Source: Pseudofrankia coriaricola (GTDB lineage: Bacteria; Actinomycetota; Actinomycetes; Frankiales; Frankiaceae). Taken from it: a DNA stretch of 64,000 nucleotides. This document shows positions 1 through 64,000 of this stretch, in pieces. The translations under genes were made by a program, and so were the position numbers. Under the pieces are notes generated by a model. That model had not been told where the DNA came from. It saw only the letters and a program-made list of their open reading frames with translations, and searched no databases. Positions within the stretch are counted from its first letter, which is position 1. Every line of letters starts with the position of its first letter. Where the stretch lies: contig NZ_MBLO01000080.1 of the NCBI RefSeq assembly GCF_001854805.1, positions 1 through 64,000 on the forward strand. The letters run 5' to 3'.

Positions 1-174
1 TATATATAAATCTATGGGCGACAGAGACGCTCCGCCGGTCGGTGGGTCCGGACGGATCCGGGCCGACGTGACCACCACCGCCGGCGGGCCTGAGCCGTCT
101 CCGCCGAGCGGTCTGGCGATTCATCCAGCCGCGGCGGGCCTGGCGGCCCGCCGCGTTTATCGCGAAGGACTCTG
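1..174 (+). promoter_or_regulatory. AT-rich start and leader of the substrate-binding gene
   Basis: The first twelve bases are TATATATAAATC, far more A/T-rich than anything nearby and close to a -10 element. A 53-codon open frame starts at ATG 14 without a ribosome site and ends in TGA at 173-175, overlapping the next start as TGATG. I treat the stretch as leader or promoter rather than a proven gene. It contains the hairpin listed separately. The window edge hides what lies upstream. Confidence 0.3.
131..154 (+). terminator. Perfect 10-bp hairpin ahead of the ABC lipoprotein gene
   Basis: GCGGCGGGCC (131-140) and GGCCCGCCGC (145-154) are exact inverted copies around a TGGC loop. There is no long T-run, only GTTTAT after it. 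It may end an upstream transcript or attenuate the gene beginning 21 bases later; the sequence does not decide between these. Confidence 0.45.
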
Positions 175-1548
175 ATGAGACTGCCCGCACGATTAACGAC
201 CCGCCTCGTCGCGGCACTGGCCGCCTCGGCCGCGGTCATGGCGGGGATGGCCGCCTGTTCGGACGACAAGGCCGACACGACCACCAGCGCTCCGACGGTC
301 GGCGTCGCCGACGTGAAGGCCGGGCCGCCCTCCGGGTGGAGCGACGGCGGCTACAAGCCGGACCTGTCCACGCTGAAGTGCGGCCAGACGGCCGCCGACC
401 CCACCCGGGGAATCACCGACACGGAGATCACCATCGGTGGCCTGGCCTATCTGACGAGTCCGTCCGGTGCCTCGATGACCGGCACGGAGGCGGGCGCCCA
501 GGCACGGTTCGCCCGTGCCAACGCCGAGGGCGGCATCAACGGACGTAAGATCAACTATGTTGGCACCCTCGACGATGGCAACGACCCGGCCCGCAACAGC
601 TCGCAGGCCAAGGTGCTCGTCGAGCAGAAGAAAATCTTCGCCGCCGTGCCGGTGATGACCAGCGGCGCCAGCTACCTGGACACGTTCTGCGCGCAGACCG
701 TCCCGTTCTTCGGCTGGGGGTTCAACTCCGGCTTCTGCAACACCTCGATCGGGTTCGGCATCACCGGATGCCTGCTGCCCGGCAAGGACCTCAAGGCCAC
801 CGCGACCACCTACGGCGTCATGCTCAACGCCCTCTTCGGCGGCAACGCGACCGGGAAGACAGTCGCCCTCGTGGGCAACGACGACGACACCGCACGCACG
901 GGGCTGGCGTCCATCGCCCGGCAGATCAAGTCGGTCGGCCTCGACGTCGTGTACCAGGAGACGCCGATTCCCGACTCCGGCCTGAGCGACGCCACCCCGA
1001 TCGTCAGCGGGATCATGACGGCGAACAAGGGCGCGCCGCCGGACGTGGTGCTCTACGGCACGGACTTCACCGCGACCACCAAGCTGACCGAGGCGCTGGA
1101 TGCCGCCGGGTACAAGGGCAAGCACCTCAACACCGTCGGCTATGACCCTCGGCTGGCCGCCGCCAAGCTGCCCGGTCTGGAAGGGGCCTACACGTCCCTG
1201 CAGTGGCAGCCGGGCTCGGACGTCTCCGTGCCGGCGATCAAGCAGATGGCCGACGACATCAACAAGTACGCCCCGGGCACTGCGATCAGCCTGCCGACGA
1301 TCGCCGGGTACTGGTCCGCCGACATGTTCGTCGCCGCGGCGACCAAGGCCGGCAAGGACCTGAACCTCAACACCCTGCTCAAGCTCATGAACGGCAACTT
1401 CTCCTACTACGTCGACAACGCGGTGGCCGAGTCCCGCTGGCCGCTCAACCACTTCCTCTCGACGCCGTGCACCTCCGTCGTCCAGCTGAACGGCGACAAG
1501 TACGACGTCACCAGCGCCCTGTCCTGCGGGGCCTACACGGCCGGCTGA
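175..1548 (+). CDS. ABC transporter substrate-binding lipoprotein, branched-chain amino acid type
   Basis: 457 aa extracellular binding lipoprotein of the Leu/Ile/Val-type periplasmic-binding family (Peripla_BP_6). Residues 1-28 are a lipoprotein signal: basic start, hydrophobic A/V-rich core and Met-Ala-Ala-Cys ending in Cys28. The family hallmarks follow, such as the segment from about residue 78 reading GITDTEITIGGLAYLTSP. GAAGGA at 164-169 supports ATG 175. No permease or ATPase gene lies downstream; the gene is closed by a 12-bp hairpin, so it is an orphan binding protein or belongs to a transporter left of the window. Actinobacteria often pair such orphans with catabolic loci, so the ligand need not be an amino acid. 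Confidence 0.85.
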   Translation: MRLPARLTTRLVAALAASAAVMAGMAACSDDKADTTTSAPTVGVADVKAGPPSGWSDGGYKPDLSTLKCGQTAADPTRGITDTEITIGGLAYLTSPSGASMTGTEAGAQARFARANAEGGINGRKINYVGTLDDGNDPARNSSQAKVLVEQKKIFAAVPVMTSGASYLDTFCAQTVPFFGWGFNSGFCNTSIGFGITGCLLPGKDLKATATTYGVMLNALFGGNATGKTVALVGNDDDTARTGLASIARQIKSVGLDVVYQETPIPDSGLSDATPIVSGIMTANKGAPPDVVLYGTDFTATTKLTEALDAAGYKGKHLNTVGYDPRLAAAKLPGLEGAYTSLQWQPGSDVSVPAIKQMADDINKYAPGTAISLPTIAGYWSADMFVAAATKAGKDLNLNTLLKLMNGNFSYYVDNAVAESRWPLNHFLSTPCTSVVQLNGDKYDVTSALSCGAYTAG

Positions 1549-1627
1549 CAGCCTGTGATCCGTGCACAGGCGCCGTGCGCGTGCCGGGCGCGGGGCCGCC
1601 GCGCGGATCACATGGTGAACATGTCTG

Positions 1628-1656
1628 AGGGGCGCCGCCAGGCGGGCGGCGCCCCT
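1628..1656 (+). terminator. Intrinsic terminator after the substrate-binding gene
   Basis: A 12-bp perfect stem (1628-1639 with 1645-1656) encloses the loop AGGCG. It lies 80 bases after the stop of the lipoprotein gene and before the next gene. It has no U-tract, as is common for GC-rich actinobacterial terminators. Confidence 0.7.
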
Positions 1657-1751
1657 GAGCACGGCGGCGCCGGACCGGTCATGGGCCTCAGATGTCAGGC
1701 CTCGCGAACCGGCGACCGCCGTCGGCGCCCAGCCGGAGGCGGAGTCTGGTG

Positions 1752-2777
1752 ATGACTGACGAACGGGACGCCGGGCGAGGCCCCGACGCGAGCGAGCGAC
1801 CGGCGGCGGAGGGCCTGAAGGTCGGGCTGTTCGTGGACGCGCGGAACCCCCAGCCGTGGCGGCGCCCCTGGCGGGAGCACTACCCCAGGCTGCTCGACCT
1901 GGCCGCCGAGGCCGACCGGCTCGGCGCGGACTGCATCTGGCTCACCGAACACCACGGGTTCGACGACGGGTACCTTCCGCAGCCCCTCGTGCTGGCGGCG
2001 GCCGCGGCGAGCCGCACGGCGCGGGCGAGGATCGGCACGGCCGTGCTGCTGGCGCCGATCCGCGACCCGGTTCACCTGGCGGAGGAGGCGGCACTCGTCG
2101 ACCTCGTGTCGGGTGGCCGGCTGGAGCTCGGCCTTGGAGCGGGGTACGTGCCGGGCGAGTTCGAGCTGTTCGGCGTCGACATGGCGGCGCGGTTCGCCAC
2201 CCTCGACGCGGTGTTCACCCGGGTGCGCGCCCTGCTGACCGACGGTGGCGTCACCCCGGCGCCTCTGCAGCGTCCGGTGCCGATGTGGCTGGGCTACGGC
2301 GGGCCGGTGGGTGCGCGCAGGGCCGGGCGGATGGGCGCGTCGCTGCTCACCATCGGCCGGCGGGCGGCGGCCGCGTATCTCGAGGGCCTGGCCGAGGGCG
2401 GGCACGACCTCGCGTCGGCCCGGTTGGCCGGCGACGTGGACATCGTGGTGGCCGACGACCCGGAAGCCGCCTACGAACGGATCAGGCCGCACTACCTGTA
2501 CCAGCTGAACTCCTACCGGCAGGCCGGTCGGCTGGGGCCACCGCATTCCGAGGCGGAGCTCGGCGACCGGCTCGGGCATGGCCGCGCCCGCGTTCAGCTG
2601 AACCTGCTCGTGCTGTCGCCCGACGAGGCCGTGACCGAGGTGCGCCGCCGGGTCGCGGGCCTGCCGGTGGCGCACGTCTACACCTGGGCGACGGTCGCCC
2701 AGATGCCCGAGGACCTGGCCGCCCGTCACCTCGAACTGTGGCTCGGACCGGTACGGGACGCCCTGTCGGCGCCCTGA
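1752..2777 (+). CDS. Luciferase-like (probably F420-dependent) oxidoreductase
   Basis: 341 aa. A bacterial-luciferase-like TIM-barrel (PF00296) is visible: the early strand LKVGLFVDARNP, then WLTEHHGFDDGY (the conserved E-H-H after the second strand), LLAPIRDPVHLAEEAALVD, SGGRLELGLGAGYVP and PMWLGYGG. Actinobacterial members typically transfer hydride with F420 or FMNH2; substrates are unknown. GGAGG at 1735-1739 and GGAG at 1741-1744 favour ATG 1752 over an in-frame upstream ATG at 1692, which would add 20 poorly conserved residues. A SnoaL-like gene follows 93 bp downstream, so the two may share a transcript in an oxidative pathway. Confidence 0.8.
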   Translation: MTDERDAGRGPDASERPAAEGLKVGLFVDARNPQPWRRPWREHYPRLLDLAAEADRLGADCIWLTEHHGFDDGYLPQPLVLAAAAASRTARARIGTAVLLAPIRDPVHLAEEAALVDLVSGGRLELGLGAGYVPGEFELFGVDMAARFATLDAVFTRVRALLTDGGVTPAPLQRPVPMWLGYGGPVGARRAGRMGASLLTIGRRAAAAYLEGLAEGGHDLASARLAGDVDIVVADDPEAAYERIRPHYLYQLNSYRQAGRLGPPHSEAELGDRLGHGRARVQLNLLVLSPDEAVTEVRRRVAGLPVAHVYTWATVAQMPEDLAARHLELWLGPVRDALSAP

Positions 2778-2870
2778 CCGCCCGGCCACGCGCACGTCGA
2801 CCCAAGCGACACCAACGACACGCATGACACCAACGACCCGCACGACTTGCATGACCAAGGAGGCGCAGCT

Positions 2871-3248
2871 ATGGACTTGGCCGACCGCCTGGCGCTCGGC
2901 GAGCTTCCGGCCCGCTACGGCGACCTGATCGACGACCGCAACTGGCGGGATCTCGACCAGATCTTTCTACCGGACGCCACGTTCGACATACCCGGTCAGG
3001 TCCTCGACGGGCTGGCCGAGATCCGGACGTTCATGACCCAGGCCCGCCACCCGCGGACCCACATCATGACCAACATCTATGTCGACGAGACGCCGGACGG
3101 CGTCATCCTCCGGTTCCGCCTCGTGGGCATGCGGCCCGACGGCCGGATCAGCACCGGCCGGTACCGCGACGTCGTGGTGAAGCGCCCGGAGGGCTGGCGG
3201 GTGGTAAGCCGGGTCTTCACCGCGACTCCGTACGAGGATCCAGCGTAA
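2871..3248 (+). CDS. SnoaL-like / NTF2-fold protein
   Basis: 125 aa, the size of a single NTF2-like alpha+beta cone domain. The pattern LADRLALGELPARYGDLIDDRNW followed by DATFDIPGQ and later RTHIMTNIYVDE, then RVVSRVFTATPYED, is typical of the SnoaL-like family used as small cyclases, dehydratases or binding proteins. The start is fixed by AAGGAGG at 2857-2863, seven bases before ATG 2871. It lies behind the luciferase-like oxidoreductase on the same strand, a frequent pairing in actinobacterial degradative loci. Confidence 0.75.
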   Translation: MDLADRLALGELPARYGDLIDDRNWRDLDQIFLPDATFDIPGQVLDGLAEIRTFMTQARHPRTHIMTNIYVDETPDGVILRFRLVGMRPDGRISTGRYRDVVVKRPEGWRVVSRVFTATPYEDPA

Positions 3249-3705
3249 AGAACGTTCACCCGACCGTAGTCGTGAAAGATCGCCGGTTCTGTACCCGGAT
3301 CCGAGTTCTGACCCCCTGCCAGGTTCGGATTCGGGTACACATCCGCCGATCAAGCTCATGGCGCGGTGGCACGGCCGGGCCAACGTTGGCTGACGCAGGA
3401 CACTAGCTGGGAACGGGTCGATCACGACTCACCACTTCCGCCCGGCGAAGGCTGTGAGACGCGACACTCGGGCCGCGAGGGCCGTCGATGGGCCGCCGGA
3501 GGCCGACCAGCGCCTGTGAGCTGGACATCTGTCGCGAGACCCATAGCCCTGTGCACGGGTGTTCAGCGCGTACCGTACCGAAACAGGCAGCGAGAAAACA
3601 CACACCGAACTACACTGATGGCGCGACGGAGAATGCGACGTGTAGCCCCGGTCAGCCACGTTCCCGCGCGCCGGAAGAGCAGACCGACAGGCTGGAGTCG
3701 ATGCC
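3249..3705. other. Gene-poor stretch with one inverted repeat
   Basis: I see no credible gene in these 457 bases. Short open frames occur on both strands but have no coding character or ribosome sites. The only structure is the inverted repeat at 3290-3339. Confidence 0.5.
3290..3339. repeat. Imperfect 17-bp inverted repeat downstream of the SnoaL-like gene
   Basis: TGTACCCGGATCCGAGT (3290-3306) is mirrored by GTTCGGATTCGGGTACA (3323-3339), matching at 14 of 17 positions around a 16-base loop. It is 42 bp past the stop and may be a transcript-end hairpin or the footprint of a lost element. Confidence 0.5.
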
Positions 3706-4527
3706 GTGAGAAGGCACTGGTCCTGGCTTATTCCTCTTCTCGTCGCGGTCACGTCCCTCACGACACTGATCTTGCTTCCGGTCGATGGCCGCGGCGCACT
3801 GTACGTGTTGCTCGTGGTGGTCAGCTGGGTCCTTTTCGCCGTCTTCCTGACCGCAATGGTGATCACCGTCGTGAACGCGGTGCGCCTGCGACGGAGCCGT
3901 CGCCGCCGGGCCCGCGCGGAGATCGCCGCGCGGGAGACGCGGAAACAGGCTGAGACCGTCGAGGCATGGCGTGAGGCATGTGACCTGCTTGTCGCGCTCG
4001 CTCGGGGGACTCTGCTGCCAGCGCTAACCGTATGGGGTCCTGTCCTGAACCCCGGTGAACAGGCGTTCCTCGACACGGTGGTTTATGGTTCACGGTACTA
4101 CGGCGGAGACGGCGCCTACGTGCACGTCAACTCCGTGTTCGTGGGGCCGGCGCCGTTCATGGTATTCGGGATGGCCGCCACGGCGATGGGGAACAGCGCC
4201 CGTCGAAACGCGGCCGCAGCGGATGTGGTTCGCCGCTGGCGCGACCCGCGGCAGCTGCGCATCATCGTCACCAACTACGGGTTCCTCTGCTTCGCGGAGG
4301 ATCGATGGCACTCCTTCGCGTTCCGTCTGGTCTCCGGTTTCTATCCCGAGCCGCTGAACTGGTCGGTCGTGTTCACCTTCAGCGACGGGATACCGCCGTT
4401 GCGCCTTGACGGCGAGGGCGCACCCGCTGTCGCGGTCCTCTCCGCCTGGGCGATGGGGGGGCAAGCCTGGCTTCGGGACCATCCGGCGCTGGAACCGCTT
4501 CGCCCGGTACGCCACAGCGCCCACTGA
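3706..4527 (+). CDS. Unrecognised two-TM membrane protein with cytoplasmic domain
   Basis: 273 aa. Two hydrophobic helices lie at about residues 7-25 (LIPLLVAVTSLTTLILL) and 31-58 (LYVLLVVVSWVLFAVFLTAMVITVVN), followed by an Arg-rich stretch RLRRSRRRRARAE. This predicts a hairpin anchor with a large cytoplasmic C-terminal domain. The C-terminal part has regular alpha/beta character (QLRIIVTNYGFLCFAEDRWHSF) but no motif I can name. GTG 3706 is supported by GGAG at 3694-3697. An upstream small frame ends in the overlapping GTGA; I do not consider it a gene. Function unknown. Confidence 0.6.
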   Translation: MRRHWSWLIPLLVAVTSLTTLILLPVDGRGALYVLLVVVSWVLFAVFLTAMVITVVNAVRLRRSRRRRARAEIAARETRKQAETVEAWREACDLLVALARGTLLPALTVWGPVLNPGEQAFLDTVVYGSRYYGGDGAYVHVNSVFVGPAPFMVFGMAATAMGNSARRNAAAADVVRRWRDPRQLRIIVTNYGFLCFAEDRWHSFAFRLVSGFYPEPLNWSVVFTFSDGIPPLRLDGEGAPAVAVLSAWAMGGQAWLRDHPALEPLRPVRHSAH

Positions 4528-4595
4528 CCGGTCGCTCACGCTCCCGCGCGGAAGACGGCCCGTCGAGGTCAGGTGGCCGGGCTTGGCGCGCCCGG

Positions 4596-4716
4596 TTATT
4601 CGGCGTGGGCTGGCGTGGGCCGGACGTATCGCTCGGCGAGGAGCTGCCGGTTTCCCTCGCCCTTCGAGGTGTGCGGGATCCGGTCGACCAGGTGGATTCG
4701 CTTCGGCACGGCGAAT
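4596..4716 (-). pseudogene. C-terminal scrap of an acyl-CoA synthetase
   Basis: The minus strand encodes about 40 residues, with [17 protein letters not shown], ending in a stop. This matches the extreme C-terminal end of AMP-forming acyl-CoA synthetases, where the catalytic Lys lies in a P-x-T-x-x-G-K-type motif. Nothing N-terminal to it remains. It is joined at about 4717 to an oxalyl-CoA decarboxylase fragment, so a deletion probably fused two genes of one oxalate or formyl/oxalyl-CoA module. Remnant only. Confidence 0.6.
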
Positions 4717-5130
4717 GCGCCCCTTGCCGAGGACCACCAGCGGCCGCTTCGCCTCGGTGAGCAGCGCCAGCGCACGTCGGACCGACCCCGGCGCCGGCGG
4801 CCGGCTGGGCGCCGGGCCCGCCACGGTGAACACCGACTCCCGCGCCGCCTCCGGCGACATCGTCTCTCCGAGAACCCGCGCGGGAAGGCCGAGGTAGACC
4901 CCTCCCGGGCGTCCGGACACCGCTGCCCGAACGGCCCTGGCCACCCCGAGCCCGACCTTTCCACGGCGTCAACCCGAAACGCCGCCTTCGTATGGGGCCG
5001 CGCGGCGGAGAGCTGGTCGAGTTCCTCGTAGTCACCCTGCCGCAGATCGACGATGGCGCGATCGCTCGAACCGCTGATCTGGACGACTGGGAAACAGTTG
5101 GTGGTCGCGTTCGCGCGGCTCGCCGGCCCC
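4717..5130 (-). pseudogene. Internal fragment of oxalyl-CoA decarboxylase
   Basis: Minus-strand translation gives [20 protein letters not shown], then [18 protein letters not shown] and, after a one-base slip near 4957, [18 protein letters not shown]. These are characteristic of the thiamine-diphosphate enzyme oxalyl-CoA decarboxylase (roughly residues 100-240 of a protein near 570 aa). The N-terminal part and the whole C-terminal cofactor domain are missing. The fragment abuts an acyl-CoA synthetase tail on one side and a broken NB-ARC gene on the other. Confidence 0.7.
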
Positions 5131-5149
5131 CCAGGGACCTTTCGCGTGG

Positions 5150-6350
5150 CGGCCGAGGATCAGCGGCCGAAGCCGCCGTCAAGGCCACCAGCGTCGCACG
5201 CGGAGCAGTGCGGAGATGAGCCACCGCGACAGCCCATCCGCCTTTCCGGTCGCGGATGGCGGCCGCCATTGCCTCGGCGAGGGCAGGTTGGAGCTGGGTG
5301 GCCGGAAGATGCGGCGCCAGCGCGGCCAGGACCCGTGCCCGGGTGACTGGCCAGTCGACGAGCGAGTCCCGAGGCGGACCATCGAGCCCGCCAGCGCGAG
5401 GGCCTGGATCAGCCCGCCGCAGCGCCGGACGATCTCACCGGCGACCGGCGGGAGTTCGTCGACCGCGCGGCCGGCATGCGCCGCCAAGACCCTTCGGGAG
5501 AGGTTCTCGTCTGCCATCGCCAGCTCGTGGCCACCGGCGTCGGCGTACCACGCCTGCCGCGTGCGGGATGTGACCAGGATCCGCACCCCGGCCGGCGGCT
5601 GGAAGGCATTCACGACGGCGATGTCCCAGACGTCGTCGAGAACGATCAGGCAGCGGGCACCGACCAGCATCCGCCGCAGCCGGCGCACCCCCTCGGCGGC
5701 GTCGACGACCCGGGCGACGTCGCCGAACGCGGTCAGCACCCGGCCGAGGAGCCCGGCGAGGCCCGGGATACGTCCGACCCGTTCCCACACGATCCCGTCC
5801 GTGAACAGCTCCCGCACCGCGGGGTCGTGCACGACGGCGGTCGCGATCGTCGACTTGCCAGTTCCGCCCATCCCCCACACCTCGACCGCCTGACCGGCCT
5901 CCAGCTCGGCCAGCAGCTCGCGCAGCGCGCCGACGTTGGCGCCGCGAGCCACATAGCGGGGTGGCAGGGACGGCAGCAGGTCCTACGCCGGCTTCATACG
6001 GCCACGCGCCAGCCCGGCGCCGGCCCCACCCGCGAACACAGCGTTGGCGGGGAACAATCGCGCCGCCTCCGCGAACAGTGTCTCCGAAGGCCCGCTCGCA
6101 CACCCTGGGTGATCAGAGCGGAGACCTCGGACCAGAAGGCGTATGCGTCGGGTACCTGCCAGGACGGGTGCCGACCAGCGCCGAGCCCCGCCGCCACCAG
6201 CAGCCGCCGCGCCGCCCCGGGATCCGCGAACACGTCCGCGAACTCCCCGATCTCCGCCGGCGAGAGGGCACCCACCGGCGGCCCACCCCCGCCCCGACAC
6301 CGCCACACGCTCTGGCCGGCCGTCCTCACGAACATCATCCCACCCGGCAT
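5150..6350 (-). pseudogene. Broken EAD/NB-ARC STAND protein
   Basis: The reconstructed order is an N-terminal effector-associated-like domain (LSPAEIGEFADVFADPGAAR, then YAFWSEV, then LFPANAVFAGG) followed by an NB-ARC ATPase with P-loop GMGGTGKST and Walker B CLIVLDDVWD. The candidate start is ATG 6350. Three lesions are visible: a frameshift at about 6088 inside the EAD, an in-frame TAG at 5983-5985 between EAD and ATPase, and a frameshift at about 5366 after LALAGSMVRLG, where the sequence resumes in another frame. No repeat sensor domain follows; the gene stops where the oxalyl-CoA decarboxylase scrap begins. Such STAND proteins are usually conflict or signalling switches. An intact stretch from 5952 to 5179 could still make a bare NB-ARC domain. 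Confidence 0.65.
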
Positions 6351-6597
6351 GGGTTCCCCGACACGCCGCGTTGCCCATACCGGGACACCCCGGCGAGACA
6401 CCCCGGCAGCGCAGCCCGCGGCAGTCCGGCAAAACCGATCTTGGAGCGTCGCATGCGCGCCCGCGGGCCCGGGGCGCGGACGCGAGTACGGGCGACGGCC
6501 GGGGCGGCAACGCACCGCCGAGAAGGCGGCCTCCCCTTGGGGGATGATCTGGTCGGGCCATCCGAGCCTGGAGCGGTATCGATGATTGAGGGTGAGC

Positions 6598-7395
6598 ATG
6601 GCCGGCGAGAACACAACCAGGCTCGCGGTACTGATCGACGCGGACAACGCGTCGCCCGCGAGCGTCGAGGGGCTGCTGGCCGAGGTCGCCAAGTACGGCA
6701 CCGCGCACGTCAAACGCGCCTTCGGGGACTGGACCGGAACCAGCCTGAGGGGATGGAAGGACCAGCTGCTGGCCCAGTCGATCCAGCCCATCCAGCAGTT
6801 CGCCTACACCAGCGGCAAGAACGCGACCGACGCGGCGATGGTCATCGACGCGATGGACCTGCTGTACTCCGGCCGCTTCGACGGGTTCTGCATCGTCTCC
6901 AGCGACAGCGACTTCACCCGGCTCGCCCAGCGCGTGCGGGAGTCCGGCCTGACCGTGTACGGCTTCGGCGAGCGCAAGACCCCGAAATCCTTCGTCGCCG
7001 CCTGCGACAAGTTCATCTACGTCGAGAACCTCACCACCGAGGCCGAGCCCATCACCGCGGCCGGCACGGCACCCAGGCTGGCGACCCGCCCACCCGCGTT
7101 GCAGCTCAAGGCGGACGCCGGCCTGGTCAACCTCCTGCGCAATTCGATAGACGCGGCCTCCGACGACGACGGTTGGGCGACACTGGCATCGGTTGGCAAC
7201 ATCATCACCAAGCGGAAGCCGGACTTCGACTCCAGGAGCTACGGCTACACCAAGCTCAGCGACCTGCTGGCCGCGATCAGTCTCTTCGAGGTGAGCCGCC
7301 GCAGCCCGGGCGACGGAAAACCCGCGATAATCTACGTGCGCGACAAGCGAAACACCCAGGGCGACAAACCCAAGATCGGCGCATTGGGCGGGTAG
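6598..7395 (+). CDS. NYN-domain (PIN-like) RNase-like protein with C-terminal OST-HTH/LOTUS-like domain
   Basis: 265 aa. The N-terminal NYN fold has its acidic residues in place: LAVLIDADNASP (Asp14, Asp16), ATDAAMVIDAMDLLYSGRFD and CIVSSDSDFTRLAQRVRESG. The metal-binding set looks complete, so ribonuclease activity is plausible. After a linker (about 150-175) a LOTUS-like segment follows (DDDGWATLASVGNIITKRKP, then YGYTKLSDLLAAISLFEV). This LabA/DUF88-type arrangement is widespread in bacteria. AGGG at 6589-6592 supports ATG 6598; TTG 6586 and GTG 6592 are in-frame alternatives. It stands alone on its strand. Confidence 0.8.
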   Translation: MAGENTTRLAVLIDADNASPASVEGLLAEVAKYGTAHVKRAFGDWTGTSLRGWKDQLLAQSIQPIQQFAYTSGKNATDAAMVIDAMDLLYSGRFDGFCIVSSDSDFTRLAQRVRESGLTVYGFGERKTPKSFVAACDKFIYVENLTTEAEPITAAGTAPRLATRPPALQLKADAGLVNLLRNSIDAASDDDGWATLASVGNIITKRKPDFDSRSYGYTKLSDLLAAISLFEVSRRSPGDGKPAIIYVRDKRNTQGDKPKIGALGG

Positions 7396-7648
7396 GACGG
7401 CGCCGAACCGTCCCCAGCCCAGGCGGGCCGTAGTCGGCCGAGGCGCCCTGACGACCAACCCTTCAGGCCCATCCGGATCGAGAAGGTTCATGGTGTCGAT
7501 CCCATCCCGGCCTGGGTTCTGTGTCCCGGGTCGAGCGGCGGATCGGCCTCGGCGGACCGGCTCCCGACCGACGGACCGAGCTGGTGCTGTCACGGATGTG
7601 GCTCCGCTCGGTAATGCCCGCTCGCCTGGAACCACGGATAATTGCGTC

Positions 7649-9013
7649 ATGAGCGAGATCTGCACGGACCGCTGGGGCGTCCCGGTGCGGGCAGCCGACC
7701 CGGCCGCCGTCACGTTGCTGGACCAGGCGATCCAAGATCTCGTCTCGCTCGCCGGGGACCCGGTCGGCGGCGCCGAGGCCGCGATCGCCGCGGACGGCGA
7801 GCTGGCGCTCGCCCGGGTCTTTCGCGCCTACCTGTCGCTCTACGCGACGACCGCCGAGGGTGGTGCCCAGGCCAGCGAGCTCCTCAAGCCGCTGGAGGTC
7901 GCCACTGCCGGCCTGGCCGGGGCCCCCGCCGGGCTGGCAGCCCCGCGCGAGGCCCATCACCTGGCCGCCGCCAGGGCGTGGGCGGACGGCGACTGGCGGG
8001 CGGCCACCCGGGCGCTGGAGCGGGCCCTGCTAGCCAACCCCCGTGACCTGCTGGCGCTGAAGGTGGCGCAGGATCTCTACTTCTTCCTCGGCAACCGTCA
8101 CGAGCTGCGCGACGTCGTGGCGCGGGTGCTCCCCTCCTGGCCGGAGGGCGACCCGGCCTCGGGGTTCGTCCAGGGGATGTACGCGTTCGGACTGGAGGAG
8201 AACGCGGACTACCGAGGTGCGGAGGAGGCGGCCCGCCGCGCCCTTGCCCGCGACCCGAAGGACGTGTGGGCCGTGCACGCGCTGGCCCACGTGTTCGAGA
8301 TGGAGGGCGGCCTCGCGTCGGGCACGTCGTTCCTGACCTCGTCGGCCCCCGCCTGGCGGGACAGCTTTTTCGCGGTGCACAACTGGTGGCACCTCGGGCT
8401 GTACCTGCTGGAGCTGGGCCGGGCCGACGACGCGCTCGCGCTGTACGACGAACGGATCCGCGCGGCCAGGTCGACCGAGTGGCTCGACGTCGTCGACGCG
8501 GCGGCCCTGCTTTGGCGGCTGGCGCTGTACGGGACGGACGTGGACGCCCGCGCGGCCGCGCTCGCGGCGGACATCTCCGACCTGATGGGCGCGCCGGCAT
8601 ATATCTTCAACGACTGGCACGCTGTCATGACCTTCGGGCTGGCCGGCGATCATGCCCGCGCGGCCCAGGTCATCGCCGCCAACCGGAGCCTGACCGCCCC
8701 CACCAACAGAAGGGCGGCCGAACGGGCCGGGCTAACTCTTCTCACGGCCTTCTCGGCGTTCTCCGCCGGCGAGCCTGTGGCCGCGGTGGACCTGCTGATC
8801 GACATCCGCCCCGAGGCCAACGCGGTCGGCGGGAGCCACGCGCAGCGCGACATCATCGACCTGACCCTGATTGCCGCGGCGGCAAGGTCCGGGCAGGCCG
8901 GCCTCGCCCGCGCCCTGGTCACCGAGCGGGTCGCGCGGAAGCCGCCGGCCGAGCCCTCGGCCCGCGCCCTGCTTCTCGCCAACGGCGGCGACGAAGCCTG
9001 GCTCACCTGGTAG
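7649..9013 (+). CDS. Tetratricopeptide-repeat protein 38-like protein
   Basis: 454 aa of paired helices throughout. Repeats are visible as AARAWADGDWRAATRALERAL, DYRGAEEAARRALARDPKD with VWAVHALAHVFEMEG, and WWHLGLYLLELGRADDALAL. The segment RDSFFAVHNWWHLGLY followed by IFNDWHAVM is the pattern of the TTC38 family, a helical-repeat protein of unknown biochemical role. There is no signal peptide, so it is cytoplasmic. I chose ATG 7649 (MSEICTDRW) because the 53 residues upstream in frame from 7490 lack family character. Confidence 0.75.
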   Translation: MSEICTDRWGVPVRAADPAAVTLLDQAIQDLVSLAGDPVGGAEAAIAADGELALARVFRAYLSLYATTAEGGAQASELLKPLEVATAGLAGAPAGLAAPREAHHLAAARAWADGDWRAATRALERALLANPRDLLALKVAQDLYFFLGNRHELRDVVARVLPSWPEGDPASGFVQGMYAFGLEENADYRGAEEAARRALARDPKDVWAVHALAHVFEMEGGLASGTSFLTSSAPAWRDSFFAVHNWWHLGLYLLELGRADDALALYDERIRAARSTEWLDVVDAAALLWRLALYGTDVDARAAALAADISDLMGAPAYIFNDWHAVMTFGLAGDHARAAQVIAANRSLTAPTNRRAAERAGLTLLTAFSAFSAGEPVAAVDLLIDIRPEANAVGGSHAQRDIIDLTLIAAAARSGQAGLARALVTERVARKPPAEPSARALLLANGGDEAWLTW

Positions 9014-9256
9014 CCGGCAACGGGGAGCAGACCAGCCAGCCAGGAAAGCGCGGCGGCACGCGTCGACGAACGCCGAGTGATCAACGCCACAATGCTGGCG
9101 TGGTCGCCATAAGCCCTGGTCCCGGGACCAGGGGCCCGGAGCGGGCCCGGCCCCGGACCGCCTGTGCCGCACCTCGTCTGGCTAAGCTGCGGGTGCTTCT
9201 GGTCCTCCCGTAGACCGGTGGTGCGGACGACGCCCACGCGCGTGTACGGGGGCTGT

Positions 9257-9287
9257 ATCCATGCGTACGCAGCATCCATGCGTACGC
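9257..9287. promoter_or_regulatory. Two 14-bp direct repeats, each holding a palindrome, before the methyltransferase gene
   Basis: ATCCATGCGTACGC occurs at 9257-9270 and again at 9274-9287 (period 17). Each copy contains the self-complementary octamer GCGTACGC. They lie 24-54 bases before the GTG start at 9311. A tandem operator is the simplest reading. Confidence 0.5.
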
Positions 9288-9310
9288 GGCGAGTATGTCG
9301 GAGGTCCTGC

Positions 9311-10156
9311 GTGACCGAGAGGCCCACACTCAGCTGGGACGGCGCGGTGGCCAAGGTCGACCCGGTTGAGCTGCGCACGGACGTTCCTCATTCGGCGCGC
9401 GTCTATGACTACTTCCTGGGCGGTAAGAACAACTATCCGGCCGACCGGGAGGCCGCCGAGCTCGTCCTGAAGTCGGGCCCCAACACGCGGATCTCCGCGC
9501 TGGCGAACCGGGCTTTCCTGCACCGCATCGCCCGCTACCTCGCCGGGACGGTCGGCGTTCGGCAGTTCCTCGACATCGGCACAGGCATCCCGACCTCCCC
9601 GAACCTGCACGAGATCGCGCAGGGAGTCACCGCGGATGCCCGAGTGGTCTACGCCGACCACGACCCGATCGTGCTGGCCCATGCCCGCGCCCTGCTCGTC
9701 GGGAAGCCCGAGGGCAGGACCGCGTACATCGACGCGGACCTGCGCGAGCCCGAGAAGATCCTCGGCTCGCCGACGTTGCTGGAGACGCTCGACCTCAGCG
9801 AGCCGGTCGCGCTCTCGGTCATCGCGATCCTGCACTTCATCCCGGACTCCGACGACCCGCTCGGCCTGATGCGCCGCTATCTCGACGCCCTCCCGTCGGG
9901 GAGCTTCCTGGCGATCACCCACGTCACCCCGGACTTCGCCCCGGAGGAGGCCAGGCAGGTCACGGAGATCTACCGGGCGCGGGGAATCCCCCTGCAGGCG
10001 CGTACCCGGGCCGAGGTCGGCCGTTTCTTCGACGGGCTGGAACTGGTCGAGCCGGGCGTCCAGGTCGTCCACCGTTGGCGGCCGGACGCCGGCACCGACC
10101 TCAGCGCCACCGACGCCCAGGTCAACCTCTACGGCGGCCTCGCGCGCAAGCGCTGA
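9311..10156 (+). CDS. SAM-dependent methyltransferase, DUF574 type
   Basis: 281 aa. The family signature is clear: SARVYDYFLGGKNNYPADRE near the start, FLDIGTGIPTSPNLHE (SAM-binding loop), VVYADHDPIVLAHARALL and VALSVIAILHFIPDSDDP. This family (PF04672, Methyltransf_19) is expanded in Frankia, Streptomyces and relatives; targets are mostly unknown. GGAGG at 9300-9304 fixes GTG 9311; an open frame reaching back to 9164 has a Cys/Arg-rich, non-family extension. The tandem palindromic repeats directly upstream suggest dedicated regulation. Confidence 0.85.
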   Translation: MTERPTLSWDGAVAKVDPVELRTDVPHSARVYDYFLGGKNNYPADREAAELVLKSGPNTRISALANRAFLHRIARYLAGTVGVRQFLDIGTGIPTSPNLHEIAQGVTADARVVYADHDPIVLAHARALLVGKPEGRTAYIDADLREPEKILGSPTLLETLDLSEPVALSVIAILHFIPDSDDPLGLMRRYLDALPSGSFLAITHVTPDFAPEEARQVTEIYRARGIPLQARTRAEVGRFFDGLELVEPGVQVVHRWRPDAGTDLSATDAQVNLYGGLARKR

Positions 10157-10165
10157 CATCAGGCG

Positions 10166-10810
10166 TCACCGGGTCTCGGCTCGGCCAGATCCTTCGAGGC
10201 CCCCCGCCAACAGGACGGCCAGGTCGGCCCAGGACCCGGCCGGGATCGCCCATGAGGGCACCGGCCTGGTCCCGGCCTCTTCCCGGGCGTCGCCCAGGAA
10301 CAGGTAGCGGTGCGGGACGGTCGTCATGTGGACCAGGACGTCGAGGCGGTCGTCGACGAAATGGGTGATGCCGAGGCGCGCACAGACCGGGGCCTTCTCA
10401 GGACGGCGGCGGACGAAGTGCAGGTTCGCCGGCGGGATTCCGGTGCGTTCGAAGAACTCGTGATGGGCCAGCCACGCGCGGGTGAGCGCGGCGATCTTCG
10501 GGCCGCATTTGGAGACGACGTGGACCCGGCCGGCAAAGGGGCCGGCGGTGAGTGCCGTGAGCGCATCGAACGCGCCGGCGACCGCCGGCGTCAGCATCGG
10601 CTGGGAGCCGAAGAACGAGGTGTCCTGGTCGTCGGCGGCCCGGCTCGTGAGCACCCCACCGACATCGACGCCGAGCATCGACGCCGACGCGGGCTCCGGA
10701 TACGGCACCGGCTGGGAATCGGTGAGACCAGCGCGACCCGGGGCGGCTGGTACCCGTCCGCCACCATCGGCAACTACTGCTTCTGTCGAGATTTCCATCA
10801 TTCTGGACAC
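10166..10810 (-). CDS. HAD-like hydrolase-fold protein
   Basis: 214 aa. LGVDVGGVLTSR resembles HAD motif I with the second Asp replaced by Gly (Asp-Val-Gly), HVVSKCGPKIAALT fits motif II (Ser), and GITHFVDDRLDVLVHM fits motif IV (Asp-Asp). Because the usual acid/base Asp is missing, it may be a phosphatase of altered mechanism or a non-catalytic binder. It follows the XRE/TPR regulator after 48 bases on the same strand and is probably cotranscribed with it. GTG 10810 is used; ATG codons three and four residues downstream are alternatives. Confidence 0.6.
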   Translation of the reverse strand: MSRMMEISTEAVVADGGGRVPAAPGRAGLTDSQPVPYPEPASASMLGVDVGGVLTSRAADDQDTSFFGSQPMLTPAVAGAFDALTALTAGPFAGRVHVVSKCGPKIAALTRAWLAHHEFFERTGIPPANLHFVRRRPEKAPVCARLGITHFVDDRLDVLVHMTTVPHRYLFLGDAREEAGTRPVPSWAIPAGSWADLAVLLAGGLEGSGRAETR

Positions 10811-10858
10811 TCAGGATAGCCACCGCACTTCCTTCGCGACGGGCAAGGTCAGCCGGCC

Positions 10859-12211
10859 TCAGCCGGCGGTGATCTCGGCAAGGTGCCGCTCAAGATCGCG
10901 GGCGGCGGGGACGGACACGTGCCGGCGCAGGCGGCGGCGGACCTCGTCGGCGCGCCGCGCGTTGCGCCGCGACCGGATGACCGTCAGCAACGGGACGGCC
11001 TGTGCGGCCAGCGCGCAGCCGGCGTCGACGTCGCCCAGGTCGATCTGCACGCCCGCGCGGCGCAGCAGGTACGTCGCCCGGTCGCGGGCCTTCTCAGCCG
11101 GGTGGGCCGCCTGCGCCTGGCTGAGCCATCCGTCGGCCGACAGCAGGTGGCCGAGGTCGACGTAGCAGCAGCCGACCTGGGCCTGGAACTCGGCCTCGTC
11201 GAAGTAGTACGCCCAGGCCGGCTCCTGCGTCGTCGCCTGGTCGAACGCGGCCTCGGCGACGGCGAGCTCGCGCATGCACGAGACCTGGTCGCCCAGCGCC
11301 GCGTGTGCCCGGGCCTTGCGCATGTGCAGCATCGCGCCGACCCGGCCGGTGATGCTGCCAGCCGTGCGCACGGCCGCCTCCGCCAGCCTGATCGCCTCGA
11401 CGGGCCGTGCGGAGTCGACGCACTGCAGCGACATGTTCTTCAGCACGTTCGCGCCGAGCGGGCGGTCACCGCCGACGTGCGCGGCGTGCAGCGCGGCCAC
11501 CCAGTAGCGTTGCGCACTCGTCAGGTAACCGGCGTCAAAGGAGACCCAGCCGGCGAACCGGGCGAGCTCGGCGGCCACGATGTGCAGCTCGCGGCCGATC
11601 CGTTCGGTGTAGCGGCCGCGGGCGAGCAGCTCCGCTACCACGCCCAGCTCCGCGTCGACGAGCCGGCGTACGCTCGCGCCGCCGAGCCGGTCGTCCATCA
11701 CCCGCAGGCTGGGAATGTTGTGCGCGATCTGGTGCACGATCTGCTCGTCGACGAGACCGCCGTCCAATGCGCCCGCCAGACGCGCCGGTTCCAGCTCCAG
11801 CCACTCGTCCGCGAGCGCGGCGACGCCGGAGCCGCTGATGGTCAGGAAGCCGCGACGGTCGGTCACCGCATCCTGGACGACGTCGGCCAGCGCGGTCAGG
11901 CTGCCGACCTGGGTCCAGGGGTAGTCAACGCGGACGTTGTCGCCGGTGGGCAGCCAGGACGGCCACGGATGGGACTCCAACCGCTCGGTGGGCACTCCCA
12001 GCTCCGTGGCCAGCGCCAGCTGGGACACCCGGTCGGGCACGACCCCGCGGTGCTCCCAGCGCCACACCTTCTGCCGCTCGGCGGCCATGTTCGCCTCGCC
12101 GAGGTCGCGGGCTCTCCTCGCGACGACCCGGGCGAGTTTCTGATAGGTCCAACCCCGCTGGGCACGGACGAACGTCAGCGGATGCGCGCATATCTGGACA
12201 TTCTCTGCCAT
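10859..12211 (-). CDS. HTH regulator with TPR-like C-terminal region
   Basis: 450 aa. The N-terminal helix-turn-helix is recognisable in FVRAQRGWTYQKLARVVARRA with QKVWRWEHRGVVPDRVSQLA, after which come several hundred residues of helical repeats (ALHAAHVGGDRPLGANVLKN, KARAHAALGDQVSCMRELAVAE). This is the actinobacterial XRE-like/TPR regulator type. GAGAGGAT precedes ATG 12211. It leads a probable two-gene operon with the HAD-like gene. An AT-rich inverted repeat lies about 440 bp upstream on the other side of an empty stretch. Confidence 0.75.
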   Translation of the reverse strand: MAENVQICAHPLTFVRAQRGWTYQKLARVVARRARDLGEANMAAERQKVWRWEHRGVVPDRVSQLALATELGVPTERLESHPWPSWLPTGDNVRVDYPWTQVGSLTALADVVQDAVTDRRGFLTISGSGVAALADEWLELEPARLAGALDGGLVDEQIVHQIAHNIPSLRVMDDRLGGASVRRLVDAELGVVAELLARGRYTERIGRELHIVAAELARFAGWVSFDAGYLTSAQRYWVAALHAAHVGGDRPLGANVLKNMSLQCVDSARPVEAIRLAEAAVRTAGSITGRVGAMLHMRKARAHAALGDQVSCMRELAVAEAAFDQATTQEPAWAYYFDEAEFQAQVGCCYVDLGHLLSADGWLSQAQAAHPAEKARDRATYLLRRAGVQIDLGDVDAGCALAAQAVPLLTVIRSRRNARRADEVRRRLRRHVSVPAARDLERHLAEITAG

Positions 12212-12691
12212 TGTCGGCGATCCTCTCGGGTTGCGGGCATGAACGCCCGGGAGACGACTGGGCCAGGGCGCTGGCAGGGCGCCCCCGCGACGATGGTCCG
12301 GCGCTGCAACGGGCAGCTCATGGGCCGCCCAGATCGGAAGTACTCGGCCAGTTGCACGGGTATAGGGACGGGATCTTTCTCGCCAGTCACCGAGCTATTC
12401 GGCGACCGCGGGACGGGCAACTCGATCTGCTGGTCACATCCGCTGGCCACGGCCGCGATTTCTCGTTGCCGCCACGCGTCGGGCCCGCCAGGTCTCACTC
12501 AGCTGTGGCAGCAACTGGCGTACCGGGCGCTGGCCGGCAACGCCCGTCCGTCAGCGCGAAACGGCCATCCGGCTTGTTTCAAATGGGCGTTGAACCAGAT
12601 ATAGATGAGGACTGCCACTGAAGCCTGGACGGCTTTCACGCGGGATTATGGCATGATATGTCCATAATATTCGAGGCGGGCGGTCCGTCGA
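12212..12691. other. Intergenic stretch with an AT-rich inverted repeat
   Basis: No credible gene is seen in this stretch between a leftward regulator and a leftward small membrane protein. Near its right end ATTATGG (12645-12651) and CCATAAT (12662-12668) form an inverted repeat with a 10-base spacer in a locally AT-rich patch, suitable as an operator or promoter. Confidence 0.4.
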
Positions 12692-13009
12692 CTATGGAGA
12701 AGGAGAAAAACCTTCCTCGACCGGAAATGTACCCCGGCTAAGGCATGGGATGGCCATGGAGCGGCTGTCAGGCGACGTCGGGAGGTAGCAGGAGGGACGC
12801 CACGGCTCGGTGGGCCGAGGCGCATGGACCGCGCAGGGCTCGGCCGTCATCCCAGCCATGACCACAGTCGGGACAGCGTCGGGAATGACGGCCAGGACAC
12901 GGGCCGTCTTGGCGGTCCGCCGGAGTCGGCGCGCGGTGGTCGCCGAGCCGGCGGCCGCCGCGGCCGCGAGGGCCAGGGCGGCCAGAGCGAGGATGACGGC
13001 AGCCAGCAT
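12692..13009 (-). CDS. Small single-TM membrane protein, unrecognised
   Basis: 105 aa from ATG 13009. GGGAGG at 13015-13020 is well placed for this start. Residues 1-20 (MLAAVILALAALALAAAAAA) are one strongly hydrophobic, Ala-rich helix, then comes a basic stretch TTARRLRRTAKTARV. The rest is Pro/Ser/Arg-rich and weakly coding-like, so the true C-terminus is uncertain. It has no close neighbour to suggest a role. Confidence 0.4.
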   Translation of the reverse strand: MLAAVILALAALALAAAAAAGSATTARRLRRTAKTARVLAVIPDAVPTVVMAGMTAEPCAVHAPRPTEPWRPSCYLPTSPDSRSMAIPCLSRGTFPVEEGFSPSP

Positions 13010-13020
13010 GCATGCCTCCC

Positions 13021-13809
13021 AAGACAGGGAGGGCGGGGGACGATGTCCCCCCGCCTTCACCCGGACCCGTCATGCGCGCCGAAAGCTTCGGCGGGCCTGA
13101 TCACAACCTCGTTGTAGCGATCTGTCTGCGGACAGTACGCCCGTGCAGACGCCTTTGCATACGCCAGGACACACTTGGCCCACGATCAGCCCATTGGACT
13201 CCGGAAGACTGGCTACAGTTGGTCGACCGGTGGATTTCAAACTGATACACAACGATGCAGGTGAGCGATCCACCAGCCGGCCAGATCTGGCACTTCGGAC
13301 GCCCGCCATTCGATCTGCGCCGGGCGTCACAGCCGGTCGATGTGGTGATCAATAACTGTCATCGGGGCGCCGGCGGGAAATTCCCAGGTCCGCGAGGCTC
13401 CGCGAGTCGAGCTTCGGCCCGTGATCTTGCCCTCTGCGGCTCGCGTGGCTTGTGGCGTGTCACAATTCGATCTGTTGGTGCGGACCCAGATTTCATCACC
13501 AGTCGACCCAGAATCTTTCGCACCTGGGCCGAGTGTGACCGTGTGATTCCTTCCGCCCCTTGCCGATGTCGAATTCGCCGGGCCGCGCCGCGCTTGCTCG
13601 CCACTCAGTGACACGCCACAGGGCAGGCCCATCGCGACCTCCAGCGGAGGCCCGGTGAGCACATCAACCCCCATCCGCGATACCTCACGGCAGTGACGGC
13701 GGGACAAGAAGTGCTATGGGCGGCAGAGCGGGCATGTCGCGGTCAGGGCCGGCAACAGGACAACGAGGTCCGAACGGACGAGAACACGACGAAGCCCGGG
13801 GAGGAAGCT
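13021..13809. other. Stretch without a supported gene
   Basis: About 790 bases with short, mutually overlapping frames on both strands and no ribosome sites or family motifs. Base composition is more mixed than in flanking genes. It may be an eroded region. Confidence 0.4.
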
Positions 13810-13941
13810 ATGAGGATGCTGCGGAGGCTCCGTCATGAGGCCCGGCGTGACGTGAACGCGGCCGACCGGTCAGCGGCACGGGGTCCGCGGCGGCTGCGCC
13901 GGCGGTCGCGGACCCGCTCGACGACGAGCGCCCGCTACTGA
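13810..13941 (+). CDS. 43-aa arginine-rich peptide
   Basis: ATG 13810 follows a good ribosome site (GGGGAGGAAGCT). The product has 14 or more Arg residues (RMLRRLRHEARRDVNAADRS, later RRLRRRSRTR) and ends 24 bases before an excellent terminator. Arg-rich low-complexity frames can arise by chance in GC-rich DNA, but the ribosome site and terminator make a small real gene reasonable. Function unknown. Confidence 0.4.
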   Translation: MRMLRRLRHEARRDVNAADRSAARGPRRLRRRSRTRSTTSARY

Positions 13942-13964
13942 CAGATCGCGGCGCCGGCCCGCAT

Positions 13965-14011
13965 TCGCTGCCTGCCCGCCCGCCACAGCGCGGCGGGCAG
14001 GCAGCGACTTT
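13965..14011 (+). terminator. Strong intrinsic terminator
   Basis: A perfect 16-bp stem (13965-13980 with 13992-14007) around an 11-base loop is followed by CTTTT. It ends the small Arg-rich frame and also separates it from the convergent operon ending at 14027. Confidence 0.8.
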
Positions 14012-14026
14012 TCCGGAGGGACAGGA

Positions 14027-15310
14027 CTACTGACGCGTAGCGCCTCTCTGGCGTCCTGTTGGCCGGGGTTTCGGGCTTGGATGGTCGACGAGGGCGTCGA
14101 GGCGGTCGAGGTCGCGGGTTCTGCCAGCTCTTTCGGCGAAGTCGCGCAGGTCTGCCACGGTTGGGGCTGGGACCGCCAAGGCCCTGGCGATGGGAATGAA
14201 ACGCTGACGCAGGTCGTCGAACGTCCCGACATCGGGCGTTCTGGTGATGGCGAGGGCACGTTCTCGGATCGCCTGACGGCGGACGCCGGCATCGTCGCAC
14301 CACAGCTGGGCAAAATGGTGCTCGCGTAGCTCGTACGACCCGACCCGCGACAGTGACAGCTGCGGCGAGACAGGGCCAAAACATTTCGCCGGCAGCGTGA
14401 TGCGCCACTGGCCGTCGCCCTGCCTGGTCGGCACCGCGGGTCCGACCGGCGATCTCTCGGCCCATTCGGACCAGATCCTTGCCGGATCCCCCACACCCTC
14501 GGCCTCGATCAGGTCCCCGACCCGGTGGACCTGCGCGATGACCTTGCCGAACAGGTCGTCCGGCTCCTCGGCGAGCGCGGTGTAGACGAGCACGCCATGT
14601 CTCTCGGTCTCGACCAGGTAGACCGGCAGGAACGCGTTACCCACCGCCGTGATGCGCAGGTCGGTCAGGAGTCCAGGCAGGTTGAACGCCGCCCGGTCCG
14701 GGTGGGCCGCCAGCTGCTGGAAGGCGGCGGGGTTGAACGGGGTCGCGTCGAAGAACGACAGGAACCTCGACCCGCCTCGCAGCCGTTCCGGGGGGACCTC
14801 CGGCGTCGGCAGGACGGTGACATTGCCGTGGTAGTAGGCACGCGGGAGAGCCCAGGACGTCCGCTGTTCGAACAGAAGCAGCAGGCGGCTCTCCTTCCAC
14901 TCGTACCGGATATCTTTTTCCCAGGAACGCCGGCCGAGGCCGGTCAGCGTCAGCCGGTCCCCGTCGACGTGAACGTGGTCGATGATCCGGAGGAACTCGA
15001 CGCACCGCTGGACCAGGCTCTCCGGCAGGGCGAGGAACCAGGCAACGTCGGCGAGCCGTTCGATGCGTCCTTCGGCGAGCGCGCGGACGACGAAGTGGTC
15101 GATGATCTCGTACGCCTGCTCGTCGCACACGCGCGCCGTGGTCTCCACCTGGTGAAGCGGCCAGAGGACCGGGAACAGGCGCAGCGGCCGGACTCCGGGG
15201 AGGGTGACGACGTGCTCGACGGCGCGGCGGGCCGGGTAGATGACCGGTCCCGAACCAGCCGTCACCCTGTTCCCGGTGTTTCCGAAGTCCGCGCTGGCGG
15301 CGGGGCTCAC
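14027..15310 (-). CDS. Unrecognised protein, third gene of the TIR/helicase operon
   Basis: 427 aa. I do not recognise the family. Near residues 60-120 the helix-rich segment AYEIIDHFVVRALAEGRIER with LADVAWFLALPESLVQRCVE looks like a winged-helix DNA-binding module, followed by HVDGDRLTLTGLGRRSWEKD. The middle (FLPVYLVETERHGVLVYTAL) is mixed alpha/beta. There is no signal peptide or membrane helix. GTG 15310 overlaps the helicase stop as GTGA, so translation is coupled to it. It is most likely a partner (recognition, adaptor or effector) of the helicase and TIR protein. Its C-terminus is followed by a shared terminator hairpin. Confidence 0.7.
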   Translation of the reverse strand: MSPAASADFGNTGNRVTAGSGPVIYPARRAVEHVVTLPGVRPLRLFPVLWPLHQVETTARVCDEQAYEIIDHFVVRALAEGRIERLADVAWFLALPESLVQRCVEFLRIIDHVHVDGDRLTLTGLGRRSWEKDIRYEWKESRLLLLFEQRTSWALPRAYYHGNVTVLPTPEVPPERLRGGSRFLSFFDATPFNPAAFQQLAAHPDRAAFNLPGLLTDLRITAVGNAFLPVYLVETERHGVLVYTALAEEPDDLFGKVIAQVHRVGDLIEAEGVGDPARIWSEWAERSPVGPAVPTRQGDGQWRITLPAKCFGPVSPQLSLSRVGSYELREHHFAQLWCDDAGVRRQAIRERALAITRTPDVGTFDDLRQRFIPIARALAVPAPTVADLRDFAERAGRTRDLDRLDALVDHPSPKPRPTGRQRGATRQ

Positions 15311-18300
15311 GGCTGGCCTCGCAGAAGCTTCTCGATCTCGGCCGACGGCCGGATCTCGCCGTGTTGCCGCAAGTGGCCCATCATGGTCTCCATCAGCTCG
15401 CGGAAGCCGGAATCAGTGGCGGAGCAGAGCGTCAGCAGATCGCCGACCATGACCAGCTGCCGCCTTGCCCGGGACACGGCGACGTTGATCCTGCGCAGTT
15501 CGGTGAGAAATCCGACCGAGCCCCTGCCGTTGCTTCGGGTGAAGCCGTAGACGATCAGGTCGCGTTCCCCGCCCTGGAACGAGTCGACCGTCCCGATGTT
15601 GTCCGCGACCTTCGCCGGGTCACCCAACGCTCCGCTTAGCAGCTCTCCGATTCGCCTCGCCTGCGCCTTGTAGGGCACGATGACCGCCCAGTCCCGGTAC
15701 CAACCAACCGCTCGGCCCACCAGCAGGGCGATCAGCTCGGCCTCGAACGTGTTGATGTAGCCCGGTTGGCGCGCGGTCTCCCGCTCCGTGCGGCCTGGCG
15801 ACTCCTCTCGCCGCTGACTCGACGGCCGATCGGAGGTGTCGATCATCGCGAAGGGTGCGCCGAACACCGGGCCGCCGCGGACGCCGTCATGCTTGGTCAT
15901 CAGACGGCCCTGGTAGAAGGCACCGGAGACGAACCGGCCAAGCTCCTCCGGCATCCGCCGCTGGAGGTTGAGCTCGACGTAGTTGGCGCCCGTAGCCGCG
16001 GCGTCAGGTACCAGCAGCTCGAAGCCGCTGGCGCGCAGCAGGTCGCTTGTCCGCGCGACGACGTGCGGCGGGTGCTGGCCGTTCGCGCGCAGGCGGTCGG
16101 CCCACCCCCGCAGCTCCTCGTCCAGATATGGCGGGAGCTGGTGCTGGTCGCCGACCAGCACCGACCGGCGGGCCCGGACCATCGGCACGATCAGGTTCGG
16201 CGTCGAGATCTGGCCGGCCTCGTCGATCAGCGCGACGTCGAAGATCAGGCCGCTCAGCAGTGGGCTGGTGGCGGTGCCAATGCAGGTGGCGGCGACCACG
16301 TCGGCATAGCGCACCAGCTCACGTTGGATCTCCGCCTCGGTGTTCGCCGCCTGGGCATGCCATTCGTCGAGCAGCCTGGCCCGATCGGCCATGGTCTCGA
16401 CCGCGTCGGCTGCCCAGGTCCGGAACCGTGCCCACTGTTCCCCGTCGGTCGGGTCGTCCTTCCAGATCCCGATCGCGGGTTCCGCGGCCGTCCGTACCGC
16501 GCTCCTGAGGATCTGGGCGGCCCGCTGGCATTCCTGGTAACACTCGCGGCGCGCGGCGACAAGACGGTCGCGTTCGCGCGGGAGGGCCGCATACGCGGGG
16601 CTGGCGGCGAGGAGCGCCGTCGCCTGCGCGTGGAGGGCCTCGACGGTCGCGGCCGCGTCGGTCGATGCCCGCTCGACGGCGGAGATATCAGCCCGCAGCG
16701 CCTCGACGTGTCGGCGCAGCCGCGCCAGGCACCAGCGCCGGAACCTGGCGAGAAGCCGCCACCAGGCAGGCGGGCCGGCGGGCGCGCCGGCCTCCCGTCG
16801 GGCCAGCTCGGTGACGGCGTGCTCCAGGTCCGCGCCGAGCTGGTGGCGCCGGGATGCCGAGCGGGCGAGCTGGTCGGCGGCGGCCCGGCGGGAGGCGGCG
16901 AGCGGCGGCGACACCGTCTCGACCGCCCGGTCCAGCGCTTCCTCGGCGGCGGCCAGCCCCGCCTCCGCGGCGGCCGCGGCGGCCAGCCGGTCGCCGAGGA
17001 AGGCGAGCCACCGTCCGAAGGTCTCCCCCTCCGCCGTAAAGCCGGCGAGCTTGCCGCGAGGCTCGGCGGCCGCGAGGATCCTCACCCTCACGGCCTCGGC
17101 CAGGTTGTCCACGCTGTGTTCCCGGGCCGTGGCGGTCATCGAGTGCTCCGCGCCGACCCGCACCACGTTGATCTCCGGTGGCAGGTTCTCCAGCACGTTG
17201 TCGACCGCGCGATTGGTGTGCGACGTCACCAGGACTCGGCGGCCCTGGGCGACCAGAGCGGTGACAATCTCCGCGATGGTCCGCGTCTTGCCGGTGCCGG
17301 GCGGCCCGAGCACGAGCAGAACGTCCGGCACTTCCAAAGCTCGGGCGAACGCGTCTTTCTGGTGATCGTCAAGGTCTCGGCGGGGGGCCGCACCGAGATC
17401 CGGCTGATAGGGGGCGTACACGCCGTCGACCAACGTGTACAGCAAGTTCGGATTGGCCGACCCGCCAGCGGCCAGGGTCTTGATGGCGTCCAGCTGCGCC
17501 TGGGAAACCCGGTCGCTGACCGATCGCCGCAGCTCGCCTGAAGGAGAGGGAATCCGCTGGAAGTCCACCGCCTTCTCGAACCGGACGACCAGCTCGCTGT
17601 TGTCGATCCTGACCACCGTGCCGCGCAGCCGGTCGCCGCCGATGTCGACAAGTTCCACCGGCGCGTTGACGGTGACACCGGCGCGTCCCGGTCGGACCAG
17701 AGTGAACGCGTAGACCCCGCGACCGGAGTGGCGTTCCTCCCGCGTGGACCGCACCTCTTGGTAGAGAAGCGGCGGCGCGGCGGTCTGCCGCGCGATCTCG
17801 ATGTCCCGGTCCGCCTCGACCAGCTGACCGAGCACCTCGAGATACTCCCGGTGACGCTCGGGCAGCGACGACCGGACGGGCATGTCGGCCCGCGGTCCCA
17901 GCATCGACCAGTGGTAGGCGAGAATGTCCCAGTACGACGACCACCGCGGCGCGGCCGTCCCCGGCCTTCCCTGTATGTCCCGCACGTCGTGGAACGCGTG
18001 CCAGCCTGCCGGGCAGTGCAGCAACAGTGCGCCCAACGTGAGCTTGTCCTCTTGCCAGAAGGAACGCCGGGAGACGTAACCAAGTCTGTACGCATCGCCG
18101 TAGTTCGTCGGGTAGAGAAACGCGACGTATCGGCGGCCGTAGACGACGAGCCGCCCTTTGCCACCAGACTCAAGCCTGGCGGGCAGCGCGCCGTACGCCG
18201 ACAGTTCCGTGAGTTCGGCGATGAACGCCAGCGGCGCCTGCCCGAGTTCATCGATCGCCCTGGCGGACGGGACAACGGCCAGCGGGCCAGGCAGGGTGAC

Positions 18301-18360
18301 CCGAGCGCGGGTGCTGCTGGCCCCGGCTGCCGCGCCAGATCCCGGTGCCGGCCCGGTCAC
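15307..18360 (-). CDS. UPF1/DNA2-like superfamily 1 helicase (AAA_11/AAA_12 type)
   Basis: 1017 aa. P-loop GPPGTGKT is at about 352-359, Walker B VALIDEAGQI at about 710-719, motif III VGDQHQLPP near 737, the later motif TVDSFQGGERDLIVYGFTRS near 925 and motif VI INVAVSRAR near 957. All key residues are intact, predicting a nucleic-acid-dependent ATPase or helicase. The ~340-residue N-terminal region contains a beta-rich module (VVYGRRYVAFLYPTNYGDAY). A long helical insertion with coiled-coil character (about 450-690) separates the two halves of the first RecA domain. It starts at GTG 18360, overlapping the TIR gene as GTGA, and ends overlapping the next gene as GTGA. Related helicases occur in bacterial conflict systems next to TIR or other effectors. 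Confidence 0.85.
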   Translation of the reverse strand: MTGPAPGSGAAAGASSTRARVTLPGPLAVVPSARAIDELGQAPLAFIAELTELSAYGALPARLESGGKGRLVVYGRRYVAFLYPTNYGDAYRLGYVSRRSFWQEDKLTLGALLLHCPAGWHAFHDVRDIQGRPGTAAPRWSSYWDILAYHWSMLGPRADMPVRSSLPERHREYLEVLGQLVEADRDIEIARQTAAPPLLYQEVRSTREERHSGRGVYAFTLVRPGRAGVTVNAPVELVDIGGDRLRGTVVRIDNSELVVRFEKAVDFQRIPSPSGELRRSVSDRVSQAQLDAIKTLAAGGSANPNLLYTLVDGVYAPYQPDLGAAPRRDLDDHQKDAFARALEVPDVLLVLGPPGTGKTRTIAEIVTALVAQGRRVLVTSHTNRAVDNVLENLPPEINVVRVGAEHSMTATAREHSVDNLAEAVRVRILAAAEPRGKLAGFTAEGETFGRWLAFLGDRLAAAAAAEAGLAAAEEALDRAVETVSPPLAASRRAAADQLARSASRRHQLGADLEHAVTELARREAGAPAGPPAWWRLLARFRRWCLARLRRHVEALRADISAVERASTDAAATVEALHAQATALLAASPAYAALPRERDRLVAARRECYQECQRAAQILRSAVRTAAEPAIGIWKDDPTDGEQWARFRTWAADAVETMADRARLLDEWHAQAANTEAEIQRELVRYADVVAATCIGTATSPLLSGLIFDVALIDEAGQISTPNLIVPMVRARRSVLVGDQHQLPPYLDEELRGWADRLRANGQHPPHVVARTSDLLRASGFELLVPDAAATGANYVELNLQRRMPEELGRFVSGAFYQGRLMTKHDGVRGGPVFGAPFAMIDTSDRPSSQRREESPGRTERETARQPGYINTFEAELIALLVGRAVGWYRDWAVIVPYKAQARRIGELLSGALGDPAKVADNIGTVDSFQGGERDLIVYGFTRSNGRGSVGFLTELRRINVAVSRARRQLVMVGDLLTLCSATDSGFRELMETMMGHLRQHGEIRPSAEIEKLLRGQP

Positions 18361-20042
18361 GGCGCATCCCTGGCGGATAGCCGCCGCCGGGCGGCGCGCA
18401 GGCCGCTCGCCAGGTCGAGAGCGGTCGGCCGCCGGGCCGGATCAGGGTGCATGGCGCGGTCGAGAAGGGCGGCCAGCTCCCCGTCCGGAACCTCGTCAGG
18501 ATTCACCTCGGCCCGCTCGTCGACCGGCCGGGATGGAGGTGCCGGCGCAGGGAGGAACGCGATTGGATCATGGAGCGCCCCCGGCCTCGTTCGGACAGGG
18601 TCATCGGTGGGCGACCTCAGGAGGGGTGACGCGCCCGGTGGCTCGGGGATCGACATGCCCGTCCGTGGCGCGCCGAGCAGCGTGTCACGCACCAGCGTGG
18701 CGACCTGCCGTACGTCCAGGGCCCGCGCCTCACGGGTCGACCGGAGCTCAGTCCCGAGCGCGGCGCCGGTGGCGGGCAGACCGAAACCGGCATAGCCGAG
18801 ATCCCGTGGCAGCGCGCGCCGGCGCCTGTCCGTCACGAGGACCGTATCCGCGCTCAGCGCGCCGTGTGCCTGTCCGCGGCGGTGCAGAACCGCCAGGATC
18901 CCCGCCAGCTCGACGGCCTGCCCGAGCATCGCGGCGGCGGCGATCCGGTCGGTGGCCAGCCGAGCGGTCGCCTGCCCCGCCGCGCCGCGGTGCACCGTTC
19001 GCCAGGTCGGTGCGTGGGCGACGGTGCTCACCAGCGTCAGCCGTCCGCCTGACTCTCTCGTCAGCTCCCCGAGCAGGCGAGGCAGACCGGACTCGCCGCC
19101 GAGCGCGTCAAGAAGGCTGGCCTGGGCGGTGAGCCCGGCCCGCACGGCCCTGGCCGCGGGACTGTCCCGGCGGACGTGGAGCTGACGTATCCAGACCCGG
19201 CGCGGCGAGGGCTCGATCTCCTCCGCCACCGCTCCCCGCAGGATCCACGCGCCGTCCGGCGCCATAACCGCCTCCACTGGGGCGTGGAGCAGGTAGCGGC
19301 GCGCTCCGACAGGCAGCTCCGACCCGCCGGTCCAGGCTTCCGACCCGGGCGGCGCGGCGGCGTCCGCCCTGGTTCGCAGCAGCGTTGGCTGCCCGTCCGC
19401 CCGGGGACCGTCCCTCTGCTGGATGATCTGCCCGTAGTTGACGCCGACCGCCGTACCGCCCGGCGCGAACACGGCCCCGATCTGGTTCCCACCCGCGGCG
19501 GGCGAATCTTCTCTCGGGTCCGAGGACGGGGTGATGCCGGCTGACACAGCTGGGCCGGCCGGGCCAGCCTGGGAGCTCTCCGGGAACGGTGGCGGGCTGA
19601 CTGGCTTCGCCCGCGCGCCGCTGACGGCGAGCTCGGCGAACTTGAGCAGGTCGGCACGCGCCTTGTCCGGTGCCATGCCGAACAGGTCGAACGACACAAC
19701 CTGACCGAGTACCCCTGGTCGGCGGCACTCCTCGACCCGGGCGACGAGCAACGTGCGCCTCGCCCCGGTCGGGTCCGCTTTCCACGCCGCCTGCCACTCC
19801 GCCGATCCAAATGCCGACTGGGTATACGCCTCCGACAGCACGGCGACTGTCCGGACCGACTGCGTCACCGCCTCCATCAGGCCGACCAACCAGTTGGTTC
19901 CCGGCACGAGATCCCACGCCTGAATCAGGACCCGGTAACCGGCCGCCTCCAACGTCCAAGCGATCCATTCCGCCCACGCCTCGTCGACGCGGGTGTAGGA
20001 CACGAAGAAGTCCCAGCGAGCCTCATCGACCTCCGCCGCCAC
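18357..20042 (-). CDS. TIR domain fused to a degenerate protein-kinase-like domain
   Basis: 561 aa. Residues 9-125 form a TIR_2-type domain: DFFVSYTRVDEAWAEWI, WDLVPGTNW and LSEAYTQSAFGSAEWQAAW, where Glu82 lies where TIR NADases keep their catalytic Glu. A Pro/Ser-rich linker with the beta-like run IGAVFAPGGTAVGVNYGQI (188-206) leads to a kinase-like region (about 255-555). There the catalytic loop reads HGALSADT (393-400) instead of H-R-D-x-K-x-x-N and no proper D-F-G is seen, while the C-lobe tail MHPDPARRPT (531-540) is kept. This predicts an NAD-cleaving or signalling effector plus a pseudokinase sensor or scaffold. First gene of the three-gene operon; GTG start. Confidence 0.8.
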   Translation of the reverse strand: MAAEVDEARWDFFVSYTRVDEAWAEWIAWTLEAAGYRVLIQAWDLVPGTNWLVGLMEAVTQSVRTVAVLSEAYTQSAFGSAEWQAAWKADPTGARRTLLVARVEECRRPGVLGQVVSFDLFGMAPDKARADLLKFAELAVSGARAKPVSPPPFPESSQAGPAGPAVSAGITPSSDPREDSPAAGGNQIGAVFAPGGTAVGVNYGQIIQQRDGPRADGQPTLLRTRADAAAPPGSEAWTGGSELPVGARRYLLHAPVEAVMAPDGAWILRGAVAEEIEPSPRRVWIRQLHVRRDSPAARAVRAGLTAQASLLDALGGESGLPRLLGELTRESGGRLTLVSTVAHAPTWRTVHRGAAGQATARLATDRIAAAAMLGQAVELAGILAVLHRRGQAHGALSADTVLVTDRRRRALPRDLGYAGFGLPATGAALGTELRSTREARALDVRQVATLVRDTLLGAPRTGMSIPEPPGASPLLRSPTDDPVRTRPGALHDPIAFLPAPAPPSRPVDERAEVNPDEVPDGELAALLDRAMHPDPARRPTALDLASGLRAARRRLSARDAP

Positions 20043-20211
20043 GCCGGCCCCATCCCCGTCCGCCAGTCACGTGAATGGCGTGCAACCGTCACACACCGCA
20101 CCAACCGTGCGAATCATAGCTGGGACCGTCGCAGTCAGCCGTCGCAATGGTCCGCGCCGGCAACCGGGGATGGCGGTGTGGTGTGTGGCCGTGCTGTGCG
20201 GCCGCCGCGCC

Positions 20212-20237
20212 CGCTGACCAGGCATGCCTGGTCAGCG
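20212..20237 (-). terminator. 26-bp perfect palindrome overlapping a stop codon
   Basis: Thirteen-base arms (20212-20224 and 20225-20237) are exact reverse complements, and the TGA of the PspC/LiaF-like gene (20232-20234) lies inside. In RNA it could fold as an 11-bp stem with a CATG loop. It could serve as that gene's transcript end or as a protein-binding site in the upstream region of the TIR operon. Confidence 0.55.
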
Positions 20238-21512
20238 ATGGTCGATGGTGATGTTGCCGTCGGCGACGTCGACGTCGATCGTCACCGCCGCGCCCGTGGC
20301 GCCGTCCGGCGGCAGGATCGTCTGGCTGGTCCCGGCCCCGCGCCGCCGGTCGCCCCAGCCACGGTCACCTTCGGTGAAGGAGCCGGCGCCGTCGACCGTG
20401 ACGTCGCCCAGATGCACGTCGGCCTTGACGGTCGCGTTCATCGCCTCCGGCAGGAGCAGCCGGACCTGTCCCGCGCCGAGGGTGACATGGATGTCCTGGG
20501 CCGGCCCCGGCGTGACGTGACGCAGGTCGAGCACGCTCTGGCCGAAGGCAAGCCGGTAGTCGCCCCGCAGGTCGGCGGCCGCGACCGGCGTCCAGACCCG
20601 CTGTCCGACCCCGTCATGCAGGCTCGCCCGCGTCCCGCCGAACGCGGCGGTGCCGAGTGCCGCGACCACCAGCAGCGGGAGCAACGACCATGGGGTGCGG
20701 CGCAGCACCGCGCCCAGCAGCAACGTGACCAGGGCGATCCCGCCGATGACCCAGAAGTAGACCGGTAGCCAGATTCCCACGAGGGCATCGGTCACGCCGA
20801 GGACGGTCAGCGTCGCCACCAGTGTCGTGAGCGCCGCCACCCGCAGCGGCCAGGACCGCCGGCGCCGTGCGCGCGCCGCCTGCCGAGCCTCGCTCAGCCA
20901 GGCCCGCGCCTCGCCGGTCCAGGCAGGCGGCACGGCAGCCGGGCCCTTGTCGAGGCGCACGGCCGTCGCCTCGCCCGAGGCAGTTGCCTCGCCCGAGGCC
21001 GGCGGTCCGGTGGGTCTCTCCCCCGGGGCCAGGGACCCGGACGGCGCCATCGAAGCGGGACGGCGCCAGCCGCCGTCCCTGGTCCCGATGAGCAGCAGCG
21101 GCACGACGACCAGCACGAGCAGGGGCCACACCGGGTGCGGCGACCACCAGCTGAAGGCGACACCCCACAGCAGGAGGCCGCCGGCCACGGCCACCAGCCA
21201 CGGCGGGATGTGGTGTCGACGCAGGCCGTCGACCCAGCCGTCGACGGGTGCGTGTTCGGTGCCCTCGGCCGGGATGCCCGCCCACGCGACCGCATAGGCG
21301 AGCACGCCGGCGCCGCCGAAGAACGCGGACACGGCGAACAGGACTCGGAACAGCACCGGGTCGACGCCGGCGTACTCGCCGAGCCCGCCGGCGATGCCGG
21401 CGCCGACGCGATCGGTGGCGCTGCGACGTAGCCGGCGCCGCGGCGCCGCGGACGCCGTGGGCGGTGCGGACGCCGTGGGCGGTGCCACGGGGGTTTCGGG
21501 ATCTGTGGTCAT
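20232..21512 (-). CDS. PspC-domain membrane protein with LiaF-like C-terminal domain
   Basis: 426 aa. Residues 33-80 form the PspC domain (GAGIAGGLGEYAGVDPVLFR then GAGVLAYAVAWAGIP). Further membrane helices lie near 105-145 and 225-290, and the C-terminal ~110 residues are a beta-repeat domain like LiaF (YRLAFGQSVLDLRHV, VRLLLPEAMNATVKADVHLG, DGNITIDHR). Such proteins sense or buffer envelope stress and often sit beside a matching kinase. The divergent neighbour is such a kinase with its own PspC segment, so this is probably its accessory regulator. The two start codons are about 125 bp apart, a shared control region. Confidence 0.8.
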   Translation of the reverse strand: MTTDPETPVAPPTASAPPTASAAPRRRLRRSATDRVGAGIAGGLGEYAGVDPVLFRVLFAVSAFFGGAGVLAYAVAWAGIPAEGTEHAPVDGWVDGLRRHHIPPWLVAVAGGLLLWGVAFSWWSPHPVWPLLVLVVVPLLLIGTRDGGWRRPASMAPSGSLAPGERPTGPPASGEATASGEATAVRLDKGPAAVPPAWTGEARAWLSEARQAARARRRRSWPLRVAALTTLVATLTVLGVTDALVGIWLPVYFWVIGGIALVTLLLGAVLRRTPWSLLPLLVVAALGTAAFGGTRASLHDGVGQRVWTPVAAADLRGDYRLAFGQSVLDLRHVTPGPAQDIHVTLGAGQVRLLLPEAMNATVKADVHLGDVTVDGAGSFTEGDRGWGDRRRGAGTSQTILPPDGATGAAVTIDVDVADGNITIDHR

Positions 21513-21637
21513 AGTGGCTATACGTTGCGGGCCGCGGGGCGCCAGCGCATCGGGTGAACCCCTGATTTCGACCCTGAGCCCGCGTCTGGGGGCAACTCCT
21601 GATACCAGGCGGCGGCCTGAGCCGGAATCATGGCTCT

Positions 21638-22813
21638 GTGACCCGGAGCCTGCCCACCACCCGCGTTCTCTACCGGCGTCCGGACGTGGGCTGGGCCGGC
21701 GGTGTCATCGCGGGGATCGCGCTGCACACGGGCCTGCGTCGCCGGGCGGTCGCCCTGGTCTTCCTCGCCCTGGCGGTCAGTGGCGGCCTTGGCATCGCGC
21801 TCTACGCGACCTACTGGATCGTGTTGCCCACCCCGGAGGGCGCCCGGCGCTCGCGGCTGCCGCGTCCCGTCGAGTTCGCGCTGCTCGCCGTGGTCGTGCT
21901 CGCGGCCACCGCGCTGCTCGCCACCAGGGTCGCCGGCGCCACGCTGTTCGTGCCGACCCTGCTGGCCTGCATCGGCGGCGCGACGATCTGGCGCCAGGCG
22001 GCCGGCCCGGACCGCGAGCGCTGGCTGCGGGTCTCGCGCAGCACGGTCGGCGCACCGCCCGCCGACCGGATGGGACGGCTGCGCCTGGCCGTCGGGGCTG
22101 TCCTGGTGTTCGCCGGGGGTGTCCTCGTCCTGCACCGGGCGAACGTGAACGCCCTCCGGGACGGGCTGTGGGCGACGGGAGTGACCGCGGTCGGCCTGGC
22201 CCTCCTCGGCGGGCCCTGGTGGATCCGGCTGACGTCCCAGCTTGGCGCGGAGCGCGCCGAACGGATCCGCGGCCAGGAGCGCGCCGACATAGCGGCACAC
22301 CTGCACGACTCCGTCCTGCAGACCCTCGCCCTCATCCAGCGCAACGCGGATTCGCCACGTGAGGTGACCCGCCTCGCGCGCGGGCAGGAACGCGAGCTGC
22401 GCGGCCTGCTCTACGGGACGCGCGCCGCGGGCGGCCAGCTTGGCGACGAGCTGCGCACGGCCGCCGCCGAGGTCGAGGACGCGTACGCGGTCAGGGTGGA
22501 CGTCGTCGTGGTCGGTGATCTCGTCCTGGACGACGCGCTGGCGGCGGCCTGCGCCGCGGCCCGCGAGGCGATGGTCAACGCCGCGAGGCATTCCGGGGCC
22601 ACGGACGTCTCGCTGTACGCCGAGGTCGAGACCGACGCCGTCAGCGTCTTCGTCAGGGATCGCGGGATCGGCTTCGAGCCGGACGCGGTCGCCGAGGACC
22701 GGCAGGGCGTGCGCGGCTCGATCATCGGCCGCGTCGAGCGCAACGGCGGGACGGTCTCGATCCGCAGCAGCCCTGGCGGTGGAACGGAAGTAGCGATAAG
22801 GATGCGGCGATGA
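21638..22813 (+). CDS. PspC-type sensor histidine kinase
   Basis: 391 aa. The N-terminal PspC segment (VLYRRPDVGWAGGVIAGIAL) precedes membrane helices to about residue 190. The dimerisation segment is RADIAAHLHDSVLQTLALIQ with the phospho-acceptor His in HLHDSVLQ, typical of the HisKA_3 (NarX/DesK) class. The ATPase domain follows (AREAMVNAARHSG, FVRDRGIGFEPD, SSPGGGTEVAIRM). GTG 21638 is used. The stop overlaps the response-regulator start (ATGA at 22810), giving a coupled pair. Paired with the divergent PspC/LiaF-like gene for envelope-stress signalling. Confidence 0.85.
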   Translation: MTRSLPTTRVLYRRPDVGWAGGVIAGIALHTGLRRRAVALVFLALAVSGGLGIALYATYWIVLPTPEGARRSRLPRPVEFALLAVVVLAATALLATRVAGATLFVPTLLACIGGATIWRQAAGPDRERWLRVSRSTVGAPPADRMGRLRLAVGAVLVFAGGVLVLHRANVNALRDGLWATGVTAVGLALLGGPWWIRLTSQLGAERAERIRGQERADIAAHLHDSVLQTLALIQRNADSPREVTRLARGQERELRGLLYGTRAAGGQLGDELRTAAAEVEDAYAVRVDVVVVGDLVLDDALAAACAAAREAMVNAARHSGATDVSLYAEVETDAVSVFVRDRGIGFEPDAVAEDRQGVRGSIIGRVERNGGTVSIRSSPGGGTEVAIRMRR

Positions 22814-23460
22814 CGACGGTCTATCTGGTCGACGACCACGCCATGTTCCGGGCGGGCGTCCGCGCCGAGCTCGGCGGGCGGGTCGAGGTCGTCGGCGAGG
22901 CGGCGACGCCCGCCGACGCCGTCGCGGGCATCGTGGCGAGCAGGCCGCAGGTCGTCCTGCTCGACGTGCACATGCCGGACGGAGGCGGTCTCGCCGTCCT
23001 GCGGCAGGTGGGCGAACGCCTGCCGGCCACGCGCTTCCTGGCGCTCTCCGTCTCGGACGCGGCCGAGGACGTCATCGCGCTGATCCGCGCGGGCGCCCGT
23101 GGCTATGTCACCAAGACGATCTCCGCCGATGATCTTGCAGACGCCGTCGAGCGGGTGGCGGGCGGGGACGTCGTGTTCAGCCCGCTGCTGGCGGGCTTCG
23201 TCCTGGACGCCTTCCGGGACGCCCCGGCCGCGCCGTCCGTCGCGGCGGCCGCCACCGACGCGGACTTCGACCAGCTCACGCCGCGTGAGCGTGAGGTACT
23301 GCGGCTGTTGGCCCGCGGGTACGCCTACAAGGAGATCGCGGCCGAGCTGTTCATCTCGGTCAAGACCGTCGAGACGCACGCGTCCAACGTCCTGCGCAAG
23401 CTGCGGCTGTCCAGCCGCCATCAGCTCACCCGCTGGGCGGCCGACCGCCGGATCACCTAG
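22810..23460 (+). CDS. NarL/FixJ-type response regulator
   Basis: 216 aa. The receiver domain has acidic residues VYLVDDHAMFRAGVRAEL, phospho-acceptor Asp in QVVLLDVHMPDGGGL, and the conserved Lys in GYVTKTISADDL. The LuxR-type HTH is complete: LTPREREVLRLLARGYAYKE followed by SVKTVETHASNVLRKL. Cognate partner of the kinase it overlaps; probable targets include the divergent PspC/LiaF-like gene. A large hairpin follows its stop. Confidence 0.9.
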   Translation: MTTVYLVDDHAMFRAGVRAELGGRVEVVGEAATPADAVAGIVASRPQVVLLDVHMPDGGGLAVLRQVGERLPATRFLALSVSDAAEDVIALIRAGARGYVTKTISADDLADAVERVAGGDVVFSPLLAGFVLDAFRDAPAAPSVAAAATDADFDQLTPREREVLRLLARGYAYKEIAAELFISVKTVETHASNVLRKLRLSSRHQLTRWAADRRIT

Positions 23461-23463
23461 CGC

Positions 23464-23506
23464 GCCGCGGCTGGGACGCCACTGTGGTGGCGTTCCCAGC
23501 CGCGGC
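23464..23506. terminator. Bidirectional terminator hairpin between convergent genes
   Basis: A near-perfect stem (23464-23482 with 23487-23506, one bulged base) has a TGTG loop. It lies just after the response regulator stop and before the stop of the convergent GlsB-like gene. Confidence 0.75.
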
Positions 23507-23560
23507 ACCCGACGGGCGCTGAACGCCCTCCCATTTCACGGTTGTGTGGGTGAGACGCGT

Positions 23561-23875
23561 TCAGCGTGGGACGCGCCGACGGCTGGTGGTGCGGCGTCGG
23601 CTGGTGTGGCTGCGGCGACGGCTGGTGGGCCGGTAGATCAGTAGAAGAATGATCGCACCGATGATGGAGCCGATGACGCCGGACGGCTGCAGGGCGCCCT
23701 CGCTGAGGTCCTTGTCGAAAAGAACGTAACCCAGGAATCCGCCGATGAACGAGCCGACGACACCCAGGAGAATCGTCGTCGGAACTCCCATCGGGTCAGG
23801 TCCGGGCACGAGAAGACGCGCGACCGCGCCGGCGATGAGACCGAGCACAATCCAGGAGATGATGGTCACGAGCAC
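23561..23875 (-). CDS. GlsB/YeaQ/YmgE-family small membrane protein
   Basis: 104 aa with three hydrophobic helices and the family pattern IISWIVLGLIAGAVARLL, PTTILLGVVGSFIGGFLGYV and SGVIGSIIGAIILLLIY. It is an inner-membrane stress-response (transglycosylase-associated) family with no known activity. The C-terminus is a Ser/Arg repeat tail (TSRRRSHTSRRR). GGAGG at 23882-23886 sits six bases before GTG 23875, which I prefer to an in-frame start at 23899 or GTG 23869. Confidence 0.8.
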   Translation of the reverse strand: MLVTIISWIVLGLIAGAVARLLVPGPDPMGVPTTILLGVVGSFIGGFLGYVLFDKDLSEGALQPSGVIGSIIGAIILLLIYRPTSRRRSHTSRRRTTSRRRVPR

Positions 23876-24140
23876 GGGATCCTCCAGGTGGGAAACCATC
23901 TTCGGCGATCATCCGTCGTGTTATCGGGAGCTTTACCCCACCGGCCCCGCGGCTCAAACAAAGAAATTTGCGCATACCACCATCAGCACCTTGGCATGCG
24001 CCCCCCGAAACCCACACACCCACATTGACGCCAGGATGAAATCAGCACGTCACCTTATGTAGTGGATTCGGATCATCGAGTAGACCCCGACTACCTCGCG
24101 TGTTCGATGGCGACCTCCAGGCCACCAGCGGTCCCGGAGG

Positions 24141-25184
24141 TCAAGACCGCGCGGCTTGGCCCACGGGGGCGCGCCCGGCGTCACTCTCCCCGGCGACGAG
24201 CTGGTGGACGAGGCGCATCTTGTCCAGCGCGGGGGGCGGGAGAACGAACGGATAGAGGTCCGGGTGACCCATGGATCTGTTGATCATATTGAGTGACCAG
24301 GCCAGCGGCAGCCACAGTTCGATGATGCGTCTGAACCCGACGTCGCCGACGAGCGGAGCCGCCAGGGTGGCACCGGCGGGAGCGAAGCCGAACGCGGCGG
24401 CGGTATCGAGAGTGTCGCGGATATGGAGGTAGTGCGCGAAGGTCTCGGCCCAGTCCTCGGCTGGGTGCATGGTGGCGTAGGCGGAGACGTAGGTATCCTG
24501 CCAGCCGTTTGGCGGGCCCTTTTGGTAATGCCGGTCCAGGGCGGCCTGATAGTCGGCGTCGGGGTCGCCGAACAGCGTTGTGAACCGTTCCTTGCCGTCG
24601 CCGCTGTCGGTGAGGACCGTGAAGTAGTAGTGACCGACCTCGTGCCGGAAGTGGCCGAGCAGGGTGCGGTAGGGCTCGGCCATCGACACACGCAACTGCT
24701 CGCGGTGCACATCGTCGCCCTCGGCCAGGTCCAGGGTGATCACCCCGTTGGCATGGCCAGTGACGACATGCTCATGGCTACTGGAGAGCAGGTCGAAACA
24801 CAGTCCGGTCTCGGGGTTGACGTCCCGCCCTCGAAGCGGGAGGCCCAGCTCGGTCAGCTCGAACACCAGCCGCCGTTTGGCCGCTTCGGCCTCGGCGAAG
24901 TCCGGCAGCGCGTCCCGATCGGTATCGGCGGGCCGTGTGCGGGTCAGCGCACACGACCTACACAGTCCGGACGGGCGCTCAACTGGAGCAAGCCAGTTAC
25001 AGGCGGCAACGCCAACGTTCGCGCACCTGGACGCTCCACCGCCCTCGGCGCGGGCCCCCTCGGCGGTCAGGATGGCGAACGAGCGCGCGTCGAGGTCGAA
25101 GCCGATGCTGCTGTGGCAGCCCAGGCAGCGCGAGTTCTCGAACGTCAGCTGCTGCCCGCACCTCGGGCACGCGAAATCACGCAT
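24141..25184 (-). CDS. Putative zinc metallopeptidase with N-terminal zinc ribbon
   Basis: 347 aa. Two CxxC pairs at the N-terminus (Cys6/Cys9 and Cys20/Cys23, FACPRCGQQLT and RCLGCHSS) form a zinc ribbon, followed by further Cys at 54, 62, 75 and 78. The active-site motif is HFRHEVGHYYF, with H-E-V-G-H at 181-185, and a downstream acidic segment HPAEDWAETFAHYLHIRDTL supplies likely further ligands. This matches the putative zinc-binding metallopeptidase family (DUF2248-like); substrates are not known. No signal peptide, so cytoplasmic. Isolated between a GlsB-like gene and a divergent gene. Confidence 0.75.
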   Translation of the reverse strand: MRDFACPRCGQQLTFENSRCLGCHSSIGFDLDARSFAILTAEGARAEGGGASRCANVGVAACNWLAPVERPSGLCRSCALTRTRPADTDRDALPDFAEAEAAKRRLVFELTELGLPLRGRDVNPETGLCFDLLSSSHEHVVTGHANGVITLDLAEGDDVHREQLRVSMAEPYRTLLGHFRHEVGHYYFTVLTDSGDGKERFTTLFGDPDADYQAALDRHYQKGPPNGWQDTYVSAYATMHPAEDWAETFAHYLHIRDTLDTAAAFGFAPAGATLAAPLVGDVGFRRIIELWLPLAWSLNMINRSMGHPDLYPFVLPPPALDKMRLVHQLVAGESDAGRAPVGQAARS

Positions 25185-25484
25185 GGCCGATGTCTCTCAG
25201 CAACGAACGACGCCGAGCGGCTCGTGCCACGGCCTTAGGCCGCGATGCCGCGTCATAGATCACCTGGTCAGTGTGTCACCACGATGCAGCGCGCCAACCC
25301 AGGAGCCCTTTCACGCACGCGACCGCGATGGTGAGGCCGCTCTTCGCCCGTCCCCGCACTCCCATCCCGCTGTGACGGACCACGGCCGCGGCCGCTGGCA
25401 GTGGCTCCCCGGGTGAGGCCTGCTCATCAGGTGCCATGGGAAATCCGGTGGAAGGCTCCGGAGCGGCGCTGTTACCGTCCAGCC
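25185..25484. other. Divergent promoter region, nothing else seen
   Basis: This 300-base stretch separates the divergent metallopeptidase and DUF1330-like genes. I see no convincing ORF, repeat or terminator in it. Confidence 0.3.
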
Positions 25485-25901
25485 GTGTACCTGGACCCGT
25501 CGGACGAGAACGCCCGACTGTTCTTCGCCCGCGGCATCGAGGGTCCGCTGACGATGCTGAACCTGCTCCGGTTCCGCGACTGGGCCGACTACTCGGCTCA
25601 CCCGGACCTCGCGCCCCCGGAGCGGATCTCCGGCTCCGCCGCCTACGACCGCTACGTCCGGCACACCCTGCCGTACCTGGCGGCCAGCGGCGGTTCGGTC
25701 GAGTTCTTCGGCACCGGTGGTCACCCGTTCGTCGGTCCGACCGACGAACGGTGGGACCTCGCCATGCTGATCCGCCAGGCCAGCGTGGCCGACTTCCTCG
25801 CGTTCGCCTCGAACGAGGGCTACGTCGCCGGCATCGGCCACCGGACGGCCGCGCTGGTGGATTCCCGACTGATCCCGCTGGTCGACCGCCCCCTGCCCTG
25901 A
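25485..25901 (+). CDS. DUF1330-like small protein
   Basis: 138 aa. The sequence PLTMLNLLRFRDWADY, then ISGSAAYDRYVRHTLPYLAASGG and a closing segment with FASNEGYVAGIGHRTAALVDSRL, has the ferredoxin-like, dimeric alpha/beta-barrel pattern of DUF1330 and related proteins. Biochemical role unknown. GTG 25485 begins the family-like part; the 28 in-frame residues upstream do not fit. Confidence 0.6.
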   Translation: MYLDPSDENARLFFARGIEGPLTMLNLLRFRDWADYSAHPDLAPPERISGSAAYDRYVRHTLPYLAASGGSVEFFGTGGHPFVGPTDERWDLAMLIRQASVADFLAFASNEGYVAGIGHRTAALVDSRLIPLVDRPLP

Positions 25902-25999
25902 CCAGCGAAACTGTGTTCCTGCGCCCTTCAGGGTACGTCGCGGCGCCGGTCGAAGATCGCCAAGGTTTCCGGAGAGCGACGGGTAGGACGCTGTCGACG

Positions 26000-26359
26000 T
26001 CAGCCCTTGCCGCTCAGGATGCAGAACTCGTTGCCGGCCGGGTCCGCGAGCACCACCCACGACTCTTCGCCCGTCTGCCCGACGTCCGCTCGCGTGGCCC
26101 CGAGGGCCAGCAGCCGCTCGACCTCGGCCCGCTGTTCGTCGGGCGACGACGGGGTCAGGTCGAGATGCAGCCGGTTCTTGACGGTCTTGGCCTCGGGCAC
26201 CAGGCCGAACAGCAGCTTCACCGAGCTGTCCGGCGAGACGACGATCCACTCGCCGTCCTGGTCGGACTCGGCGCTGACGCCGAAGACGTCGGCCCAGAAA
26301 CTAGCGACCGGGGCCGGGTCGGCGCAGTCGACCACAAGCCACTTCCAGCTGAGTGCCAC
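26000..26359 (-). CDS. VOC-superfamily (glyoxalase/bleomycin-resistance-like) protein
   Basis: 119 aa, a single VOC protein. It shows KWLVVDCADPAPVASFWADV, NRLHLDLTPSSPDEQRAEVE and SWVVLADPAGNEFCIL; the His in HLDL and Glu in NEFCIL correspond to VOC metal ligands. Substrate unknown. AGGAGG at 26366-26371 and GTG 26359 define the start. Confidence 0.8.
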   Translation of the reverse strand: MALSWKWLVVDCADPAPVASFWADVFGVSAESDQDGEWIVVSPDSSVKLLFGLVPEAKTVKNRLHLDLTPSSPDEQRAEVERLLALGATRADVGQTGEESWVVLADPAGNEFCILSGKG

Positions 26360-26666
26360 GTTGAACCTCCTCGCTACCGCCTGATCCAGCGGATTGACGG
26401 ACGTTGGATACCCAGGTCCCGCCAGGAATCACGTCGGTGTCCCAGCGGCCGCGGCGCGGACGGGCGCCAAGTCACCGACGGCCGCTCCGCGTGCGGGCGA
26501 CAGCGCGCCGAAATCCCTGGATCGGATCATCAGACTCCGCGCGCGATGGCAGGTCATCGGCGCGCCTCAAAGGGATTTTCACACCTCGTTGCCGCCCGTT
26601 CGAAGCGTTCGCGGGCACCAGGCCGGTCGGCATCAGGAGTTGGCCAGGTCCGCGATCGCTTGGAGA
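26360..26666. other. Stretch without a supported gene
   Basis: No gene or clear structure is visible between the VOC gene and the TetR gene apart from the VOC ribosome site at its left end. Confidence 0.3.
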
Positions 26667-27356
26667 TCAGGGCCGTTGGTCCAGGACCGGGGGTCGGGTG
26701 TCGCGGACGCGCAGGCCGTTGAGGAAGAGGTCGACGGCGTGCTGGAGGTGCGCCTCCTCGACCTCGGGCGTCCGGTGGATGCCGTAGGCGGCGAGCCAGG
26801 CTGGCATGGCGCCGACCATGGCGAAGAACTGCTCGGCGGCGATCTCGACGTCGCGGACGACGATGGCGCCGCCGCGCTCGTGCCTGCGCAGCAGATCCAT
26901 GATCACCTGGATGCGCGGGGTCCAGGTGATGGCCCGGGAACTGGCCGCGAAGTCGGGGAACCGGGCGGACTCGGCGATCGCCATCCGGCTGAGCCGGACC
27001 AGGTCCGGGTCGACGGACCGGGCCAGGATGGCACGCGCGATCATCTCCAGGCTGGCGGCGAGGTCGTCCGGCAGCGGTTCCAGCGCCTGTTCGTCGCGTT
27101 CCAGCCGCGTCAGCGCCCACGAGCTCACGGCGACGAACAGGGCGCGCTTGTCGGGGTAACGGGCGTAGAGGGTGCCCTTGGTGACACCCGCGGCCTGCGC
27201 CACCGCCTCCATGGTGGTGCGGTCGTATCCGTTCTCCAGGAAGATGTCGACCGCCGCCCGCCGGATCCGGTCGGTCAGTTGGGCCGCCTGCGTCGACGTC
27301 GGCCGTCCCGAGCGGGAGCGCTCCTTACCCACCTCGGATCCCGCCTCGGACGCCAC
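26667..27356 (-). CDS. TetR-family regulator
   Basis: 229 aa. The HTH is clear: RIRRAAVDIFLENGYDRTTM followed by VAQAAGVTKGTLYARYPDKR. The C-terminal ligand-binding domain is all helical. It is divergent from the Rieske oxygenase/SDR operon, and ACGG-CCGT palindromes lie both in front of its own start and in the oxygenase promoter, so it very probably represses both. The ligand is likely a substrate or product of the oxygenase. Confidence 0.85.
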   Translation of the reverse strand: MASEAGSEVGKERSRSGRPTSTQAAQLTDRIRRAAVDIFLENGYDRTTMEAVAQAAGVTKGTLYARYPDKRALFVAVSSWALTRLERDEQALEPLPDDLAASLEMIARAILARSVDPDLVRLSRMAIAESARFPDFAASSRAITWTPRIQVIMDLLRRHERGGAIVVRDVEIAAEQFFAMVGAMPAWLAAYGIHRTPEVEEAHLQHAVDLFLNGLRVRDTRPPVLDQRP

Positions 27357-27367
27357 CCGACAACCCT

Positions 27368-27377
27368 ACGGTTCCGT
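27368..27377. promoter_or_regulatory. Candidate TetR operator in front of the tetR gene
   Basis: ACGGTTCCGT lies 12 bases upstream of the regulator's start. It shares the ACGG-N2-CCGT half-sites with the palindrome at 27553-27562 and suits autoregulation. Confidence 0.5.
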
Positions 27378-27520
27378 CCGTTTCAGGTGACCGGCGTGCG
27401 CCGCCGCGGCACGCACGCCGAACCAGCCCATGAAAGCCCCGGCCGCGTGCGGCGGCGTACGGCGGTGCCTGCTCGAACTGGGCCAGCGGCCCTGGCACCC
27501 GCCTCGGGCCGGTTGACCTA

Positions 27521-27568
27521 AATCGTACGGCGCCGTATGGTTCTAAAACCGGACGGTACCGTACGATT
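27521..27568. promoter_or_regulatory. Paired TetR-type operators in the Rieske oxygenase promoter
   Basis: Two perfect palindromes, TACGGCGCCGTA (27526-27537) and ACGGTACCGT (27553-27562), are nested in a larger inverted repeat: AATCGTACGG at 27521-27530 and CCGTACGATT at 27559-27568. The last arm ends 42 bases before the oxygenase start and just before an unused ATG at 27569. Confidence 0.7.
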
Positions 27569-27610
27569 ATGGCCGCCCTCCCTGGCCGCGGTCGACTCGG
27601 AGGCAGATCG

Positions 27611-28876
27611 ATGGCGCACTTCCCCAAGCCCAGCGAGGGCAGCTGGACCGAGCACTTCCCGAGCCTCGGCACCGGCCCCGTCTCGTTCGAGGACTCGATC
27701 TCGCCCGAGTACTACGAGCTGGAGCGCAAGGCGATCTTCGGCCACACCTGGCTGAACGTCGGCCGCGTCGAGCAGATCCCGAAGACCGGGAACTACTTCA
27801 CCAAGGAGATCCACGCCGCCCGCACCTCGGTGATCGTCGTCCGGGACACCGCCGGCGAGGTCCGCGCGTTCCACAACATCTGCCGCCACCGGGGCAACAA
27901 GCTGGTCTGGCAGGAGAACCCTGGCGTGGAGGTCAGCGGCACGGCCCGGCAGTTCATCTGCAAGTACCACGCCTGGCGCTACGGCCTCGACGGCGCGTGC
28001 ACGTTCGTGCAGCAGGAGTCGGAGTTCTTCGACCTCGACAAGGCGACGCTGGGGCTCGTCCCGGTGCGCTGCGAGGTGTGGGAGGGCTTCATCTTCGTCA
28101 ACCTCGACGACAGCGGCTCCACGTCCGTGCGCGAGTACCTCGGCCGTTTCGGGAAGGGCCTTGAGGGCTACCCGTTCGGCGAGATGACGCAGACCTGGAA
28201 GTACCGCGCCGAGGTCGGGGCGAACTGGAAGCTCTACATCGACGCGTTCGCCGAGTTCTACCACGCCCCCGTCCTGCACGGGAAACAGTACGTGAGCGCC
28301 GAGTCACGCAAGATCCAGAGCTACGGCTACGAGGGCCTGCACTACGACATCGACGGCATCCACTCGATGCAGTCCGCCTGGGGCGGGATGTCGCCGCCGA
28401 AGGACCTCAGCATGGTCAAGCCGATCGACCGCGAGCTGCGCAGCGGCAACTTCGGCCCCTGGGACCGCCCCGACCTGGCCGCCCTCCGCGAGCTGCCGCC
28501 GGGGCTCAACCCGGGCCGCCACCGCCAGTGGGGCCTGGACTCCTACGTCTTCTTCCCGAACTTCATGATGGTCGTGTGGGCGCCGGGCTGGTACCTCACG
28601 TACCACTACTGGCCGACGGCCTACAACAAGCACATCTTCGAGGGCACGCTCTACTTCGTCCCGCCGAAGAACGCCACCGAGCGGATGCGCCAGGAACTGG
28701 CCGCGGTCACCTTCAAGGAGTTCGGCCTCCAGGACTCCAACACCCTGGAGGCCACTCAGACGATGCTCGAGTCCCGCACCGTCACACAGTTCCCGATCAA
28801 CGACCAGGAGATCCTCATCCGGCATCTGCACAAGACCGCGGCGGAATACGTGGCCGCCCACCAGGCAAAGCGTTAG
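27611..28876 (+). CDS. Rieske non-haem iron aromatic-ring-hydroxylating oxygenase, alpha subunit
   Basis: 421 aa. The Rieske cluster ligands are Cys91-x-His93 (NICRHRGNKL) and Cys117-x2-His120 (ICKYHAWRYGLDG). The mononuclear-iron motif is DAFAEFYHAPVLHG with His218 and His223 and Asp211. The catalytic domain is full length. It would bind O2 at iron and hydroxylate an aromatic or steroid-like substrate, taking electrons from a reductase and ferredoxin that are not encoded here. GGAGG at 27599-27603 places the start at ATG 27611; ATG 27569 lacks a ribosome site and abuts the operator. An SDR gene follows after 48 bases. Confidence 0.9.
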   Translation: MAHFPKPSEGSWTEHFPSLGTGPVSFEDSISPEYYELERKAIFGHTWLNVGRVEQIPKTGNYFTKEIHAARTSVIVVRDTAGEVRAFHNICRHRGNKLVWQENPGVEVSGTARQFICKYHAWRYGLDGACTFVQQESEFFDLDKATLGLVPVRCEVWEGFIFVNLDDSGSTSVREYLGRFGKGLEGYPFGEMTQTWKYRAEVGANWKLYIDAFAEFYHAPVLHGKQYVSAESRKIQSYGYEGLHYDIDGIHSMQSAWGGMSPPKDLSMVKPIDRELRSGNFGPWDRPDLAALRELPPGLNPGRHRQWGLDSYVFFPNFMMVVWAPGWYLTYHYWPTAYNKHIFEGTLYFVPPKNATERMRQELAAVTFKEFGLQDSNTLEATQTMLESRTVTQFPINDQEILIRHLHKTAAEYVAAHQAKR

Positions 28877-28924
28877 CCGATACGCTCCGTCCGAACGAGA
28901 CACGCTGAACGGAAGAGGAAGCAG

Positions 28925-29689
28925 ATGCTCGGGAACCTGGTCGGCAAGGTCGCGATCGTGACGGGCGGCGCCTCCGGAATCGGCCGGGCGTGCGCCCTGC
29001 GCCTGGCCGAGGACGGAGCCGCCGTCGCTGTGCTCGACCTCAACGAGGCCGACGCGAAGGCGGTCGCGGACGAGATCCAGGCCGCGGGCGGCGCCGCGCT
29101 CGCGGTCGCCGCCGACGTCGCGGACGCCGAGAGCGTCACTCGCGCCGTGGCCGCGGCCCGCGCCCGGTTCGGACCGGTCACGATCCTGGTGAACTCGGCC
29201 GGCAAGACCGGCGCGAAGCGGTTCATGGACATCACCCTCGCGCAGTGGACGTCGATCCTGACGGTCAACCTGACCGGAACGTTCCTCTGCTGCCAGGCGG
29301 TCGCCCCGGACATGACCGAGGCCGGCTGGGGCCGGATCGTGAACATCTCCTCGTCCAGCGCCCAGGGCGGCCAGCCGTTCATGACCCACTACGTCGCGTC
29401 CAAGGGCGGCGTCATCGCCTTCACCAAGGCGCTCGCGCTCGAGCTCGGCCCAAGCGGCATCACGGTGAACACGATCCCGCCGGGGTTCGTCGACACACCG
29501 ATGCTGCGCGGCGAAGAGGCCCGCGGCCGGTGGGGCTCGAACACCGCCGAGGACCTCGTCGCCGCCACACCCGTGCGCCGGATGGGCAAGCCCGAGGACA
29601 TCGCCGCGGCCTGTTCGTTCCTGGCCTCGGACGAGGCCGGCTACATCACCGGCCAGGTCTTCGGCGTCAACGGCGGTCGCAACACCTAA
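28925..29689 (+). CDS. Short-chain dehydrogenase/reductase
   Basis: 254 aa classical SDR. The cofactor loop is TGGASGIGRA, followed by VLDLNEADA (an Asp after the second strand, favouring NAD), NSAGK, the catalytic Ser in IVNISSSSAQGG and Y-x-x-x-K in YVASKGG, then PPGFVDTPM. It probably dehydrogenates the cis-diol or alcohol made by the Rieske oxygenase upstream, with which it shares a transcript. GAAGAGGAAGC precedes the ATG. Confidence 0.9.
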   Translation: MLGNLVGKVAIVTGGASGIGRACALRLAEDGAAVAVLDLNEADAKAVADEIQAAGGAALAVAADVADAESVTRAVAAARARFGPVTILVNSAGKTGAKRFMDITLAQWTSILTVNLTGTFLCCQAVAPDMTEAGWGRIVNISSSSAQGGQPFMTHYVASKGGVIAFTKALALELGPSGITVNTIPPGFVDTPMLRGEEARGRWGSNTAEDLVAATPVRRMGKPEDIAAACSFLASDEAGYITGQVFGVNGGRNT

Positions 29690-29770
29690 GAGCCGGGTCT
29701 CGTCAGGGGTCCACTTCCGGGGTCATGAGTCCGTGTTCAGCCGGCAGTCAGCGGGCGGCAGGTGGACCGC

Positions 29771-30601
29771 TCAGATCTGGCTGGCGGCGCACAGGCGCGA
29801 CCAGTTCTCGCGGGTCGCGTCGTCGTTGGGGAAGAACGACTCCAGCCGGAGCTCCTGCGCGGTGACGTCGATCGGCGTGCCGATCGTGGACACCACGGAG
29901 AACAGGTTGAGCGGCGTGCCGTCCACCTCGAACCGCACGTCGACGACAGGAGCCGCCTCCAACCCCGGTTCCGGGGCGGCCAGCAGCGCGGCGACGTCGG
30001 ACCTTGCTCGCAGCCCGCGCACCAGCTCGGCGGTCCGGTCGTCCAGCACTCCGCCCACGGCTTCGCGACGCGCGCGTTCCAGCAGGTGCGGGACGACGCT
30101 GTTCCAGTTCCGGATCGCCCGTCGGACCGGCCCAGGTTCGATGACCATCCGGAGCACGTTGGCCGGCTCAGGCACCGGCTCGGGCGCGCACAACCGCCCG
30201 AACAGCAGCTGGGCGCCCTGGTTGGCCCGCAGCACATCCCAGCCTCGGCTCAGCACCACGGCCGGCAGCGGATCATGCTGGTCGAGCATCACCGCCAACG
30301 CCGCGCTCACCTGGCGCAGCCCAGGACTGTCCAACGGCTCGTCGGCGTACGACGGCGCGTAGCCACCAGCCAGCAGCAGAAGATTGCGGTCGCGCAGCGG
30401 AATGTCGAGCGTGCGGGCCAACCGCTCGATCATCTGGCGGCTGGGCTGGGCCCGGCCGCTCTCGACGAAGCTCATGTAGCGGGGAGTGCTTCCCGCCGCG
30501 ACCGCCAGGTCCAACTGGCTGAACCGGCGAAGACTCCGCCAGTGGCGGAGCTGATCACCGAGCGCCGAACCCGGCCGCGACGTGGAGCTCGCCAGCACCA
30601 T
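29771..30601 (-). CDS. XRE-family regulator with MmyB-like ligand domain
   Basis: 276 aa. The HTH is LRHWRSLRRFSQLDLAVAAG with TPRYMSFVESGRAQPSRQMI, and the C-terminal part (VLSRGWDVLRANQGAQLLFG, then APPVVDVRFEVDGTPLNLFSV-like sequence) is the MmyB-like transcription-regulator ligand-binding domain, a PAS-like fold thought to bind fatty-acid-type ligands. It is divergent from the CMD-like gene across 125 bp that contain a perfect hyphenated palindrome, its probable operator. Confidence 0.85.
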   Translation of the reverse strand: MVLASSTSRPGSALGDQLRHWRSLRRFSQLDLAVAAGSTPRYMSFVESGRAQPSRQMIERLARTLDIPLRDRNLLLLAGGYAPSYADEPLDSPGLRQVSAALAVMLDQHDPLPAVVLSRGWDVLRANQGAQLLFGRLCAPEPVPEPANVLRMVIEPGPVRRAIRNWNSVVPHLLERARREAVGGVLDDRTAELVRGLRARSDVAALLAAPEPGLEAAPVVDVRFEVDGTPLNLFSVVSTIGTPIDVTAQELRLESFFPNDDATRENWSRLCAASQI

Positions 30602-30637
30602 GTCCCGGACGCTAGCCGGTCACCGACATCGAATCCC

Positions 30638-30652
30638 TTCCCTGCCAGGGAA
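30638..30652. promoter_or_regulatory. Hyphenated palindrome between divergent regulator and CMD-like gene
   Basis: TTCCCTG-C-CAGGGAA has seven-base arms with a single centre base. It is centrally placed between the two start codons, as expected for the operator of the MmyB-like regulator. Confidence 0.6.
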
Positions 30653-30726
30653 TCGCGCCGCCACCAGCGGAGCCGGGAGTCTGCACGGCAGCCGCCGGCA
30701 GTCGGCGGCACTTAGGAGAGGCGACG

Positions 30727-31269
30727 ATGAAGCTCACCGTCCACACCGCCGAGTCCGCTCCCGCCGAAGCCGCGGCCCTGCTGCGCGGCATCGCGGACGA
30801 CCTCGGCGTCGTCCCCAACATGGCCGCCGCGATGGCCAGCTCCCCGGCGCTGCTCGCCGGATTCGACGGGCTGCGCCGCGCCCTCGGAACGGCCCGGCTT
30901 CCGCGGCAGGAACGTGAGATCGCCGGTCTCGCCGTGGGCGTCGCCGTCGATAACGCCTATGGCGTCGCCTTCCACTCGACGATGCTCGACCAGCTCGGCG
31001 CCGGCGCCTCCGATGTGGACGCGATGCGAGGCGGCCGCGAGCCAGACCAGCCACGCGCCGCCGCTGTCTACGCACTCGCCCGCTCCATCGCGCTCGGGCG
31101 CGGCAAGGTCGACGACACGGTTCTGGACCGCGCCTCGTCGGTCGGCCTCGACGACAGCCTGATCCTCGACATCGTCCTCGAATGCGCTCTCGCGAGCCTC
31201 GTCGGCACCGTCGACAACCTCGCCGACCGGGTCGAGATCGACGGTTTCCTGCACGCCCGAGCGCGCTAG
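30727..31269 (+). CDS. Carboxymuconolactone-decarboxylase/AhpD-like protein without the CxxC pair
   Basis: 180 aa. LRGIADDLGVVPNMAAAMAS, then GLRRALGTARLPRQEREIAG and VAFHSTMLDQLG follow the AhpD/CMD fold. The usual redox Cys-x-x-Cys just before the conserved His reads Asn-Ala-Tyr-Gly (VDNAYGVAFHS), so disulfide peroxidase chemistry is unlikely. AGGAGAGG precedes ATG 30727. Divergent from, and presumably controlled by, the MmyB-like regulator. Confidence 0.75.
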   Translation: MKLTVHTAESAPAEAAALLRGIADDLGVVPNMAAAMASSPALLAGFDGLRRALGTARLPRQEREIAGLAVGVAVDNAYGVAFHSTMLDQLGAGASDVDAMRGGREPDQPRAAAVYALARSIALGRGKVDDTVLDRASSVGLDDSLILDIVLECALASLVGTVDNLADRVEIDGFLHARAR

Positions 31270-31654
31270 CCCGCCGTCGGGCCTCCCCCGTCAGGCCAGA
31301 CCGGGCACTCCACGCTTTGATCAGCTCGTGGACAACGCTGCCGCCTTGAGTCACCTCCCGGCCGGCCGTTCATCTGCCGGGCGGCCGGGCGGCCGAGGGC
31401 GGGCCTCTGTGCTCGTCAGCCGTTGAGGGAGCCGTAGCGGTGACTGTCAATCCCTCGTAACCGTGGAGGGTTGAACGGCCCAGAAGGTGATCTTTCCGAG
31501 TCTCTGATCCTCCTTAGGGGTGATGTTGTGTGGGCGCCGCACGTCTGCGGCGGGGCAGCGAGGTTTCCCTGGAAGCGTGGAGAAGATCGGCTGGGGCAGG
31601 GCCGGGTCTGATGTTGGTGGCTGTGGGTGGGTGTACCCGGCCCAGCCCACGCGT
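31270..31654. other. Stretch without a supported gene
   Basis: Nothing with coding character is seen between the CMD-like gene and the operator cluster of the small HTH gene. Confidence 0.35.
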
Positions 31655-31700
31655 CGTCAAAGACGCTTGACGCCTCGGGGGGCGTCAATCTATTTTGACG
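31655..31700. promoter_or_regulatory. Two CGTCAA-N6-TTGACG operator units
   Basis: CGTCAA at 31655-31660 and TTGACG at 31667-31672 form one 18-bp palindromic unit. CGTCAA at 31683-31688 and TTGACG at 31695-31700 form a second, exactly 28 bp further on. The second unit ends two bases before ATG 31703. The inner pair also makes an 8-bp inverted repeat (TTGACGCC/GGCGTCAA). Confidence 0.75.
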
Positions 31701-31702
31701 GT

Positions 31703-31939
31703 ATGAGCGAGGCGGTGACGCGAGGTAGCCAGATGGTGGAGGCGGCGGGTGATCCTGATCCGGCGACCGGTCTGGCCGCGGTGGCGGCGTTGCGGGGCCT
31801 GGTGGAGGTGCTGGAGGAGTTGCAGGTCGACAACGCCCGTGCCCAGGGCTGGTCGTGGCGTGACATCGCCCGGGTCCTCGGCGTGACCAAGCAGGCGATG
31901 CACTACAAGCATGCCGGCCGGCTGCGGGGGCGGGACTGA
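31703..31939 (+). CDS. Small helix-turn-helix DNA-binding protein
   Basis: 78 aa. The C-terminal two-thirds read ALRGLVEVLEELQVDNARAQ and WSWRDIARVLGVTKQAMHYK, a clear HTH (recognition helix TKQAMHYKHAG). The duplicated palindromes immediately in front of the start are the obvious binding sites, so the gene is probably autoregulated. It is joined to the Clp-N gene by a TGATG overlap. This HTH plus Clp-N pair is recurrent in actinobacteria, from my recollection of the families. Confidence 0.75.
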   Translation: MSEAVTRGSQMVEAAGDPDPATGLAAVAALRGLVEVLEELQVDNARAQGWSWRDIARVLGVTKQAMHYKHAGRLRGRD

Positions 31940-32607
31940 TGGCGCAGATGGCGGGGCGGCCCTCGGGTGCCAGTCTGGAGATCAGGCGGTTGGCGGAGGC
32001 CGAACGTGACCGCCTGGGCCATCCGTATCTCGGTGATGAGCATCTGTTGCTCGGGGTGCTCGCGCACGCGGCGAACCCAGCCGCGACGATGCTGCACGAA
32101 CGCGGACTGGACCTGGCAACCGCGCGGACCCAGATCGCGCGGATCGTGGCGGACTCCGGGCCGCTGGCCCGGGACGACGCCGCGCTGTTGCGGGAGTTCG
32201 GCGTGGACGTGACCCAGATGCGCCGCCAGCTGGAATCGACGTTCGGGACACTCGCGGTCCACGACGCCGCCCGGCGGGTACGCCGACGGCCATGGTGGCG
32301 CGGGCGGGCCTCCCACAACCCGCTGTGCGGGCCCTTCTATCTGATCAAGCGGGCGCAGCTCGTTGCCTGCACCACCGCGGGCGCGCGTGGCGAGGCGGAG
32401 ATCCGCCCCGAACACCTGCTCTATGGTGTGCTGCGCGTCGCGCGTGACCCACTCGGCTCCGGGCTGGGCCGACGCGGGCGTCGCGACGCCGCGCGCCTGG
32501 GACTGCCGGTCGGCGCGGCCCATCCGGTCCGGCTGCTGCTAACCGGCCAGGGCATCGACCTCGACCAGCTCGGCGAGGATCTGCTCGGCAGCCTCGCGGC
32601 GACCTGA
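31939..32607 (+). CDS. Clp N-terminal-domain protein without ATPase
   Basis: 222 aa made of Clp-N repeats: EAERDRLGHPYLGDEHLLLG with VLAHAANPAATMLHERGLDL, and a second half with ARGEAEIRPEHLLYGVLRVA. The conserved H-P-Y-L-G-D-E-H-L-L-L-G core is intact, but no AAA+ module follows, so it cannot unfold proteins itself. A substrate-binding or adaptor role toward ClpC is the simplest idea. A Trp/Arg-rich segment (RRRPWWRGRAS) separates the two halves. ATG 31939 shares a base with the preceding stop. Confidence 0.8.
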   Translation: MAQMAGRPSGASLEIRRLAEAERDRLGHPYLGDEHLLLGVLAHAANPAATMLHERGLDLATARTQIARIVADSGPLARDDAALLREFGVDVTQMRRQLESTFGTLAVHDAARRVRRRPWWRGRASHNPLCGPFYLIKRAQLVACTTAGARGEAEIRPEHLLYGVLRVARDPLGSGLGRRGRRDAARLGLPVGAAHPVRLLLTGQGIDLDQLGEDLLGSLAAT

Positions 32608-32628
32608 TCGGATGAAAGGCGGGCCCAC

Positions 32629-32937
32629 ATGACGACGCCAGTAGCGGCCACGGCGTCAGACGCCGCCGAACCGCTGGAGTGCTGGTGCTGCGCTGGCACC
32701 TATCAAGAGCCTGACCTGGTCCGGCTCGGGCGCCATCCCGAGGTCGGGGTCTGCCTGGCCTGCGCGCACTTCCTGCATCAGCAAGCCCGCGGCCGTGAGG
32801 ACGCACGACGCCCCTCACCCGCCGCCCGCCTACGCGACGGGCTACGGGCCGGCCGGCGGCTGGTCATCCGGCGCCGATGGCATCAGAACCCCGTCATCGG
32901 CCGGCCGCTGCGCTGGCTGGGCCGCCGTCTGCCCTAG
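32629..32937 (+). CDS. Small zinc-ribbon-like protein
   Basis: 102 aa. Cys clusters ECWCCAGTY and VCLACAHF could bind one zinc ion, and the C-terminal half is strongly basic (RLRDGLRAGRRLVIRRRWHQ). It lies 21 bases after the Clp-N gene with AAAGGCGGG as ribosome site, so it completes a three-gene unit with the small HTH. It may bind nucleic acid; function unknown. Confidence 0.65.
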   Translation: MTTPVAATASDAAEPLECWCCAGTYQEPDLVRLGRHPEVGVCLACAHFLHQQARGREDARRPSPAARLRDGLRAGRRLVIRRRWHQNPVIGRPLRWLGRRLP

Positions 32938-32940
32938 CAT

Positions 32941-32970
32941 TCCCGTCACCCGTGGCCACGGGTGACGGGA
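32941..32970. terminator. 30-bp perfect palindrome, bidirectional terminator
   Basis: Two 15-base arms (32941-32955 and 32956-32970) are exact reverse complements. It lies four bases after the zinc-ribbon stop and ahead of the stop of the convergent thioredoxin-like gene. Confidence 0.7.
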
Positions 32971-33021
32971 TGGCCACCAAGCCGTGGAGATCACCGTCGG
33001 TCCAGATGCCGTCAGCGCGCC

Positions 33022-33363
33022 CTACGCCGGGTCTTGATCGCCGACCGCCGGGGGCCTCTGAGGGCCGGCCGGCAGGTCAAGCGCCGCGCGGAGCTGGGCC
33101 GGCGACGGGATCCCGACCAGCCGGCCGGTCTCGTCGCGGTAGAGCCGACACGACAGGCTCGCCGAACGACCCGGCCCAGCAAAGGGGTCGACACCGTCGA
33201 CGAGCAAGGTGGGCGATCCACTCATACCCACCTCCGCCGCCAGATCCTCGCTATCGACCACACGGACGGTGACGACATCGCCGGCGCCGACCAGGCGACC
33301 GAGCCGCTCCTGAAGCGTCGTGACGTGCGGGCAGCCCGGGACGTGCAGAATCGTCAACCTCAT
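33022..33363 (-). CDS. Thioredoxin-fold protein with alkylmercury-lyase-like C-terminal motif
   Basis: 113 aa. LTILHVPGCPHVTTLQERLG has the thioredoxin-like first strand and helix, with a single active-site Cys (C-P-H-V). GMSGSPTLLVDGVDPFAGPG has the cis-Pro, and SASLSCRLYRDETG resembles the SCRLY segment of actinobacterial proteins annotated as MerB-related. GGGAGGG precedes ATG 33363. The frame stays open far upstream across the sigma-factor gene, but that is antisense noise. A role in thiol or metal chemistry is an inference. Confidence 0.65.
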   Translation of the reverse strand: MRLTILHVPGCPHVTTLQERLGRLVGAGDVVTVRVVDSEDLAAEVGMSGSPTLLVDGVDPFAGPGRSASLSCRLYRDETGRLVGIPSPAQLRAALDLPAGPQRPPAVGDQDPA

Positions 33364-33575
33364 CGGTGGTCTCCCTCCCCGGGTCCATGATGTCCTCGGC
33401 GCGACCCGGGTTCCCATCGCCGTGCGCTCGGGCGAGCCGAGCGAGGACCGGTCCCGACAAAGCCGCCACGGGCAGACGGGCGTGCGTACCGGTCCTGCGC
33501 CACGGTCGCCTGCGCTGGGAGGAGCCTCGATGAGGACCTGGCTCCTGCTCCCGCATGCAGAGCCATGTGGCCTGG

Positions 33576-34808
33576 CTATGGGGGTGGGCGGAGTTGGGCG
33601 GTGCGGCGGGTGAGGTAGTGCTGTTCGGGCAGGCTGGCGGTCATCTGGGCGGCTCGTTGGTAGGACTCTCGGGCGGCGTCGGGGTCGCCTGCCTGTTCGA
33701 GGAGGTGGGCGCGGACGGCTTCGAGGCGGTGGCTGTGGGTGAGCCGGTCGTCGGTGTCGAGGGCGCCGAGGGCGGTGAGGCCGGCGGTCGGGCCGTGGAC
33801 CATGGCGAGGGCGACGGCGCGACTCAGAGTGACGACAGGTCCGGGTGCGACCTGGGCGAGCACGTCGTAGAGGGCGAGGATCTGCGGCCAGTCGGTGTCG
33901 GCGGCGGTCGGGGCCTCGTCGTGGAGAGCGGCGATGGCGGCCTGGATCTGGTACTGGCCGATCGGTCCGGTGCCCAGGGTGCGGGTGAGCAACGTCTGCC
34001 CTTCGGTGATCGCCGCTCGGTCCCACAGGTCCCTGTGCTGGTCGGCCAGGGGCATGAGGAAGCCGTCGCGGTCGGTTCGCGCGGCGCGGCGGGCATCGGT
34101 GAGCAGCATCAATGCCAGCAGCCCGGCGACCTCACCCTCGTGGGGTAGCAGCCCGTGCAGCAGGCGGGTGAGCCGGATCGCTTCGGCGGTCAGGTCGACC
34201 CGGGTCAGTTCCGGTCCCGAGGTGGTGGTGTAGCCCTCGTTGAAGATCAGGTACAGCACGTGCAGGACCACGGCGAGCCGGCTGGCGCGGTCGGCGGATG
34301 TGGGCAGGTCGAACCGGGCGCCGGTGTCGCGGATGCGCTGTTTGGCCCGGCTGATCCGCCGTGCCATGGTGGCCTCCGGCATGAGGAACGCCGAGGCGAT
34401 CTGCGCGGTGCTGAGGCCACCGACCGCGCGGAGGGTGAGGGCGAGCTGTGACGGCTGCGACAGCGCCGGGTGGCAGCACAGGAACAGCAGGACGAGCGTG
34501 TCGTCGGGTCCAGCGGCAAGCGGCGGGTGGGTGGGGTCGAGCGCGGCCGTTGCCTCGCGGCGGCGTCGGGCGCTGTCGCTGCGCCAGTGGTCGACCAGCA
34601 TTCGGGTGGCGACGGTGGTCAGCCACGCTTGAGGCCGGTCCGGGATGCCCTCGGTGGGCCATTGCACGGTCGCGGCGAGCATCGCTTCCTGGACCGCGTC
34701 CTCGCAGGCGTCGAACTGACCGTGGCGGCGCACGAGCGCGCCGAGGACCCGCGGCGCCAGGTCGCGCAGCAGGTCCCCGAACGGCTCGCCCACGATCGCT
34801 CGCCTCAC
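33576..34808 (-). CDS. ECF sigma factor, DGPF-associated (ECF42-like) with C-terminal extension
   Basis: 410 aa. Sigma region 2 is GALVRRHGQFDACEDAVQEA, region 4 is LALTLRAVGGLSTAQIASAF with EATMARRISRAKQRIRD. The long C-terminal domain (DUF6596-like; VLYLIFNEGYTTTSG, AIAALHDEAPTAADTDWPQI, then a TPR-like end) is typical of ECF42 sigma factors, which lack an anti-sigma factor and travel with DGPF proteins. Exactly such a gene precedes it with a GTGA overlap. The extension is thought to regulate activity. Confidence 0.85.
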   Translation of the reverse strand: MRRAIVGEPFGDLLRDLAPRVLGALVRRHGQFDACEDAVQEAMLAATVQWPTEGIPDRPQAWLTTVATRMLVDHWRSDSARRRREATAALDPTHPPLAAGPDDTLVLLFLCCHPALSQPSQLALTLRAVGGLSTAQIASAFLMPEATMARRISRAKQRIRDTGARFDLPTSADRASRLAVVLHVLYLIFNEGYTTTSGPELTRVDLTAEAIRLTRLLHGLLPHEGEVAGLLALMLLTDARRAARTDRDGFLMPLADQHRDLWDRAAITEGQTLLTRTLGTGPIGQYQIQAAIAALHDEAPTAADTDWPQILALYDVLAQVAPGPVVTLSRAVALAMVHGPTAGLTALGALDTDDRLTHSHRLEAVRAHLLEQAGDPDAARESYQRAAQMTASLPEQHYLTRRTAQLRPPP

Positions 34809-35167
34809 ATCTGCTGGGGCGGCTCGTCCATGATCCGCCGGATCTCCATCGGGTACTCGGTGACCGCGACGACCTCCGAGGCGATCTCGACCGCCCGCTC
34901 GTAGCTGCCTTCGATGACCCAGTACCCGGCGAGGGATTCCTTGATCTCGGCGAACGGGCCGTCGGTCGGCGTGGGGGCGCCGTCGGTGAACCGCACAGTC
35001 GTGGCCTGGGTCGGGTCGGTCAGGTGCCGGCTTTCGACCACCTCACCGGACTCACGCAGCTCACGGTCCATCCGCATCATCGTGGCCTGCATCTCGGTGA
35101 TCCACTCCGGGCTCCGGTCGGCCAGCGAGGTGCCCAGACCACCGAACATCATGATCATGTACTTCAT
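34805..35167 (-). CDS. DGPF-domain (YCII-related) protein
   Basis: 120 aa. MKYMIMMFGGLG opens a YCII-like ferredoxin fold; VRFTDGAPTPTDGPFAEIKE contains the Asp-Gly-Pro-Phe motif; GYWVIEGSYERAVEIA follows. Such proteins accompany ECF42 sigma factors and may sense the stress or modulate the factor. It is translated first, with its stop overlapping the sigma start. Confidence 0.85.
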   Translation of the reverse strand: MKYMIMMFGGLGTSLADRSPEWITEMQATMMRMDRELRESGEVVESRHLTDPTQATTVRFTDGAPTPTDGPFAEIKESLAGYWVIEGSYERAVEIASEVVAVTEYPMEIRRIMDEPPQQM

Positions 35168-35644
35168 CGGTCTCTCCGTCCGTCAGGCGCCCGGTCGTGG
35201 GCGCTGGCTCCCGGTCGGAGCAGGCCAGCCGGATCTGGACATCCCCGCGCAAGATTCTTGTCTCCGCGGTCCCGAGAAGCGTCGAGGTCGATGTCTTCAG
35301 CCACCGCCGGGGCTCGGTAGCCAGGTGTGCCTCCAGACGGCCGCGCCCGCTGTTCCTGGGCGGTGGACGGGCGAGTTCGCTCTGGAGGGAGATCGCCGTG
35401 GCGTGCGACGAGGTGCTCGCTGGGCGGTGGCGTGCGCGGTCCCGCGACAGGCCCGCACCTGACGGTGAAGCGCCAGGCGCGCTGACCATACGCGGTCAAG
35501 CAGATCGAGCAGGGGCTGAACGGCCGAGCCGGAGTCGAATCTCACCCGTGGTTGTTACCGAAAGTAGTCGGCCGTCATGGGCAGTCCGCTGAGATCGCGA
35601 TAGCCCGACAGCACCCAGCGGCCTATCCACAACATATCGGTTGC
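35168..35644. other. Stretch without a supported gene
   Basis: Short frames on both strands lack motifs and ribosome sites. It separates the divergent DGPF/sigma and TIGR03086/ArsR operons and must hold the DGPF promoter. Confidence 0.35.
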
Positions 35645-35678
35645 ACTACAGTCTGGTTGCGCAACAACCTTGTTGTAG
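35645..35678. promoter_or_regulatory. Nested palindromes before the TIGR03086-ArsR operon
   Basis: GTTGCGCAAC (35656-35665) and AACAACCTTGTT (35663-35674) are overlapping palindromes, framed by CTACA (35646-35650) and TGTAG (35674-35678). They lie 20-53 bases ahead of GTG 35698, suitable for the ArsR protein encoded second in the operon. Confidence 0.55.
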
Positions 35679-35697
35679 AGACTGCTGGAGGTCCCCT

Positions 35698-36270
35698 GTG
35701 GAGATCTTTGATGCCCTCGACCGCGCCGTCGCCTCAACGTCTGGCATCGTGAAGACCGTGCGCCCCGATCAGCTCAGTGCCGCGACACCGTGCACCGAGT
35801 GGGACATCCGCGCGTTGCTCAACCATCTCGTCGGCACGCTCTGGCTCGGCGAGGCCCTGTTCACGGACGGCGCTCCTCGGCATCCGATGCCGCCCGGTGG
35901 CCTGCCGGCCACCGACCTCGTCGGCGACGACCCGGCTGTGGCCTACGAGACCGCGTCCGCCGCCCTGCTGGCCGCGGCCCGGGTCGGCGACACGCTCACC
36001 CGCATCCACACGACGCCGCTCGGGGACATGCCCGGCCCGGCGCTGGCCGGGTTCACCACCCTCGACATACTCGTCCACGGCTGGGACCTCGCTTCCGCCA
36101 CTGGCCAGCCAACCAGCCTCGACGACGACCTTGCCGGCCACGTTCTCGCCTTCGCCAGCCAGGCCATCACCGACGACTTCCGCGGCACCCGCATCGGCCC
36201 CGCGATCCCGGTGGAAGCCACCGCCTCGGTCACCGACCGGCTTGTGGGATTCCTCGGCCGCCAGCCGTGA
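35698..36270 (+). CDS. TIGR03086-family DinB/mycothiol-isomerase-like protein
   Basis: 190 aa. IVKTVRPDQLSAATPCTEWD, then IRALLNHLVG (metal His), TTLDILVHGWDLASATGQPT (second metal His) and a final GFLGR match the TIGR03086 metal-binding branch of the DinB/maleylpyruvate-isomerase N-terminal fold. Members may use mycothiol. GGAGG at 35687-35691 supports GTG 35698. Its stop overlaps the ArsR start as GTGA. Confidence 0.85.
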   Translation: MEIFDALDRAVASTSGIVKTVRPDQLSAATPCTEWDIRALLNHLVGTLWLGEALFTDGAPRHPMPPGGLPATDLVGDDPAVAYETASAALLAAARVGDTLTRIHTTPLGDMPGPALAGFTTLDILVHGWDLASATGQPTSLDDDLAGHVLAFASQAITDDFRGTRIGPAIPVEATASVTDRLVGFLGRQP

Positions 36271-36629
36271 ACCCCGACGCGGCCCTCAAGGCGCTCGCCG
36301 AACCCCACCGCCGCGACATCCTGCGGCTGGTGTCGGCCACCCCGCGATCCGTCGGGGAGATCGCCGACCATCTCGACATCACCTCCCAGGCCGTCTCCCG
36401 GCATCTGAAGGTGCTACGGGAAGCCGGCCTGGTCGACGAGCGCCGTGAGGGCACGCGTCACCTCTTCCTCGTCCGCCCCGACGGCTTCTCGGCCGTCCAG
36501 GACTTCCTCGACGACTTCTGGACCCGCCACCTCGGCCAGCTCAAGGCCGCCCTCGAAAGCCCTCGCCGGCAGCAGCCACCCACGCCGCCCACAGAACTGT
36601 CCGAGTCCCGAAGGCACCACGATGGCTGA
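36267..36629 (+). CDS. ArsR-family regulator
   Basis: 120 aa winged helix: NPDAALKALAEPHRRDILRL, EIADHLDITSQAVSRHLKVL and GLVDERREGTRHLFLVRPDG. There is no Cys-based metal site, placing it in the branch that pairs with SRPBCC (AHSA1) proteins rather than metal sensors. Overlaps the genes on either side (GTGA; eight bases) and is likely autoregulatory through the upstream palindromes. Confidence 0.9.
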   Translation: MNPDAALKALAEPHRRDILRLVSATPRSVGEIADHLDITSQAVSRHLKVLREAGLVDERREGTRHLFLVRPDGFSAVQDFLDDFWTRHLGQLKAALESPRRQQPPTPPTELSESRRHHDG

Positions 36630-37062
36630 CCCCTACACCACTGAGATCGAGATCGACGCGCCCGTCGAGGACGTCTTCCGCCACCTCACCGACCCCGCCC
36701 ACATGATCCGGTGGATGGGCCAACACGCCACCCTCGATCCCACCCCCGGCGGGACCTTCCACCTCGACATCAACGGCGTGCCCGTCCGCGGTCACTACCG
36801 CATCGTTGACCCGCCTCACCGCGTCGTCGTGACCTGGGGAGTAGCCGGCAGCCCCGATCTGCCACCCGGTACGACCGAGGTCGAGTTCACCCTCACCGCC
36901 ACCGCTACCGGCACCCGGCTCCGCCTCGAACACCGAAACCTTCCCGACAGCCAGCGGCCCGCCCACGCCACCGGCTGGCCCCACTTCCTCGCCCGGCTCC
37001 ACCTCACCGCTGCCGGCCTCGACCCAGGCCCCGATCCTTGGCAGATCACCTCCGGTTCCTAA
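36622..37062 (+). CDS. SRPBCC-domain (AHSA1-like) protein
   Basis: 146 aa. TEIEIDAPVEDVFRHLTDPA, IRWMGQHATLDPTPGGTFHL and TEVEFTLTATATGTRLRLEH are the START/AHSA1 helix-grip pattern. Third gene of the TIGR03086-ArsR-SRPBCC operon, a common actinobacterial arrangement. It presumably binds a hydrophobic ligand. Confidence 0.85.
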   Translation: MADPYTTEIEIDAPVEDVFRHLTDPAHMIRWMGQHATLDPTPGGTFHLDINGVPVRGHYRIVDPPHRVVVTWGVAGSPDLPPGTTEVEFTLTATATGTRLRLEHRNLPDSQRPAHATGWPHFLARLHLTAAGLDPGPDPWQITSGS

Positions 37063-37564
37063 CCAGACCTCCCACCGGCGCGCCGTGACGCGCGAATCCG
37101 TCGCGTCCGGCCGCTCGTCGCAGCCCTCACCTACCCGCGGTCGAAGTCGCAGTCGCTTCGACTCCGTCGTCCGGACCTTCTCGGTCGCCGCCGTCGCCTG
37201 GCAGTTCTCCGCCCGGCACCACGAGCCCCGGCGACACCGCGAAAAGACCACGTCTCACGGAGGATGTAGGCGAGCCCCGCGCCGGCCGACCAGCGTCGAC
37301 CTCGCAGCCTCCGACGCGGCGGGCTCCGACGTCGTATCAGACAGTGCCATCTCCGGACGCGGCTACTCCGAGCGCCGCTGGCCCGGTCTAGCGTCGCGCC
37401 GTCAGACTCGCTGGCAGGCGATGTCGCGCATGGCCCTGTGGTACCGGAACAGCACACGCAGGCGGATCGCTTGCCCGCCGCCGTGGCGCGATCGGTGCAG
37501 AAGGGGTCGCATCGGGCTGAGAGCAGGGCACGCGACGGACCTGCTGCATCGGGCTCGGGCCGAG
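37063..37564. other. Stretch without a supported gene
   Basis: No intact gene is seen. The region lies between the SRPBCC gene and a helix-turn-helix scrap and looks eroded. Confidence 0.35.
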
Positions 37565-37702
37565 GATGTGCTGCATTGGCAGCAGCATCAGCGCCCGATC
37601 TCCGCGGAGACGCTGCGCAAGCGCCTCCATGTCGGGACTCCGACCGCGCGCAGGCTGGTCGCCCAGCTGCGCAGCACGCTTCAGCGGCTGCCGATTCCTT
37701 TC
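37565..37702 (+). pseudogene. Helix-turn-helix scrap
   Basis: The frame reads HWQQHQRPISAETLRKRLHV then GTPTARRLVAQLRSTLQRL, a helix-turn-helix-like segment of a larger actinobacterial protein. No start or N-terminal part remains. A near-identical short piece (PTARRLVAQLR) recurs at about 57.24 kb, again just ahead of an oxidoreductase gene. Confidence 0.4.
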
Positions 37703-37791
37703 CGCGGTGGCCGAGGTCTACATGGTCGACGGTGCGGTCCGCCGAGAGGCCGGCCGCGATGAGGCAAGCCGAGAAACGAGAGCTGATCGCC

Positions 37792-38784
37792 GTGAGCATC
37801 CCCGCCACGATGCGCGCCCTGCAGCAGACCTCGCTGAAGGGTCCGCAGGACATGCGTCTGATTACCGACGTGCCGGTACCGAGCCCTGGCCAGAGCGAGG
37901 TCCTGATCCGGGTCGCCGCCGCCGGTGTCAACTTCGCCGACATCTCGAAGGCCTACGGCACGTTCCTGGGCGGCCCGCAGCCACCGTATCTGGCGGGTTT
38001 CGAGGCCGCCGGCGAGGTCGTGGCGGTGGGCGAGGCGGTGACCGGCCCGCGACCGGGGACTCGCGTCATCGGTGTCGGATACGGGGCTTTCGCCGAGTAC
38101 ATGATCCTGTCCGCGGCCGCGGCGATGCCGGTGCCGGCTGGCTGGACAGCCGAGCAGGCGTTGGGCCTGGTCGTGAACTGGCCCACCGCACTCGCCGCGC
38201 TCAAGCCCCTGGGTCAGATCGCCGCCGGGGAGACCGTGCTGGTCCACGCCGCGGCGGGCGCGACCGGCCAGGCCGCGGTGACGATGGCCAAGCACTACGG
38301 CGCGACGGTCATCGCCACCGCCTCGCCAAGCAAGCACGAGACGGCGCTGGCGCTCGGCGCCGACCACGTCCTGGACTCCCTCGATGGCGACCTCGCCGCC
38401 GAGGTGTTGCGGCTGACCGGTGGTGCCGGTGCCGATTTGGTGCTGGAGTCGGCGGGTGGTGCCACCTTCCACGCCAGCCTGGCCGCGGCCAGGCCGGTCG
38501 CCGGGCGGGTCATCGTCTACGGCGTGGCAGGCGGCGAAGCCGCGATCACCAACTGGGAGCTGGTGTACAAGCACCAGGTCCACATCATCGGCCTCAACAT
38601 CGGCGTGCTGATCCAGGCCGCACCCCAGATCTTCGGCGAGCTCATGGGTGAGCTGTCCGTCCTCATCGCCGCCGGCGTCCTCACGCCCGCTCGCCCCACC
38701 GCCTACGACTTGGCCGACGGCCCGAAGGCCCTCGCGGAACTGGAAGCCAGGGCGACCGTCGGCAAACTGGCCCTGCGGCCCTGA
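37792..38784 (+). CDS. NADPH:quinone reductase-like zinc-free MDR protein
   Basis: 330 aa. It shows ALQQTSLKGPQDMRLITDVP, AAGVNFADISKAYGTF, PPYLAGFEAAGEVVAVGEAV, the nucleotide loop VHAAAGATGQAAVTMAKHYG, GADHVLDSL and GADLVLESAGG. This is the quinone-oxidoreductase (QOR/crotonyl reductase-like) branch of medium-chain reductases; the catalytic-zinc Cys is absent. GTG 37792 is preferred; ATG 37759 and ATG 37810 are alternatives. It is followed 36 bases later by an EthD-like gene. Confidence 0.85.
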   Translation: MSIPATMRALQQTSLKGPQDMRLITDVPVPSPGQSEVLIRVAAAGVNFADISKAYGTFLGGPQPPYLAGFEAAGEVVAVGEAVTGPRPGTRVIGVGYGAFAEYMILSAAAAMPVPAGWTAEQALGLVVNWPTALAALKPLGQIAAGETVLVHAAAGATGQAAVTMAKHYGATVIATASPSKHETALALGADHVLDSLDGDLAAEVLRLTGGAGADLVLESAGGATFHASLAAARPVAGRVIVYGVAGGEAAITNWELVYKHQVHIIGLNIGVLIQAAPQIFGELMGELSVLIAAGVLTPARPTAYDLADGPKALAELEARATVGKLALRP

Positions 38785-38820
38785 GCACTCCCGCACAGCC
38801 GTGACAGTAGGTGAAAACAG

Positions 38821-39159
38821 ATGACCGCAACCGTGGACCCGACCGCCAAGCAGATGGCGCGATTCGCCATGATCTACGACACCCCCTCCGACGTCGACGC
38901 GTTCGAACGTCACTACAACGATGTCCACATCCCATTGGCGAAACAGCTTCCAGGCCTGCGCCGTTACACGCGCAGTCATGAGCCGCCACCCGTGATCGGC
39001 GAGCCGTGCTACATGGTCGTGATGCTGGACTGGGACGACATGGCTGCCCTGGAAGCCGCGCTCGGGTCCGAGATCGGCCGGCGCACCGCCGAGGATGCCG
39101 CGAACCTGGCCCGCTACTCGACCATGCGCGGCATGATCCTGCAGCTCAACGAGGTCTGA
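38821..39159 (+). CDS. EthD-like dimeric alpha/beta-barrel protein
   Basis: 112 aa. RFAMIYDTPSDVDAFERHYN with DVHIPLAKQLPGLRRYT is the EthD signature (H-x-P and the LPG segment), ending YSTMRGMILQL. EthD proteins accompany oxidative degradation genes; mechanism unsettled. Likely cotranscribed with the quinone reductase-like gene. GTAGGTGAAAAC precedes the ATG. Confidence 0.75.
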   Translation: MTATVDPTAKQMARFAMIYDTPSDVDAFERHYNDVHIPLAKQLPGLRRYTRSHEPPPVIGEPCYMVVMLDWDDMAALEAALGSEIGRRTAEDAANLARYSTMRGMILQLNEV

Positions 39160-39272
39160 TCGCCGCCGCCGCGAGAGGGCGCCCTATGGCCTGGGTTTCG
39201 ATTTCTTTCGCAACGACGTCCCGGTCGTATGAGCGAGGATCCGGACCGACGGGACTGGACAAGGAGCAGCGC

Positions 39273-39398
39273 ATGGCAAGCAGGCAATCCGCGGCGGCGG
39301 ACTATGAGCGGAGGCCGCGAGACAACCGCCTGTCGATGGACGACTGGGCTGCCGTCGCACATCTGGCCGACTGGCCGCTGCCCAGATTCGCGGCATGA
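39273..39398 (+). CDS. 41-aa upstream frame coupled to a sigma factor
   Basis: ATG 39273 follows AAGGAGCAGCGC, a good ribosome site. The product contains RRPRDNRLSMDDWAAVAHLA and ends in a stop overlapping the sigma start as ATGA (39395-39398). No family recognised. The geometry suggests translational coupling, and the sigma gene itself has no strong ribosome site. Confidence 0.45.
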   Translation: MASRQSAAADYERRPRDNRLSMDDWAAVAHLADWPLPRFAA

Positions 39399-40390
39399 CG
39401 GCGCACGTGCGGGAGGCGGCGGACCAGGACCGGTTCGTTGCCGAGACCGAGCGGTTCCGCCGGGAACTGTTGGCGCACTGTTACCGCATGGTCGGCTCGG
39501 CACATGACGTCGAGGACCTGGTGCAGGAAACGTATCTTCGGGCATGGCGTTCCTACGCTGGCTTCGAGGGCCGTGCGTCGATTCGGTCCTGGCTCTACAA
39601 GATCGCCACCAACGTCTGCCTGACTGCGTTGGAGCCGCGCCGGATCCGGGTGCTGCCCTCGGGCCTGGCAGGTCCTTACGACGGACCCGATGGCCCGGCG
39701 AGTCACGTTGCGCCGGGCGAGGTCTCGTGGCTGGAACCGTTGCCGGACCGATGGATCGCCCCGGCCGCCGACGATCCGGCCGCAGCGGTGGTCGCGCGCG
39801 AGTCGCTACGGCTGGCGCTCATCGCGAGCCTGCAGCACCTGCCCGCCCGCCAGCGCGCGATCCTCATCCTGCGCGAGGTGCTGGCGTTCTCCGCGGCCGA
39901 AACCGCGGAGATCCTCGGCACCACCACGGCCGCGGTGAAGAGCGGTCTGCAGCGCGCCCGCGCCCGGCTGGACGAACTGGAACCAGAGCCCGAGGGATTG
40001 CTCGAACCGACCGACCAGCGGGCACGTGCGCTGCTCGACGGCTACATCGCAGCCTTCGAGCGCTCCGATGCCCGCCTGCTGGAACACGTGCTGCGCATAG
40101 ACGCCACGCTGGAGGCGACGCCGTTCCGCGAATGGCAGGCCGGCCGGGAGAAGTGCATCCACATGCTCGACGCGTACGTGCTGGGCGCACCAGGCGACTG
40201 GCAGATGATCGCTACTACAGCTAACGGCCAGCCCGCCGCCGCCGTGTACTACCGGGACGCGCACGGCGCGTTCCGGGCAAACGGCATTGTCGTGCTGGCC
40301 CCAACCGCCACAGGCATCTCCCGCGTGATCAAGTTCCACGATCCAGCGCTGACCGTGATGTTCGGCTTCCCGGACGTGCTCACGGACTGA
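39395..40390 (+). CDS. ECF sigma factor with SnoaL-like C-terminal domain
   Basis: 331 aa. Region 2 is LLAHCYRMVGSAHDVEDLVQ with ETYLRAWRSYAGFEGRAS, and region 4 is LQHLPARQRAILILREVLAF with SAAETAEILGTTTAAVKSGL. After about residue 210 comes an NTF2/SnoaL-like domain (LLDGYIAAFERSDARLLEHV, then MLDAYVLGAPGDWQM). This fusion is typical of SigJ/ECF41- and ECF56-like factors whose C-terminal domain replaces an anti-sigma factor. The start overlaps a 41-aa frame. Confidence 0.85.
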   Translation: MTAHVREAADQDRFVAETERFRRELLAHCYRMVGSAHDVEDLVQETYLRAWRSYAGFEGRASIRSWLYKIATNVCLTALEPRRIRVLPSGLAGPYDGPDGPASHVAPGEVSWLEPLPDRWIAPAADDPAAAVVARESLRLALIASLQHLPARQRAILILREVLAFSAAETAEILGTTTAAVKSGLQRARARLDELEPEPEGLLEPTDQRARALLDGYIAAFERSDARLLEHVLRIDATLEATPFREWQAGREKCIHMLDAYVLGAPGDWQMIATTANGQPAAAVYYRDAHGAFRANGIVVLAPTATGISRVIKFHDPALTVMFGFPDVLTD

Positions 40391-40529
40391 TCCCGACCGG
40401 GCGTGTAATAGGCACGCCGACTCGGCGCATGCTGACACGCCGAACTGCCGCGGGTGACCTGAGCCGCCTCAGCCCTAGCTGGATCCCCCTGCGCCACAGC
40501 AACTCCGCAGACCGATGATCCCGTGTGGT

Positions 40530-41681
40530 TCACGCGGAGACGTGCGACGTGTCCAGGGTGACCGCCTCGATCAACGACCTCGCGGCCACCGTCGCCCCGT
40601 CGGCGCTGATCGTGCCGGCAATGCGGGTCGCTCGGGCACGGGTCTCGCCGCTCAATGCCGTCCTGAGCGCGACCGCCAGGGACTCGGTGGTCGGGGCCGG
40701 GCCGTCGTGTGCCGCGCCGATCCCCAACTCGGCCACCCGGCCGGCCCAGTACGGCTGGTCCCCCCCGGCCTGGGGCACTACCACCTGAGGAACACCGGCC
40801 CGGGCGGCCGTCGTCGTCGTGCCCGCGCCGCCGTGGTGCACGACGGCGGCAACCCGGCCGAACAGCGCCTGCTGGTTGACCTCGCCGACGGCGAAGCAGT
40901 CGTCCCCACTGTCGACCGGGGCCAAGTCGGCCCAGCCGCGGGCCAGGAGGACGCGGCGGCCCTGCGCGCGGATCGCCGCGATGGACACCTGGGCGATGTC
41001 CTCCGGGACGCCCCGCATGCTGCCGAATCCCACGTACACCGGTGGTGTACCGGCGTCCAGAAACGCCACCAGCCCGGCGGGGAGCGGGCGGACGTCTAGC
41101 AAGATCCACGCGCCGGTGGACATGACGTCGAGGTCCGCCGACTTCGGCCACGGGCTCAGGGTCGGGTCCGCCGCGAGCCATGGGTGGTCGGTGAACATGA
41201 ACGCGCGAACGTCGTCTACCGGTGGCAGGTCGATCGACGCCCGGTGGCTGTTGATCGGCGGTCCGAACAGGCCGTTCCAGTTCTGGACGTCCAGATCGGT
41301 TAGCACGTTCGGAGCGAAGATCACGTATCGGTGGGGGATGTCCACCTTCTCGGCCACCGACTGGGCGACGAAGTGCGACATGGCGGTCGCCAGGAGCACG
41401 TCGCATCCCTCGGCTGCCGCGGCGACCGTGTCGTACTGCGCGGCGATGAACTCGGCCACGCGCTGGGTCCGCTCCTCCGGCGTCGCCGGCCGCTCCCAGG
41501 AGCGCCACGGCCGGCGGAACGGCACCAGCGGCACACTGACGCCCGCCAGCAGCTTCGCGAACTCCTCATCCGGCGGCGCGCACACCCGCACCTCCGCGCC
41601 GAGTGCCCGCATTTGCACCGCGAGTCCCACCATCGGTTCAACGTCCCCGCGCGACCCGTACGTCGACAACAACACGCGCAT
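40530..41681 (-). CDS. MGT-type glycosyltransferase
   Basis: 383 aa GT-B (GT1) enzyme. It begins MRVLLSTYGSRGDVEPMVGL, the N-terminal signature of natural-product glycosyltransferases. The donor-binding C-terminal part has PPVYVGFGSMRG and VAAVVHHGGAGTTTTAARAG followed by PQVVVPQAGGDQPYWAGRVA. Acceptor unknown (macrolide, glycopeptide or steroid-like molecules in the family). ATG 41681 is used; 52 extra in-frame codons upstream have no family character. Confidence 0.85.
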   Translation of the reverse strand: MRVLLSTYGSRGDVEPMVGLAVQMRALGAEVRVCAPPDEEFAKLLAGVSVPLVPFRRPWRSWERPATPEERTQRVAEFIAAQYDTVAAAAEGCDVLLATAMSHFVAQSVAEKVDIPHRYVIFAPNVLTDLDVQNWNGLFGPPINSHRASIDLPPVDDVRAFMFTDHPWLAADPTLSPWPKSADLDVMSTGAWILLDVRPLPAGLVAFLDAGTPPVYVGFGSMRGVPEDIAQVSIAAIRAQGRRVLLARGWADLAPVDSGDDCFAVGEVNQQALFGRVAAVVHHGGAGTTTTAARAGVPQVVVPQAGGDQPYWAGRVAELGIGAAHDGPAPTTESLAVALRTALSGETRARATRIAGTISADGATVAARSLIEAVTLDTSHVSA

Positions 41682-42078
41682 TTCTTGACTCTCATTTCCG
41701 TGAGTTCTGGCCTCGGTCGGTGATTCTGCCGCCGGAGCAGGGTCTTGCCGCAAGCCCTCCGGTCGGCTATACCTTAGAAATGGAGAGAGGTCCTGCCCGG
41801 GCTGTAAGACGGTGTCGGGCCGGGTCAAGGAGTTCACCGGACGTACTCAGCACGATCATCCTGCGCATCCGCATCGGCCCGCCGAGCCGCGCCGTGCATG
41901 TGGGCATACCAGCCTTTCGCGACGTCGCCGGCCGAACTGGCGGCCAGGCGCCTTGCTGATCTGGAGTTGAAGCCGCCGGCCGCAGCATCGTCCGGTCCAG
42001 GCCGATTGCCGCGCGGCGGGGTCGGGTCGGTAGCGGCACCAACGGGGCGTGACGAGAGGCCGACGCTAGGGTGGGGCT
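41682..42078. other. Divergent promoter region, no gene seen
   Basis: About 400 bases between the glycosyltransferase and the broken kinase gene. I see short frames on both strands but no recognisable fragment. Confidence 0.35.
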
Positions 42079-43400
42079 ATGGCCGGGTCGTCGCGTTCTG
42101 CGGTCTGGGGTCGGTCTTTGCCGGGCGTCAGCTTTCTCGGCCGGGTAGGGCGTCGCGCGGTTGTGGAGTCGCTGTATCTGCTGACTGCCCCGGTGAGCGC
42201 GGTGGCTGGCCTGTTGCTGGTGCTCGGCGGGCTGTGCGTGGGAACGGTGGGTCGGCTGGTTGCGGGCAGGGCGCCGGTTGTGGCTGGTGTCGCGGCGCCG
42301 GTGCGGTGGTTGGCCGATGTGGAGTGGTGGCGGACCGCCAGGGTTCGCTCGGTGGCTGCCGGCGCGGAGGGTCTGGGCCGGCGGTCGAGGCCGAGCGGGG
42401 CCGCCGCGTCCGACCCGGGGATGTGACTCGGCCTGGCCCATGTGGTGGTGGTGCTGCCTGTCGCCGTGGTCACCGCGGTGGTGACGGCGCTGTGGTGGTT
42501 CTTGGGGGTCGCTGCCGCGACGACGGCTGTGCGAAACCGGGGTGCGTGGGCCGGGACGATGCAGCCCATGACCTTGAGCGCGGGTAGCGCCCAGTCCCAC
42601 ATCGATGTGAGTCTGGGCCTGACCTCGCCGGCCGAGCGGATGACCTTCGGGACCGTGGTGGGGCTGCTGCCGCTGGTGACTCGGGTGTGCGTCGCCGCGC
42701 AGGCCGGGCTGGGGCGGGCTCTGCTATCGGATGCGTCCCCGTTGCACCGCAGGATCAGCGGGCTGGAGCAGGAGCGGGACACCGCTCGCGCGCAGACCGT
42801 CGCCGCGGTGACGGCGGAGGCGGCGGCGCTGCGTCGGCTCGAACGCGACATCCACGACGGGCCTCAGCAGCGGCTGGTCCGGCTGGCGATGGAGCTGGGC
42901 CGCGCGCAGCGCCATTTCGACCGCAGGCCCGAGACCGTCCGGGAGGCGCTCGCCGACGCCCTCGTCCAGGCCGAGGAGGCGTTGGACGAGCTACGGGCCC
43001 TGTCACATGGCATCGCCCCGCCGATTCTCGTCGACCGCGGCCTGCGCGAGGCGCTCGCCGAGCTGGCCGCACGCTCGACCGTGCCCGCCCAGCTCGATGG
43101 CGGGCCCCTGAGCCACCGGCCGGAGGCCGCCGTCGAGACGGCCGCGTATTTCGTCGTTTCCGAGGCCCTCACGAACGTGGCCAAGCACAGTCGTGCCGGC
43201 CGGTGCGTGATCGGACTGCGTCACGATGCGGCAGCTCTGCGGTCTGGGTAGCGGACGACGGGGTGGGCGGCGCGGCGTTCGACAAAGGGCACGGACTGCG
43301 AGGGCTGGACGACCGGGTGCACGCACTCCGCGGCGGGCTGCGGGTCACCAGTCCTTGCGGCGGGCCGACGATGATCACCGCGGAGCTGCCGTGCCGCTGA
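42079..43400 (+). pseudogene. Broken sensor histidine kinase
   Basis: The N-terminal membrane sensor part (VSFLGRVGRRAVVESLYLLT, VSAVAGLLLVLGGLCVG) runs to an in-frame TGA at 42424-42426. The same frame continues at once with VVVVLPVAVVTAVVTALWWF and the HisKA_3 segment RLERDIHDGPQQRLVRLAME. Near 43230 a frameshift moves the ATPase end (VWVADDGVGGAAFDKGHGLRGL) into another frame. The conserved DIHDGPQQRL site is intact, so it was recently functional. It overlaps the receiver fragment that follows. Confidence 0.75.
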
Positions 43401-43765
43401 CCACCGACGACACGACCCCCGAGCCATGGTCGGGACGGGCGGCCGGCGGTGGGCTGCGGATCGTCGTGGCCGACGACGCGGTGCTGCTGCGTGAGGGCCT
43501 CATCCGCCTGCTCGCCGAGGAGGGGCACCAGGTGGTGGCCGCGGTCGGTGACGCCCCGGCCCTCGTCGAGGCGGTGCTGCGACACCGCCCGGACGTCTCG
43601 GTCGTCGACGTCCGGATGCCACCGACGCACACGGACGAGGGCCTACGGGCGGCGATCAGCGTCCGTTCGCGCCTGCCCCGCTCACCCGTGCTGGTGCTCA
43701 GCCAGTACGTCGAGACGTCCTACGCGGCGGACCTGCTCGCGGACGGCTCCGGCGGGGTCGTCGGC
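43391..43765 (+). pseudogene. Truncated response-regulator receiver
   Basis: About 125 residues of receiver domain survive (LRIVVADDAVLLREGLIRLL, DVSVVDVRMPPTHTDEGL, VLVLSQYVETSYAADLLADG). Homology stops where GVGYLLKDRV-type sequence should follow; the Lys and the whole DNA-binding domain are gone. The frame runs into an unrelated membrane-protein fragment, marking a deletion at about 43765. Confidence 0.75.
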
Positions 43766-44245
43766 CGGCGCTCTTGCGGCGATGCTCGCGCTGCTCTCTC
43801 TGACGGCGGTGATGGCCAACATCCAGGGTGCGAAAGCGCCGTTCTCCTCCCTGATGCCGATGCTGACGGAAGGCGCAACCGACCAGGAGTTTGCGACCAC
43901 GCTCGACCAGGCCAGGCCAGGCAACGGCTGGCTGACTCCTCTCGCGCGGGTGCACGGACGCCGCCGGCCATCGACGTGATGATCGCCGACTTTTCTCGAT
44001 ACCACGCGGTGATGGCCGTGATTGCCACGATCGCGGCGGCTTCCCTCCTCGGCACCAGCGTGCTGCTGTGGAAGAGGTTCGCGCGAACGGCCTCGTCCGA
44101 TAGGCGAACTAGACGCGTGGTGGGGTCATTCGGTGTCCTGTCCGCGTTGCTAACACTGGGCCTGATCGTCCACGCGGCGGCGAATGCGACCACCGCGGCC
44201 GACCGGGGACCAGCGCTCCTTGGCGCTCTCAAAGGCGGATGGTGA
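43766..44245 (+). pseudogene. Fragment of a membrane protein
   Basis: One frame carries LAAMLALLSLTAVMANIQGA to LTEGATDQEFATTLDQARPG (to 43979), and another continues with SRYHAVMAVIATIAAASLLG and VGSFGVLSALLTLGLIVHAA to the stop at 44245. A frameshift near 43960 separates them. The N-terminal end is lost in the fusion with the receiver fragment. Family not recognised. Confidence 0.45.
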
Positions 44246-44335
44246 CGCACCTCGCCGCGCCCAAGATCAGTAAAGACCTCCCGAACGGCATCTGTCCGCC
44301 GTAGGGGAGCCAGTCTCACCGGCGGCACATAGTGT

Positions 44336-44351
44336 CCGGCGAATTCGCCGG
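44336..44351. repeat. 16-bp perfect palindrome
   Basis: CCGGCGAATTCGCCGG is self-complementary and lies 19 bases past the stop of the permease-prefix gene. It could be part of its transcript end. Confidence 0.4.
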
Positions 44352-44369
44352 CGCCTCCTGTCAGGTGGG

Positions 44370-45740
44370 TCAGGCGTAGTTGAACAGCGGAGGGAGGACG
44401 AGGGCCGCGATCCAGGCCCAGGCGGCGTAGACGGGCAGGTAGCCGGTCTGCCAGCGTTCGAGCGTCGCGAACGGGGTGCGTCGACGGACGAGCCCCAGCA
44501 GCAGCCACGCTGACCAGGCGAGGTTGGCGAGCAGGATGACGTTCTCGCCGAGGGCCGCGGCCTTGTTGGGTGTGGTGCCGTATTCGGTGATGCGCCCGGT
44601 GATGGCCAGGAGTACCAGCACGTCGATGGCCAACGCGCTTACCACGAGAGCGAGCTGCAGCTTGTCGAACAGATCGGGTGGGGCCAGCGGGTCGCGGGCT
44701 GAGATCGAGTAGAGGAGCAACCCCAGCACGATGACCAGGAGCAGGTCGAACAGGATCAGCGCTTGGCGCTCGACGTCGATGCCGTTGCTGGTCCAGCCGA
44801 TGGCGACGAGGAAGGCGAGCAGGACCGCTGTGAACAGCGGAGTGAACAGCCGGGTGAGCACCGGAGCGATGTTCTCGACGACGCTTTGCTTGGCCTCGAC
44901 GAGCCATCCGGCCACGACAACCCCGGCCGCCGCGCCGCATGGAAGGAGCCATTGCGCGATGAAATCCTGCGGAACGATCCCGATGGCCTTGAAGGCGCCG
45001 GTCGTGAATGCGGTGAGTACACCGCCGCCGAGAGCCATGAGGACGAAGTAGATGAACCATTCACCGGTGAAGCGGATGAAGTCCATGCGTCGACGGGACG
45101 ACCGCCAGTCGTCGGCCAGGTAGGCCAGGCCCACCACGAGCCACAGGGCGATGGGCAGGTGGATGCTGGTGATGACCAGCGACTGCGACCTGTCCGCCAG
45201 GGGGTAGGCGTTGGCCGCGACGGCGCCGAGCGCGAACAGCGCCACCAGTATCCCGATCAGTGAGCGTCGGGCCTGCCGGCGCCAGGCGAGGAAACCCGCG
45301 AGCCAGGGCAGCACGAGCAGGCTGACGTTCGGCCCGTAGAACGAGGCCGACGCGTCGTTGTCCAGCCTCACCCCGAACAGCTCCGGCGCCTTGATGGACA
45401 GCGCGGCACCCGCCGCGCAGAAGGCCATCACCCGCAGGTCCCGCCGCGACCGCGCGTCCGCGGCCGGGCTTGCGGTCAGGACCAACTGCTTCCACAGCCG
45501 TTCCGAGTGCTCCCGGGCAAACTCACGGGACAGGTCGTCGAGGCTACCCATCCGTTTGACCGCGACCAGGAACGCCTCATCCGCGTTCAGGCCGGCCTCG
45601 ACGAGCTCGTCCACGGAACCACGGAGATGGTCTTCGAGCTCGTCGGCGTCGGGCGGCCGCATCTCCCGGCGACGCCCCACGTACTGGCGCCACTGCGCGA
45701 ACTGCGCCTCCAGCTCCTCCTGCCCCTCCCGCGCCGTCAT
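44370..45740 (-). CDS. Permease-prefix-domain membrane protein
   Basis: 456 aa. Residues 1-75 form the permease prefix domain (QYVGRRREMRPPDADELEDH with LVEAGLNADEAFLVAVKRMG). After that come about ten hydrophobic helices (for example VSLLVLPWLAGFLAWRRQ, LILFDLLLVIVLGLLLYSI). The prefix domain is known from FtsX-like permeases controlled by PadR regulators, and a padR-like gene precedes it with a GTGA/ATGA-type overlap. The membrane part is unassigned. Confidence 0.75.
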   Translation of the reverse strand: MTAREGQEELEAQFAQWRQYVGRRREMRPPDADELEDHLRGSVDELVEAGLNADEAFLVAVKRMGSLDDLSREFAREHSERLWKQLVLTASPAADARSRRDLRVMAFCAAGAALSIKAPELFGVRLDNDASASFYGPNVSLLVLPWLAGFLAWRRQARRSLIGILVALFALGAVAANAYPLADRSQSLVITSIHLPIALWLVVGLAYLADDWRSSRRRMDFIRFTGEWFIYFVLMALGGGVLTAFTTGAFKAIGIVPQDFIAQWLLPCGAAAGVVVAGWLVEAKQSVVENIAPVLTRLFTPLFTAVLLAFLVAIGWTSNGIDVERQALILFDLLLVIVLGLLLYSISARDPLAPPDLFDKLQLALVVSALAIDVLVLLAITGRITEYGTTPNKAAALGENVILLANLAWSAWLLLGLVRRRTPFATLERWQTGYLPVYAAWAWIAALVLPPLFNYA

Positions 45741-46111
45741 GCCCGGCCCTCCAGCGGGATCGCCGTCAGCGTCCCGCGGTCACCAAGACCCAGCCAGATT
45801 CCCTTGAGCGCGTCCATGACCGTGGCCCACTGACGGCGCTGCTCGGCCAGCTCGGCCAGACCAGCCTCGGTGAGGCGGTAGTACTTGCGCCGCCGCTCGC
45901 CCGTCACCGACTGCCAGCTGGACTCCACACATCCGAGACGCTCCAGTCGGTGCAGCAACGGGTAGAGCAGGCCCTCCGTCCAGTCCAGCTCGCCACCCGA
46001 CAACTCGTTGATCCGCTTGAGGATCGCGTAGCCATAGCTCTCCTCCTCGGCCAGGATGCCGAGCACCATCGGCGTCGCCGAGGCGGCCACCAGATCCTTG
46101 CCGACCTTCAC
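45737..46111 (-). CDS. PadR-family regulator
   Basis: 124 aa. MVLGILAEEESYGYAILKRI and LYPLLHRLERLGCVESSWQS are the PadR winged-helix signature, followed by RRKYYRLTEAGLAELAEQRR. It is first in a two-gene operon with the permease-prefix protein. A 30-bp near-palindrome 22 bases upstream of its start is its likely operator. Confidence 0.9.
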   Translation of the reverse strand: MKVGKDLVAASATPMVLGILAEEESYGYAILKRINELSGGELDWTEGLLYPLLHRLERLGCVESSWQSVTGERRRKYYRLTEAGLAELAEQRRQWATVMDALKGIWLGLGDRGTLTAIPLEGRA

Positions 46112-46907
46112 CAGGCCTCACCCCGTTCGGTACCCTAGAAGTACGATGCATAGTACTGCTAGGTAGAGAGGGCGCAACGGCTGGTACGGCGTTTCGGGCG
46201 GGACCAGCCGTTGCACCCACTGCGAGCACCGTTGCGTCGGCTAAGCGCAGGAGCCGGGTCGGCCCCCGTCCGGCGTGACCCTGTGGTGCGTAGCCGCAGC
46301 GGTCCCCGGTCTGGGCATCAGAGCTCGCGGCGTACCGGTTCCCACCGGACGTGATCACACTGGCCGCGCGCTGTACCGGCAGTACGCCCGGTCCTACGGC
46401 GCTCTGATGCCTCCGATAGATCCGCTCGCGTTCGACGCCGATCCGCTCCCGGACTCACGCAGAACTCGGAAGACGGTCCCATCCGGGTCGGGGCCGTTGA
46501 GGAGCGCCGCCATCTCCGGATGCTCGAGTACCAGGACGGCGCCGCCGGGAGCGGCGTCCGGTGCTCGTCTGGCGGTTCGCCGCGCAGGTGCGGATGATCT
46601 ACAGCGGCGTGTTCGGCGGTGGGCTCGCGCGGGGTGAGTGGGCCATCAATGCCGAGGTGGCGCTGGACTACCACCGTGACGATCCCGGCAGCCGACAGCT
46701 GGCACCGTCCGATCCTCGGTTTCGCGACGGTGCTTTGGGCGGAATTCCCGTGACGACCGACGATCTTAGAGATCATCTCGGAGATCGACGATCTCAAAAC
46801 CGAGCTTCGAGTCGGACCGATGTGAACTCCAGCCCAAGCGAGAGCAGAGCGATGAGCATGACGCGTGCACCGGCAGGGGCGGCCACAGCCCGTCCACGGC
46901 CGGCTGG
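46112..46907. other. Stretch with operator and unidentifiable scraps
   Basis: Apart from the PadR operator at 46134-46163 there is no intact gene. A minus-strand scrap of about 54 codons (46399-46560) reads PGGAVLVLEHPEMAALLNGP and PDGTVFRVLRESGSG before a stop; it looks coding but I cannot place it. Confidence 0.4.
46134..46163. promoter_or_regulatory. 30-bp PadR operator candidate
   Basis: The arms CCTAGAAGTACGATG (46134-46148) and CATAGTACTGCTAGG (46149-46163) match as reverse complements at 13 of 15 positions. The site is in an AT-richer patch directly before the padR start, as is usual for this family. Confidence 0.7.
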
Positions 46908-47507
46908 GTGGGGCAGGCCGCGATCGTCCTGGGCCTGCTGGGCGCCGCGCAGGCGGTGGCCACGGTCGCCTGGCCCGCGCAGGTCAGCGACGGGCAGTAC
47001 AGCTACCCCTTCACCCCACACTGGTACACCGCCGCGATGATTTTCTTCGCGGTGCAACAACTGGGCGTACTGGCCGGCATCGGCGGGATCGCGCTGCTGG
47101 CCCGGGCCCGCGCGAGCCAGGCGACCAGGGCCGGGCTGCTCATCGGGACAATCGCCACGATCCTGCTGATGGCAATCGCCGCGATCGCCGCGATCACCAC
47201 CGCCCACGACGCGGCCGGGCTCGGCCCGGGCCGAGGCATTCGACAGCGCCTACGGCGCGCCGACGATCGGGATCGGGATCGGCCTGGTCATCGCCGGCAT
47301 CGGTCTGGCCCGACGGCCGGTCCTGCCCGGGCCGGGCCGGGCCGGGCCGGGCCGGGCCGGTGGATCGTACTGGCGCTCGGGATCTACGTCTTCGTGCCGA
47401 TGCTGCCGGCCCTCTTCGAACCCGTCGTGCTCGGCCGGCTCGCGTTCGGCCTCTGGATGCTCCTGGTCGCCGCACTCGGGCTCATCCTGGTGCGCGCCGG
47501 CCGCAGC
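46908..47507 (+). pseudogene. Decayed multi-TM membrane protein
   Basis: Helices VGQAAIVLGLLGAAQAVATV, MIFFAVQQLGVLAGIGGIAL and LIGTIATILLMAIAAIAAIT lie in one frame. The next helix (PTIGIGIGLVIAGIGLARRP) lies in another between about 47222 and 47357. The first frame then resumes with RWIVLALGIYVFVPMLPALF. A plausible N-terminus (MTRAPAGAATARP) is in yet another frame. The second switch falls in a (GCCGG)6 tract. Family not recognised. Confidence 0.55.
47331..47360. repeat. (GCCGG)6 tandem repeat
   Basis: Six perfect copies of a five-base unit. Gain or loss of one unit shifts the frame, and a frame switch of the surrounding membrane-protein remnant occurs here. Confidence 0.85.
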
Positions 47508-47603
47508 CCGGTCGACCCCGCCGCGCTACGCCACCGCATCGCCGAATGCGACCGCAAACTGGCCCGCCACCGCGCGGCCATCGAGACCGGCGTCGACCCC
47601 ACC
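47508..47603 (+). pseudogene. Serine-recombinase C-terminal scrap
   Basis: About 32 residues (PAALRHRIAECDRKLARHRA then AIETGVDPT) match the helical C-terminal region of large serine recombinases, where R-I-A-E-C-D-x-K-L-A-x-x-R-A-A-x-E-x-G-x-D-P recurs. It is fused in frame to the membrane-protein remnant. No catalytic domain remains. Confidence 0.5.
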
Positions 47604-47699
47604 TCCGACTCGGGGTGCCCTTCGGCTTCCGCCTCATCTGGCCACCGACGTTGGTCAAGGTCGCTCCGACATTCGTGTGGCTGGCGATCCTGCCGCACC

Positions 47700-47883
47700 C
47701 GTGCACGCCTGGCGACCGGGACGCCGGGGACCGCTACCAGCTCTCGGTTCTGCAAGCCGAGTTCTCCCTGCCCCAGGTGCTCGACCGTCCCTGTCCGGCC
47801 GAGTGTTCTCTGAGGAGGTCATCCGGGAGAACCTCGACCTGGGCCGCCCCGACAAAGTCGGCCTGATCTTCGACCGGCGGACC
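47700..47883 (+). pseudogene. Scrap of an unassigned actinobacterial protein
   Basis: Two frames together give YQLSVLQAEFSLPQVLDRP and, after a slip near 47800, FSEEVIRENLDLGRPDKVGL with IFDRRT. I recall such segments in full-length hypothetical proteins of Frankia-like genomes but cannot name a function. Truncated at the edge of the PucR-led block. Confidence 0.3.
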
Positions 47884-47926
47884 GGGCTGCGGCCCGCCGA
47901 CGGTTCCGTACCTCCGCGCGTTGGAG

Positions 47927-49138
47927 TCACGACGGCAATGTGTTCGCCAATCTCGACTCCGATGCTATGACCGTGTCCACGACGATCAACGACGCGGCAA
48001 GCCCTCGTCCGCTTCGCAGATCGAGTCCGGAGAGCTTCTTCCATCGGTCGATCCGGTAGGCAGCGGTGTTGGGGTGCACGTTCAGTTTCTGCGCGGTCCG
48101 ACTGATCGAGAAGCCGGAGTTCGAGAACGCGCGCACCGTCTCCGCCAGGTCGGGATGTTCCCGTGCCACCAGCGCAGGGTGGGCGAGCACGGGTGCGAGG
48201 CGTTCCTTCTCGGCATGGACACACGCCCACATCCAGTTGTCTTCGAAGAGCTGCACGCCCGCACCGGGCTCTGCCAGCTCGGCCGCTCGTTTCGCGTCCC
48301 CCAGACTGGTGCGTGCACCGACCAGCCCGGGTCGTGCCAGCCCGATGCCGATCCGCCCGGGGAGCAAGTCGAGCTGCGCGCCGAGCTGACTCGCACTCGC
48401 GCGCTGCACGACGACCACGACGTCGGGGCCGACCACACAGACCGCGGCCGGGAGATCCCGTACGCTGCGAAGAACTGCGGAGAGCATGCGTTCCGGAGCA
48501 ACATCAGTGTGCAACCAGGCGCCGACGAAATCCTCTGTGGGCACCATCCCGAGATCCTCGGACAGCTCCGCGACATCCGTGCCCGTCGCCCCTCCGAGCA
48601 TCGCTCCGACCAGGCGACGCTGGAGAGACAGCGTAGTCGTTCCCTGGATCGATTGGCCGGCTCGATAGCCGATCGAGACAGCCTCGATCACCAATTGGAG
48701 TCGCGAGAGGAGGAACGTCGTGATCTCGCCCAGGAGGCCGCTGGTCGGCGGAACACGGGTGCGGAGTACATCCCAGATCTCCTTGTGCGTGACTTGATAG
48801 GCGCCGATCAGCGCCTCGAGGGGCACCCCCTGGGAGGCTCGCAGGCGGCCGACCGCGCGGGTTGCCGACAAATCGGCGGCGCTTGGTCGTTCCAGCATCC
48901 GGAGCTGACCACCCCACAGTCTCAGATGCAGGTCGCGGTTGGTCGAGACGTGGTTCTCGAACGAGATCGACAGATACTCGGGGATGTCCTTGCGCACCTG
49001 GGTCACCCAGGAGGCCACCCTGTCGTCGAGGTGCTCGATGACGTCGTCGCAGGCGTCTGAGACGAGGGACAGATGTCCTCTCGCCGGGCCTGGGCCTGCC
49101 GCAAGACCGACCGGCTCGAGAACCCCTTGACGTGCCAT
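47927..49138 (-). CDS. PucR-type transcriptional regulator
   Basis: 403 aa. The GGDEF-like middle region (LGGATGTDVAELSEDLGM, AVCVVGPDVVVVVQRA) is followed by the C-terminal HTH_30: ETVRAFSNSGFSISRTAQKL with NVHPNTAAYRIDRWKKLSGL, the diagnostic PucR signature. It reads in the same direction as the catabolic genes behind it and is the likely activator of the block. I start at ATG 49138 (MARQGVLEPVGL); an in-frame extension to 49258 is poorly conserved in character. Codon use is less GC-biased than in the genes left of it. Confidence 0.85.
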   Translation of the reverse strand: MARQGVLEPVGLAAGPGPARGHLSLVSDACDDVIEHLDDRVASWVTQVRKDIPEYLSISFENHVSTNRDLHLRLWGGQLRMLERPSAADLSATRAVGRLRASQGVPLEALIGAYQVTHKEIWDVLRTRVPPTSGLLGEITTFLLSRLQLVIEAVSIGYRAGQSIQGTTTLSLQRRLVGAMLGGATGTDVAELSEDLGMVPTEDFVGAWLHTDVAPERMLSAVLRSVRDLPAAVCVVGPDVVVVVQRASASQLGAQLDLLPGRIGIGLARPGLVGARTSLGDAKRAAELAEPGAGVQLFEDNWMWACVHAEKERLAPVLAHPALVAREHPDLAETVRAFSNSGFSISRTAQKLNVHPNTAAYRIDRWKKLSGLDLRSGRGLAASLIVVDTVIASESRLANTLPS

Positions 49139-49315
49139 GGATGAACTCACCACGTTGCCCCTCAATGTTCTTCGAGCCAAGAGTCTGACGCCGGATGCCT
49201 GGGACGCCGGAGATCTTGTGACTATCTGAACAGAGTAGGTTGCGCGTGAGTCGGCCAAGAAAAAGGATGGTTACGGACGTGCTGCCGTCTATGACTACTG
49301 TCGATAACCGGCGAA

Positions 49316-50188
49316 TCAGCCGGCCGCGCGACCGGCCAGCTCGACGATCGCGTCGCAGACGATGTGCGGAGCTTCCAGGGTGATCCACGATCCTGAGTCC
49401 GGGGTCAGTGGCTCGATTCCCATGATCGCGAGCTGCTTGCGGCGGGACGTGGGGGTCACGATCGGGTCGCTGACAGGGTTCATCATGACGGCGGTCACCC
49501 CACTGTCATGCAGCCGGCTGAGGATCGCATCACGATCGACGGTGTAGACACCGATGTAGGGGGCAAAGAAGTTGGGACCTCCCCGCAACCGATCGGTGAA
49601 GCACTCGACTCGTGTCTGTACGTCTGTCTCGGGCGGCAGGTTCTTCGTGACTGTGTTCCACGTCTCCACGAGTCCTCCCCCGTCGGCGGTGAACTTGTGC
49701 AAGCCGACGTCGTAGAACCCGCGCTGCCCCTGAGACCAGTCCTCGTACATCCCGTAGCCGATGCAGAGCACTCCCCTCACGAGGTCGGGGTGCGCGGCAC
49801 CGAGATACGCCGCGTACACGGCGCCGGCGTGCTGACCGACGACGATGCATCCCGCCTCGCCGATGAGCGGTCTGACCGTTTCGAAGATCGCCTCTGCGTA
49901 TCCGGGCGCGTCGAGCCACTGTTCCGGCGCGTCGGAGTCCCCGAGGCCGGGGATGTCCGGTGCGACACAGTGGATGGCAGCAAGACCCGACATCACTTTC
50001 GTCCACATCCGCCCCGACGACTGCATCTGATGGATGAGCACCACCGTCGGCCGCGACGGGTCGGGCGTGCCGCTCGTTCTCACCATCATCTGGCCGATCG
50101 ATGTGTCGATGATCGAGCGTCGGATGAGCGCGGTCTGGGTGGGCATTGCGTATCCGTTCTTCGCGGTGGTCTCAAACTGAGGGAACAT
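49316..50188 (-). CDS. Alpha/beta-hydrolase-fold protein with His at the nucleophile position
   Basis: 290 aa. TVVLIHQMQSSGRMWTKVMS supplies the oxyanion strand, PDIPGLGDSDAP the next loop, and the nucleophile elbow reads GQHAG (118-122), so His120 stands where Ser, Cys or Asp is usual. ITLEAPHIVCDAIVELA contains the C-terminal His. A similar G-H-H-T-G variant is known to me in uncharacterised members, so it may be a real subfamily with unusual chemistry, for instance a lyase. ATG 50188 overlaps the RidA stop by 17 bases; ATG 50146 is an alternative. Last gene of the catabolic operon. Confidence 0.75.
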   Translation of the reverse strand: MFPQFETTAKNGYAMPTQTALIRRSIIDTSIGQMMVRTSGTPDPSRPTVVLIHQMQSSGRMWTKVMSGLAAIHCVAPDIPGLGDSDAPEQWLDAPGYAEAIFETVRPLIGEAGCIVVGQHAGAVYAAYLGAAHPDLVRGVLCIGYGMYEDWSQGQRGFYDVGLHKFTADGGGLVETWNTVTKNLPPETDVQTRVECFTDRLRGGPNFFAPYIGVYTVDRDAILSRLHDSGVTAVMMNPVSDPIVTPTSRRKQLAIMGIEPLTPDSGSWITLEAPHIVCDAIVELAGRAAG

Positions 50189-50522
50189 AGGCCCACCCTT
50201 CGATCTCGATCAGTCCGCCGAGGGGCAGATCTCGGACGATGATCGCGCTGCGCGCCGGCGGTTCGTCCTGGAACACCGCGGTGTAGGTGGCGTTCATAGC
50301 GCCATAGCTCGAGCCATCGGTGAGGAATACCGTCGTTTTCACGACGTGACGCGGAGACAGCCCGTGTCGCGCGAGCTCACCGACGAAGTTCGCGAGCGCT
50401 GACTCCGCCTGGGCATCGAACCCCTCGGCCAGCCCACCGGCGGTCAGCCCGAGCTGGCCCGAGATGGCGACCCAGTCGCCGGCACGGACGCTTGAACGAA
50501 AAGGAAGGGCCACGGCTCTCAC
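50172..50522 (-). CDS. RidA-family enamine/imine deaminase
   Basis: 116 aa. VAISGQLGLTAGGLAEGFDA, NFVGELARHGLSPRHVVKTT and ARSAIIVRDLPLGGLIEIEG follow the RidA/YjgF trimer fold, with the conserved Arg in ARSAIIV and Glu in IEIEGWA. RidA proteins hydrolyse reactive enamines/imines made by amino-acid-converting enzymes, which fits the neighbouring oxidase and amino-acid-type importer. The start overlaps the oxidase stop (GTGA). Confidence 0.85.
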   Translation of the reverse strand: MRAVALPFRSSVRAGDWVAISGQLGLTAGGLAEGFDAQAESALANFVGELARHGLSPRHVVKTTVFLTDGSSYGAMNATYTAVFQDEPPARSAIIVRDLPLGGLIEIEGWAYVPSV

Positions 50523-51661
50523 ACCTCCCGCAGATCGATCATGTTGTCCGCGCCGAGCTCGTGCACACTGGTCTTGCCGATCAGCGGCAGCGCCTGGCGG
50601 ATCTCGTTCGAGAGCAGTTCCAGCGTGCGCATCACGCCTTCTTCCCCGTCCGCACAGACTCCATAGATGGCGAGACGCCCGATGACGACGGCATCGGCAC
50701 CGAGCGAGAGAGCCTTCAGAACGTCGGTGCCGTTGCGGATGCCGCTGTCCAGCGCGATCTCGATGTCGTCCCCGACAGCGGCGCGGATGGGGGGCAGCGC
50801 TTCGATCGGGGCCAGGACGCAGTCGAGCTGACGGCCACCGTGATTTGAGACGAGCAGCGCTGACGCTCCTGCGGCGATGGCCTCCTGCGCGTCCTCCACA
50901 GACAGGATTCCCTTCGCCATCCAGGGAAGCGAGGTCTCCCCGAGCAGGCCGCCCAGGTGCTCCCAGGTCCAGACCGCCTTATCGTGAGTGAAGAGTTGTC
51001 CGAACGCCGCTGTCAGGGCCTCCGAAGTGGACGGGTAGTTGCCCGCGAGAACATCGACGGGCGGCGACCAGCGATTGCGTTTGTTCCGCTCTCTCCACCC
51101 GGCCGTCGGGCAGTCGACCGTGACGCACAGCCCGCGATATCCCGCGCGTTCGTATCGGGAGACGACATCCAGAAAGTTTGCGTCGGTTCCCATCGGGTGG
51201 AGCTGGCCGATGGCGCCGGTGCCGGGGGCGACGGCGGCGTTCGCCTCGAGCGAGTGGCTGCCCGCCTCCGGCACGATGCTCGCCGTACCGAACCGGCGGT
51301 TGGCCCGGCGCACCGCGAGCTGACCATCGACGTCGAACAGCCCGTCCCCACCGAACGGAGCGGTCAGTACAGGGAGCGAGAGGGGGATGCCCATGAAGCT
51401 CGTAGCGGTGACGGCGGGCTGCGACCCGCTCATCGCCCGGGGCTTGAAGGCCCAGCGCTCGAAGACCTGGCGGTTGCGCCGGATCGAGACCTCCTGCCCG
51501 GCCCCTCCCTCGAGATAGTCGACGAGCTCAGGAACCAACCGGGCCAGTGCGGCCGCGTGGATCTCGCCCAGCGTGGCGAACCTCGGCGTGGCGACGCCCG
51601 CGGTCAGGTCTTCCTTGCGGAGGCCAGGCTGCGGAGATGGATGGGCGGCAAGATGTGTCAT
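50519..51661 (-). CDS. FMN-dependent alpha-hydroxy-acid oxidase/dehydrogenase
   Basis: 380 aa, full-length (S)-2-hydroxy-acid oxidase family. It shows YLEGGAGQEVSIRRNRQVFE, then PVLTAPFGGDG, the FMN loop, LCVTVDCPTAGWRERNKRN, and the active-site LLVSNHGGRQLDCVLAPIEA with catalytic His and Arg, then ALDSGIRNGTDVLKALSLGA. It would oxidise a 2-hydroxy acid to the 2-oxo acid. ATG 51661 overlaps the transporter stop (ATGA). The Tyr and Arg positions look kept, so it should be active. Confidence 0.9.
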   Translation of the reverse strand: MTHLAAHPSPQPGLRKEDLTAGVATPRFATLGEIHAAALARLVPELVDYLEGGAGQEVSIRRNRQVFERWAFKPRAMSGSQPAVTATSFMGIPLSLPVLTAPFGGDGLFDVDGQLAVRRANRRFGTASIVPEAGSHSLEANAAVAPGTGAIGQLHPMGTDANFLDVVSRYERAGYRGLCVTVDCPTAGWRERNKRNRWSPPVDVLAGNYPSTSEALTAAFGQLFTHDKAVWTWEHLGGLLGETSLPWMAKGILSVEDAQEAIAAGASALLVSNHGGRQLDCVLAPIEALPPIRAAVGDDIEIALDSGIRNGTDVLKALSLGADAVVIGRLAIYGVCADGEEGVMRTLELLSNEIRQALPLIGKTSVHELGADNMIDLREV

Positions 51662-52776
51662 GGCGTTCTCTCTTCGTTTCGCACGCGTTGCTTCCGGGCA
51701 CAATCGATCGAGGTTGAGGTGCGCGGACGCGCGGGATCCTTCAAGGAGGCGAGGCGATGTCTCAGGCGACGGGCCAGGCCGATTCCCTTCTGGGCGGATG
51801 CGGAGGCCACCGCAGTACGGATGGCGATGTATCCGATGGCCAGCGTCGCCGCTACGAGGAGAACCCATCCGATGGCCTCCCAGCCCGGCGGCATCGGGGT
51901 GGGCAGCCGCCTGAGTAAGAAGTTCGTGCTCGCGGCAATGGGAAAGGTGAACGCCCAGAACGCGCCGCTGAATCTCAATCGCAGATAGACGGGAAGGAGC
52001 ATGGCCTGAAGCACGATCATCATCACCAGCACCCCAGCGAAGGCGTCGATCGCCGTTCCGTAGTTGGCGGGATGCGCGGCCATCCACGCGATTCCGCCGG
52101 TGGCCGGCGGCGCGACGAGCACAGACAACAGCGGCGCACGATTTGCGGGCAGTGGACCGCCGACGATGAGGCGCGACATTACCACTGACCCGATCACGAG
52201 CCAGAAGAACAGTCCCACACCGATCGCGGCCATGCTCACCGGGTAAAGGCCGACCGAGGAGAACGCAATGCCGGCGATGAACGCCCCCGCGACTACGGGC
52301 AGGAGAAGGCCCGGATTGATGGCCTCCTCGGGCATGTCGCCGGTGAACCATGCCGCGAGCGTGCGCGCGGCGAGGCCCGCGAGCATGATGACGAGCGCCC
52401 AGCACGCCCACGTCGCGAGCTGCCGGGCGTAAAGCCCGAAGTGCACGAGAAGCAACAGGCCGATCGCGGGGATGTAGGCGGCGAGATGACTCGTGTGCGG
52501 ATGCGCGAGGTCGTTCAGCAGTGAGCCGGCGTAACGGATGCTGTGCACGGCATAGCTCACACTGAAGACGAGCCAGAGCCCGGCGCCCAGCGCGTAGAGC
52601 ACCTCGGAGGGCAACGTCGGCGCTCCGAGCCCACGGGAGGCTTGCGCCCATGCGCCGGCGAGACCAGTCAAGCCGAGCGGGATAGCGAACAGGTTCAGCG
52701 GAACTGTCCGCGAGATGGGACTCCGCAGTGTCTCTCGCGAACCGTCACCGAGCCGGATGGCCGCTCGTACTCTCAC
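51658..52776 (-). CDS. TDT/SLAC1-family anion or dicarboxylate transporter
   Basis: 372 aa with about ten hydrophobic helices (VPLNLFAIPLGLTGLAGAWA, IPAIGLLLLVHFGLYARQLA, WAFTFPIAASTNFLLRRL). N-L-F-A-I-P-L-G-L-x-G-L-A and F-P-I-A are the TehA/Mae1/SLAC1 signatures. It may export or import an organic acid of the pathway. First gene of the oxidase-RidA-hydrolase run; a 136-base gap separates it from the ABC genes. Confidence 0.8.
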   Translation of the reverse strand: MRVRAAIRLGDGSRETLRSPISRTVPLNLFAIPLGLTGLAGAWAQASRGLGAPTLPSEVLYALGAGLWLVFSVSYAVHSIRYAGSLLNDLAHPHTSHLAAYIPAIGLLLLVHFGLYARQLATWACWALVIMLAGLAARTLAAWFTGDMPEEAINPGLLLPVVAGAFIAGIAFSSVGLYPVSMAAIGVGLFFWLVIGSVVMSRLIVGGPLPANRAPLLSVLVAPPATGGIAWMAAHPANYGTAIDAFAGVLVMMIVLQAMLLPVYLRLRFSGAFWAFTFPIAASTNFLLRRLPTPMPPGWEAIGWVLLVAATLAIGYIAIRTAVASASAQKGIGLARRLRHRLASLKDPARPRTSTSIDCARKQRVRNEERTP

Positions 52777-52912
52777 AGCATTCGCCTTCCGATCGATGGG
52801 GATCCGGCAACTTTCGGGCAGGCATTCGCTAAACCGACGTCGCCCTCGGGGGCGGCCTTGGCCGGGGTGTTTCCGTCAGCCGGCGTGTTCCGGCCAGCCG
52901 ACGATCTCTGCG

Positions 52913-53677
52913 CTAGAGCACCCGGGAGAGGAATTCCTTGACACGCGGATGCTCCGGAGCGTCGATGACGCTCGACGGTTCACCCTCTTCCAGGATCTGC
53001 CCATCGGCCATGAACACGACCCGATCTGCCACTTCGCGTGCGAAACCGATCTCGTGCGTGACCACGACCATGGTGGCTCCCTCCAGCGCCAGCGACTTCA
53101 TGGTTTCCAGCACCTCGAGCACGAGTTCGGGGTCGAGGGCCGATGTCGGCTCGTCGAAGAGGAGTACGTCAGGTTCCATCGCCATGGCTCGTGCGATCGC
53201 GACGCGTTGCTGCTGCCCGCCGGAGAGCTGGTTGGGGTAGGCGTTGTGCTTCTCAGACAGACCGACGTGGTCGAGGAGTGCTCCGGCGCGTTGCCGTGCA
53301 CGAGCCCGGTCGACGCCCTTGACCTGGGTGGGTCCTTCCATGACATTCTCGATCGCGGTGCGGTGCGCGAAGAGATTGAACTGCTGGAAGACCATGCCGG
53401 TCGAACGGCGTTGACGCGCGATGTCGCGCTCCGAGGTCTCCCGCAGCACTCCGCCGGCCTGCCGGTAGCCGAGCACCTCGTCGCCGACCCGCACGAAGCC
53501 TTCGTCGGGACGCTCCAGATGATTGAGACAGCGGAGCAGGGTCGTCTTGCCCGAGCCGGAGGGTCCTAGGAGGCACACAACCTCCCCCCGCCCTACAGAC
53601 AGGGAGACCGACTTGAGAACCTGGTTCTGACCGAACCTCTTGGAGACCTGAACGGCCTCGAGTAGCGATGTCGTCAT
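52913..53677 (-). CDS. Amino-acid ABC transporter ATP-binding protein
   Basis: 254 aa. Walker [12 protein letters not shown], signature [15 protein letters not shown], Walker [18 protein letters not shown] and the switch His in [20 protein letters not shown] are all intact. This is the polar-amino-acid (GlnQ/HisP-like) subfamily. Its start overlaps the permease stop by four bases. Confidence 0.95.
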
Positions 53678-54636
53678 GCGGCGCTCCCATGCGAGATCGC
53701 TTTCTGCTTGCGAAGCGGGTTCGTGCGTCGAGGACGCTCATGCGCGCCGAAGCGCCGTTCCAGATAGGACTGTGCGATGGTGAGCAGCGCAACGAGCACG
53801 AGGTACCAGATGGTCACGACCAGCAGCAACGGGATGATCTCGAAGGTTCGCGAGTAGACGCTCTGCGCCGAGTAGAGAAGGTCGGGCACGGCGATGTAGG
53901 CGACGATGCTGGTGTTCTTCGTCATCTGGATGAACTGATTCGCCAGCAGCGGAGTCGCAATGCGCATTCCCTGCGGGAAGACGATGCGGCGGAACACCTT
54001 CGACGACGTCATGCCGATCGCTGCTCCGGCCTCCCGCTGTCCGGTGGGAACCGACATCAGCGATGACCGCACGACCTCGGAGCCGTACGCTGCCTCGTAA
54101 AGACTGAACGCGACCACGGCGCAGACTCTCGGTGAGATCAAGTCTGACGTGCGGAGGCTGACGAGCGGTTCGTAGAACGGCAGCCCCACGACGATATTCG
54201 GATACAGGAGCCCGATATTGAAGGTCACAACCAGCAGAACGAGCAGCGGTACTCCACGGAAGAACCAGACGAACACCGCGCCCATCCCGCGCACGATCAG
54301 GATGCCGGAGAGCCGCATGGCCGCCACGATGCACGCCAGCACGAGTCCCACCGCCATCGAAATCACGGCGAGCGTGACGGTCATGCCCAGGCCGTCGAGA
54401 ATCTGCTGGTCGAACAGGTAGCGCCCGACGGTCGACCACTCGAGCGCCTCGTTGCCGAGAAAGGACACGACCGTTGCGGCGATGACGACCAACGCCACGA
54501 TGGGAACCGTCCTGCGTGCGAGTCGCCGTCTGCGGTGCACGGGCATCCGGAGCAGGTCCTCGGCTGTCGGAACCCTGTTGCCGATTTTCGTGTCGCCGGC
54601 CATGAGAGCACTTGTCGCCGCGTCCATTGGGGTCAC
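53674..54636 (-). CDS. Amino-acid ABC transporter permease
   Basis: 320 aa. [40 protein letters not shown] and [20 protein letters not shown] (the E-A-A loop contacting the ATPase) followed by [20 protein letters not shown] mark the His/Gln-type permease. Six or so helices. It overlaps both neighbours by four bases, so importer genes are translated as a chain. Confidence 0.95.
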
Positions 54637-55532
54637 TCGCTCTCGATCTCAGGGTTGACTTCAGAGCGCTCGACGCCTTGTTCCTCGAGGCCCCACTTCG
54701 CCAAGATCTCCTGGTATGTTCCGTCTTCGATCAGCTCGTTGACGGCCTTCGCGAGAGCCTCGGCCATGCCGCTTCCCTTGCGAGTGACGATGCCGGAGAC
54801 CACACGGCTCCGCGGCTGCGGACCAGTAACCTTCCACACGCCAGGGGACTGCTCCATGGTGTAGGCGGCGTAGATCTTGCCGGTGTACCAGGCGTCGATG
54901 TTGCCCGACTTGGTCGCGAGCTGGGCGTCGCTGATCGACGGGTAGGTCTGGATGTCGATGGCCGGGTGGCCCGCCGCCCGGCAGTCCGCAGATCCGTCCT
55001 CCAGGACGGCGACAAGGCGGTCGCCGGTCAGCATGCCTATGGACATCCCGCAGAGGTCGGTGAGCTCGTCGCCGATGTCACGGCTTTCGACGGGCACCAC
55101 GAGGGCGTCGCCGGTGGTCAGGTACGAGGTCATGTCGAACTTCTCGAGTCGCTCCGCGGTGATCGCGGCCGCACCGGTCCAGTCGTACTTGCCGCTTTCG
55201 ACACCGAGAAGTTCGTTCTCGAAGCTGTTGGCATCGGTATTCACCTTAACGCCGAGCTTCTCGCCGATGGCCATTGCGAGGTCGTAGTCGAGGCCCGTGA
55301 GCTCGCCGCCGTCGTCCTGGAAGCTGAGCGGCGCGAATTTCGAGAGCACGGTCGAGTTGAGCGTGCGGCCCTCGTACTCCTCGGGCAGTTCGATATCGCT
55401 CGGTGCGGGACGGATGGTGGTCGTCGCCTCGGTGTCGGCCGAGGAACCGGATGCGCACGCGGAGAGCGCCAGGGTGAGCGTCACAGCGCCCAACAAAACG
55501 GCGACGCGCCGCTTGGGGAAGGTGATGAACAC
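54633..55532 (-). CDS. Amino-acid ABC transporter substrate-binding lipoprotein (copy 1)
   Basis: 299 aa from GTG 55532, with AGGAGG directly upstream. A lipoprotein signal ends at Leu-Ser-Ala-Cys (TLALSACASGSS), then comes an SBP_bac_3 fold: LSKFAPLSFQDDGGELTGLD, KYDWTGAAAITAERLEKFDM, GKIYAAYTMEQSPGVWKVTG and LAKAVNELIEDGTYQEILAK. It is clearly paralogous to the gene at 56112-57014. The reading frame is open back to 55763 because an IS3-type transposase scrap lies in the same frame. Confidence 0.9.
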   Translation of the reverse strand: MFITFPKRRVAVLLGAVTLTLALSACASGSSADTEATTTIRPAPSDIELPEEYEGRTLNSTVLSKFAPLSFQDDGGELTGLDYDLAMAIGEKLGVKVNTDANSFENELLGVESGKYDWTGAAAITAERLEKFDMTSYLTTGDALVVPVESRDIGDELTDLCGMSIGMLTGDRLVAVLEDGSADCRAAGHPAIDIQTYPSISDAQLATKSGNIDAWYTGKIYAAYTMEQSPGVWKVTGPQPRSRVVSGIVTRKGSGMAEALAKAVNELIEDGTYQEILAKWGLEEQGVERSEVNPEIESE

Positions 55533-55550
55533 GATGTCCTCCTGGGTTGA

Positions 55551-55715
55551 GTCGGTGGGTCTGTGGGGCGGGTGGGCATACGCCGCGTCCAGCACGAGCT
55601 GGCGGCCGTCCCGGACGTATTTCCAGATCCCGTCGTGGACCGACCCCAGCGTGTACAGGACGATTCCTGAATGCCTGTGCTCGGTGTTGTAGTAGCCGAG
55701 GAACGCGGCGGCGAA
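55551..55715 (-). mobile_element. IS3-type transposase C-terminal scrap
   Basis: The minus strand encodes YYNTEHRHSGIVLYTLGSVH followed by VRDGRQLVLDAAYAHPPHR, matching the end of the integrase domain of IS3-family transposases (W-F-x-x-Y-N-x-x-x-R-H-S-G-I and the terminal A-A-Y-x-x-H-P-x-R-F). No other part of the element is seen. It ends 19 bases before the start of binding-protein copy 1 and stays in frame with it. Confidence 0.65.
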
Positions 55716-56111
55716 CACCGGGAGGTGTCGATGCCCGTGAACGAGCCCGGGAATGCGGGACAATACTTCAGAGTTTTAAACGCCGCTTCGGAGTAGGTAT
55801 TGTCGTTCGACAGCTTCGGATGCGACCGCGACGGCGTGATATACAGATCGGCCAGCAGGTCCGAGACGGTCTTCCCTCAGTCGTGGTCAAAATCACAAGA
55901 CCCTGATCCGCATCTCGCCCCACTCCCACACTCGATGGCTTGACCGTCCCGTCTTAGACCAGCGTGACAGAGAGGGTTACGGACGCCGAGCCAGTGTGGG
56001 CACCTTCTCGTTTTCCACCGCATACCTGGCAGGTGGTTCGCGGCTGGACTGTGAGATCCACGATGCCGGGCGTCATGTCATCGGCGTGCGGGATCTCTAC
56101 CGGGTGCCGGG
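55716..56111. other. Spacer between the two binding-protein genes
   Basis: No gene is seen. It contains the left member of a pair of ~70-bp imperfect direct repeats (56002-56072). Confidence 0.4.
56002..56072. repeat. Left ~70-bp imperfect direct repeat
   Basis: It contains CTTCTCGTTTTCCACCGC and GCTGGACTGTGAGATCCACG. The matching copy is at 57154-57226 (CTTCTCGTTTCCACCGC, GCTGGACTGTGAAAATCACG). The pair brackets binding-protein copy 2. Confidence 0.6.
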
Positions 56112-57014
56112 TCACTCGATGACGTCTTCGGTGGGATTAACTTCCGAGACCTCGAGCGCCTGCCCGCCGATGCCCCACTTCGCGAGGATAGCCTGGTATG
56201 TTCCGTCTTCGATCAGCTCGTTGACGGCCTGCGCGAGAACCTCGGCCATGCCGCTTCCCTTGCGGGTGATGAATCCATCGACGACGCGGCTGCGGGGCTG
56301 CGGGCCAGTGACCTTCCACACGCCAGGCTCGAGCTGTTCGGAGTAGGCGGCGTAGATCTTGCCGGTGAACCAGCCATCGAGGTTGCCCGACTTCGTCGCG
56401 AGCTGGGCGTCGCTGATCGACGGATAGCTCTGGACGTCGATGGCCGGCTCACCCGCCGCCTGGCATTCCGCGGAACCCTTCTCCAGTTCGTCGATAAGTC
56501 GGTCGCCGGTGAGCGACCCGATCGACAGGCCGCATAGGTCGGTCATCTCGTCGCTGAGCTCTGGGCTGTCAGCGAGCACGACGAGGGCGTCGCCGGTGGT
56601 GAAGTACGACGTCATGTCGAACTTCTCGAGTCGCTCTGCGGTAATCGCGGCCGACCCGGTCCAATCGTATTTGCCGCCCTCGATACCGAGCAGTCCGTTC
56701 TCCCAGGCGTTCGGAATAGCCTCGACCTCCACGCCGATCTTCTGGCCGATCGCTTCCGCGAAATCCTTGTCGAGTCCGTCGAGCTCGCCGTCTTCGTCGA
56801 GAAATCCGAGCGGCGCGTAGTTCGAGAGCACGGTCGCGGCGAGGCGCCGACCCTGGTATTCATCGGGCAGTTCGATGCTGGCCTGGTGGCTTGCGCTGGT
56901 GGTCGTTTCGTCGGTGCCAACCGTGCTGGAGGAGGCGCACGCGGAGAGCGCCAGAATGACTGCGGTGGTGCCGGACACTGCTGCGGCGAACCGTTTGGGC
57001 CGTGTGATGGCCAA
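56112..57014 (-). CDS. Amino-acid ABC transporter substrate-binding lipoprotein (copy 2)
   Basis: 300 aa. Signal peptide with lipobox LSAC (ILALSACASSS), then the same SBP_bac_3 pattern as copy 1: LSNYAPLGFLDEDGELDGLD, KYDWTGSAAITAERLEKFDM, GKIYAAYSEQLEPGVWKVTG, LAQAVNELIEDGTYQAILAK. AGGAG six bases upstream supports a TTG start at 57014. The two copies differ mainly around the ligand cleft (FENELLGVESG against WENGLLGIEGG), so they may bind related but different ligands for one permease. Flanked by ~70-bp direct repeats. Confidence 0.9.
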   Translation of the reverse strand: MAITRPKRFAAAVSGTTAVILALSACASSSTVGTDETTTSASHQASIELPDEYQGRRLAATVLSNYAPLGFLDEDGELDGLDKDFAEAIGQKIGVEVEAIPNAWENGLLGIEGGKYDWTGSAAITAERLEKFDMTSYFTTGDALVVLADSPELSDEMTDLCGLSIGSLTGDRLIDELEKGSAECQAAGEPAIDVQSYPSISDAQLATKSGNLDGWFTGKIYAAYSEQLEPGVWKVTGPQPRSRVVDGFITRKGSGMAEVLAQAVNELIEDGTYQAILAKWGIGGQALEVSEVNPTEDVIE

Positions 57015-57153
57015 GAGTGTCTCCTAGGTGAGACGAGAGAAAACAGGGTCAGCGCCAAGCGATCCGCAAGCTGTGCTGCGTATCGCCAACAGGTGCTTGG
57101 CTCATGTGGCCTCAGTATTCGGACCGCGCGCCACGGCGGGCAAGCCGCGCGAG

Positions 57154-57226
57154 GAAACTTCTCGTTTCCACCGCAATCCCGTCATCCGGCCCGCAGCTGG
57201 ACTGTGAAAATCACGATTCCGCCCGG
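57154..57226. repeat. Right ~70-bp imperfect direct repeat
   Basis: Counterpart of 56002-56072. It merges into a short helix-turn-helix scrap (GGAPTARRLVAQLRTDTHA, 57228-57305) that resembles the one at 37.6 kb. Confidence 0.6.
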
Positions 57227-57309
57227 CGGCGCGCCCACCGCCCGCCGACTCGTCGCCCAGCTCCGCACCGATACCCACGCCAGTCTCGACACCGACCTCG
57301 TCCTCGCCG

Positions 57310-57625
57310 ACCTTCACCGCAGCCGCACTCGCCGCCGGCGACCGGGTCGTCGGCGCGGCCCGCGATATCTCGCCGCTCGACGACCTCGCCGCCCGGCACC
57401 CGGGCCGCCTGCTGGCCCTGCGCAGGGCCGCCTGCTGGCCCTGCGCCTCGACGTCACGGACCGCTCGGCGGTCTTCGCCGTCGTCGGCCAGGCGGTCGGG
57501 CACTTCGGCCGGCTCGACATCGTCGTGAACAATGCCGGGGTGTTGTTCGCCGGGATGGTGGAGGAGTTCACCGAAGCCGAGGCCCGCGCTCAACTAGACC
57601 CCAACTTCTTCGGCGCCCTCTGGGT
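57310..57625 (+). pseudogene. SDR gene inactivated by a tandem duplication
   Basis: TFTAAALAAGDRVVGAARDI leads to LDDLAARHPGRLLALR in one frame. After a 23-bp tandem duplication the other frame gives LRLDVTDRSAVFAVVGQAVG, FGRLDIVVNNAGVLFAGMVE and EFTEAEARAQLDPNFFGALW. Removing one repeat unit restores one SDR frame. The cofactor-loop start and everything after the N-N-A-G region (catalytic Tyr/Lys) are missing, so it is also truncated at both ends. Confidence 0.75.
57402..57446. repeat. 23-bp tandem duplication inside the SDR remnant
   Basis: The 22-base string at 57402-57423 recurs exactly at 57425-57446 (period 23). As 23 is not a multiple of three it causes the frameshift. Confidence 0.9.
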
Positions 57626-57649
57626 CAGCCCTGGGACATCGGGCTTCGT

Positions 57650-57895
57650 CACGGGTCTGGCAAGGCCTCCCTGGCCGTCGCCCTACTTTGGGTGGAGTAC
57701 GCGCCCACGCTCGCGCCTGGAGAAAACGCCGCGGTCCGGCTCGCTCCGCTGAGTCCGCACCTATGGAGACACCTGATCATCGGCGACGTGATCCTGATGC
57801 ATGAAGGTCGGCCGGCTGTCGACATCGGCTCCGTCATCGAAGTCGCTCCCGCCAGCCACCCTGTCGACGGGGACGACGCCACGCCCGCAGCCTGA
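57650..57895 (+). pseudogene. C-terminal scrap of an unassigned protein
   Basis: The frame reads SLAVALLWVEYAPTLAPGEN, AAVRLAPLSPHLWRHLIIGD and VILMHEGRPAVDIGSVIEVA to a stop. It is plausibly coding and resembles the end of small actinobacterial proteins of unknown function, but it has no start. It is joined directly to the SDR remnant. Confidence 0.4.
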
Positions 57896-57997
57896 TCCAA
57901 ACGTGTGGCTGCCAGCGTGGCTGCCAGAAACGATCAAAGGTCGCCGTCCCTGATCGACTTGGGGGCGGCGACCTGCAAGAACTACAGAGTGTAAGTG

Positions 57998-58042
57998 TGG
58001 GGCGTGTGGGGCTCGAACCCACGACCGGAGGACTACGAGTCC
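57998..58042 (-). tRNA. 3' part of a tRNA, anticodon CGU (Thr) - attachment-site remnant
   Basis: Read on the minus strand the geometry is exact from position 29 to 73: three pairs of the anticodon stem, a seven-base loop CTCGTAG (U33, anticodon CGT at 58035-58037, A37), a five-base variable region CGGTC, the T-arm GTGGG-TTCGAGC-CCCAC (58006-58022), seven acceptor bases ACGCCCC and A73. The D-arm and 5' acceptor strand are absent; the homology ends in the anticodon stem, where site-specific integrases often cross over. CCA is not encoded. Not functional by itself. Confidence 0.7.
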
Positions 58043-58047
58043 GGACG

Positions 58048-58521
58048 TCACCGTTCGAAGTGGCGCCGTAGCCGGCGATGGCGGTGTCCGAAGAAGGCAC
58101 GGAGCAGGACCTGGAGCAGGGGGCCCGCGAGCCGCAGGATGACGCGCGGTTCCAGAGTGACCCGGTCGGTGACGACAGCCGTGCGGTCGGTTGTGGCCTC
58201 GACGGTGCGGTCGTGGACCCATCGCCGCATGCTGAGCATGGTGGATACCTCGTGGAACCGGCGGCCCGGCTCGAGCTCGGTGAGTGTCAGCCGGTCGTAG
58301 TCGAACGGTAGGACGCCGAAGAGCCGCAGCCACGCGCGGCCGACGGGCACCCCGACACGGATCGTCTCGATGGAGACCTCACCCACGCCGCGGGGCAGCG
58401 ACATCGTCATCCAGGGACGCATCTCGTCGTTGATGCCCTCGGGCGTCACGATCCGCCGCCAGACCATATCCGCGGGCGCGAGAACGAGGCTGGTCACCTC
58501 GAACGACCACTGGCTCCTCAT
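58048..58521 (-). CDS. SRPBCC-like protein
   Basis: 157 aa. WSFEVTSLVLAPADMVWRRI with MRPWMTMSLPRG, then LFGVLPFDYDRLTLTELEPG and TDRVTLEPRVILRLAGPLLQ fit the helix-grip (SRPBCC/polyketide-cyclase-like) fold. ATG 58521 begins the family-like part; the open frame continues upstream without family character. Its stop lies six bases from the tRNA remnant, so it sits at the island junction. Confidence 0.6.
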   Translation of the reverse strand: MRSQWSFEVTSLVLAPADMVWRRIVTPEGINDEMRPWMTMSLPRGVGEVSIETIRVGVPVGRAWLRLFGVLPFDYDRLTLTELEPGRRFHEVSTMLSMRRWVHDRTVEATTDRTAVVTDRVTLEPRVILRLAGPLLQVLLRAFFGHRHRRLRRHFER

Positions 58522-58752
58522 CGCATTCACCCCAGTCTCGGCAGTTAGCGCCATGGCGGCAACGGGATCGCAGGATGCTACGACAGCCTTTTCGCGATCA
58601 TTAGGCCCCCGCCGTCGAGGCCGGGTCGACGCGCCGCGAGCGAGCGCTCCATCACATTGCTTCGTGCAGGTTTCCGCGCGATGACGAAACCGAGACACCT
58701 AGGCCCGCCGCGGGCTAGAGTGCGCGCTGTTCCTGATCAGCCGAAGTCAGGC

Positions 58753-59466
58753 ATGGGGGCGCCCATGGACAGCAGGCGCGACATCGTGAGCGAGCGGTTC
58801 CCATGCGGCGAGCCCATGCTGGCCACCGTGGTTCGGGCCACGGGGCCGCCCGCCACCCCGGCGACAACCACGCCGTCGCCCTGGAGTGCGCAGGGCGCGA
58901 CGACGGATTGGTTTGTGCCGCAACCCCCGCCGGCGGACCTGGCTGGTCCGCCCGCACCGCCAGAGACGCCGGCCACCCGCGGGCGGGGCTGGCGGGCGTT
59001 GACGGCCGCGGCCGGCGCCGCGGCCCTGGCGACCGCGGTGACCATCAGCGTGCTGCTCGTTCCCGGTGGCCGGACGGCCGAGACACAGGACCCGCCGTCC
59101 CAGTTGGTGGCCCGGGCCGCGGGCCCCTGGGTGAACCGCTACACGCTGGCGGGCAGCCGCGCCGACTACCAGTTGACGATCGACGGCGCGCGGTGGCATC
59201 TCACCGGTGCGGACTACGTCATGGTCGGGAACCATCGAAACGGAATCCGACAGTCCTGCTCAGGAACCGTCACGGCAGACGCCTACCAGCTGACCTTCAC
59301 GACCAAGACCGGCACCGCTGAGCCGATCGGTTCCGGCCTGCCTGGCCGCCAGGCCGGCGGCTCGTTCTGCGCCGGCGTCTTCAACGCGGTTCTCTACCCG
59401 GCGGGCCAGACACTCGACCTGATCGACCCGAGGTCGGTGCGGACCTACCAGATGCGCCGACCCTGA
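58753..59466 (+). CDS. Membrane-anchored protein with extracytoplasmic domain, unrecognised
   Basis: 237 aa from ATG 58753 (ATG 58765 is an alternative). A Pro/Thr-rich cytoplasmic segment is followed by one membrane helix (LTAAAGAAALATAVTISVLL). The outer domain reads YTLAGSRADYQLTIDGARWH, then RQSCSGTVTADAYQLTFTTK and SFCAGVFNAVLYPAGQTLDL, with two Cys likely in a disulfide. It resembles small secreted beta-rich domains, but I cannot name the family. Confidence 0.55.
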   Translation: MGAPMDSRRDIVSERFPCGEPMLATVVRATGPPATPATTTPSPWSAQGATTDWFVPQPPPADLAGPPAPPETPATRGRGWRALTAAAGAAALATAVTISVLLVPGGRTAETQDPPSQLVARAAGPWVNRYTLAGSRADYQLTIDGARWHLTGADYVMVGNHRNGIRQSCSGTVTADAYQLTFTTKTGTAEPIGSGLPGRQAGGSFCAGVFNAVLYPAGQTLDLIDPRSVRTYQMRRP

Positions 59467-59511
59467 CTCCGCCAGGAAGCCGTCAGGCCGGACGACGGCA
59501 AGGACGGTGCG

Positions 59512-59768
59512 CGGCTTGACGGCGCGACGAAGGGCCTCAGCTCCGCCACGCTCGCCGGAACCGGCGGCGACCTCCTGCTGACGTACAGCTATACCGCCAC
59601 CACCGCCGGCGCCTACCCGATCTACCTCGTGAGCCACGAGATCGTCCGCACCAGGGGCCTGGACTCCGCCCAGACCGCATTGGTCAAATCGTTCCTGACC
59701 TACACCTCCTCCGAGGCTGGCCAGAAGGCGATCGCCGCCCTCGGCTGCGTCTCGGTGCTGCTCCCCCC
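59512..59768 (+). pseudogene. C-terminal scrap of a PstS-like phosphate-binding protein
   Basis: RLDGATKGLSSATLAGTGGD, AGAYPIYLVSHEIVRT and LVKSFLTYTSSEAGQKAIAA match the last ~85 residues of actinobacterial PstS-like binding proteins. No start remains and the frame then runs into a radical SAM protein scrap. Confidence 0.55.
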
Positions 59769-59769
59769 T

Positions 59770-60472
59770 GGGGTGAGGGCCTCGCCCGCTCCTGGTACCG
59801 GCGTGCGCTGGTGGAGCTCAGCCGCCTGCCACACGTCGAACGCGTCGCGATCCAGACCAACCTCAGCCATCGCGTCGACTGGACGGCCGGCGCGGATCTG
59901 TCCCGGCTCGCGTTGTGGGGCACCTACCACCCGAGCCAGGTGCCGTACGAGCGTTTCCTCGGCAGATGCCTTGACCTGGCCGGACGTGGGGTGCGCTACA
60001 GCGTCGGCGCGTGGGGCAGCCCGAGCACCTGGACGCCGCGCGCCAGCTGCGCGCCGACCTCCCCGCCGACATTTACCTGTGGGTGAACGCGGCCGAGGGC
60101 CGCGCCTACACCGACGCCGAGGCCGCCCACTGGGCGGAGATCGACCCGCTCTTCGCCTACAGCCGCGTGCCACATCCCAGCCGTGGCCTGCCCTGCCGGA
60201 CCGGGGAGACCGTCGTGTCCGTGGACGGCGAGGGCACAGTCCGGCGCTGCCATTTCGTCCCGACGGTCCTGGGGAACCTCTACGACGGCTCGTTCGGCGT
60301 GGCACTGCGCCCCCGGCTGTGCCCCCTGGACGTGTGCGACTGCCACATCGGCTACGTCCACCTGGAACCGCTCGGCCTCTACAGCACCTTCACCGACGGC
60401 ATCCTCGAACGCATCCCCATCGCCTGGCCGCGCCAGAGCGCGGGCGCTGCCGGGCATGACGGCGGCCGGTGA
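59770..60472 (+). pseudogene. C-terminal part of an STM4011-type radical SAM protein
   Basis: First frame: ARSWYRRALVELSRLPHVER, VAIQTNLSHRVDW and LALWGTYHPSQVPYERFLGR. A shift near 60010 moves to GQPEHLDAARQLRADLPADI, YLWVNAAEGRAYTDAEAAHW and CPLDVCDCHIGYVHLEPLGL. The N-terminal iron-sulfur Cys-x3-Cys-x2-Cys is missing, so it cannot be an active radical SAM enzyme. The family belongs to an uncharacterised four-gene STM4011-4014 set; no other member is here. Confidence 0.65.
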
Positions 60473-60739
60473 ACCGGGGATTTGTGTTCGCCAAGGGGCG
60501 CCCCGTCAGGTTTCCTTCGCCGGCTCACGCGTTCCGCCAACGTGCCCGAGGAGCTATAGCCGATTTCGGACAGAGAGCAGTCATACGCAAGTGCGGAGTC
60601 ACGGGGTCATCTGTCACCGGCGACGGCCGTCGGCGACACCGGCTGGATCGCTGACGCCGGATGGATCGCTAGAGAGTGAACGTGTACTTTCCTGTGAGGG
60701 CGTGGCCGGTGGAGTCCGTGCTCAGCGAGGAGGCCGTGT

Positions 60740-61210
60740 ATGGACAGGATCGACCGGCTGGAGGCGATCGAGGAGATCCGCAACCTCAAGGCCCGCTACT
60801 TCCGCTGCATGGACTCCAAGCTCTGGGACGACCTGTCGTCCGTGTTCACGGACGACATGAAGGTCATCACCCCGCGCGGTGACGTGTGGATGGAGGGTGG
60901 CGCGAACTACGCCGCGAGCCTCCGATCCAGCCTCACAGCCGCTGTGTCGTGCCACCAGGGCTTCACCGGGGAGATCGAGATCCTCGACGAGCGGCACGCC
61001 ACCGGCGTGTGGGCCATGCAGGACGTCATCGAATGGGCCGACCGGCACCCGCGCGAGGGCTGGAAAAGCATCCTGGGCCGCGGCCACTACCACGAGACCT
61101 ACCGCAAGGAGAGGGGCTGCTGGCGAATCGCCACGCTAACCCTGACCCGGCTGCGGCTGGACATCGAGTGGCCGCATGACACGACCATCGGAGCAACCTG
61201 TGGGTCTTGA
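60740..61210 (+). CDS. SnoaL-like / NTF2-fold protein
   Basis: 156 aa. DRLEAIEEIRNLKARYFRCM with DSKLWDDLSSVFTDDMKV, then GFTGEIEILDERHATGVWAM and GRGHYHETYRKERGCWRIAT are the SnoaL_4-type pattern (helix, D-W/D-D, beta sheet). GAGGAGG precedes the ATG by seven bases. It overlaps the next gene and is probably coexpressed with it, possibly acting on the same lipid or terpenoid-like substrate. Confidence 0.85.
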   Translation: MDRIDRLEAIEEIRNLKARYFRCMDSKLWDDLSSVFTDDMKVITPRGDVWMEGGANYAASLRSSLTAAVSCHQGFTGEIEILDERHATGVWAMQDVIEWADRHPREGWKSILGRGHYHETYRKERGCWRIATLTLTRLRLDIEWPHDTTIGATCGS

Positions 61211-62135
61211 TGCCGGCGACGAAGCCTTCCATCACGGTGCGGACCCATACTGGCGCGAAAGCGCGTGGTTCCATTTCTCGGTTCCGGAGCGGAACCTGAT
61301 CGGGTTCGTCTACTTCTTCTACGACCCGCGCACCGGTGTCCCGGGCGGTGGCCCAGCGGTATGGGACCCCAGCGGCGAAGAGACCTACGACTGTCTCTTC
61401 TACGACTGGCGATGGCTCCAACCGACAGTCGAGCACCTCGACTCCACACATGTCGAGCTGCCGAACAGCCTCCGCCACGAGGTCCTCGACCCGATGCGGC
61501 GCTACCGGCTGTCCTACTCGAACCTCGGCCTCGAGCTCGACCTCGAGTGGACGGCGCTCATGGAGCCACACGAGATCCGCAGCGATCCTCTGTCGATCGC
61601 GAGCGGGGCCCGGCACTTCGACCAGCCCGGCCGGTGCACCGGGTCACTAGTCCTGCACGGCGAGCGCATCGACGTCGGCTGCTTCTCCCTGCGAGACCGG
61701 ACCTGGGGGCCGCACCGCCCGGGCGCCACGCGGCCTGGCGACTATCTCTGGGCCATCACGTCGCCCGACTCGCACTGGCACGCGATCACTCTCGCCACCG
61801 ACGAACCCGGGGTCGAGTCCGTCCGCAACGGCTACCTGTTCCGCGACGGAATCCTTGGCGATCTTGTTAGTGGAAGCCGACGCGTACTCGAGCGACGCGG
61901 GGACGCGCCGGCCCGTGTCGTGCTGGACGCCGTCGACGAGCATGGACGCGAGCTGCGGGCGATCGGGGAGATCCGGACAGTCCTGCGTTGGTTCGGCTGG
62001 CCGGGCCGACTCGCCTACTGGACTCTCACCGACTGGCGCTGGGACGGGCGACAGGGCTGGGGTGAGAACCAGGAGTTCCACCCGCTCGCCCAGGTCCGGG
62101 CGCTGCGCGCCGCGGGCCAGAAGGGATCGCCATGA
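61176..62135 (+). CDS. AttH/CrtC-like lipocalin-fold protein (DUF7065-like)
   Basis: 319 aa. YWRESAWFHFSVPERNLIGF, EHLDSTHVELPNSLRHEVLD, DQPGRCTGSLVLHGERIDVG and DRTWGPHRP (a conserved D-R-x-W-G) give the double-lipocalin pattern of AttH/CrtC-related hydratase-like proteins. Biochemistry is unknown in this branch. Start ATG 61176 overlaps the SnoaL-like gene by 35 bases; GTG 61200 would reduce this to 11. A terminator follows. Confidence 0.7.
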   Translation: MTRPSEQPVGLDAGDEAFHHGADPYWRESAWFHFSVPERNLIGFVYFFYDPRTGVPGGGPAVWDPSGEETYDCLFYDWRWLQPTVEHLDSTHVELPNSLRHEVLDPMRRYRLSYSNLGLELDLEWTALMEPHEIRSDPLSIASGARHFDQPGRCTGSLVLHGERIDVGCFSLRDRTWGPHRPGATRPGDYLWAITSPDSHWHAITLATDEPGVESVRNGYLFRDGILGDLVSGSRRVLERRGDAPARVVLDAVDEHGRELRAIGEIRTVLRWFGWPGRLAYWTLTDWRWDGRQGWGENQEFHPLAQVRALRAAGQKGSP

Positions 62136-62212
62136 GGCACCGGAACCTGCGCCAAGGCAGTCCGTATCGGTTGATGTCTTGACTGATGTCAGTCCTTCAC
62201 AGCTACCTGGGA

Positions 62213-62241
62213 CTGGCGCCCCTGTGACGCAGGGGCGCCAG
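62213..62241. terminator. Bidirectional terminator hairpin
   Basis: Perfect 12-bp stem CTGGCGCCCCTG (62213-62224) / CAGGGGCGCCAG (62230-62241) with loop TGACG, between convergent genes. Confidence 0.75.
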
Positions 62242-62303
62242 AACCGGTAGCGAACGGTCCGCCAGGCGGGAAATTCCGGTGAAGGTGGCCGCCGAGCGTG
62301 GCG

Positions 62304-63665
62304 TCAGGCCTTGGGCACGAACTTCGTTTGGAAGATCTCCGCGATGCGGACCCACGTGTCCAGGGTTGGCGGGCCGAGGGCCATCACCTCCTGGTGGTCG
62401 GCGAAGGCCCGCAGCTCGAAGACGGCCAGCGGCTTCGGGCCGTCCTTCCGGTCCATCGGGAAGGCGCCCATGCCGTAGTACTCCCGCTTGTTCTCATCAT
62501 CGCCCGGAAAGTCGGCGATCCTGTCCGGCCGCCGGCCTCGCAGCCCAGGGGGCGGCGAGGCGAGGTCCTTCCGGATCCTTGGCTCATCGGGTTGCTGCCC
62601 TGGCGCCGACCGCCCGTTGAGGACACTGTCCCACCACGCGCTGATCGTTGGACCGTGCTCGATGAGCTGCCATGTTTCCTGCCGAGTCACCCCGTCTTTG
62701 GGCCAGCCGCCGGCGGCGTATTCCGGGATCACCATCTGGGGGTCGGGCGGGTCCGCCCGGTACGCGAATGGGAACAGGAACCTGTCGGGCCAGTCCGTCG
62801 GCCACAGGGCGGGGGGAATATGACCCGGCTGCGTCCGGAGGCGGGCCTTCTGGTCTTCCGGGAGAGCGTCGAACATGGCGTGGAAGTCGGTCCGATGCAG
62901 CAGCGTGAACGACGACTTCGGCGAGTCGCGGTTGACGAGCACACGGCAGTGGCCGCTGTCAGCCTTATAGAAGGAGAACTCCTTCACCTTGGAGCCAGGG
63001 GGGAGATGTTCGAATGTTCTGAGATGTGCGCTGTCCTTGAACGTGAACACTCGGAAGAAGTCGCCGTCCTTGGCGATCAACGGTGTCCCGTCGGGGGCGA
63101 CGGCGCGGTCGGGCGAGAAGTTCCAGACAGCGGCCAGCAGAAAGATGTGGCACGCGGTCAGGAAGCCGGTCAGCTCCGGGTTTTCCTGGTCGAAGACGAG
63201 CCCGCTCTTCGCACGTATTTCGGCCAGGCTCTCGAGATATTTCGCCCCGGCCGCGCCCTCGCTGTGGAGAACCTCCTCGACGAAACTTCTGAGCTTGGCC
63301 AGTGGGACGCCCACCGTGCCCTGCGGCTTCGCGACGAACGTCCTGTCGTTGATCTGGAGCGTGCAGTCCCGCTCCCAAATACCGCCGACGAACGTGTCGC
63401 CCTTCTCGAACGTCAGCTTGCCCCAGGTGGCTGGCGACAGTCTCGCCAGCTCGGCGGCGACGTCCCTCGCGAAGCCGACCGCCTCCCGAATCCTGGCGAG
63501 CGAGTTGACCGGGGCGGTGACGAACTCCAGCTCGGACAGCGCGCCGCTGAGTGTCTCGTCGCCTTCCAGCGTGAGGAGTTTGCTGCCGTGACGGTACGCG
63601 ACCTCGCGGTCCTGCACCCCCTTGACGAACACGTTCTTGGATGCCTGCAGCTCGAGACCGAACAC
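62304..63665 (-). CDS. Unrecognised 453-aa protein
   Basis: 453 aa, no signal peptide or membrane helix. I cannot assign a family. Visible features are an opening FGLELQASKNVFVKGVQD, then ALSELEFVTAPVNSLARIRE (weakly like the G-x-E-x-E and E-L-V-T-P-P elements of amidoligase-fold enzymes), VAKPQGTVGVPLAKLRSFVE, HIFLLAAVWNFSPDRAV and a C-terminal YYGMGAFPMDRKDGPKPLAV. It starts at GTG 63665 behind a ribosome site inside an unusual A8G6 run. It is a stand-alone gene between terminators, which often indicates accessory function. Confidence 0.65.
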   Translation of the reverse strand: MFGLELQASKNVFVKGVQDREVAYRHGSKLLTLEGDETLSGALSELEFVTAPVNSLARIREAVGFARDVAAELARLSPATWGKLTFEKGDTFVGGIWERDCTLQINDRTFVAKPQGTVGVPLAKLRSFVEEVLHSEGAAGAKYLESLAEIRAKSGLVFDQENPELTGFLTACHIFLLAAVWNFSPDRAVAPDGTPLIAKDGDFFRVFTFKDSAHLRTFEHLPPGSKVKEFSFYKADSGHCRVLVNRDSPKSSFTLLHRTDFHAMFDALPEDQKARLRTQPGHIPPALWPTDWPDRFLFPFAYRADPPDPQMVIPEYAAGGWPKDGVTRQETWQLIEHGPTISAWWDSVLNGRSAPGQQPDEPRIRKDLASPPPGLRGRRPDRIADFPGDDENKREYYGMGAFPMDRKDGPKPLAVFELRAFADHQEVMALGPPTLDTWVRIAEIFQTKFVPKA

Positions 63666-63879
63666 GTACGTCCACCCCCCTTTTTTTTGGACGATCAGAT
63701 CCAGTCAGGCACCTTAGTCCGCTGTCATCTCGCTTCGCTCGGTAATGACTGAACCGAGGCGGCGCTGTCGCACCGGCCGAGGTGAGGCCGCGACCGCCAG
63801 GTCACGGCGCGTTAGTTCCTCACCGATCCGATGGCCGACTCCCGTCCACCCGGCGAGGCAGGCCACGGTGTCGCCCGCC

Positions 63880-64000
63880 CTAGCCACGCAGCTCCAAACG
63901 GCCGTGCGTCACGACCGGGCTTCCGGCGGAGTCCGCCTCGAAGGCATAGCTGAGCGGGCCCGCCTCGTAGACACCGACGCGCAGGTCTTCGCCGACGAAG
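63880..64000 (-). CDS. 3' end of a gene running off the window, perhaps hot-dog-fold
   Basis: Forty codons remain: FVGEDLRVGVYEAGPLSYAF, EADSAGSPVVTHGRLELRG, then TAG. The rhythm (x-V-G-x-x-L-x-V-x-V, later V-V-T-H-G-R-x-E-L-R) resembles the end of MaoC/thioesterase hot-dog domains. Partial, so the family is tentative. Confidence 0.45.
   Translation of the reverse strand, partial: FVGEDLRVGVYEAGPLSYAFEADSAGSPVVTHGRLELRG

Follow-up and report, generated by a model that had tools for sequence, protein, structure and literature searches.

A split, two-protein operon related to mycobacterial ClpC2 in Pseudofrankia coriaricola, with a double operator most likely read by its small HTH protein

Introduction

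In mycobacterial ClpC2 a dimer domain at the N-terminus is joined to a C-terminal Clp_N domain (PMC10030653). The protein represses itself, and its operator, CGTCAAC-n5-GTTGACG, lies one to two nucleotides before its own ORF; in many species two copies of the operator cover the −35 and −10 regions, and a leaderless transcript was suggested (PMC10030653). When cyclomarin A binds to Clp_N the DNA is freed, and ClpC2 then rises and acts as a sponge (PMC10030653). According to the accessible part of a study in M. tuberculosis, cyclomarin raised ClpC2, while the tested ecumicin analogue and ilamycin did not (PMC12913811). The contact of ClpC2 with DNA has been placed in a Clp_N helix with R185 and R189. 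The R185A/R189A substitutions weakened DNA binding and raised expression 2.0-fold, which indicates that the Clp_N domain contributes to DNA binding in the fused protein; DNA binding was also poor with the CTD alone or with R57A (PMC10030653). The N-terminal fragment seen in the crystal arose by proteolysis in the drop (PMC10030653). An HTH region in ClpC2 was noted by HHpred together with RelI, the antitoxin of the RelS-RelI pair (9SDC), in the accessible part of another report (PMC13284704, 2026).

In the present work we analysed a window of 64,000 nucleotides from Pseudofrankia coriaricola (contig NZ_MBLO01000080.1, positions 1 to 64,000), in which a small HTH gene, a Clp_N gene and a cysteine-rich gene follow a duplicated palindrome. 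The operon resembles the published ClpC2 type of operator and protein, and it is probably a split, two-protein form of that switch, in which an HTH repressor and a Clp_N sensor or decoy would work in trans. Neither the split pair nor the reading code described below was found in the accessible literature on ClpC2 and Clp N-domains, outside which lay most subscription papers and all bioRxiv preprints.

Results

A sequence-only reading of this DNA had claimed two CGTCAA-N6-TTGACG units, 28 bp apart and ending two bases before the HTH gene, and exact coordinates bear it out (Table 1). The distance from start to start is 28 bp, and between the end of the proximal unit at 31700 and the HTH ATG at 31703 stand the two bases GT. 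Exact single units were found twice in the window and never in 100 shuffles; the 46-bp double unit, when as many as 3 mismatches were allowed, was matched once in the window and, again, in none of 100 shuffles. Single units with 2 mismatches were near chance (5 found, shuffle mean 2.26, 6 of 100 shuffles reaching 5), so that the strength of the operator signal lies in its exact, doubled form. Throughout the organism's own genome (11,203,906 bases) the exact unit occurs at these two places only, and the reversed pattern, used as a control, occurs nowhere. When further target sites were sought in this genome with a relaxed half-site pattern, the proximal unit alone was returned; therefore a regulon beyond the operon is not indicated by that pattern.

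Table 1. Features of the operon and its surroundings, and HTH-family genes of the same genome with their operators
Feature	Position	Strand	Basis or remark
Distal operator unit CGTCAA-N6-TTGACG	31655-31672	.	right half is the predicted −35 element; position kept in L011
Proximal operator unit CGTCAA-N6-TTGACG	31683-31700	.	overlaps predicted −10 element
Predicted promoter TTGACG-18-TATTTT	31667-31696	+	start expected near 31703
78-aa HTH protein, predicted dimeric autorepressor	31703-31939	+	profile, covariation, model
222-aa double Clp_N protein, predicted sensor/decoy partner	31939-32607	+	Pfam PF02861, split-family profile
102-aa basic CWCC/CxxC (zinc-ribbon-like) protein	32629-32937	+	CWCC and CLAC pairs, pI 11.1
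DF-family thioredoxin-like protein gene, convergent	33022-33366	-	NF049942 E 2.4e-11, below cut-off
G025 locus L244 (G025:C40)	1192-2664 and 2756-3385		transposase-like ORF upstream of Clp_N/cysteine-gene copy
Window HTH, Y68			operator GTCAA, then A, T or G
C48 (L100) HTH, T65/R68			GTCAGC in 3/4 half-sites
C246 (L196) HTH, S65/A68			GTCAGT in 3/4 half-sites
C243 (L238) fused ClpC2-like gene, A65/K68			GTCAAC, N5
C191 (L239) HTH, S65/E68			GTCAGG
C206 (L240) HTH, A65/E68			GTCAAG and GTCAGG, N5

Between 31400 and 33100, TTGACG-18-TATTTT is the sole promoter-like (sigma-70-like) site. The promoter sits on the operator and at a place from which transcription would begin with the A of the HTH ATG or a base beside it, so that the operon promoter is predicted to be leaderless. 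As in fused ClpC2, the duplicated operator lies over −35 and −10 and ends 1-2 nt before the start codon. The window units, however, read NGTCAAN-N4-NTTGACN; their half-sites are spaced by N4, not N5, and the inner C/G pair of the ClpC2 operator is missing. A terminator-like hairpin at 31667-31688 was considered and rejected, being the stretch between the units, upstream of the predicted start.

Searched against Pfam and NCBIfam, the 78-aa protein gave HTH matches below cut-off alone. A match to it at E ≤ 1e-6 is present in at least 178 of 393 genomes of the class, and 13 proteins from these class-wide matches were made into a profile (A1). The profile matched RelI (9SDC) at E 1.1e-5 and, at E 0.0025, chain residues 37-72 of 8ADA, the crystal of ClpC2 residues 4-72. 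The latter match stops at residue 72, which is the end of the crystal chain, just before the recognition helix; in 30 fully read fused homologues the residues that come next, [ST]KQAAQK[RK]F, occupy the place of the recognition helix. Since the chain ends at 72 and the helix follows in full-length relatives, the DNA-reading helix is most likely missing from the solved ClpC2 N-domain. Positions 35 and 46 of the window HTH protein correspond to D46 and R57, which form the published salt bridge of the dimer. The window has E35 and R46, so the residues of the bridge are present and may pair in the same way. Among 166 non-fused rows, residue 35 is acidic in 158 and R46 is present in 130, which leaves 36 without R46; all 35 fused rows have both features. 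The structural model of the HTH protein (pLDDT 84.5) has helices at 3-15, 20-47, 52-59 and 63-74. Foldseek returned no match to it at E ≤ 0.001; the best VIA match was Fis (Z 5.8, 72 aligned, rmsd 5.2), and 8ADA and 9SDC were absent among the best 50 matches of the fold search.

To see how the pair is organised elsewhere, we compared 203 HTH loci, the number left after removal of exact duplicates (2 without a readable helix motif). They were hand-picked from the listed matches to spread over genera, and the matches passed over included strong ones as well as weak. A separate Clp_N gene lies downstream in 151 (split), the two parts are fused in 35, and 17 are without a recognised Clp_N nearby; as 30 of the 35 fused loci came from a separate one-family search, 151:35 does not measure how common the split and fused forms are. 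When the search pattern specified no bases but GTCA and TGAC, N4 units were found in 131 of the 151 split loci (two units in 114) and N5 units in 0. Of the 20 others, 18 have CAAC-N4-GTTG units, in most of which the outer base is altered, and N4-spaced units of any kind occur in 149/151. The sequence-only reading had proposed to look for operator units near homologues of the HTH gene, and these 149 loci answer that check in its favour. Fused loci have N5 units instead (31/35, two units in 27, one locus also with an N4 unit), and N4 units also precede 12 of the 17 HTH genes near which no Clp_N was recognised, one of them also with N5. Control stretches taken after genes gave 0 N4 and 2 N5 units in 101,141 bp with the GTCA pattern, and 0 in 75,108 bp with the CAAC-N4-GTTG pattern. 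In split loci with two units the spacing is 27 or 28 bp in 108/114, and the 'TA' of the −10 element falls at unit positions 9-10 in 90/114 proximal versus 10/114 distal units.

The split two-protein form, as judged from gene order and operator, is thus widespread among the relatives sampled. The window has the HTH gene upstream of a separate Clp_N gene, two N4 units, and the proximal unit over the −10, as the 151 split pairs usually do with units about 28 bp apart. By its sequence it is a divergent subtype of this class: unlike other split pairs, its Clp_N is without the MFERF-type start, its recognition helix is MHYKH where VHKKH is usual in split relatives, and a CWCC gene is added. As a separate observation, the half-site GCAAC replaces GTCAAC in some split loci (e.g. 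L193, L084, L098 and L225), often with one GCAAC and one GTCAAC half in each unit.

We then examined covariation of the recognition helix with the operator, using the numbering of the window HTH protein (LGVTKQAMHYKH being residues 59-70) and of the half-site NGTCA-6-7. The set comprised 142 non-fused loci with units (130 split and 12 without Clp_N nearby). Counted by half-site, A65 goes with A6 (435/460) and S or T65 with G6 (44/62); K68 goes with C7 (311/382), E68 with G7 (10/10), Q68 with G7 (21/44), H or Y68 with A or T7 (11/12), and A or T68 with T7 (10/14). The window's own Y68 enters this rule through 2 related loci only. Counted by locus, the two-by-two tables are 16, 1; 1, 124 for S/T65 with G6 (p 5e-19), 117, 3; 5, 17 for K/R68 with C7, and 12, 3; 2, 125 for E/Q68 with G7. 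The associations persist in 59 units collapsed at 70% identity (S/T65-G6 10, 0; 0, 49, p 1.6e-11; K/R68-C7, p 2e-8; E/Q68-G7, p 8e-7). Over 2000 permutations of 43 units (65% identity), the pairs 65-with-6, 68-with-7 and 62-with-6 exceed every permutation, and two further pairs are weaker, 68-with-6 (reached by 7/2000) and 63-with-1 (6/2000).

Common descent was taken into account with a tree of 130 loci from which the helix was left out, and on which the traits change 7 to 11 times. Its supported branches give 2, 4 and 2 independent pairs for the three residue-base rules, too few for sign tests to reach 0.05. In 200 random pairings the expected base direction was obtained on average in 1.8/2, 3.3/4 and 1.8/2; the opposite direction had a mean of 0.0 after rounding, and single pairings with one opposite case occur. 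For the cross controls (65 with C7, 68 with G6) the mean was 0.1 in the same direction, and 1.0 of 2 and 1.2 of 4 in the reverse direction. Covariation of recognition-helix residues 65 and 68 with operator bases 6 and 7 suggests that the operator is most likely read by the small HTH protein rather than by Clp_N.

The same genome contains at least six HTH-family matches, the window's included. The five further genes each have their own operator variant, and these mostly follow the two-residue code (Table 1). Two of them, on C191 and C206, lie outside the set from which the code was derived; there E68 goes with G7 in 6/6, S65 with G6 in 2/2 and A65 with A6 in 2/4 half-sites, and no Clp_N match was found in the stretches fetched around them. 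Elsewhere in this genome, L241 (C247) and L242 (C243) encode double Clp_N proteins, the former with a C-terminal extension; neither an HTH match nor units were found in the sequence examined around them.

The HTH and Clp_N ORFs overlap by one base within TGATG, and in a Pfam search of the 222-aa protein Clp_N is the only domain found (PF02861, E 4.5e-13). Both results agree with the earlier description of an HTH gene joined by TGATG to a Clp_N protein without an AAA+ domain, by which this protein differs from the AAA+ Clp ATPases. A profile of the split-family Clp_N proteins matches its residues 18-171, covering both repeats, at E 1.6e-30; the structure model is poor (pLDDT 48). At the positions of cyclomarin contact, in ClpC1 numbering, the window has F2 replaced by A, F5 by P, F80 by Y (the F80 column of the alignment may be off by one, the neighbouring residue being F) and E89 by L. 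As the four positions examined all differ, a cyclomarin-like ligand is not indicated. The positions of R185 and R189 are T and A in the window. Among the 130 split loci with units, R or K stands at both sites in 20, so the operator is kept even in loci that lack the published contact residues.

The third gene, as the sequence-only reading had it, encodes a basic cysteine (zinc-ribbon-like) protein, and the paired CWCC and CLAC motifs and the pI agree. It gave no Pfam or NCBIfam match at E ≤ 1. Its family occurs in 16/393 genomes at E ≤ 0.001, and we inspected the neighbourhoods of 14 loci that match at E below 1e-10 (L011, L104-L115 and the window). All of these but L011 and L115, hence 12 of the 14, have a DF-family, merA-like or merB-like gene no more than 1.5 kb away, a raw count in which some matches are partial or below NCBIfam cut-offs. 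In L105-L114 this small CWCC/CxxC family was seen recurrently beside merA-like, merB-like, DF-family or DinB_2 genes. DF-family genes are a recurrent neighbour of the CWCC gene in other loci; the convergent DF-family gene of the window is an uncertain member of the system. The window differs from the other 11 CWCC loci in its adjoining HTH and Clp_N genes, for which no match was found within their 1.5-kb flanks; a CWCC gene beside Clp_N occurs in the window, L011 and G025 only. The zinc protein is thus no general component of the switch: it adjoins an HTH/Clp_N pair in the window and L011, and in G025 a Clp_N gene without HTH. Farther along the window, a sigma-70-like/DUF6596 gene and a YCII-domain gene adjoin each other on the minus strand (33576-35167).

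Two residues of the second Clp_N repeat, Cys130 and Cys144, are common to the window, L011 and G025. Cys144 is in no other aligned Clp_N, and a cysteine in the gappy Cys130 column is also found in six other loci. Shared cysteines and the context of the CWCC family together give a lead only, toward a thiol- or metal-gated subtype in which Cys130/Cys144 would sense a thiol-reactive metal or electrophile instead of a peptide antibiotic, and the CWCC protein would buffer the same stress; we hold this to be improbable as things stand.

Conservation of the locus was seen in L011, a metagenome-assembled contig titled Pseudonocardiales, which has all three genes of the operon (identity to the window 87% for HTH and 77% for Clp_N) and both operator units, in register and at the window distances. 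When the two sequences are aligned, the six outer bases of each half-site are identical in both units, whereas differences affect most of the 10 bp that separate the units and most inner bases of the distal unit. G025, a genome of the same family, contains a Clp_N gene (87% identical) and the cysteine gene, with HTH and units absent nearby. Directly upstream of this copy is a transposase-like ORF of 490 aa, so identified from its sequence and with no family match, and an insertion has probably cost this copy its HTH gene and operator. In the family, 2/35 genomes, the own genome included, have Clp_N at E ≤ 1e-15, and with so patchy an occurrence acquisition of the locus by horizontal transfer is likely. 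A search for a carrier among tRNAs, plasmids, viral contigs and GC content found none: the window has no tRNA, neither HTH nor Clp_N had a plasmid match, no viral contig had a confirmed relative of the window HTH, and between 28 and 38 kb the GC content stays within 66-73% and does not jump at the locus.

Discussion

The operon shares with ClpC2 (Rv2667, M. smegmatis clpC2) an HTH-like dimer domain and a double Clp_N, a duplicated palindromic GTCAA-type operator, a predicted leaderless start and predicted self-repression. In contrast to ClpC2, these parts are two overlapping genes and not one polypeptide, the cyclomarin-contact residues and R185/R189 are absent, and a third, cysteine-rich gene is added, which by sequence belongs to the CWCC family found near merA-like, merB-like and DF-family genes. 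Because fusion, n5 spacing and cyclomarin contacts were looked for and not found, we regard the locus as a split relative of ClpC2 and not as ClpC2 itself.

Sequence comparison supports the identity of the operator, the HTH protein as its reader, the overlap with the promoter and the operon structure. The 78-aa HTH protein is likely to bind as a dimer to the two palindromic units over −35 and −10 of its own leaderless promoter and, by binding there, to shut the operon off. By analogy with ClpC2, Clp_N is likely a sensor and decoy. Translationally coupled to the HTH gene, it would act in trans where fused ClpC2 acts in cis, and would bind a ligand that otherwise occupies the ClpC1 N-domain, such as a Clp-targeting molecule or a misfolded protein. 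From the fused homologue only, we infer that the ligand would relieve repression and that Clp_N would then accumulate as a decoy or sponge; the coupling of HTH to Clp_N and its trigger are likewise inferred. The autoregulated HTH/Clp_N switch proposed from the sequence alone is thus well supported by comparison with L011 and its units, with the widespread split pairs that have units, and with self-repressing fused ClpC2. Its 'proteolysis adaptor' is not the best reading of Clp_N, because the role shown for the fused relative is that of sensor and decoy for ClpC1.

Plain negative autoregulation would be simpler. The HTH protein would set the level of the operon and Clp_N would be a constitutive holdase or ClpC1 modulator, with no gating; contact between HTH and Clp_N is putative, and the window Clp_N has lost the cyclomarin-contact residues. 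We think this possible but doubtful, given that HTH and Clp_N are one polypeptide in the 35 fused loci, that a ligand on Clp_N lifts repression in mycobacterial ClpC2 (PMC10030653), and that F2 is kept in 107/150 and F80 in 93/150 aligned split rows. Derepression by proteolysis, in which Clp_N would either deliver the HTH protein to ClpC1/ClpP when the cell is stressed or shield it from them, is unlikely: Clp_N is the N-domain of ClpC proteins and the own genome has an open frame of 858 aa with two Clp_N matches, ClpC-like in size, but the fused homologue works by ligand release. Very unlikely is a reading of the operator by Clp_N through the R185/R189 helix, as proposed for ClpC2, with HTH only dimerising Clp_N. 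The reduced DNA binding of R185A/R189A ClpC2 (PMC10030653) speaks for it; against it stand the scarcity of paired basic residues among split loci and their replacement by T and A in the window, the operator bases that follow HTH residues, and the units before 12/17 HTH genes near which no Clp_N was recognised. A toxin-antitoxin pair, suggested by the related small HTH protein RelI (9SDC) and by the link between RelI and ClpC2 in the accessible part of PMC13284704, is scarcely credible, as the partner here is a double Clp_N protein and not a RelE/BrnT-like nuclease, whereas RelI is paired there with an RNase toxin and no Clp_N.

For the split, two-protein ClpC2-type switch that we prefer, the comparison with the fused protein matters in that ClpC2 protects mycobacteria from an antibiotic attacking an essential protease. 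The HTH protein as probable reader of the operator may be compared with the published view, which places DNA contact in Clp_N. Finally, with at least six HTH genes and different operators in this one genome, the two-residue reading code may explain how parallel switches within a cell's genome stay insulated from one another.
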